Origin: Methylococcaceae bacterium
GTDB lineage: Bacteria > Pseudomonadota > Gammaproteobacteria > Methylococcales > Methylococcaceae
Direction of reading: 5' to 3'
DNA: 33,292 nucleotides
Assembly (NCBI GenBank): GCA_028711365.1
Contig: JAQTSI010000011.1
Span: 1-33,292 of the forward strand
Below, piece by piece: positions 1 through 33,292 of the stretch (position 1 is the first letter of the stretch; every line of letters starts with the position of its first letter). A program made the translations under genes and the position numbers. The notes beneath the pieces were generated by a model. That model was given only the letters and a program-made list of their open reading frames with translations. It was not told where the DNA came from and searched no databases.

Positions 1-2
1 TT

Positions 3-1976
3 TACGCCAACTGCCTGATTGGCGAAATCCGCTGCGAGAAGGGCAATGAACTGCTCGAATTAAAGATACCCGGCGGCGAACATTGGCTCAGCATCGGCCA
101 GGCTATCGGCGACGTGGATGCTGACGCGCTCAAGCGGCTGATGATCCGTCGGACGATCAAAGAACACTTGGACAAGGAATTGCGCCTTAGGCCCCAAGGG
201 ATCAAGGTGTTGAGCCTGTTTTTCATCGACGTGGTGGAGCATTACCGCCGTTATGCCGACGATGGTACGCCCGAGAAGGGCAAATACGCGCTGATGTTCG
301 AGGAGGAATACCGGCGCTGGGCCAAACACTCGGATTACCAGAGCCTATTCAAAGAAGTGGATTTCAGCGCCGAAGCTGCTGATGTCCATGGTGGCTATTT
401 CTCCATCGATAAAAAGAAGGTCGGCGGCAAGACCGTGGAGGTCTTCAAGGACACACGGGGCGACACCAAGGCGGACGACGACACCTACAACCTCATTATG
501 CGCGACAAGGAGAAACTTTTGAGTTTCGACTCGCCCTTGAAGTTCATCTTCTCCCATTCCGCGCTGCGCGAGGGTTGGGACAACCCCAATGTCTTCCAGA
601 TTTGCGCCTTGCGCGAGATCGGCACCGAACGCGAACGTCGGCAGACCATCGGGCGGGGCTTGCGCCTGTGCGTGAACCAACAGGGCGACCGCTTGCGCGG
701 CTTCGACATCAACACGCTGACCGTCATCGCCACCGAGAGCTACGAGCAATTTGCCGAGAATCTACAAAAGGAAATCGAAGAGGACACAGGCATCCGCTTT
801 GGCATTGGCGAGAAATACCAGTTCGCCGCGATTGCTGTCCTAGACGAAATCGGCAAGCCCCGGCCCTTGGGGGTGGAGCAGTCTGAAGCACTATGGGGTC
901 ATCTCAAGGAAGCGGGTTATCTGGATGCCAAGGGCAAGGTGCAAGATGCGCTGCGCAAGGCACTCAAGGACAACACGTTGTCCGTGCCGGAGGCCTTTGC
1001 CGCCCAACTGCCGCAAGTGAAGGAAATCCTGCGCAAGCTCGCGGGTAAGCTGGAAATCAAAAATGCGGATGACCGCAAGACGATAAGGACGCGGCAAGCC
1101 ATCCTGCATAGCGAAGCATTCCAAGCCCTGTGGAACCGGATCAAGCACAAGACGACCTACCGGGTGAAATTCGACAACGAGAAGCTGCTGGCCGATTGCG
1201 CCAAGGCGCTCCACGATGCCCCGCCGATTGCCAAGACGCGAGTGAATATCCGCAAGGCTGGCCTTTCCATAGGACGAGGCGGCGTGTTGACGGAAGAGAC
1301 CGCCCAGGCGGCATCCATCACGCTCGAAGAAAGAGACGTCGAACTGCCCGACATCCTGACCGATTTGCAGGACAAGACCCAGCTCAAGCGCAGCAGCCTG
1401 GTTCGCATCCTTAGCGAGAGCCAACGGCTGGACGATTTTGCGCGAAACCCGCAGCAGTTCATCGAATTGGCGACCGAAACCATCAACCGCACCAAGCGCC
1501 TCACCTTGGTGGACGGTATCAAGTATCAGCGCATCGGCGACGAGCATCATTATGCCCAGGAGCTTTTCGAGCAGGAGGAGCTAAGGGGCTACCTGACCAA
1601 TATGCTGGCAGTCGAGAAGTCGGTCTATGAACATGTCGTCTACGATTCCAGCGGCGTCGAACGCGGCTTTGCTGAGCAACTGGAAAAGAATGAGGCGGTA
1701 AAGGTATACGCCAAGCTTCCCGGCTGGTTCAAGGTTCCGACGCCGCTAGGCGCCTATAACCCGGATTGGGCCGTATTGGTGGAGCAGGACGGCGCCGAAC
1801 GGCTTTATTTTGTCGTGGAAACCAAAGGCAGCCTTTTCGCCGATGATCTACGCGGCAAGGAAACCGCCAAGATCAAATGTGGCGAAGCGCATTTCGAGGC
1901 TTTGGCCGTCGGGGAAAATCCGGCGCGGTTTATCAGGGCGACCAAGCTTGATGATGTGATGGCGTATAGTGGTTAG
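3..1976 (+). CDS. Type III restriction enzyme Res subunit, C-terminal portion (5' truncated by window edge)
   Basis: Reading frame is open from base 3, upstream of the listed GTG at 114; helicase C-terminal region (LREGWDNPNVFQICALREIGTERERRQTIGRGLRL) and a PD-ExK-like nuclease segment (NPDWAVL...YFVVETKG). Confidence 0.9.
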   Translation, partial: YANCLIGEIRCEKGNELLELKIPGGEHWLSIGQAIGDVDADALKRLMIRRTIKEHLDKELRLRPQGIKVLSLFFIDVVEHYRRYADDGTPEKGKYALMFEEEYRRWAKHSDYQSLFKEVDFSAEAADVHGGYFSIDKKKVGGKTVEVFKDTRGDTKADDDTYNLIMRDKEKLLSFDSPLKFIFSHSALREGWDNPNVFQICALREIGTERERRQTIGRGLRLCVNQQGDRLRGFDINTLTVIATESYEQFAENLQKEIEEDTGIRFGIGEKYQFAAIAVLDEIGKPRPLGVEQSEALWGHLKEAGYLDAKGKVQDALRKALKDNTLSVPEAFAAQLPQVKEILRKLAGKLEIKNADDRKTIRTRQAILHSEAFQALWNRIKHKTTYRVKFDNEKLLADCAKALHDAPPIAKTRVNIRKAGLSIGRGGVLTEETAQAASITLEERDVELPDILTDLQDKTQLKRSSLVRILSESQRLDDFARNPQQFIELATETINRTKRLTLVDGIKYQRIGDEHHYAQELFEQEELRGYLTNMLAVEKSVYEHVVYDSSGVERGFAEQLEKNEAVKVYAKLPGWFKVPTPLGAYNPDWAVLVEQDGAERLYFVVETKGSLFADDLRGKETAKIKCGEAHFEALAVGENPARFIRATKLDDVMAYSG

Positions 1977-2160
1977 CTCGAGATTTCTAGCCTGCTCGGT
2001 ATAGGTTACGCCAGGTTGTCAAACCTCCGTCGAGTTGCCTGTCGCCAACCTGTGGGTATTCTCCCATCCGAACAGGTGTCAAGACCGGCCTGCAAGGCTT
2101 TGCACTAGCGAGGACGAGAATGCCGGCAAATCATTTGTCCCGAGCGTGGTTTTGGAGGGT

Positions 2161-3567
2161 TTATAAGGCCTCTGCCGCAAAGTCCGCCAGCCTCGATCTT
2201 TCTCCCCGGCGCAGGGTGATGTGGGCGCCGAAGGGACAGGATTTGAAACGGTCCACTACATAGGTCAGGCCGGAGGTGGTTCCGGTCAAATAAGGCGTAT
2301 CGATCTGGGCGATATTGCCGAGGCAGACGATCTTGGAGCCGGGGCCGGCGCGGGTGATGAGGGTTTTCATCTGCTTGGGGGTGAGGTTCTGCGCCTCGTC
2401 CAGGATGATATAGCGGTTCAGGAAAGTGCGCCCGCGCATGAAATTCAGCGAGCGGATCTTGACCCGGTTGGCCAGCAGGTTGCCGGTGGCGGCGCGCTCC
2501 CATTCTCCCGCATCGCCATGGGAACCGAGCAGTTCCAGGTTGTCCAGCAGTGCGCCCATCCACGGGGTCATTTTTTCTTCTTCGGTGCCGGGCAGGAAGC
2601 CGATGTCCTCGCCCAGCGGGATGGTCTCGCGGGTCATGATGATTTCCTTGTAGAGCTTGTCCTCCAGGGTCTGGGTCAGGCCCGAGGCCAGGGTCAGCAG
2701 GGTCTTGCCGGTACCGGCCTGACCGAGCAGGGTGACGAAGTCGATATTCGGGTCGAGCAGCACATTGAGGGCGAAATTCTGCTCGCGGTTGCGCGCCTGG
2801 ATTCCCCAGACATCGTGTTTCGGGTCGCGGAAATCGAGGGCCAGTTCGATGATGGCGGTATGGTTCTCGCGACTGCGGACGATGGCTTCGAAGCCGGATT
2901 CGTCGGGCAGGTACAGGAACTGGTTGACGTGCCAGTTTTTCACCGAAGGCCCGCTCACTCGGTAGAAGGTATGGCCGCGAGGGTCTTGCCAAGAGTCCAT
3001 CTTGTCGCCGTGGGTAGCCCAGAAGTCCAAAGGCAGTTCCTCCATGCCGCTGTACAGCAGGTTGACGTCCTCCAGCACCTGGTCGTTGTGATAGTCCTCG
3101 GCCCGGATGCCGAGCACCGAGGCCTTGATGCGCATGTTGATGTCCTTGGACACCAGCACCACCAACTCGTCCGGGCGTTCTTCGCTCAGCGCCAGGACGG
3201 TGGAGAGGATGGCGTTGTCCCCTAGACCACCGGGGAGCGTTTCCGGCAACGAAGAAGATAGGCGTGTGACCTGGAAAAACAAGCGGCCCGTGCATTGTTG
3301 GTCGATGCGGGCGGCGTACTGAAGCTGGGGAAGTGGAATGCCCCGGTTGATGGCGTGGATATCGGCATGCTGGATCAATTCGTCCAGGAAGCGGCTGGCT
3401 TGACGGGCGTTGCGGGCGACTTCCGACTGACCTTTCTTGGAATGGTCCAGCTCTTCCAGCACGATCATCGGAATGTAGATGTTGTGCTCCTGGAAGCGGA
3501 ACAGCGACGAGGGATCGTGCATCAGCACATTGGTGTCGAGGACGAAGAGCTTTCTGACATCGTTCAT
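2161..3567 (-). CDS. PhoH-like ATPase with N-terminal PIN domain
   Basis: N-terminus KLFVLDTNVLMHDPSSL (PIN); LLGQAGTGKTLLTLASGL Walker A; IILDEAQNLTPKQMKTLITRAGPGSKIVCLGN typical of PhoH family. ATGA overlap with the upstream bcp stop. Confidence 0.95.
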   Translation of the reverse strand: MNDVRKLFVLDTNVLMHDPSSLFRFQEHNIYIPMIVLEELDHSKKGQSEVARNARQASRFLDELIQHADIHAINRGIPLPQLQYAARIDQQCTGRLFFQVTRLSSSLPETLPGGLGDNAILSTVLALSEERPDELVVLVSKDINMRIKASVLGIRAEDYHNDQVLEDVNLLYSGMEELPLDFWATHGDKMDSWQDPRGHTFYRVSGPSVKNWHVNQFLYLPDESGFEAIVRSRENHTAIIELALDFRDPKHDVWGIQARNREQNFALNVLLDPNIDFVTLLGQAGTGKTLLTLASGLTQTLEDKLYKEIIMTRETIPLGEDIGFLPGTEEEKMTPWMGALLDNLELLGSHGDAGEWERAATGNLLANRVKIRSLNFMRGRTFLNRYIILDEAQNLTPKQMKTLITRAGPGSKIVCLGNIAQIDTPYLTGTTSGLTYVVDRFKSCPFGAHITLRRGERSRLADFAAEAL

Positions 3568-4049
3568 CGGGATTCTTCAGGCGCAAGTTCCAACTGGCGC
3601 AAGGCGTCCAGCACAGCCTGGGCATGGCCTTTGACGCTGACCTTGCGCCACTCCCCCGCTAGTCGGCCCTCCCGGTCGATCAGAAAAGTGCTGCGCACGA
3701 TTCCCAGCACCTGTTTGCCGTACAGGTTCTTCAACTGGATGACGTCAAACAGCCGACACAGGGTTTCATCGGCGTCGCTCAGCAGTTCGAACGGGAATTC
3801 CTGCTTGCGCTTGAAGTTCTCGTGGGATTTCAGGCTGTCGCGTGAGACGCCGTAAATCTCGCAGTCCAGTTTGGCGAATTCCCCCTGCCGATCGCGAAAA
3901 TCCTTTCCTTCCTGAGTGCAACCGGGGGTGCTGTCCTTGGGATAGAAATAGAGCACCAGGTTCTTGCCCTTCAGTTCGGCAAGCGTGAAGGTCTTGGCGG
4001 AAGTAGCGGGAGCGGAGCAGTCGGGAACGGCTTGGCCGATGGCGATCAT
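3564..4049 (-). CDS. bcp: Thioredoxin-dependent thiol peroxidase (bacterioferritin comigratory protein, PrxQ family)
   Basis: NLVLYFYPKDSTPGCTQEGKDFRD with peroxidatic Cys in PGCT; full-length 161 aa. Confidence 0.95.
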   Translation of the reverse strand: MIAIGQAVPDCSAPATSAKTFTLAELKGKNLVLYFYPKDSTPGCTQEGKDFRDRQGEFAKLDCEIYGVSRDSLKSHENFKRKQEFPFELLSDADETLCRLFDVIQLKNLYGKQVLGIVRSTFLIDREGRLAGEWRKVSVKGHAQAVLDALRQLELAPEESR

Positions 4050-4064
4050 GGGGGTTCTCGGGGG

Positions 4065-4592
4065 TTAGCGCTTGACCGGTTCGAGGATGGCGTCGAGATT
4101 TTGATGGTCGCAAAACTCGAGGAATTCATCGCGCAGGGAAACGATACGGGTGGCGACCGGGATCTTGACGATCATGCGGGCCAAAAACAGCGGTGTATTG
4201 GTGTAAGGTGCCGGATAACGGCTGGTGCTGAGATCCAGGATCTTGATGCCGCGCGTGGTGAAGAAGGCGGTAAGTTCATGGATATTGTCGATTTGGTCGC
4301 TGGCGAAGATGTCGACGCCATAAGGCACCAGATTTTCCTCTTCCTGGCGGTTTTCCGAGGCGCGCAGAGTAGCGACCTTCAGCCGATAACGGGAGCCCAA
4401 GGCTTCCAGGGCGTTTTCCAGTTTGACGATATGGTTCCAATTGCCATCCACCAGCAGATGGGCCGCAAACAAGGCACCCACTTCGGTCATTCGGCTTTCC
4501 AGGATGGCGCATTTGCAATCCTTGACGGTGCGGGTCAGTTCCTCAATCAGATCGGGACGGTCTTCTCCCGCGACGGTGATGACGAGCTGCAT
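4065..4592 (-). CDS. gcvR: Glycine cleavage system transcriptional repressor GcvR-like ACT-domain protein
   Basis: LVITVAGEDRPDLIEELTRTVKDCKCAILESRMTEVG ACT-domain pattern; adjacent to bcp as in E. coli. Start could also be 4610. Confidence 0.8.
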   Translation of the reverse strand: MQLVITVAGEDRPDLIEELTRTVKDCKCAILESRMTEVGALFAAHLLVDGNWNHIVKLENALEALGSRYRLKVATLRASENRQEEENLVPYGVDIFASDQIDNIHELTAFFTTRGIKILDLSTSRYPAPYTNTPLFLARMIVKIPVATRIVSLRDEFLEFCDHQNLDAILEPVKR

Positions 4593-4822
4593 GATTTTGC
4601 TTGGTCTCATTTGAAAAAATTGAGCAAGTTTAACACCTTTCCCAGGCGGTTTCTTTCCTTAAGCCCGGTTTTTAGCGCCGAATATGGAAGAAGGGATGGA
4701 TGGAATCTATGCTTGAGATAGGGCGATCATTCTTCAAATAATTAATGGACAGATCCGGGATTAGCGCGGTATAAAAACATCAATACTACGGTTTCCATGA
4801 TTGCTCCTCTTGCATAATACCA

Positions 4823-7099
4823 ATGAAAGCTATCTGGGTTATCATCGTTTGTCTATGGACATTGACCGAGTTTGCCTGGGGCGCCATACCCCACGCGGCG
4901 ATTCAGCCCGCTATGCCCGCCCCCACCGAAAGCTTGCCGGTTGCGGCTTCTCGTCTCCACCATCAGCTCGGCTACAAATTTAAGGATCTGGGCGAACTCG
5001 GCCCGATCCACCTGAATGGCGTCGATGACGACGCCACCCTATCCTTTGGCTTGCGCCGCGACGAGCTGGTCGCCAAAGCGCTTTTGAGAATCCGTTTCGC
5101 GTATTCTCCGGCGCTCATTCCGCAACTTTCCCACATCAAGATCCTGCTCAACGGCGAGGTGGCGGCGACGCTGCCGTTGTCCCATGAGCAGGCCGGCGTG
5201 GAGCAAACCCGTGAAGTCGAACTGGATCCCCGTTATTTAAGCGATTTCAATGAATTGCGATTCCAGTTGGTCGGCCATTATCTCTCCGGTCAGTCTGGCG
5301 CCGAGTGTGAGGATGCCATGCACTCCAGCCTATGGGCCAGCATCAGCAATCTGAGCCAACTGGAATTCACTGCGCAAGTGCTGGAATTGCCCAACGATCT
5401 CGCCATCCTACCCGAGCCTTTCTTCGATTTTCGCGATAACCGCAGGCTCGAACTGCCTTTTCTATTCGGCGGCAAACCATCCCGGGAAACCCTTCAGGCG
5501 GCGGGGGTCGCGGCGTCCTGGTTCGGCGCCCAGGCCGCCTACCGGGGCGCCCGTTTTCCCGTGCTGTTGAATGGACTTCCTGGACGTCACGCCATCGTGT
5601 TCGCCACCAACCAGGAACGCACGGATCTGCTCCCCCTTCCCCAGGTGGACGCGCCGACCCTCGCCCTGACATCCCATCCGCAGGACCCGAATATCAAACT
5701 CTTGCTGATTCTGGGCCGAGATGGGGCCGATCTCAAGCAAGCGGTCGAAGCGCTGGTGCTTGGCCAGGCGGTTTTATCCGGCAGCACGGCCACCGTCAAA
5801 AACATTCATCCTCCACCGCGACGCGCAGCATACGATGCCCCCAACTGGGTAAAAACAGGGCAAGCGGTCAAGCTGGGCGAGCTGGTCAGCCGTCCCGATG
5901 ATCTGCAAATCAGAAATCGTCGCCCCCATCCCATCCGAGTCAATGTGCGCGTGCCGCCCGATCTGCTGGTCTGGCAAAACAAGGGCGTGCCCCTGCAATT
6001 GAAATATCGCTACACCCCGCCGGTGGCGGACGACGATTCCACCCTCAGCATCGGTGTCAATGATTTGTTCACACGCTCATTACGGCTCAAACCGGAGCGT
6101 CAGGGGGCGACAGACAGCCTGCTGCTGCCGTTACGCAACGACGAAAGACCCATGGACAAGGGCGATATCCGGATTCCCGCCTTTCAGGTCGGCGCCGACA
6201 ACCAGCTGCAATTCCAGTTTGTTTTCGATTACCACAAACAGGGATTATGCCGTTCCTATCAGTTGGATAATGTATGGGCCGCCATAGACCCCGATTCGGT
6301 CATCGATTTCTCGTACTTTGCCCATTACGCGGAAATGCCCGATCTGAGTTTTTTCGCCCAGTCGGGTTTCCCGTTCACCCAATATGCGGATCTGGCGGAG
6401 ACCGTCGTGGTGTTGCCGGATGATCCCGTCGCCAGCGATATCGAGACCTTGCTGACCCTGCTGGGGCGCATGGGTAAATCCACCGGCCTTCCCGCCCTGC
6501 GGTTCAGGCTGCTTGACCAGGCTTCTCTCGCCGCCAATGAGGATGCCGATCTGTTATTGATAGATACCTCGCCGAAGCATGAATTGTTGAACCGTTGGCG
6601 CGAGCATCTCCCGGCCCGGATCGATAACAAGCAGCGCAGTTTTTTCACCGCATTTCGTCGGTGGGCAAACTATAAGCTGTTCGATTTTGATTCGGGCGAT
6701 CATCAGGTTGCCGCCGACCAGACGCTGCTCGAAGCCGAAGGTCCCTTGTCGGCTTTTATCGGCTTTGAATCGCCGTTGCATGACGGCCGCAGCGTGGTGG
6801 TGGTCATGGCGAGCGCGCCGGAGGTCGCCGAAACAGCCGTCGAGGCCCTGGAAAACACCGGGCTGGTCAGCTATATCCGCGGTGACGTGGCCTTCGTGCG
6901 CGGTGGCAAGGTGGAAAGCTTCCGTTTGGGTAAAAACACCTATTTCCTGGGCGAGTTGCCGGTTTGGATGTGGATATGGTTCCATTTGTCCAGGCATCCC
7001 TGGGTTCTGGCCTGCTTTGGTATATTGGCGGGGGCGCTGGTGGCTTTTCTGAGCTACTGGGCGCTGCGTCGGGTGGCGCGCAAGCGTTTAAAAACCTGA
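4823..7099 (+). CDS. bcsB: Cellulose synthase periplasmic regulatory subunit BcsB
   Basis: N-terminal signal peptide, 758 aa, C-terminal TM anchor (WMWIWFHLSRHPWVLACFGILAGALVAF); family-typical FGLRRDELV and SGQSGAECEDAMHSSLWASI segments; first gene of a bcs operon. Confidence 0.93.
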   Translation: MKAIWVIIVCLWTLTEFAWGAIPHAAIQPAMPAPTESLPVAASRLHHQLGYKFKDLGELGPIHLNGVDDDATLSFGLRRDELVAKALLRIRFAYSPALIPQLSHIKILLNGEVAATLPLSHEQAGVEQTREVELDPRYLSDFNELRFQLVGHYLSGQSGAECEDAMHSSLWASISNLSQLEFTAQVLELPNDLAILPEPFFDFRDNRRLELPFLFGGKPSRETLQAAGVAASWFGAQAAYRGARFPVLLNGLPGRHAIVFATNQERTDLLPLPQVDAPTLALTSHPQDPNIKLLLILGRDGADLKQAVEALVLGQAVLSGSTATVKNIHPPPRRAAYDAPNWVKTGQAVKLGELVSRPDDLQIRNRRPHPIRVNVRVPPDLLVWQNKGVPLQLKYRYTPPVADDDSTLSIGVNDLFTRSLRLKPERQGATDSLLLPLRNDERPMDKGDIRIPAFQVGADNQLQFQFVFDYHKQGLCRSYQLDNVWAAIDPDSVIDFSYFAHYAEMPDLSFFAQSGFPFTQYADLAETVVVLPDDPVASDIETLLTLLGRMGKSTGLPALRFRLLDQASLAANEDADLLLIDTSPKHELLNRWREHLPARIDNKQRSFFTAFRRWANYKLFDFDSGDHQVAADQTLLEAEGPLSAFIGFESPLHDGRSVVVVMASAPEVAETAVEALENTGLVSYIRGDVAFVRGGKVESFRLGKNTYFLGELPVWMWIWFHLSRHPWVLACFGILAGALVAFLSYWALRRVARKRLKT

Positions 7100-7154
7100 G
7101 GTTCTGTTGGCCGACCACTTTTTTTAGTCGAATCTCGCATGGGGATGATGGGAT

Positions 7155-8333
7155 ATGTTGGTTTATCGGCTCAATCCTCGCTCAGGCAGACTCCTGGGGC
7201 TGGCTACGCTCGTAGTCGCCGGGCTGATCGGGTTGGCGCTCTCGCTGGCGGTGGATAGGAATTGCCCGGCCTGGCCGGAATGGAACCGGTTCAAGACCGC
7301 TTTCCTGAGCGAGGGCGGCCGCGTCATCGATCCTTCCTCGCCGCTGCGGGCCACGGTGTCGGAAGGGCAGGCTTATGCCTTGTTCTTCGCTCTGGTCGCC
7401 GACGATCGTCCAGCCTTCGATGCCATCCTGCGCTGGACCGAGGATAATCTAGCCCAAGGAGATTTGACGGCCCATCTGCCTGCCTGGCACTGGGGACGGC
7501 GCGACGAGTCTCACTGGGGGGTGTTGGACGACAATTCCGCAACCGATGCCGACCTGTGGTTGGCTTACGCTTTGGGAGAAGCCGGCCGTTTATGGAGGGA
7601 GGAGCGCTGGGTTTCGTTGTCGAGCCTGCTGGCCCATCGCATCCTGCGCACGGAAATCGCCGAACTGCCCGGCTTGGGCCCGGTCTTGTTGCCGGGGCCT
7701 TCGGGATTTCATCCGGACGCACAAAGCTGGCGGCTCAATCCCAGCTATATGCCGATGCCGCTATTGCGCCGCTTTGCCGCGCTTTATCCGCAATCGGCCT
7801 GGCCGAAGGTCGCCGACGCCTCGTTGTCTCTGTTGCTGGAAACTGCCCCGCAAGGCTACGCGCCGGACTGGGTGCTGTATCGATCGGGGCAGGGATTTAG
7901 CGTCGATAGTCAGACGCAAGGGGAGGGTGGTTACAATGCCATACGCGTTTATTTATGGGCGGGCCTCATGTCAGCGCAAGATCCTGCCCGCGGGCAATTG
8001 CTGCAAGGTTTATCCGGCATGGCCCGCCATGTCGTCGAGCATGGCGTGCCGCCCGAGTCGGTGGACACGCAAACCGGGCTTGCCCGCGGCACGGGGCCAG
8101 TGGGCTTCTCTGCGGCCCTGGTACCGTTCCTCGATGATTTGGGAGAGACGCAATCGGTCGATGAGCAACTGCAACGTCTGCAAGCCCGGCCTTTGCGGGA
8201 CAGACCGGCGGCTTATTACGATCATGCTCTCGTCCTGTTTGGCCTGGGCTGGCGGGAAGGACGCTTCCGCTTCGCCGTCGACGGCGCGCTCATTCCGGCT
8301 TGGAAGCGTTCGTGCCTCGATAAAGGGCGATGA
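7155..8333 (+). CDS. bcsZ: GH8 endo-1,4-beta-glucanase BcsZ
   Basis: CPAWPEWNRFKTAFLSEGGRVIDPSSPLRATVSEGQAYALFFALVADDRPAFDAILRWTEDNLAQGDL, DDNSATDADLWLAYAL: GH8/BcsZ signature with SEGQ catalytic Glu. Confidence 0.95.
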   Translation: MLVYRLNPRSGRLLGLATLVVAGLIGLALSLAVDRNCPAWPEWNRFKTAFLSEGGRVIDPSSPLRATVSEGQAYALFFALVADDRPAFDAILRWTEDNLAQGDLTAHLPAWHWGRRDESHWGVLDDNSATDADLWLAYALGEAGRLWREERWVSLSSLLAHRILRTEIAELPGLGPVLLPGPSGFHPDAQSWRLNPSYMPMPLLRRFAALYPQSAWPKVADASLSLLLETAPQGYAPDWVLYRSGQGFSVDSQTQGEGGYNAIRVYLWAGLMSAQDPARGQLLQGLSGMARHVVEHGVPPESVDTQTGLARGTGPVGFSAALVPFLDDLGETQSVDEQLQRLQARPLRDRPAAYYDHALVLFGLGWREGRFRFAVDGALIPAWKRSCLDKGR

Positions 8334-11300
8334 GCGTCATGCTGAATCCTCCCATCCGCATTTTTCTCGGCATGTTGCTGGCATTAACGACGGTTTCGTC
8401 GTCGGCGGGCGACGCGGTCGAGGAATTGCTTAGCAGCGCGCGCTTGTGGGAGGCCAACAAGCGGGAAGATCTGGCCCGCACGGCGCTGGAAAAAGCCTTG
8501 TTGATCAGCCCGCTCCATCCTCAAGCCATGCTGATGTTGGGGTTGATGGAATTGAAATCGGAGCGGATCGAACAGGTTGGCCAGCGGCTCAAGCAATTGC
8601 AAAGCGCCCATCCCGGCGATCCTGCGGCCCGTCAACTGGAAGATGCTTATCGCATCGCCACCACGGATCGCAAGGCCATGGCCAGGGCTCGCCTGCTGGC
8701 CCGCACCGGCAAGAACGAAGAAGCGATGGCCGCAATGCGCGATTTATACCCCAAGGGACCGCCCGGCGGCGAGTTGGGCACCGAGTACTACCGGCTATTG
8801 GCGAGCACCGAAAAAAACCGCAAGGAGGCCATGGCCGGGCTGGAGCGCTTGATCAGGGAGTCGGCCGACGACCTACGCCCCCGCCTGGCCCTGGCCGATC
8901 TGCTCATCGACCAATCGGCAAGCCGGTTGCAGGGCATCCGCTTGGCCGCTTCCTTGGCTCGGCAGGATGAATTGAACCACCAAGAGGTGTTGGGCGTCTG
9001 GCGCAGAGGTTTGAACAAGCTGGATCTCGACCCGGCGAACGAGAGCTTATACCGCGACTATCTGGCCCAGGATCCGCTGGATCAACTCATTCAACAACGG
9101 CTGAAGGAGGTAGCCGATCCCTCGTTGAAAGCGCGCAGAGCCGCCGCTGGCAAAGGGCGCAAGTCCGCCGGACCCGACAGTTGGGATTTGATCAAAGCCG
9201 CCAAAAAAGCCCAAGAAAGAGGCCGTTTGCAAGAAGCCGAGAATCTGGCATTGAAAGCGCTGAAGCTTCGGCCCGGCGAGTTGGAAGCCATGATCACCCT
9301 CGCCGGCATCCATGTCGACAAGCGCGATCAGGCCAAAGCCGAAGCGCTGTATCGGCAGGTTTTAAGGCGCGATCATGCCAATGACAGGGCCCTGCGAGGC
9401 ATGATCAAACTGCTGTCGGAAAGCGGCAGGCGTAGTGCCGCCATCGATTTCCTCGAGGCTTTCGCCGGCGCCAATCCCAGCAAAGCGGGGGCTGTCGCCT
9501 CGATGAGGGCCGGCTTGCTGCGCGCCGAAGCGGACGATTTTCTGAACTCGGGCCAAATGGCCAAGGCCGTGGAAACACTGGAAAAGGGTTTGCGGTTGGC
9601 GCCAGTTGACCCCTGGTTGCGCTTCGATCTGGCCAGGCTTTATGTTCGTCAAGGTTTGGTTCAGCCGGCTCGAAAGCTCATGGAGCAGGATCCGGCTGCG
9701 GTAGACCCGCAGGCAATCTATGCCCAGGCCCTGTTCCTGGCGGGGATCGATGATGAAGCGGCGGCTTTGGTGGCGTTGGAGCGGATTGCGCCAGCCCGGC
9801 GCAATGAATCCATGACGGGCCTATATCGCCGAACCCAAGTGCGCTTGCGCGCGAAACAGGCCCGCGATGCCCAGATGCAGGGGGATCAGGCCGTGGTGTC
9901 GCGCCTGTTGCAGGAGGCGGAAAAAATCGCCGAATCGGAGCCTGAACTGTTGTGGTCAGTGGCGGGCGCTAGGGTGGAAAGGGGGGAAGTGGAACGTGGC
10001 TTGGCGCTGGGAAGACGTCTGTTGGCCGAGGGCTCGCCCGGTACGGAATCCCGTTTGCACTATGCCCGACTGTTGAATGCGGCCGAACGTGACGATGAGT
10101 TGGCCGACATGCTCGAACAGACCGAACCGGATCAACTACCCGCCCATCGGCAAGCGGACTGGCTGTCCCTGCGGGCATCCCTGGCTATCCGCCGCGCCAG
10201 GGTCAAGCAAGGTTTGGGCGAATATGGACAGGCACTGGAACTGTTGAACTCGGCCTTACGCCTGCAGCCGAATGATGGGCGACTGCTGGCGGCGCAAGCC
10301 GAGTTGTACGATGTGATGGGCAGGCGCAAGGAGGCGAGAGCCATCTTGCGACGAGTCATCGAATCGAATCCTGCCGATTATGACGCCCGTTTGAGCAAGG
10401 CTAAATTGGACCGGCGGATGGGCAATGCCGGGGAAGCCTTGCGCGAGTTGAATGTTTTGCGCAGCCTGGCACCCGAGGATGACGTGGATACCCGGTTGGG
10501 CATCGCCAGGCAATTGGTGGCGCTGGAACGGTACGACGAAGCCAGGCAAGTGACCGAGATGCTGAATCAAAGGCGACCGAATGATGCGAAAGTGTTGCTG
10601 CAATCGGGCCGGGTCGAAAAAGAGGCGAGCGATTATGATCAGGCTTTGGTCTTGTTTCGCCAGGCCCGGAAACTGGAAATTCCCGATGCCCAGCGTTCGG
10701 GCGCGACCGCGGGCCAGACCGGCGGGCTATCGCCGGCAACCGAGGAGATCCAGTCCATCGAACGACGACGTTACGGGTTCTTATCGGCCGGCTTCGATCA
10801 GCGTCAACTGAGCGGAACCCCGGGTTTATCCGAAATCACCGACGAGGAGTATCCCCTGTTGTTTCGTTATCCCTTAGGCTATCGAGGCCACTGGTTCATC
10901 CAGATGGACTATTCCACCGTATCGGCGGGACAATTGCCTCTGTACCGTTTCGACGATGCGGGATTGTTCGGAAAAATCCAGGCCCTGGGTCAGAACCATT
11001 TGAAAGGGGTTTCCGACCAGTCGGCGAGTGGAGTGGATTTTGGCATCGGTTATCAGAACGATGATTGGCGTTTCGACATCGGCTCCAGTCCCCAAGGCTT
11101 CCCGGTCAGCTATCTGGTCGGCGGCATCAAGAAAAAAGGAAGCATCGGCGATGCTTACTATTCCCTGGATCTCGCTCGCCGCCCGGTTCCCAATAGCCTG
11201 ATTTCCTATGCCGGTGCGCGCGATCCGGTCACCGGGGATGTGTGGGGGGGCGTGCGCCGCAACGGTCTGGATTTCTATTCCGGCTACGATGATGGCCGCC

Positions 11301-11914
11301 TGGGTTTATTCCTCCAGGGCGGAGCGCATTACCTCGATGGCGAGCATGTCAAATCGAATCGGGACCTGATGTTGCGCGGCGGCGCCGATTGGGCCTTCAT
11401 CGATACCCATGACATGCGTCTGACGGCGGGTTTTGCCCTGATGTACTGGAATTTTGCGAATAATCAAAGGTTTTATACCTTTGGCCATGGCGGTTACTGG
11501 AGTCCGCAGGACTACCAATCCATCGCCTTCCCTTTGCAATGGAGCGGCCGTTTTGGTGCTTTGTCTTATTTGCTGAGGGGATCTTATTCCTTTTCGGTCT
11601 CCCAAGAGAAGGATGCGGATTTCTATCCCAACGATAGCGGTTTGCAGGCGATGGCGGAAAAAAATCCCCTGCCATCGGGGTATTCCAGACCCGTATACGG
11701 CGGCAGCGACGGCAGCGGCACCGGCTACTCAATCATGGGAATCCTGGAATATCAGGTCGATCCCCATCTGTTCCTAGGCGCTCGGTATGAACTGGCGCGC
11801 TCGCCCTACTACACGCCCAATTACATGACTTTCTACTTTCGTTATGCCTTCGAACCGCGTACCGAAGAGATTCCTTTCCCACCCAAACCCATCAGACCTT
11901 ACTACACCTATTGA
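8330..11914 (+). CDS. bcsC: Cellulose synthase outer-membrane secretin-like subunit BcsC (TPR + beta-barrel)
   Basis: 1194 aa, signal peptide, many TPR-like helices, C-terminal barrel ending in aromatic-rich YYTPNYMTFYFRYAFEPRTEEIPFPPKPIRPYYTY; ATGA overlap with bcsZ. Confidence 0.93.
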   Translation: MSVMLNPPIRIFLGMLLALTTVSSSAGDAVEELLSSARLWEANKREDLARTALEKALLISPLHPQAMLMLGLMELKSERIEQVGQRLKQLQSAHPGDPAARQLEDAYRIATTDRKAMARARLLARTGKNEEAMAAMRDLYPKGPPGGELGTEYYRLLASTEKNRKEAMAGLERLIRESADDLRPRLALADLLIDQSASRLQGIRLAASLARQDELNHQEVLGVWRRGLNKLDLDPANESLYRDYLAQDPLDQLIQQRLKEVADPSLKARRAAAGKGRKSAGPDSWDLIKAAKKAQERGRLQEAENLALKALKLRPGELEAMITLAGIHVDKRDQAKAEALYRQVLRRDHANDRALRGMIKLLSESGRRSAAIDFLEAFAGANPSKAGAVASMRAGLLRAEADDFLNSGQMAKAVETLEKGLRLAPVDPWLRFDLARLYVRQGLVQPARKLMEQDPAAVDPQAIYAQALFLAGIDDEAAALVALERIAPARRNESMTGLYRRTQVRLRAKQARDAQMQGDQAVVSRLLQEAEKIAESEPELLWSVAGARVERGEVERGLALGRRLLAEGSPGTESRLHYARLLNAAERDDELADMLEQTEPDQLPAHRQADWLSLRASLAIRRARVKQGLGEYGQALELLNSALRLQPNDGRLLAAQAELYDVMGRRKEARAILRRVIESNPADYDARLSKAKLDRRMGNAGEALRELNVLRSLAPEDDVDTRLGIARQLVALERYDEARQVTEMLNQRRPNDAKVLLQSGRVEKEASDYDQALVLFRQARKLEIPDAQRSGATAGQTGGLSPATEEIQSIERRRYGFLSAGFDQRQLSGTPGLSEITDEEYPLLFRYPLGYRGHWFIQMDYSTVSAGQLPLYRFDDAGLFGKIQALGQNHLKGVSDQSASGVDFGIGYQNDDWRFDIGSSPQGFPVSYLVGGIKKKGSIGDAYYSLDLARRPVPNSLISYAGARDPVTGDVWGGVRRNGLDFYSGYDDGRLGLFLQGGAHYLDGEHVKSNRDLMLRGGADWAFIDTHDMRLTAGFALMYWNFANNQRFYTFGHGGYWSPQDYQSIAFPLQWSGRFGALSYLLRGSYSFSVSQEKDADFYPNDSGLQAMAEKNPLPSGYSRPVYGGSDGSGTGYSIMGILEYQVDPHLFLGARYELARSPYYTPNYMTFYFRYAFEPRTEEIPFPPKPIRPYYTY

Positions 11915-11920
11915 GTTCTC

Positions 11921-12124
11921 ATGAAACCAAGAACCCTGCCCGATGATATCGCTGCCCTGCTCGCCACGCTGAAGCAGGATTTCGAGTTCCGCGAAATTTC
12001 CCGGGATGAAGAAGCGCAGGCGATCATCGCCCGCTGGCCTTTGTTCCGGCGGCTGGCACGGCGTCAGGCTAGGGTAGAGTCCGCCAACGGCATCGAGAAA
12101 TCCGGGGAGGAAAGTCCAAGATGA
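11921..12124 (+). CDS. bcsR: Small BcsR-like protein
   Basis: 67 aa inside bcs operon; DDIAALLATLKQDFEFREISRDEEAQAIIARWPLFRRLAR resembles the E. coli BcsR core (REQLAAALKRWPLLAEFAQ). Confidence 0.55.
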   Translation: MKPRTLPDDIAALLATLKQDFEFREISRDEEAQAIIARWPLFRRLARRQARVESANGIEKSGEESPR

Positions 12125-12163
12125 TCGCCTGTGATCCGATGAACCGAGGGAACGTTTATCCAG

Positions 12164-13879
12164 ATGATTTTTTCCCGGCGTGAAAAGCTGTCGGCTCTGT
12201 CGATAGGGGTACGAGATCTTCCCGTCGCAGTGGGCTTGTTGCGGCCGGGTAATTTGTATGCCGTGGGGGTCAGGAATGCGCAGGCGCGCCGATTATTGAT
12301 CGCCAATACCGCCAGCAGGGCTTTGCAACAGGGGGCGAAGGTGGCGATCATCTCGGCGCAACCGGCAGACCAAGTGGAATTCCTCTTGGCGCTGGATGCG
12401 GAAGTCGATCGGGCAGTCGAAGCCGGCAGCTTGTGCTTCTTCAGTCAACTGGAGGATTATGCCGTCAAGCTGGAGCGCCATGGCGCCGACCGTTTCCTGA
12501 CCGAGTTGGAGGATAGTGGTTTGCAAGCCGGCACTCTCCTGCTACTGGATGGCGCCAACCGGCTTTTTTCTGGCCACGATAGGGTCAAAGCCTCAACCCA
12601 AGCGCGTCTTTATTGCGATTGGTTCAGGGGCAGGCGAATGATCGGGATCTTTTGCTTTGCTGATTTTTCCTTGCCGGAATCGGCCGCGAACCGATTGAAA
12701 AATCTGGGTGATATTTTCTCGGGAAAAAGCGAACTGAAATCGGACCAGGGACGGTTCATCTGGGACGTCACTTACTGGGAAACCGAGAACGGTGTGGTGA
12801 GGGGAAGGGAATTCGGCGTTTATTGTGATCCGTCCGGAAAACATCTGGTCGCGAATGGCCTGGAGATCGACACCATGGCGCAAAGTCTGATCAAAGCCCC
12901 GGACGAGAGACGGGTTATCCTCACCGCCCATGCGCTGGACATGTCCGTTCATATACCCGAGGGATGGAAGGTGGTGGCGGGATATGCAGAAATATTGGCC
13001 GCTGCATGCGATACCATAGCCGCCACGATCGTACTCCATTTCGAACGGCATGAGGAGTTCCAGGAATTGGCCTATGTCGTCCATAGTCTCAGAATGGTGG
13101 CGGGGCGGGGGATAAAACTCATCGTTTGGGAAAAGGGCGAGCGGTTGCGCTATAGCCAGGCATCGTTGCTGACGGGATTGGGCGTCAACCTGGTGCTCTA
13201 CAAGGAACAGGGCATGTCCAAACTCCTGCTGGCGATCGAAGATCTGCAGGGGGTTTGTTTCATACATTGCCTGGAGCAGGATTTCGAATCCGCCGTGAAG
13301 GCAGCGACGCCGATGGTGAAGGGGGGGTATCTTCCGCCCAAAGCATTCGGCAATGCGGTATCGTTGGCCTTGAACCAGCGCACGTCGATGCAGCATGTCC
13401 TGGTATGCCTGCGCCTGTCGCCGGAAATCGCCCATATCGATGCCTTGCTGGCCTGTCGGATCGAAAGACCGGGCGATTTCCTGAGCGCGGACGAAACTCA
13501 GGTCTATCTGTTTTTGTTTGGCTGTCCGGAATCGGACATCGATACCATCCTGGATAGGATCATGGCCTTGCCGGTGGAAGAATTGTTCCTCGAACAGGCG
13601 CGCTATACTTCCCGCGAACTGATCGCGAAAATCGTCGATGACTTTGTCGCAAGGGCGGAGCACCAAGCTTTTACCGATTTTTCCCTGCAACTGCGCAAGC
13701 CTGAATCAAAGGCCGCGCCATCGACCGAAAAACTTGCGCTCGAAAATCCAACCGAAGATCAGACCCGCCACAGGGAATCTGCGAACGGAACAATGGCGGC
13801 CCCAAGGTGCGCGCCGGGAGGAAAGCGCAGCATCGCTCCCTGCTGCTTGTTGTTGCGAAAGGCGATATTCAGGCCATGA
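12164..13879 (+). CDS. bcsE: Cellulose biosynthesis protein BcsE (c-di-GMP-binding GIL domain)
   Basis: REC*-like/GIL architecture by length; RxGD-type motif in CRIERPGDFLSADETQVYLFLFGC; immediately followed by a BcsF-like gene with ATGA overlap. Confidence 0.88.
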   Translation: MIFSRREKLSALSIGVRDLPVAVGLLRPGNLYAVGVRNAQARRLLIANTASRALQQGAKVAIISAQPADQVEFLLALDAEVDRAVEAGSLCFFSQLEDYAVKLERHGADRFLTELEDSGLQAGTLLLLDGANRLFSGHDRVKASTQARLYCDWFRGRRMIGIFCFADFSLPESAANRLKNLGDIFSGKSELKSDQGRFIWDVTYWETENGVVRGREFGVYCDPSGKHLVANGLEIDTMAQSLIKAPDERRVILTAHALDMSVHIPEGWKVVAGYAEILAAACDTIAATIVLHFERHEEFQELAYVVHSLRMVAGRGIKLIVWEKGERLRYSQASLLTGLGVNLVLYKEQGMSKLLLAIEDLQGVCFIHCLEQDFESAVKAATPMVKGGYLPPKAFGNAVSLALNQRTSMQHVLVCLRLSPEIAHIDALLACRIERPGDFLSADETQVYLFLFGCPESDIDTILDRIMALPVEELFLEQARYTSRELIAKIVDDFVARAEHQAFTDFSLQLRKPESKAAPSTEKLALENPTEDQTRHRESANGTMAAPRCAPGGKRSIAPCCLLLRKAIFRP

Positions 13880-14064
13880 GAAGTGAGAGTATCCATGCCT
13901 TGCTGGGGCAATTGCTGAATTATTCCATGGCGGGACTGCTGGCTTTTTTTGTCGTTCTGACAGTCTTTCGATTCGTCACCTCGATACGTCTACCCGGGGG
14001 AATGCGAAAACTGTTCAGAAAGCGCAGGGAGCCTATTTTTATTCGGGTATATCGGCCGAAATAA
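13876..14064 (+). CDS. bcsF: BcsF-like small membrane protein
   Basis: 62 aa from ATG 13876 (MRSESIHALLGQLLNYSMAGLLAFFVVLTVFRFVT...RVYRPK); single TM then basic tail, overlapping the bcsE stop, as for bcsEF in enterobacteria. Confidence 0.7.
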   Translation: MRSESIHALLGQLLNYSMAGLLAFFVVLTVFRFVTSIRLPGGMRKLFRKRREPIFIRVYRPK

Positions 14065-14098
14065 TGGGTCATTTCCATGGTTTTCAAGGTTCGATAGC

Positions 14099-14875
14099 AT
14101 GTATATCGTTGCCCTCGTTTCTACCCAGGGTGGTGTGGGGAAAACCACCATCACGGCCAATCTCGCGGCCGCCATCGGCAAGCGCGGTCATGCGGTGCTG
14201 GCGTTGGACTGGGACCCTGCCAATCGGTTAGGGCTGCATCTCGGCCTGGATCAAGCGCCTCTTCAGGGGCTCGCACAGCAGTCGGTCAGCGGAGGACATT
14301 GGAACGAAGCGGCTTACCACAATTCGGACAATGTGGATTTTTTGCCTTTCGGACAACTCTGCGAGGAGAGCCGGCTGGCATTCGAGCGTTTGCTGTGCGG
14401 GGACAAACTATGGCTGGCCCGGCGGCTGGAGGAACTCGAATACCCCCGGAACGGCGTGGTGCTGGTGGACACGATGCGGGCTCCCTCCCCCTATCTTACC
14501 CAGGCCTTGCAAGTGGCGGATCGGGTGCTGTCCGTAATGACGCCCGCCCCCACTTTTCAGCTCGACATCGAGGCCATGGAGAAATTCCTCATCGAGTTGG
14601 GCGAGGGCCATTCCCTACTCCTACGCCAGAATTATTTGCTGAACCAGGTCGATACGACGAGGCGGCTGACGCGAGAGATTATCACGGTTTTGCACGCCCA
14701 ACTGGAGCAGCGTTTGCTTCGTTACATGATCCACCGGGATGAAGCGGTGCCGGAAGCCATCGCTTGCAACGCCAGTGTGGCCGACCATGCGCCCTTGGGG
14801 CAAGCCGACCATGATTTTCAAGGACTGGCCTCGTGGTTGCTGGCCCAGGCCGACGGCGAAGGCCCCCTGCCATGA
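14099..14875 (+). CDS. bcsQ: Cellulose biosynthesis protein BcsQ (MinD/ParA-like ATPase)
   Basis: STQGGVGKTTITANLAAAIGKRGHAVLALDWDPANRLGLHLGL Walker A and switch regions; ATGA overlap with bcsA. Confidence 0.93.
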   Translation: MYIVALVSTQGGVGKTTITANLAAAIGKRGHAVLALDWDPANRLGLHLGLDQAPLQGLAQQSVSGGHWNEAAYHNSDNVDFLPFGQLCEESRLAFERLLCGDKLWLARRLEELEYPRNGVVLVDTMRAPSPYLTQALQVADRVLSVMTPAPTFQLDIEAMEKFLIELGEGHSLLLRQNYLLNQVDTTRRLTREIITVLHAQLEQRLLRYMIHRDEAVPEAIACNASVADHAPLGQADHDFQGLASWLLAQADGEGPLP

Positions 14876-17352
14876 AGCCGGGCGGCTTGATCGGGTTCCT
14901 GGCCGGACGACTTGGGGTGGCAGACCCCGCCCGAATCGGGTCATGGCTGCTGCGTGTCTTCGTATTGCCGCCGCGAATGAAACAAGCCGGTCGGCAAGGA
15001 GAGAGCCTGAGCGGGAATGTGGCGATCAACCGGATGATCGCCGTCTGGGCCGGAGCGCTTGGGGTGAACGATATGCTCGATCCAGGGGCCTGGATATTGC
15101 GCATTTTCATCCTGCCGCCTGCCCGGGAAGCCGGTTTGACCGGCTGGCTGCAAGCCGGCTTCGTCAGAGCGCGCCGATGGGTGAGCGAGCGCTTTTCGCC
15201 GCGGCGTTATGCCCGGCTGGTTTCCAGGCTGGAAACCGCTGGCATCGAATGGATGGATACCGGCGGCGTGGCTTTGCGCATCTTCCTGGGCTTGTTGGCC
15301 GGCTCATTCCTGCTGCTCGTCATCACCACGCCGTTGAATGGCGGCGAACAAGCGCGGTTTTTTCTAGTCACCTGGATGCTCGCCTTGCTGGTGCGGCGGC
15401 TGCCGGGAGACTTGCCGGGCGTGATCCTGATCATGTTGTCCTTCCTGGCGGCGTTGCGTTATGGCTGGTGGCGGATCACCAGCAGCATACCGCAGGGCTT
15501 CGGCATGGATTGGCTGTTCGGCATGGTCCTGCTGGCTGCCGAAATCTATACCTGGTTGATTTTGGTGCTGGGTTATGTGCAAACCATCATGCCGTTGCGC
15601 CGGCAGCCTGCGCCATTGCCCACCGATCCCGGTGACTGGCCAACGGTGGACGTTTTCATACCCACCTACAACGAACCCTTGAAGGTAGTGAAGACCACCG
15701 TGTACGGCGCGCAGAGCATCGATTGGCCGAAGGACAAACTCAACGTCTATCTCCTCGACGACGGCAGGCGCGAGGCGTTTCGCCAGTTCGCCGAACAGGC
15801 CGGTGTGGGTTACATCATCCGGAAGGACAACGCCCATGCCAAGGCCGGTAATCTGAATCATGCTTTGCGCTTGACGAAGGGCGAGTATATCGCCGTGTTC
15901 GATTGCGATCATATCCCTACCCGGGCGTTTCTTCAGTTATCCATGGGGTGGTTTTTGCGCGATCCTCATTGCGCGATGGCGCAGACACCTCACCATTTCT
16001 ATTCGGCAGACGCCTTCGAACGCAATTTGTCCACCCTTTACCGGGTTCCCAGTGAAAATACCCTGTTCTATCGTTTGGTTCAGGATGGCAACGATCTTTG
16101 GAATGCGGCGTTTTTTTGCGGTTCCTGCGCCATACTCAAGCCCACGCCATTGGAAGAAATCGGTGGCATTGCCGTCGAGACGGTTACGGAAGATGCACAT
16201 ACCGCGCTCAAGCTGCATCGGCGCGGTTATAACAGCGTCTACCTCAACATTCCTCTTGCTGCGGGGCTTGCCACCGAGAGCCTTGCCAGCCATATCGGTC
16301 AGTGGATTCGCTGGGCCCGGGGGATGGTGCAGATTTTTCGCATCGACAATCCCTTGCTGGGCAGGGGATTGTCCTTCTTCCAGCGTCTTTGCTATTGCAA
16401 TGCGATGCTGTATTTCTTTCACGGCATCCCCCGGCTCATTTTTCTGCTGGCTCCGCTTGCCTATCTTGGCTTCGAATTGCACATCATCCACGCCGAGGCC
16501 AAGGTGCTGGTGTTCTATGTTCTGCCCTACCTCGTCCATGCCATCATGGCCAATGCGCGCATCCAGGGACAATACCGCCATTCTTTCTGGGCCGAGGTCT
16601 ATGAATCGGTGTTGGCCTGGTATATCGCCATACCTACCACGCTGGCCCTGTTCAAACCGAAGCTCGGGAAATTCAATGTGACGTCCAAAGGCGGTTTGAC
16701 CGAGCTATCTTTCTTCGATTGGGCCATCTCCAAACCCTATCTCCTGCTGTTGGGATGCAACCTCTTGGGGTTTCTGTTAGGAATCGGCCGTTTGCTATGG
16801 TGGAATACCCGTGAGATAAACGTCGTGCTGCTGAATCTCGCTTGGGTTTTGTTCAATCTCACCCTTTTGGGCGCGGCTTTGGGGGTGGCGACGGAGGCCC
16901 GCCAGGTCCGCCTGTCCCATCGCGTGGCGATGAGGCTGCCGGTCAGCCTGTATCTTCCCGACGGCAGGGTCTGGGCTTGTTGGACCTTGGACTATTCCAG
17001 CGGAGGCCTCAGCCTGGATTTTCCGAAGGCGCAAGTGCTGGAAGTGGGGCAAAAGGTGGCGGTGTCGCTGTCGCGAGGCGATCAGGAGTTCACCTTTCCC
17101 GGCCAGATAGTCCTGGCTCAGGGCAAACGCATCGGTCTGCGCTTTGCGGATTTGTCGCCGCAGGAAGAGGCCTGGCTGACGCAGTGCACCTTTGCCCGCG
17201 CCGACGCCTGGTGCAATTGGGTTGAGAACCAGCCGCCGGGCCGAGAATTGGCGGGATTTTGGGAAATCGTCGATTCTGCCCGTTACGGCTATGGACAATT
17301 GCTGCGCCGTTTCGTCCATACCCTGCGTGCCCCGCGCGGGCATGACGGGTAG
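14872..17352 (+). CDS. bcsA: Cellulose synthase catalytic subunit BcsA (GT2 + PilZ)
   Basis: Start ATG 14872 overlaps bcsQ stop. GT2 motifs LLDDG, FDCDH, TEDAHT, QWIRW; PilZ motifs RLSHR (RxxxR) and DYSSGG (DxSxxG). Confidence 0.97.
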   Translation: MKPGGLIGFLAGRLGVADPARIGSWLLRVFVLPPRMKQAGRQGESLSGNVAINRMIAVWAGALGVNDMLDPGAWILRIFILPPAREAGLTGWLQAGFVRARRWVSERFSPRRYARLVSRLETAGIEWMDTGGVALRIFLGLLAGSFLLLVITTPLNGGEQARFFLVTWMLALLVRRLPGDLPGVILIMLSFLAALRYGWWRITSSIPQGFGMDWLFGMVLLAAEIYTWLILVLGYVQTIMPLRRQPAPLPTDPGDWPTVDVFIPTYNEPLKVVKTTVYGAQSIDWPKDKLNVYLLDDGRREAFRQFAEQAGVGYIIRKDNAHAKAGNLNHALRLTKGEYIAVFDCDHIPTRAFLQLSMGWFLRDPHCAMAQTPHHFYSADAFERNLSTLYRVPSENTLFYRLVQDGNDLWNAAFFCGSCAILKPTPLEEIGGIAVETVTEDAHTALKLHRRGYNSVYLNIPLAAGLATESLASHIGQWIRWARGMVQIFRIDNPLLGRGLSFFQRLCYCNAMLYFFHGIPRLIFLLAPLAYLGFELHIIHAEAKVLVFYVLPYLVHAIMANARIQGQYRHSFWAEVYESVLAWYIAIPTTLALFKPKLGKFNVTSKGGLTELSFFDWAISKPYLLLLGCNLLGFLLGIGRLLWWNTREINVVLLNLAWVLFNLTLLGAALGVATEARQVRLSHRVAMRLPVSLYLPDGRVWACWTLDYSSGGLSLDFPKAQVLEVGQKVAVSLSRGDQEFTFPGQIVLAQGKRIGLRFADLSPQEEAWLTQCTFARADAWCNWVENQPPGRELAGFWEIVDSARYGYGQLLRRFVHTLRAPRGHDG

Positions 17353-17374
17353 TTTGGCCGCCGGGAAACACCCC

Positions 17375-18943
17375 ATGGGTATCTGGAATTACTACTTCAT
17401 CGCCAAGTTGTATTGGTTTTTCGGCGGCCAGATTGGCTTGCACCGCTGGGAAAACCTGTGCTTCGCCGCTTTGCTCCTCATTCCGATCGAACCGAGGTGG
17501 GCTAGGCTATTGCGCCAACTCATCGCCATACCGGTCGGCGTGGTGCTGCTTTATCACGATTCCTGGCTGCCCCCGGTTTCGCGCCTGATCGAGGCGGCGC
17601 CCAACCTGGCGAGTTTCAGCGGCGCCTATCGGTTGGAGTTAATGGAACGATTCTTCAATGGACAGATCGTCGCCGAGTTATTGGCCTTGTTCATGGTCGC
17701 CGGCTTGTTGAGTTTGAAACTTCGGATCAGCAGTTTCGTCCTGTTGACATTGCTCGCCGCGCCTCAATTGAGCGCTTTGGCCTCGTTGAACTCCGCCCCT
17801 CAACAATCCTGCGCGAACCTCTGTCCAGGCCAGGCAAGGGTCGAGAAACCGCAGACGCAACAGGCTCAGGACGCCGACTTGGACACGGCCCTGGAAAATT
17901 TCCACGCCGAGGAGTCCAGGCGTCAGGTGATTTTCCACAAACCCAAAGCTGCCCCTGCGTTCGATATCATCATCCTGCAAATCTGTTCGCTGGCCTGGGA
18001 TGATATCGACTTCGTGCATGGAGATGCCTCGTTCCTCAAACGCTTCGACCTGCTATTCACCCGTTTCAATTCGGGATCGAGCTATAGCGGCCCGGCCGTC
18101 ATACGCTTGTTGCGCGGGAATTGCGGTCAGCAACAACACGACAAACTTTATCAAGATACCCAGCCTGCTTGCTATCTCTTCAACAAATTGGCTGAATTCG
18201 GTTTCACTCCCAACCTGCTGCTGAATCATACCGGCGATTTCGGCGGGTTTCTCCATGACATACAGGATCATGGCGGTTTGAACATCGCTCCGATCCATAA
18301 TCTGGGCGCGGTTACCTATTTGAATAGCTTCGACGGTACCCCGGTTTTCGATGATTACGACGTTCTGTCCCAGTGGTGGACAAGAAGACAATCCCAATCC
18401 ACCTCGCCCGTCGCTTTGTTCTACAATAGCAGCAGCCTCCATGACGGCAATCGTGTGCCGGGGGCGAAGAAGCTTCCCAACGTGGAATTCTACCGAATTC
18501 GTCTGAAAAGACTGTTCGGCGATGTCGGCCGGTTCATGACCGAACTGGAGGATTCGGGGCGCCAGGCGGTGCTGGTGTTCATTCCGGAACATGGCGCGGC
18601 ATTACGCGGAGACAAGATTCAAATTTCCGGCCTGCGCGAGATTCCTACAGCGCAAATTACCCTGATACCGGTCGGCGTCAAGTTCATCGGCATACCTAAA
18701 GATGCTATTTCATCCCAGATAGTGGTTGAAAAGCCCAGCAGTTATCTGGCGCTTTCAGACTTGCTGGCCAGGCTCATCGAAGCGAATCCTTACGCCGGAA
18801 ACTGGGGCGATTTCCTGCCGCAGCTCGAGCGATTGTCCATCACCGAGTATGAAGCGGAAAATGAGAAAACCGTCATGATGAGCAAAGGAGAGCGATATTT
18901 CATGCGCACGCCCGATTCGACCTGGATGGAATATCCCAAGTAA
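17375..18943 (+). CDS. bcsG: Cellulose phosphoethanolamine transferase BcsG
   Basis: MGIWNYYFIAKLYWF...; ILQICSLAWDDIDF, SGSSYSGPAVIRLLRGNCGQ (nucleophile Ser region) and FIPEHGAALRGDK metal-site region typical of BcsG. Alternative start 17342. Confidence 0.95.
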   Translation: MGIWNYYFIAKLYWFFGGQIGLHRWENLCFAALLLIPIEPRWARLLRQLIAIPVGVVLLYHDSWLPPVSRLIEAAPNLASFSGAYRLELMERFFNGQIVAELLALFMVAGLLSLKLRISSFVLLTLLAAPQLSALASLNSAPQQSCANLCPGQARVEKPQTQQAQDADLDTALENFHAEESRRQVIFHKPKAAPAFDIIILQICSLAWDDIDFVHGDASFLKRFDLLFTRFNSGSSYSGPAVIRLLRGNCGQQQHDKLYQDTQPACYLFNKLAEFGFTPNLLLNHTGDFGGFLHDIQDHGGLNIAPIHNLGAVTYLNSFDGTPVFDDYDVLSQWWTRRQSQSTSPVALFYNSSSLHDGNRVPGAKKLPNVEFYRIRLKRLFGDVGRFMTELEDSGRQAVLVFIPEHGAALRGDKIQISGLREIPTAQITLIPVGVKFIGIPKDAISSQIVVEKPSSYLALSDLLARLIEANPYAGNWGDFLPQLERLSITEYEAENEKTVMMSKGERYFMRTPDSTWMEYPK

Positions 18944-18993
18944 CTTCATCGGGCCTGAGTCAAACTGTCTGCAGTCACCTGGGGGAGAAAAGC

Positions 18994-19440
18994 ATGAGCC
19001 TGGATTATGCCAATCTATTGGCGGTCGCCATCGAAGAAGCGCGCTTGGGTTTGCAGGAAGGCGGAGTGCCGGTGGGCGCGGCGGTTTTCGGCCGCGACGG
19101 CCGGCTGCTAGGTCAGGGCCACAATCGCCGTGTCCAGGAGGGCGATCCCTCGATACATGGGGAAACCGACGCTTTTCGCAGGGCGGGGCGGCAAACGAGC
19201 TATCGGGACAAGATCATGGTCACCACCCTGGCGCCTTGCTGGTATTGCAGCGGCCTGATCCGCCAGTTCAATTTCGGCACGGTCATCGTCGGCGAATCCG
19301 TCAATTTCAAAGGCGGCATCGACTGGCTGCGTGAGAGCGGGGTGGAGGTGATCGATCTGAACTCCGAGGAGTGCATAGTGTTGATGTCTTCCTTCATCGA
19401 GACCCATCCCCCATTATGGAACGAAGACATCGGCGCTTGA
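18994..19440 (+). CDS. Zinc-dependent cytosine deaminase-like protein of the yeast Fcy1 type (CDA superfamily)
   Basis: Zn motifs IHGET and APCWYC (HxE / PCxxC); VIVGESVNFKGG...SFIETHPPLWNEDIGA closely resembles yeast cytosine deaminase C-terminus (VVGENVNFKS...FIDERPQDWFEDIGE, from memory). SD-like GGGGGAGAA upstream. Confidence 0.82.
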   Translation: MSLDYANLLAVAIEEARLGLQEGGVPVGAAVFGRDGRLLGQGHNRRVQEGDPSIHGETDAFRRAGRQTSYRDKIMVTTLAPCWYCSGLIRQFNFGTVIVGESVNFKGGIDWLRESGVEVIDLNSEECIVLMSSFIETHPPLWNEDIGA

Positions 19441-19451
19441 AACACGCCATC

Positions 19452-19503
19452 CCGTGAGCTCCCGGCCTGCGCTTCGCCAGTTGTCGAAGTGGCCGGCTCA
19501 CGG
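19452..19503 (+). terminator. Large imperfect hairpin, possible transcription terminator or RNA structure between deaminase gene and dapA
   Basis: CCGTGAG(19452-19458)/CTCACGG(19497-19503), CCGGCC(19462-19467)/GGCCGG(19491-19496), CTTCG(19472-19476)/CGAAG(19485-19489); no clear U tract. Confidence 0.4.
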
Positions 19504-19539
19504 TAACATGCAGCTTTCATTAGGGTTGAGAAAAGGCGC

Positions 19540-20415
19540 ATGATTCAAGGTAGCATCGTCGCATTGGTGACGCCGATGGATGAAAATGGCGGGCTGGATG
19601 TCGCGAGCTTACGCAGGCTCGTCGAATTTCACATCGAGCAGGGTACGGATGCGATCGTCGCGGTGGGAACCACCGGAGAGTCGGCGACGCTGGATGAAGA
19701 GGAGCATATCGAGGTGGTCCGCCGGGTGGTGGTGCAGGTGAAGGGCAGGATTCCCGTCATCGCCGGCACCGGGGCCAATTCCACCAAGGAAGCCATCACC
19801 CTCACCCAGAGGTCGAAAGAGGTCGGGGCCGACGCCTGCCTGTTGGTCACCCCTTATTACAACAAGCCCACCCAGGAAGGCTTGTATCTCCATCACCAAG
19901 CCATCGCCGAGGCGGTGGACATCCCGCAGATCCTCTATAACGTGCCGAGCCGCACGGCCTGCGACATGCTGCCTTCGACGGTCGCTCGCCTGTCGCATAT
20001 TCCCAATATCATCGGCATCAAGGAAGCCACCGGCAATCTGGATCGTCTGAAGGACATCCTGGCCCAAGCCAAACCCGGTTTCCTGCTATATTCCGGCGAC
20101 GACGCCAGCGGCTGTGAATTCTGCCTGCAGGGCGGCAAGGGGGTGATTTCCGTCACCGCCAATGTCGCGCCACGACTGATGCACGAGATGGTCTTCGCCG
20201 CCATCGCCGGCGAACGCGATTTGGCCATGAGGTTGAACGCCAAGCTGACCGGCTTGCACAAGGCGCTATTCACCGAGTCCAATCCGATTCCCGTCAAATG
20301 GGCGGTTTGCGAGATGGGACTGATGGCCAGGGGGATTCGCCTGCCGCTGACCTGGTTGTCCTCGTCTTGCCAAGACGCCGTGCGCGCCGCCATGCGGCAG
20401 GCCGAAATCGCTTAA
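19540..20415 (+). CDS. dapA: 4-hydroxy-tetrahydrodipicolinate synthase
   Basis: MIQGSIVALVTPMDENGGLD, VGTTGESATL, TPYYNKPTQEGL, ILYNVPSRTACDM, IGIKEATG: DapA signatures. Confidence 0.98.
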   Translation: MIQGSIVALVTPMDENGGLDVASLRRLVEFHIEQGTDAIVAVGTTGESATLDEEEHIEVVRRVVVQVKGRIPVIAGTGANSTKEAITLTQRSKEVGADACLLVTPYYNKPTQEGLYLHHQAIAEAVDIPQILYNVPSRTACDMLPSTVARLSHIPNIIGIKEATGNLDRLKDILAQAKPGFLLYSGDDASGCEFCLQGGKGVISVTANVAPRLMHEMVFAAIAGERDLAMRLNAKLTGLHKALFTESNPIPVKWAVCEMGLMARGIRLPLTWLSSSCQDAVRAAMRQAEIA

Positions 20416-20433
20416 GCCGGGAGAACTTTCAAG

Positions 20434-21210
20434 ATGGGTATCAATGCCTGGTTGCGGGTGGGTGTGATTGCATTCACGGCCTTCTCTCTTTCCGCTTGCA
20501 GTTATATCGCCAGTCTGTTTCCCGACAAGCAGAAGCAATACCGCTACAGCGGCGAATTGCCGGATCTGGAATTGCCGCCCGATCTCCACCCTGTGGACAG
20601 CGAAGGCAAGGAAGGGCGGACAAAGCACCGCTTCCAGGTGGCGGACGAAAAATCCGACTCTGCTAGCAAAGCGAAGAGCGCTCCGACGGAGCCTAGGCGT
20701 GGAAGTCGCAAGCCGGCGAAACATGACAGTTCCACCGCGACCCTGGCCGCAACCGACGACAACGCCCCGCTGATCGAGATCGAAGAGACTCACGCCGAAG
20801 CTTGGAACGACGTGAACCGAGCATTGGGACGTTTGCAGATCGAAGTCATCGACCAGAATCGTTCGGACGGCATCTATTACGTCTACTTCGGTGGCGAACG
20901 GCCGAAAAAGGAGGAAGGTCTATGGAATTATTTGACCTCCTGGGCCAGGAGCGAAAAGGACAAAGCCAAGGAATTTCGCATCAAGCTCGAGGAGAAAGGA
21001 GATTCCACCCGGATACGGGTTTTCGATCAGGAAGATCATCCGGTGGCCGAGGGTCTAGGCTTGGATCTACTGAAACGCTTGCACGAAAAACTGCAACATT
21101 TATCCGAGCCGGAGCCCGAAGAAGGCAAACACCCGCCTGAGCCCGAGGAAGGTAAGCACCCGCCGGAGCCCGAGGAAGGTAAGCACCCGCCGGAGCCCGA
21201 GAAAAAATGA
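20434..21210 (+). CDS. bamC: BamC (NlpB)-like outer membrane assembly lipoprotein, short form with repetitive acidic/proline tail
   Basis: Lipobox [26 protein letters not shown], then BamC-like domain ([25 protein letters not shown]); immediately downstream of dapA. Confidence 0.85.
21112..21192 (+). repeat. 27-bp in-frame tandem repeat x3 (EPEEGKHPP) plus partial fourth copy, in bamC 3' end
   Basis: Units 21112-21138, 21139-21165, 21166-21192; the last two are identical, the first differs at a few bases. Confidence 0.95.
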
Positions 21211-21241
21211 TCCCGAATCCCCCTCTATCGATCCAGGCCGC

Positions 21242-24200
21242 ATGATACTGAAGATTAACGGCGCAAGCGCACTCTCCGCATTCAGAAAACGGAAGCTGAA
21301 ATCCCGGCTTCAGGTCCAGGATTCGGAGATTACCGATGTTGCGGCGAACCATGTGTATTTCGTCGAGCTCGAACGGGCTTTGACTGGCGGGGAGTCCAAA
21401 ATCCTGGAACGGATCTTAGGTCCGGGTCTAGCTTTGCCAAAAGCCCATTTCCTGGTCGTGCCGCGCCTAGGCACGGTTTCGCCGTGGTCCAGCAAGGCTA
21501 CGGATATCGCTTTGCGCTGCGGCTTGAGCGCGGTCAAGCGAATCGAGCGGGGGATCGAGTATTTCGTCGAGGGCTTGCCCGAGTTGTCTCTGCCCCGCCA
21601 TGAGGCCATCAAGCGGCTTTTGCATGACCGCATGACTCAGGCGGTGCTCGGTCGCGGCGATTACGAGGCGATTTTCCAGCATCAAAAGCCGGGAAAACTG
21701 GGCTATGTTCCCTTGATCGAGGAAGGGCGTTGGGCCCTGGTGAAGGCCAACACCCGGCTTGGGCTGGCGCTTTCCGATGATGAACTGGATTATCTGGAGC
21801 AAAGCTTCACCGCGCTGAACCGCAATCCCACCGATGTGGAACTGATGATGTTCGCCCAGGCCAATTCCGAACATTGCCGCCACAAGATCTTCAACGCGAG
21901 CTGGAGAATCGATGGCGAACAGCAGCCGGCGAGCCTGTTCGGGATGATCCGCAACACCCGCGATGCCAGCCCGGACGGCATCATTACGGCGTATAGCGAC
22001 AATTCCGCCATCATCGAAGGCCCGTCCGCCCAGGTATTCCTGCGCGATCCGCAGACTCTGGAATACGGCTACATTCAGGAAAGTGTCCCCATCCTGATGA
22101 AGGTGGAGACCCATAACCATCCCACCGCCATCTCTCCCCACCCCGGCGCGGCCACCGGTTCGGGCGGCGAGATCCGCGACGAGGCCGCCACCGGCCGAGG
22201 CTCCCAAACCAAGGCCGGCTTGAGCGGTTTTTCCGTCTCCCACCTGCGCATTCCCGATTTTCTCCAGCCGTGGGAAGTCGACCACGGCAAACCCGCCCGC
22301 ATCGCCTCGGCGCTGGACATCATGCTGGAAGGGCCGATCGGTGGGGCGGCGTTCAACAACGAATTCGGCAGGCCCAACCTGGCCGGCTATTTCCGCACCT
22401 TCGAACAGACCGATCCTAGCGGTGAGGGTCTATGGGGCTATCACAAGCCCATCATGATCGCCGGCGGCATGGGCAATATCAGGCCGCAACTGGTCGCCAA
22501 GGAGCGGATTCCGCCCGGCGCGGTCATCGTGGTGCTGGGCGGTCCCGCCATGCTGATCGGCCTGGGTGGCGGAGCGGCCTCCTCGCAGGCTTCCGGCGAA
22601 GGGGGAGAGGAGCTGGATTTCGCCTCGGTGCAGCGGGAAAACCCGGAGATGCAAAGGCGTTGCCAGGAGGTCATCAACCGCTGCAACAGCCTGGGGGAAG
22701 CCACCCCTATCCTGTCCATCCACGACGTAGGAGCGGGCGGCATCTCCAACGCCATCCCCGAAATCATCCACGACAGCGGGCGCGGCGGGCATTTCGAACT
22801 GCGCCGGGTCCACTGCGACGAGCCCGGCCTTTCGCCCTTGCAGATCTGGTGCAACGAGGCGCAGGAGCGCTATGTGCTTGCCCTCAACCCCGAATGGCTG
22901 GACTTGTTCGACGAGTTCTGCCGACGCGAGCGTTGTCCCTACGCGGTGGTCGGCCATGCCACGGAACGGGAAGAACTGGTGCTCAACGATGAACTGTTCG
23001 GCGATCGCCCCATCGATCTTCCCATGTCGCTGCTGTTCGGCAAGCCGCCGAAGATGCACCGCGAGGCGGTCCGCATCCAACCGAAACTGCCGGCTTTGGC
23101 GCTAACGGATGTCCGCATCGACGACGCCGCGCGCCGGGTGCTGGCGTTCCCGGCGGTGGCGGACAAGAGCTTCCTGATTCATATCGGCGACCGCTCGGTG
23201 GGCGGATTGGTGGCGCGCGATCAGATGGTGGGTCCCTGGCAGATCCCGGTGGCCGACGTGGCGGTCACCGCGAGCGGGTTTCATGCCTATACCGGCGAAG
23301 CCATGGCCATGGGCGAGCGCAGTCCGCTGGCGATCATCGATGCGCCGGCTTCCGGCCGCATGGCCATAGCCGAGGCGCTGACCAATCTCGCCGCCGCGCG
23401 TATCCAGTCGCTGGGCCAGGTGAAATTGTCCGCCAACTGGATGGCGGCAGCGGGGACAGCCGGCGAGGACGCCCGCCTCTACGACACGGTGCAAGCGGTG
23501 GGGATGGAATTGTGTCCCGCCCTCGGCGTCGCCATTCCGGTCGGCAAGGACTCCCTGTCTATGAAAACGCTCTGGCGGGAAGGCGATCAGGAAAAACGGA
23601 TGACCTCGCCTATCTCGCTCATCATCTCCGCTTTCGCGCCGGTGCTGGACATCGCCCGCACCCTGACGCCGCAACTGAAGCTGGATGTCGGGCCCACCCG
23701 GCTGGTTTTGATCGACTTAGGTGTGGGCAAGAACCGGCTGGGCGGCTCCGTGCTGGCCCAGGTCTATGGCCAGATGGGCGATGACTGCCCGGATCTGGAC
23801 GATCCCCAGTTGTTCAAGTCCTTCTTCGCCGCCATCCAATCCCTCAACGAAGCTGGATTATTGCTTGCCTACCACGACCGCTCCGACGGCGGCTTATGGG
23901 CGGCGGCCTGCGAGATGGCCTTCTGCGCCCGCACGGGTGTGGAAATTTCCCTGGACGGATTGGGCGATGATCCTTTGGCGGCTCTTTTCAACGAAGAATT
24001 GGGCGCTTTGCTCCAGGTGCGCGAGGATCATCTCGAATCGGTATTGGGACGGCTGCAGGAGGCCGGTTTGCAGGGTTGCCTCCATGTCCTCGGCATGCCG
24101 CGCGCCGACCGGCGCATCGCCGTTAAGCACCGGGGCGAGGTTTGGTTCTCAGCCAGCCGCGGCGAATTGCACTCGATCTGGTCGGAAACCAGCTACCGGA

Positions 24201-25105
24201 TGCAGGCTTTGCGCGATCATCCCGAATGCGCCAAGGCGCAGTTCAGCGCCCTGCTCGACGAGGAAGACCCGGGGTTGCATGTTAAGCTGAGCTTCGACAT
24301 CCAGGAAGACGTGGCGGCGCCCTTTATCCTGGCCGCCCGGCCGCGCATCGCCATCCTCCGCGAACAGGGCGTCAACGGCCATGTGGAGATGGCGGCGGCC
24401 TTCGACCGCGCCGGCTTTTCCTGCGTCGATGTGCATATGAGCGACATCATCGAAGGCCGGATCAAGCTAAAGGATTTCATCGGCCTGGCGGCTTGCGGCG
24501 GTTTTTCCTATGGCGATGTGCTCGGTGCGGGCGGCGGTTGGGCGCAGTCCATCCTATTCAACCCGAGGGCGCGGGAAGAATTCGCGGACTTCTTCGCCCG
24601 CGGCGATACCTTCGGCTTGGGGGTGTGCAACGGCTGCCAGATGATGGCGCACCTGCATGAACTCATACCCGGCGCATCGCACTGGCCCCGATTCGAGCGC
24701 AACCTGTCGGAACAGTTCGAGGCGCGGGTGGCGATGGTGGAAGTGCTGAAATCCCCTTCCCTGTTCCTGGCCGGCATGGAAGGCTCGCGCATGCCCGTGG
24801 TCGTCGCCCACGGCGAGGGCAGGGCTCAGTTCCGGGACGATCCGCACCAGGTTTTGAAAGCAGGCCTGGTGGCTCTGCGTTACGTGGACCATCATGGCCG
24901 GGCCAGTGAAAACTTTCCTTTCAACCCCAATGGTTCGCCCCTGGGCATCACCGGCCTGACGAACCAGGACGGACGCTTCACCTTGATGATGCCGCACCCC
25001 GAGCGTTGTTTCCGCACGGTGCAAAATTCCTGGCATCCCGCCGATTGGGGCGAGTATGGCCCCTGGATGCGCCTGTTCCGCAACGCCCGGGTTTGGGTGG
25101 GATAA
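21242..25105 (+). CDS. purL: Phosphoribosylformylglycinamidine synthase, large single-chain form
   Basis: 1287 aa; [46 protein letters not shown]-terminal glutamine amidotransferase with GVCNGCQMM and MPHPERCFR. Confidence 0.98.
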
Positions 25106-25156
25106 ACTTCAAGCCGAACTCTGGTTGCCGCTCCGCCGTCAAGTCGAGCCCCCTTC

Positions 25157-25179
25157 GTTTCGGTAGCGAGCACCGAAAC
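25157..25179 (+). terminator. Short perfect hairpin downstream of purL, candidate terminator
   Basis: GTTTCGGT (25157-25164), 7-nt loop, ACCGAAAC (25172-25179); no U tract. Confidence 0.3.
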
Positions 25180-25285
25180 CCAGGCTCCAAGGATGGCGGG
25201 GCTTTCGAAGCAGTGAATCCCAAGTGATTTCACGGGCGGCACGGCTAGGTGCGGCCGGAAGCGTGGTTTTCTAATCCGAAAAACC

Positions 25286-25351
25286 GTCATCCTTGCCCCC
25301 AAGTATCATCGTCATTGCTCCCAATGATCGCCATCATTGCCCCTGAAAGTT
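25286..25351. repeat. Three degenerate 22-bp tandem units
   Basis: gtcatccttgcccccaagtatc / atcgtcattgctcccaatgatc / gccatcattgcccctgaaagtt; TTGC recurs at 25293, 25315, 25337 (22-bp spacing). Confidence 0.75.
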
Positions 25352-25400
25352 ATGTCAACTCCGATGATTTGTTTTCTAAGCCACCTATTCTGCAGTGAAG

Positions 25401-25426
25401 GGTTCCCAAGCTGGAGCTTGGGAACC
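25401..25426. repeat. Perfect inverted repeat, 12-bp arms with 2-nt loop
   Basis: GGTTCCCAAGCT-GG-AGCTTGGGAACC. Confidence 0.95.
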
Positions 25427-25435
25427 AGGGGAAAG

Positions 25436-25750
25436 GGTTTTGCAAGCCTACTCTAAGATTTGGCAGACCTGCCAAGCGATTTGGCAAGCATGCAGAATGA
25501 TTTGGTAGAGCTGGCAAGTGATTTGGCAAGCGTGCAGAATCATTGGGCAGGTTTCCCCGATGGTTTTGCATCCTTGCATAATGGTTGTGCCTGTTTGCCA
25601 AATGATTTTGCAAGGTTGAATAATGGCTGTGCATAATTGCCAAATGATTTGGCAATGATGCAGGATGATTTTGCATCCTTGCCAAATCTCGTGGCGGGCG
25701 TGCAGAATGATTTTGCAAACTGGCGCAGGGGTTTGGTAATCAAGCGTAGC
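25436..25750. repeat. Degenerate tandem array, about 15 units of exactly 21 bp, each with dyad symmetry
   Basis: Parsed by eye with no indels from 25436: e.g. gatttggcaagcatgcagaat (25478), gatttggcaagcgtgcagaat (25520), gattttgcatccttgccaaat (25667). Consensus GATTTkGCAnnnnTGCmnAAT; arms ATTTkGCA / TGCmnAAT. The last unit is marginal and overlaps the REP-like element. Confidence 0.9.
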
Positions 25751-25780
25751 CCGGATGGAGCGTAGCGGAATCCGGGATGA
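25746..25780. repeat. REP-like palindromic element
   Basis: CCCGGAT (25750-25756)...ATCCGGG (25770-25776) within TAGCCCGGATGGAGCGTAGCGGAATCCGGG, a form I recognise as common in proteobacterial intergenic DNA. Confidence 0.65.
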
Positions 25781-25804
25781 ACGGAGCCACGAAGCCCGAT
25801 AGAA

Positions 25805-25831
25805 GGATGCGCTGAGGAACGAACCGCATCC
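25805..25831. repeat. Second REP-like inverted repeat
   Basis: GGATGCG (25805-25811) ... CGCATCC (25825-25831). Confidence 0.55.
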
Positions 25832-25856
25832 ATCATGTGAATCCATCGAAAGCCTT

Positions 25857-25903
25857 TGATCCTGACAGATTGCCGATGTGTCCACGAAAGCGTGGCAGGA
25901 TCA
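25857..25903 (-). terminator. Composite inverted repeat downstream of the minus-strand FAD enzyme; possible terminator
   Basis: TGATCCTG (25857-25864)/CAGGATCA (25896-25903) enclosing CCACG-aaag-CGTGG (25882-25895); lies 3' of the stop at 25945 on the minus strand. Confidence 0.3.
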
Positions 25904-25944
25904 GCCTTTGTCTTCGGGTTGCCTCACTTCTCATCCGGCCATGG

Positions 25945-27288
25945 CTAAAGCTCCAGCCGCTCCATGAAATGGGTGCGGGCCGGGGATGAGCCGCGATCCA
26001 GGCCCGCTTCTCGTATCAGGCGGTGGAAGTTTTCCGAGCGCTCGGACATGAACGAGGCGGCCAGCATCAGTTCCAGCTCAACCTTCGGCACCGAGCGCAT
26101 GAAGTGTTGCACCAATTGCGCATCCACACCGTCGCCGCCGAATTCGCCCAGCGCCAGGGAGCGGGAGAATCCATAAAACTGCCGCATGCGGTTCTCGCAC
26201 AGTTGCGCATGGCGGGCGCTACGAGATGGGTCTTTGAGCGACTCGTTCACCGCCAAGGCGGTCATGCTGGCATTGTAAAACGCGTTCAATACCCCGTGGG
26301 AATAGATGGGGTCGACGAACGAGGCGGCATCGCCGATGCAATAAAAGTTTTCCCCGCAGAGTCGGGTCGAATAATAGGAATAATCCGGCCGTTCGCAGAA
26401 CGAATTGTCCTGGTACTCGGCGGGCTCCAGCAGCCGATCGAGGTGGGGAGTGCGCCGGCAGGTTTCCAGGAAGAAGCGTTCGCGCTCGGATCTGTTCATG
26501 CCGCGGGTGCGGTCGGTGTTGATGACCAGGCCCACGCTGGTCAGCCGGCGCAGGGCGATATGCCAGATCCAGCCGTCCTCGAAGGAAGTGACGAATGTGA
26601 CCGGTTTGACCTTGCCGATGTCGGCAGCCGGATGGCTGGCGCCGTCGCTGGCGATGAAGCGGGCATTCTCGTAATAGCCCCACAGGGACAGAAACCGCAT
26701 GCGCGAGTCGATCAGCTTTCTGGATTTGAATTGTCCGGCCAGCAGGGCGCTAGCTCCGCTGGCGTCGATGACATAACGGCAGACTATGCTGCCCTCGCAG
26801 GCGTTGCCGCCGCGTTTATCCAGATAATGAACCCTAGGCCGGGAACCGCCGAAATCGACCCGGTTGACGGCGACTTGTTGATGGATCTTGGCGCCTTGGT
26901 TTTCGGCATGATTCAGCAGAAGCTGGTCGAAAACATCCCGTTCCACATGCAGGGCAGGGCGGGTGAATCCGAATTCGGCAAAAGCGATGCGGTGGATCTT
27001 GCCGTTCCAGGCGGAGATGCCGCCGGCTTTTTCGATAAAGCCCGCTTGTTCGATGAGCCCCGAAGCGCCGGTTTGGTCGGCATATTTCCAGAAATGGGGG
27101 ATCAGGCTCTCGCCCACCTGGGGGCGGGGATGGCGGGCTTTTTCCAGCAGCACCACGTCGATGCCGTCTTTGGCCAACAAAGCCGCCACGCTGGAGCCGG
27201 CGGGACCGCCGCCGATCACCAGGACATCGCAGCCTTGGGGGATTTCACCGTGCATGGCCATGACCCCGGCGGTGCCCGGAGCCTCCAT
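25945..27288 (-). CDS. FAD-dependent oxidoreductase, flavin halogenase-like (tryptophan halogenase/geranylgeranyl reductase superfamily)
   Basis: DVLVIGGGPAGSSVAALLAKDGIDVVLLEK dinucleotide-binding motif, VGESLIP, EDGWIWHIAL (near WxWxI), YCIGDAASFVDPIYSHGV. The ORF-track extension to 27834 is antisense to the next gene; start likely 27288, 27261 or 27255. Confidence 0.85.
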   Translation of the reverse strand: MEAPGTAGVMAMHGEIPQGCDVLVIGGGPAGSSVAALLAKDGIDVVLLEKARHPRPQVGESLIPHFWKYADQTGASGLIEQAGFIEKAGGISAWNGKIHRIAFAEFGFTRPALHVERDVFDQLLLNHAENQGAKIHQQVAVNRVDFGGSRPRVHYLDKRGGNACEGSIVCRYVIDASGASALLAGQFKSRKLIDSRMRFLSLWGYYENARFIASDGASHPAADIGKVKPVTFVTSFEDGWIWHIALRRLTSVGLVINTDRTRGMNRSERERFFLETCRRTPHLDRLLEPAEYQDNSFCERPDYSYYSTRLCGENFYCIGDAASFVDPIYSHGVLNAFYNASMTALAVNESLKDPSRSARHAQLCENRMRQFYGFSRSLALGEFGGDGVDAQLVQHFMRSVPKVELELMLAASFMSERSENFHRLIREAGLDRGSSPARTHFMERLEL

Positions 27289-27314
27289 TGGCAATGGGGA
27301 TGAGTGTGGGTCGT

Positions 27315-28280
27315 CTACACATAGCGTTGCGAACGGTACATCAGATAATACAAAGCGGAAAAAGCCAGGAACAGCGCGAGCGAAGCGGCGGCGATTTCCC
27401 GGGATAATGGAATCAGCAGGAGGGAAGAGATCAACTCGGCCAGAATCAGGATGACCAAGACCCAAACCACCATCATCCGCGACATGCAGGTGCAGGTATA
27501 GACCCCCAAAGGCGCACCGACCACCACGATGGGGATGGCGGCCAGCCAATATTGGACCACCGGGGCGGTGAATTGGCCGGCGCTTGCGATCATGGCGAAG
27601 CCCGACCAGGAGGTCAGCACCATCATGGCGATGACGGTGGGCGTGGCGGTTTTCTCGCACATCCGAAACCACAGCACCAAGACCGAGAAGACGATGATTT
27701 CCAGGCCGCTGCCCAACAGCCCGCTCACCAGTCCGCCGATCATGCCGAAAATCAGCAAGACGGCTTTTTCGGTGAAAGCGAAGCGGGGCAGGGAATAGTT
27801 GCGGTCCCGGTTGGGATCGCGGTTGTGCCACCACAGCGCCAGGGCAAAACTACACTGGACCACGGTGAACAGAATCCGCACCGCGCTGGAAGGCAGGCTG
27901 CCGGCCAGGGAGAATCCGACCGGCAGCAGGGGAATGGAGCCCAGCACGACCCAGAACACGGCACGCCACTCCACCCGGATGCGCAGCAGGAGAATGGTCA
28001 AGAAACCCGATCCCATGCCGATGCTCTGGGTGGCGAGGGAAAATAATTTGGCCTGGGTGGGGGGGATGGCGAGCACTTTGGTGAATACCGGAAAGGCCAC
28101 GGCTCCGCCCGCTTCGCTGGTCGCTCCGCCGATGAAGGAGCCGAACGCCATGGTCAGGGTGATGCGCCAATGTTCCGCCAAGACCTCAAGCGGCGGTTGT
28201 TCGGGCAGGAAATACCAGGCCAGCCAAACGATAGGCGCAATCAGGAAGGTCAACATGCGCCCCGGCGGCATCCTAATCAT
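27315..28280 (-). CDS. Sulfite exporter TauE/SafE family permease
   Basis: Multiple TM helices; FGSFIGGATSEAGGAVAFPVFTKVL and FGMIGGLVSGLLGSGLEIIVFSVLVL glycine-rich repeats typical of TauE/SafE. Start 28280 overlaps the thioesterase 3' end. Confidence 0.8.
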   Translation of the reverse strand: MIRMPPGRMLTFLIAPIVWLAWYFLPEQPPLEVLAEHWRITLTMAFGSFIGGATSEAGGAVAFPVFTKVLAIPPTQAKLFSLATQSIGMGSGFLTILLLRIRVEWRAVFWVVLGSIPLLPVGFSLAGSLPSSAVRILFTVVQCSFALALWWHNRDPNRDRNYSLPRFAFTEKAVLLIFGMIGGLVSGLLGSGLEIIVFSVLVLWFRMCEKTATPTVIAMMVLTSWSGFAMIASAGQFTAPVVQYWLAAIPIVVVGAPLGVYTCTCMSRMMVVWVLVILILAELISSLLLIPLSREIAAASLALFLAFSALYYLMYRSQRYV

Positions 28281-28701
28281 CGGACTGGATTCCCAGTCGC
28301 TGGAGAAAAACCGCGGGGGAGGCATAACACATCTGCCCGCTTTGGGCGTCCACAGCTACCTGGATGCTATGTCCCTTCACCAGGGGCGTTCCGGTTTCGC
28401 TGTCGGATACGAGATATTTGATCCTCATGCGGTACTCATATTCCACCAATTGAGCCGATACCCGGATGCGCTGGCCGAAGCGGGCAGGGCGGACGAAGCG
28501 CAACTGCAGGTCGATGATGGGCCAGACGAAGCCGCTCGCTCTCATGCTGACATAGCCATAACCGATCGAATCCAACAGCGCACAGCGGGCGATCTCGAAA
28601 TATCGGCAATAATGGCCGTGCCAGGCGATCTCGAGCATGTCCACGTCATGGAAGGGGATGGTCAATTCCACTTCGGCCTGGGCGAGAGGCTTACCGCTCA
28701 T
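28273..28701 (-). CDS. Acyl-CoA/ACP thioesterase, hotdog fold (4HBT-like)
   Basis: VELTIPFHDVDMLEIAWHGHYCRYFEIARCALLDSIGYGY: 4HBT family motif; ATGA overlap with the upstream gene's stop. Confidence 0.88.
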   Translation of the reverse strand: MSGKPLAQAEVELTIPFHDVDMLEIAWHGHYCRYFEIARCALLDSIGYGYVSMRASGFVWPIIDLQLRFVRPARFGQRIRVSAQLVEYEYRMRIKYLVSDSETGTPLVKGHSIQVAVDAQSGQMCYASPAVFLQRLGIQSDD

Positions 28702-29648
28702 GGTTTGAGCCGATCCGCCGGCCAGTAAGGATAGAAATTGAACCATTGCAAGGGGGCCCGGCGGCAATGGGTTTCCAGCCGTTCGGCAAAGCATCCCGCC
28801 AACCGGGTGAATTCCTGCTGGCGTGGCTCTGCCGCCCGCGGCAGGCGGATGGATTCGGCCAGAAGGTCCAGGTAGATATGGTAGCGTCCGCCTTGCGGAT
28901 AGCAGAACAGGGTGAAGACGGGACACTGCAAGACCGAGGCGAGCAGATAAGGCCCTTGCGGGAAGTCTGCTTCCTCGCCGAGGAATTTCACCCGCACCGT
29001 GCGTTTCTGGCTGTTGATCGGAATCCGATCGCCCACCAGCACCAGGAATTCGCCCCGCTGGATCTTCTCCTGCAAGAGGATGGCGGTGGCTGGATTCAGT
29101 TCCGTCACCTGGATGAGTTCGATGTTGGCCCCGACATGGTCCACGCTGGCGAGCAGGCGGTTGAATTTCTCGGTATGCTTGGTATGCACCAGGATATTGA
29201 GACGGATATGTCCGCGCATATCGGCCATCGCCCGGCAGATTTCCAGGTTGCCGATATGGGCGCTCAAGAGCATGCCGCCCCGACCTTGTTTCAACAAATC
29301 GAGCAGCAGGTTTCGATGGTGAAATTCGATTCGATCAGAGTCGATTTTCCCCAGCCAGACGATGATCTTATCCAGCAGGTTTTCCCCGAAAGCGATGAAA
29401 TGGCGGTAACTGTCCCACCAGCCGCCGCCGAAACCCAGTTCCGGAAAATACCGGCCCAGCCGTTGCAGATATTGCCTGGAGGCATTGCGGGCCGATCGTC
29501 CGCCGATGAAGTAATAGCTGACGATAGGATACAGAAACAGCCTGAATACCCAGCGGCCAAACCAACGATGGACCCGCAGCAGGAGCTTCATGCCCCAGAG
29601 TATGCCGGTTTCTCCCAGCGATGCCCAATGCCCGTCGTCGGATTTCAC
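28698..29648 (-). CDS. LpxL/HtrB-family lysophospholipid acyltransferase
   Basis: GGMLLSAHIGNLEICRAM (HxxxxE), LVGDRIPINSQKRTVRVKFLGEEADFPQGPYLLAS. Confidence 0.88.
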   Translation of the reverse strand: MKSDDGHWASLGETGILWGMKLLLRVHRWFGRWVFRLFLYPIVSYYFIGGRSARNASRQYLQRLGRYFPELGFGGGWWDSYRHFIAFGENLLDKIIVWLGKIDSDRIEFHHRNLLLDLLKQGRGGMLLSAHIGNLEICRAMADMRGHIRLNILVHTKHTEKFNRLLASVDHVGANIELIQVTELNPATAILLQEKIQRGEFLVLVGDRIPINSQKRTVRVKFLGEEADFPQGPYLLASVLQCPVFTLFCYPQGGRYHIYLDLLAESIRLPRAAEPRQQEFTRLAGCFAERLETHCRRAPLQWFNFYPYWPADRLKP

Positions 29649-30382
29649 CGCCGCTTTCTACCCAACAGTTTCGGCAAGCGCAGCAGCATGAGCAGGAACA
29701 ATCGGGCATGCATCAGGCTGATCCGCAGGTTGTCCTCCCAAAGACGGAAATGGGATACGCCATCTTCCGGGTATCCCACCCGGGTGGGAAGGGAGATGAT
29801 GGGGATTTCCCGCCAGTAGAGCCGCACCAGGATTTCGGTGTCGAATTCCATGCGATTACCCAAGGCCGTGGTCTGCATCAGTGCTATGCAGGTGTTCACC
29901 GGGTAGACCCGGTAGCCGCACATGGAGTCGCGGATGGTAAACGACAGGGTATTGATCCAGACCCAGATATGGGTCAGATAGCGCGCATAGTAGCGGATCT
30001 TGGGAACCGACTCGTCGAATACCGGTTGGCCGATGACCACCGCCTGCGGATTGGATCGGGCGGCGGCGAGGAATTTATCCAGATCGTCCAGGTCATGCTG
30101 GGCATCGGCGTCGATCTGGATGGCGTGGGAGTATTCCAGCCGTTGAGCCTCGAGTATGCCCAGTTTCACGGCGCTGCCTTTGCCCTGGTTCTTATCCTGC
30201 CGGAGATAGCGGACCCCAGGGTGTTGATCCGCCAGCCCGCGCATGATTCCGGCGCAGGAAGGCCGGCTGCCGTCGTCGATCAGGAGGCAGGGCCAGCCAT
30301 GAGCTTGCAGCCGTTCCACGATCTTCGGTAGCGGCCCCTCGTGGTCGTAGACGGGAATGACGATGCAGGGTTTAAATTCCAT
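29645..30382 (-). CDS. Glycosyltransferase family 2
   Basis: CIVIPVYDHEGPLPKIVERL, LLIDDGS, AIQIDADAQHDLDDLDKFL, SMCGYRVYP; start MEFKPC at 30382 (alternative 30412). Confidence 0.9.
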   Translation of the reverse strand: MEFKPCIVIPVYDHEGPLPKIVERLQAHGWPCLLIDDGSRPSCAGIMRGLADQHPGVRYLRQDKNQGKGSAVKLGILEAQRLEYSHAIQIDADAQHDLDDLDKFLAAARSNPQAVVIGQPVFDESVPKIRYYARYLTHIWVWINTLSFTIRDSMCGYRVYPVNTCIALMQTTALGNRMEFDTEILVRLYWREIPIISLPTRVGYPEDGVSHFRLWEDNLRISLMHARLFLLMLLRLPKLLGRKRR

Positions 30383-30731
30383 GGAAATAGATCCTTCCCG
30401 AGCTATGTTCATGATTTTCAGAACGGAAACTGAACTCCAGCTTGTGGGCCGTGGCCTGGTAGCGCAATTGTAGTACCAGAAGTTGCCCCGGCAGGACCAG
30501 TTCCTTGAACTTGATGACTTCCATGCGCCGGAACGGCAGCGCGATACCCAGGCTTTGCCGGGCAAAATGCACCGCCCAATGCACCTGAACCACGCCGGGT
30601 AAAATGGGTATTCCCGGAAAGTGGCCGGCAAAATAGGCCAGGGTTTCGGGAACCCGCAGAGTCAATGCCGTCCCGTCTGCATCGGGCTTTTCGTCCAGCA
30701 CTTGCGGCAGCCAAGGTTCGCTGATGGTCAT
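30372..30731 (-). CDS. FabA/FabZ-like 3-hydroxyacyl-ACP dehydratase
   Basis: YFAGHFPGIPILPGVVQVHWAV hotdog dehydratase motif; 119 aa. Confidence 0.88.
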   Translation of the reverse strand: MTISEPWLPQVLDEKPDADGTALTLRVPETLAYFAGHFPGIPILPGVVQVHWAVHFARQSLGIALPFRRMEVIKFKELVLPGQLLVLQLRYQATAHKLEFSFRSENHEHSSGRIYFHGI

Positions 30732-30737
30732 GGGGAA

Positions 30738-31274
30738 TCAGAAGGTTTTTCTAACATGTCTGCGGATGCACATTTCCCCTCCCATGAGGATTCCCATGAG
30801 CACATAGGCAATCAGGCCGTTATACAGACTCCAGATCCCCCTGTCGCCGTACCAGACGGTGGCGGCGGAAATCGAGCCATTGATCAGGAAGAAAGCGCAC
30901 CAGACCAGGGTGACCTTGCGGGTATAACTCACTCCTCGCGGTGGTAAGTCGGGATCTTGCAATCTGGCCAGCTTTTCCACGATGGTCGGGGGCTTGAGGA
31001 AACTGTAAAAAAACCAGGCGAAGAACGACAGACTGACGAAGATCGGATAACCCAGCAGCAAATATTGATCGTTGCTGAGGCCTGTGGCTAGCAAAAAAGC
31101 GGCCGGGGCCAGGATGATCCAGTGGCTTTCCGCAGCCTTGTCCCGGTACAGGCCGCGCAACAGCAGGATCACGATCAGGATCAGGGCCAGATAGCGGGGC
31201 TGGACGGTATCGAAGGTGAAGTAAACCAGGAACGGGTAACAGACCGTCACGACCCCGATGAACCCCTTCAGCAT
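30738..31274 (-). CDS. COG4648-like integral membrane protein
   Basis: Hydrophobic multi-TM protein (ALILIVILLLRGLY..., CAFFLINGSISAATVWYG); position between ACP and dehydratase genes as in aryl-polyene clusters. Confidence 0.7.
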   Translation of the reverse strand: MLKGFIGVVTVCYPFLVYFTFDTVQPRYLALILIVILLLRGLYRDKAAESHWIILAPAAFLLATGLSNDQYLLLGYPIFVSLSFFAWFFYSFLKPPTIVEKLARLQDPDLPPRGVSYTRKVTLVWCAFFLINGSISAATVWYGDRGIWSLYNGLIAYVLMGILMGGEMCIRRHVRKTF

Positions 31275-31280
31275 GGCCGC

Positions 31281-31529
31281 TTAGGCGTTGTACATCTTGT
31301 ACAGGGTTTCCACCACGTCCTGGACGGTGCGGGCGTTCTTGAAGTCCTCCGGGTTGATGCGCTTGCCGGTAAATTCGCGCAGCCTCACCATCAAATCCAC
31401 GGCGTCGATGCTGTCGATATCCAGATCTTGATACAGGTAGGCTTTCGGGCTGATGTCGTCGGCCTGAAGCTCGAACATTTCCGACATCAACTGCCTGAGA
31501 GTGTGAAATATTTCTTCGTGGGTTTTCAT
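31281..31529 (-). CDS. Acyl carrier protein
   Basis: LYQDLDIDSIDAVDLMVRL phosphopantetheine-attachment motif (DSID); 82 aa. Confidence 0.93.
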   Translation of the reverse strand: MKTHEEIFHTLRQLMSEMFELQADDISPKAYLYQDLDIDSIDAVDLMVRLREFTGKRINPEDFKNARTVQDVVETLYKMYNA

Positions 31530-31795
31530 GGGTCTGCTCGCTCTTGTTGCGATGCGATAAAACGGATCAGGCTATTCACCGAGGCAAAATGTTGTACCAG
31601 ATCGGCGGAGTCGGGAACGACGTGAATAGGGTATTTTTTCTTCAGTGCGACTCCCAGTTCAAGGGCATCGATGGAATCCAGCCCCAGGCCCTCTGCGAAT
31701 AGCGGGGCCGCCGAGTCGATGTCTTCCGGGCTCATCCCTTCCAGGCCGAAGGTATCGATGATCAACTGTTTGATTTCGACTTCAAGATTTTCCAT
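31526..31795 (-). CDS. Acyl carrier protein
   Basis: LFAEGLGLDSIDALELGVAL (DSID); 89 aa; overlaps neighbours on both sides. Confidence 0.93.
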   Translation of the reverse strand: MENLEVEIKQLIIDTFGLEGMSPEDIDSAAPLFAEGLGLDSIDALELGVALKKKYPIHVVPDSADLVQHFASVNSLIRFIASQQERADP

Positions 31796-32555
31796 GGGCT
31801 CTTTCCTGTTCGCAGAAATACTGTTCCAGATATCGGGTCAGCTTTCTTGACGCGATGGATCGAGGATGGTTTCCCGCCATCTGGGCAGGATCGATATCCT
31901 TCCCTATCATGAGGCGGAAATGGACCTTTTTCGGCGGGATTTGATACCACTTTTCCTGCTTGGTCAGGGTCGTCGGTTTACAGTCGATATAAACTGGAAC
32001 GATATTGGCCCCCGATTTTAATGCAATATTGGCGGCGCCGCGCTGAAATCTCAGCGGTTTGCCCAGCGTGGTTCGGGTGCCTTCGGGAAACACGATCAGC
32101 GAGCTTCCCTCACCCAAGTCTTCCGCGCATCGAGTCAATAACATCTCGGGATCTTCGGCAAACAGATAACTCATCGTCCGGATGGGGGCGCGCATGAACG
32201 GATTATGAACCAGCGCCGGCTTGACGATGCAACTGGCGTTGCGGATCAAGGAGATCAGAAATACCACGTCGATCAGTGAAGGATGGTTGGCGATGACCAG
32301 GCTGCCGGGCTGGTTCAGCCGTTCTCGTCCATGCACTTCATAGCTCAACAGGCCGAGGCCGCGCAGAAGTGCGATGTAGCAACGGAATACCCAGTGCATC
32401 ACGTTCCTTGCCTTGCGCTTCTTGTCCGGTCCCGTCCCTAGGAAGATTTCCACGACCGGAAACAGGAACACCCAGATGATCCCGGCGAGGCCGAAGACAA
32501 AAAAACTGAATGCCGTGGCGCACAGACGCCAGAGGTAATCGATGCGCTCAAACAT
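31782..32555 (-). CDS. 1-acyl-glycerol-3-phosphate acyltransferase-like (PlsC family)
   Basis: VIANHPSLIDVVFL (NHxxxxD) and IVFPEGTRTTLGKPLRFQRGA. Confidence 0.92.
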   Translation of the reverse strand: MFERIDYLWRLCATAFSFFVFGLAGIIWVFLFPVVEIFLGTGPDKKRKARNVMHWVFRCYIALLRGLGLLSYEVHGRERLNQPGSLVIANHPSLIDVVFLISLIRNASCIVKPALVHNPFMRAPIRTMSYLFAEDPEMLLTRCAEDLGEGSSLIVFPEGTRTTLGKPLRFQRGAANIALKSGANIVPVYIDCKPTTLTKQEKWYQIPPKKVHFRLMIGKDIDPAQMAGNHPRSIASRKLTRYLEQYFCEQERAHGKS

Positions 32556-33237
32556 CGCTCAGGTTCCAATGCCAGGCCGATTCGGGGGCCGACTGGTGCT
32601 TGCCTTGCAGGATGGCCGAGCCAAATTCTTCCAGGTCGCAGGCTGGGGAGAAGGCCCCCGTCCGCTTCAAATGCAAGCGCAAGCCGCCCTGTCCGGACCG
32701 TCCCAAGCGCATGGCCAGAGCCAAGGTGGCGCTGGGCCCGGCGACATAGGAACGGTAAACCTCGGGCAAGGCTTGTTCATACCAGACCAGCAGAACCTTC
32801 GGATAGGAAGTTTCCAGAAGCAAACCGGCGGCTTCCAGGAAGGCCGAAAACAGGCCCTCCGGTCCGCCGGCCAGCGTCAGATAAGGCGACCTCGTCCCGC
32901 TATACAGGGTATAAAGGCCGGCAATCGCATTATGCACGGAGTGGCTGAAACCGCTCGGCGAGAGATCGGCAGCGTCGGCGAGATCGCTCAACAGCGCGAA
33001 ATAGTTGTGGCTTTCGCCATGTGCAGAATAAAACACGGTGGGCAGCTCGGATTCCTGATCCCGGCAGTTCCAGGCGACGGCGATGGCTGCCTTGGCCAGG
33101 GGCGATAATCGGCGTCTTTGCATCATGGGGAGAAAACTGACGTCGGCGCCCCCGGCCTTGGAGGGTAATACCGTCCCCCCCGGCCAACGGCCATCGGCGG
33201 CATTTTCCCCTTCCCGCCACAAGCACCATTTCTCCAA
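32548..33237 (-). CDS. Beta-ketoacyl synthase-like protein (KAS N-terminal-domain-only type), possibly incomplete at 5' end
   Basis: LSPLAKAAIAVAWNC, TVFYSAHGESHNYFALLSDLADAADLSPSGFSHSVHNAIAGLYTLYSG; frame remains open to the window edge, listed start is TTG so the true start is uncertain. Confidence 0.75.
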   Translation of the reverse strand: MEKWCLWREGENAADGRWPGGTVLPSKAGGADVSFLPMMQRRRLSPLAKAAIAVAWNCRDQESELPTVFYSAHGESHNYFALLSDLADAADLSPSGFSHSVHNAIAGLYTLYSGTRSPYLTLAGGPEGLFSAFLEAAGLLLETSYPKVLLVWYEQALPEVYRSYVAGPSATLALAMRLGRSGQGGLRLHLKRTGAFSPACDLEEFGSAILQGKHQSAPESAWHWNLSDV

Positions 33238-33292
33238 AGTAAAGCTCAGGTTTCCGTTCGCGGGGGCTTCGGTTTGGCCTTGCTTCGATCCG

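Follow-up and report, generated by a model that had tools for sequence, protein, structure and literature searches.

A 21-bp tandem array with dyad-symmetric units in a Methylococcaceae bacterium, very probably a new member of the constant-size class of bacterial satellites

The array and its locus

The window analysed here is a stretch of 33,292 nucleotides from the genome of a Methylococcaceae bacterium (assembly GCA_028711365.1, contig JAQTSI010000011.1, positions 1 to 33,292). The array under study lies in the window between two convergent genes, amid the following features.

21242-25105, plus strand: purL (FGAR amidotransferase), left neighbour
25332-25434, no strand assigned: left flank, another dispersed repeat, 88% identical to C138:30647-30750
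25350-25718, 25448-25885 and 25540-25836, minus strand: open reading frames (ORFs) overlapping the array, from the ORF list
25436-25750, no strand assigned: 21-bp tandem array of 15 units, consensus GATTTKGCA-N4-TGCMNAAT, with 42-bp dimer alternation
25436-25519, no strand assigned: units 1-4, mosaic left end of the array, from comparison with C279 and C308
25541-25561, no strand assigned: atypical unit, CATTGGGCAGGTTTCCCCGAT, one of the 15 units
25743-25797, no strand assigned: right flank, repeat CCCGGATGGAGCGTAGCGGAATCCGGG, dispersed in this genome and in four congeners
25945-27288, minus strand: Trp_halogenase / FAD-dependent family protein, right neighbour, convergent to purL

Elsewhere in the window, a 27-bp tandem repeat of 3.5 copies (21108-21201) overlaps the end of an NlpB/DapX-family gene (20434-21210).

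A preliminary description of this DNA had reported about 15 units with an exact 21-bp period and no indels, and this was borne out: 15 units follow one another in register from position 25436, units 1 and 15 being degenerate, and TRF recovers 21- and 42-bp arrays without indels inside 25457-25687. The self-match of the array is 0.558 at lag 21 and 0.674 at lag 42; the 21-bp period is clear, and 42 bp is the stronger period because neighbouring units alternate in pairs. Shuffled sequences, which the same description had named as the control, gave a periodicity far below that observed (lag-21 self-match of 0.255 +/- 0.027 with a maximum of 0.337 in 1000 dinucleotide shuffles; best self-match at any lag from 2 to 89 of 0.381 in 500 shuffles). 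The further claim of one strand without stops in any of its three frames holds in part, in that three minus-strand ORFs overlap it, but each minus frame carries one or two stops across the whole array.

The locus is pieced together from repeats, and the array itself has a mosaic end, units 1-4, which are far more diverged from the related arrays on contigs C279 and C308 than units 5-15 are. The left-flank repeat contains a palindrome, GGTTCCCAAGCTGGAGCTTGGGAACC, at 25401-25426, and its copy on contig C138 is not directly followed by such an array. As a separate observation, this repeat of about 100 bp (the C138 copy lies in L161) is apparently the duplicated 3' end of a gene (reading ...IIAPES..FSKPP..Q*), followed by the GGTTCCCAAGCTGGAGCTTGGGAACC palindrome.

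A dispersed family of ten homologous arrays

Searching the whole genome (4.77 Mb, 454 contigs), we found ten homologous arrays, on contigs C59, C206 (the window), C210, C219, C228, C274, C279, C306, C308 and C350, and a reversed control pattern had no match anywhere in the genome. The arrays of C279 and C308 share 88-89% identity with that of the window. The odd unit of the window array, at 25541, carries GGTTTCCCC, and a TTCCCC-bearing unit occupies the equivalent position in nine of these ten arrays, indicating that all ten descend from one ancestral array. The register is kept in every one of them, and differences in length amount to whole 21-bp units.

Across the 137 units of these arrays, the consensus GATTTKGCA-N4-TGCMNAAT, the dyad arms and the GCA and TGC cores given in the preliminary description were all upheld. 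The cores are the most conserved part of the unit (G7 in 136 and C16 in 130 of the 137 units), the centre (positions 10-13) is weak, at 0.3-0.55 bits, and dyad symmetry is significant in 10/10 arrays (p <= 0.01 at 21 bp). Read directly, the half-sites TTTKGCA and TGCMNAA alternate in orientation at intervals of about 10-11 bp. Given that DNA has a helical repeat of 10.5 bp per turn, this spacing of one turn places all half-sites on one face of the DNA, and the data fit the helical phasing proposed earlier, with two turns per unit. To compare arms with centres, we took only recently separated copies, namely units 5-15 of C206, C279 and C308, in which arms differ at 3.9% of positions vs 11.4% for centres (Fisher p = 0.002). 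The lower divergence suggests constraint on the arms, to which gene conversion between arm-sharing units could contribute; we infer selection rather than conversion. Constraint at the DNA level on both register and arms appears probable.

The arrays have moved as defined segments. C210 and C219 have 358 bp in common at 97% identity, comprising array and flank, with sharp ends and unrelated surroundings, and the right flanks fall into three groups (C206/C279/C308, C210/C219 and C306/C350). Within this species, copies of segments some 0.36 kb long, array included, have come to lie at new intergenic sites. The suggestion that such arrays favour convergent intergenic regions was sustained for this family alone: the window array and 4 of the 9 classifiable homologous arrays lie between convergent genes, vs 11-13% of background spacers (p ~0.02, calculated by hand with 12.6% of intergenic bases as the expectation, on small numbers and weak gene calls), but homologous arrays also occur between tandem or divergent genes, and no convergent-gene bias was seen for the other 21/42-bp families of the genome sample described below.

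Among the genomes searched, the family is restricted to this species. BLAST of 60 relatives returned no homologous array, nor did a pattern search that allowed mismatches in 37 further genomes of the bacterial family (six congeners and 31 others), and in a sample of the order the pattern at one mismatch gave a single match, in one other genome. The C210 array lies downstream of a gene whose aminopeptidase-like identity was read by eye from its sequence; near the orthologous site, none of the congener loci has a 21/42-bp array. As the family is missing from congeners, any function it has would be dispensable at the genus level.

Further 21- and 42-bp arrays within and beyond this genome

A period scan of 880 kb of the same genome, chosen without regard to arrays and including a few stretches from contigs that also bear the window family, found about 15 further 21/42-bp arrays, mostly of unrelated sequence, together with one 22-bp array; arrays of other periods were few, and most of those overlapped predicted genes. 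One of the further arrays (L166) looks coding and another (L083) is ambiguous. Extrapolation gives roughly 80 such arrays for the whole genome, a figure that may be too low because several lie at the ends of contigs. In one congener, a sample of 413 kb contained no non-coding 21/42-bp array. Among 15 such arrays of the present genome that are unrelated in sequence to the window family, 8 again show dyad symmetry (p <= 0.01 at 21 bp); several families lack it. Three other families (L085, L109 and L170) show a 1-bp indel or register slip, vs none in the ten window-family arrays. Strong inverted-repeat arms were seen in unrelated arrays at L113 87-441, L146 248-535, L167 61-561, L169 7951-8305, L092 507-784 and L085 10019-10259; those in L167 and L169 lie on separate contigs and represent the same family in two copies.

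We also scanned GTDB species genomes with an exact two-unit pattern, a search that fixes both motif and spacing. It matched 16 loci in 15 other genomes, whose record titles name Bacteroidetes, Verrucomicrobia, Planctomycetaceae, Pyrinomonadaceae and others; about eleven of the loci are real 21-bp arrays of at least five units, which shows that 21-bp arrays are widespread. The motif itself is rare, occurring in 1 of 298 genomes of one phylum, which was the seed itself. A gap test in ten of the matching genomes, all picked by their 21-bp pattern, returned only 21- and 42-bp steps. Because motif and spacing were set by the search and the motif is rare, we claim neither shared descent nor a shared binding protein across phyla. 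Several matching genomes have a second 21-bp array of other sequence nearby, as seen next to TTTGCA-type arrays of other phyla at L074 4662-4870, L076 1547-1805, L067 1653-2515 and L065 3984-4084. A single exact two-unit match also occurs in a 75-kb viral contig, IMGVR_UViG_3300046408_000009 (L081 2824-2858).

Class membership, possible roles and known likenesses

The preliminary description could name no element that the array resembles, and in this respect it has to be revised. Subirana and Messeguer (IJMS 2021; PMC8161180) described tandem repeats in bacteria whose length is constant, at 20-21 or 52 nt, while the sequence varies; they are species-specific, generally non-coding and present in many bacterial groups, have 40-41-nt doubles and are of unknown function. 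The window array shares every feature of this class that could be assessed: its unit length of 20-21 nt or the double is kept constant, the genome holds several unrelated families of the same length (about 15 further arrays in 880 kb), the family is species-specific (none in the six congeners and 31 other family members) and it is not protein-coding. We are therefore highly confident that it is an interspersed intergenic satellite and a new member of the 20-21-nt class. A match to an already classified satellite, which the preliminary description had raised as an objection, accordingly exists at the level of the class but not of the sequence family.

Several more familiar readings of such an array fare poorly. 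A protein-coding reading, with the array lying inside a gene for heptad repeats (7 aa per 21 bp), would accord with a unit length divisible by three, with the minus-strand ORFs and with heptad-like translations such as DLASMQN, but none of the frames stays free of stops through the ten arrays, the open frames vary between copies, GCA keeps its wobble base in 123/137 units and a codon-usage gene call picks no ORF over the array; on the lack of a common frame and the conserved wobble base we reject this reading as extremely improbable. Equally remote is an array belonging to a mobile replicon, be it of iteron, partition-site or CRISPR type. Repetition of dyad sites at roughly two helical turns is reminiscent of iteron and partition arrays in general, but the family occupies ten dispersed loci beside ordinary genes (in the window, purL and the halogenase-family gene), both flanking genes and four other scanned neighbours encode metabolic or envelope proteins, and comparison of the array with plasmids and phages gave no match above threshold. 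A CRISPR array would consist of near-identical repeats and unique spacers, but the array is made of head-to-tail 21-bp units with 4-bp centres in which every unit diverges, arms included; the only Rfam CRISPR match was sub-threshold and outside the array, in agreement with the preliminary description that the geometry is not that of a CRISPR.

A role as RNA deserves somewhat more weight and is nonetheless improbable. The array might supply 3'-end hairpins to two convergent transcripts, for mRNA protection or as a transcription barrier, or be a source of small RNAs, in keeping with its convergent setting, with folding energies far below those of dinucleotide shuffles on both strands (z ~ -5 to -7) and with the transcription of the 52-nt Bacillus satellites (PMC8625621). 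However, the window array folds no better than column-preserving shuffles (z -0.5 and -0.2), the arm pairs within a unit do not covary, so that hairpin covariation beyond the consensus is rejected, homologous arrays lie between tandem or divergent genes also, and an Rfam covariance-model search gave no match at the curated cut-off. Better folding than in column-preserving shuffles was seen in some other families (L085, L143 and L167) and, on one strand, in two of the homologous arrays. An RNA role is not supported for the window array but may apply to part of the 21/42-bp class.

The preliminary description had seen selection on spacing, as for an operator array or protein scaffold, or else an old satellite. 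The data fit the claim as worded, and the choice among its parts is divided between a protein-binding array and a non-functional satellite, the former hardly more probable than the latter. A selfish or neutral satellite would expand by in-register unequal recombination or slippage with a favoured step of 21/42 bp and be carried along with segment copying, its dyad symmetry being a trace of array origin, for instance from short palindromes, instead of a binding site. This account, which we consider a serious contender though short of even odds, is consistent with the differences in unit number, the mosaic left end of the window array, the near-identical duplicate cassettes of C210 and C219, the absence of the family from congeners and the several families without dyad symmetry. 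On its own it does not explain why one period spans many unrelated sequences or why arms are less diverged than centres.

Protein binding at the array, with candidate sites read through spacing and symmetry, is a view that we hold tentatively. It is suggested by the register kept strictly across all 137 units of the ten arrays, the smaller divergence of arms between recent copies, the dyad symmetry of the ten arrays and of about half of the unrelated ones, the many unrelated sequences that have only the 21/42-bp period in common, and, for the window array, the intergenic position, the lack of a conserved coding frame and of unit-wise RNA covariation. The authors who defined the class proposed either a protein polymerising on repeats of fixed size, which also speaks for binding, or small RNAs (PMC8161180). 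Against it, the likeness of arms could come from gene conversion between units and not from selection, the family is absent from congeners, and 1-bp indels occur in L085, L109 and L170.

What stays constant is the 21-bp register with the short arms TTTKGCA and TGCMNAA, which sets inverted half-sites about one helical turn apart on one face. The arrays may then be helix-phased platforms to which a DNA-binding protein, dimeric or polymerising, attaches cooperatively, and bound arrays would more likely structure the nucleoid or insulate neighbours than serve one gene. Our leading, still tentative, overall reading is thus of a 21-nt-class satellite whose arrays could serve as cooperative protein-binding platforms. 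A bolder version, which we regard as unlikely, is that the 21/42-bp arrays of this genome form a genome-wide set of phase-locked ladders, with half-sites of alternating, inverted orientation about every 10.5 bp. A putative protein, or family of proteins, that structures the nucleoid would polymerise on them and recognise spacing and symmetry more than the sequence itself; if true, this would explain a constant unit length with differing sequences. The 20-21-nt satellites are a published puzzle of constant length, variable sequence and no known function, and this genome, with perhaps 80 arrays vs none in the congener sample, recent copies with sharp ends and recurrent symmetry, makes it possible to put to the test the idea of a protein that may require repeats of one size: the prediction is inverted half-sites one helical turn apart that are sensitive to half-turn rephasing.

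In iteron and operator arrays, sites recur on the same DNA face at intervals of about two helical turns, a spacing found here too, but no cognate rep or regulator gene was seen at the array, and the present arrays occupy many loci with many unrelated motifs at the same spacing. REP/BIME and STAR-type repeats are dispersed, intergenic, partly palindromic and species-specific, as is the present family; set against their general description, the arrays differ in being long, in-register and tandem and in combining a single, fixed period of 21 bp with numerous unrelated motifs, and no known REP or STAR sequence was recognised in them. The closest likeness is to the class of Subirana and Messeguer (PMC8161180), mainly drawn from Bacillus genomes, with which the arrays share the 21-bp unit, the doubled forms of 40-42 bp, several unrelated families per genome, species-specificity, a mostly non-coding nature, patchy taxonomy and a short conserved signal in the units; its authors also remarked that 21 bp makes two helix turns. 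Dyad symmetry, undiscussed there for the 20-21-nt repeats, is recurrent here, and copying as a defined cassette is newly seen. To that class our analysis adds recurrent dyad symmetry, half-sites of alternating orientation at a spacing of one helical turn, 42-bp dimers, the difference in divergence between arms and centres, and the copying of cassettes of about 0.36 kb.
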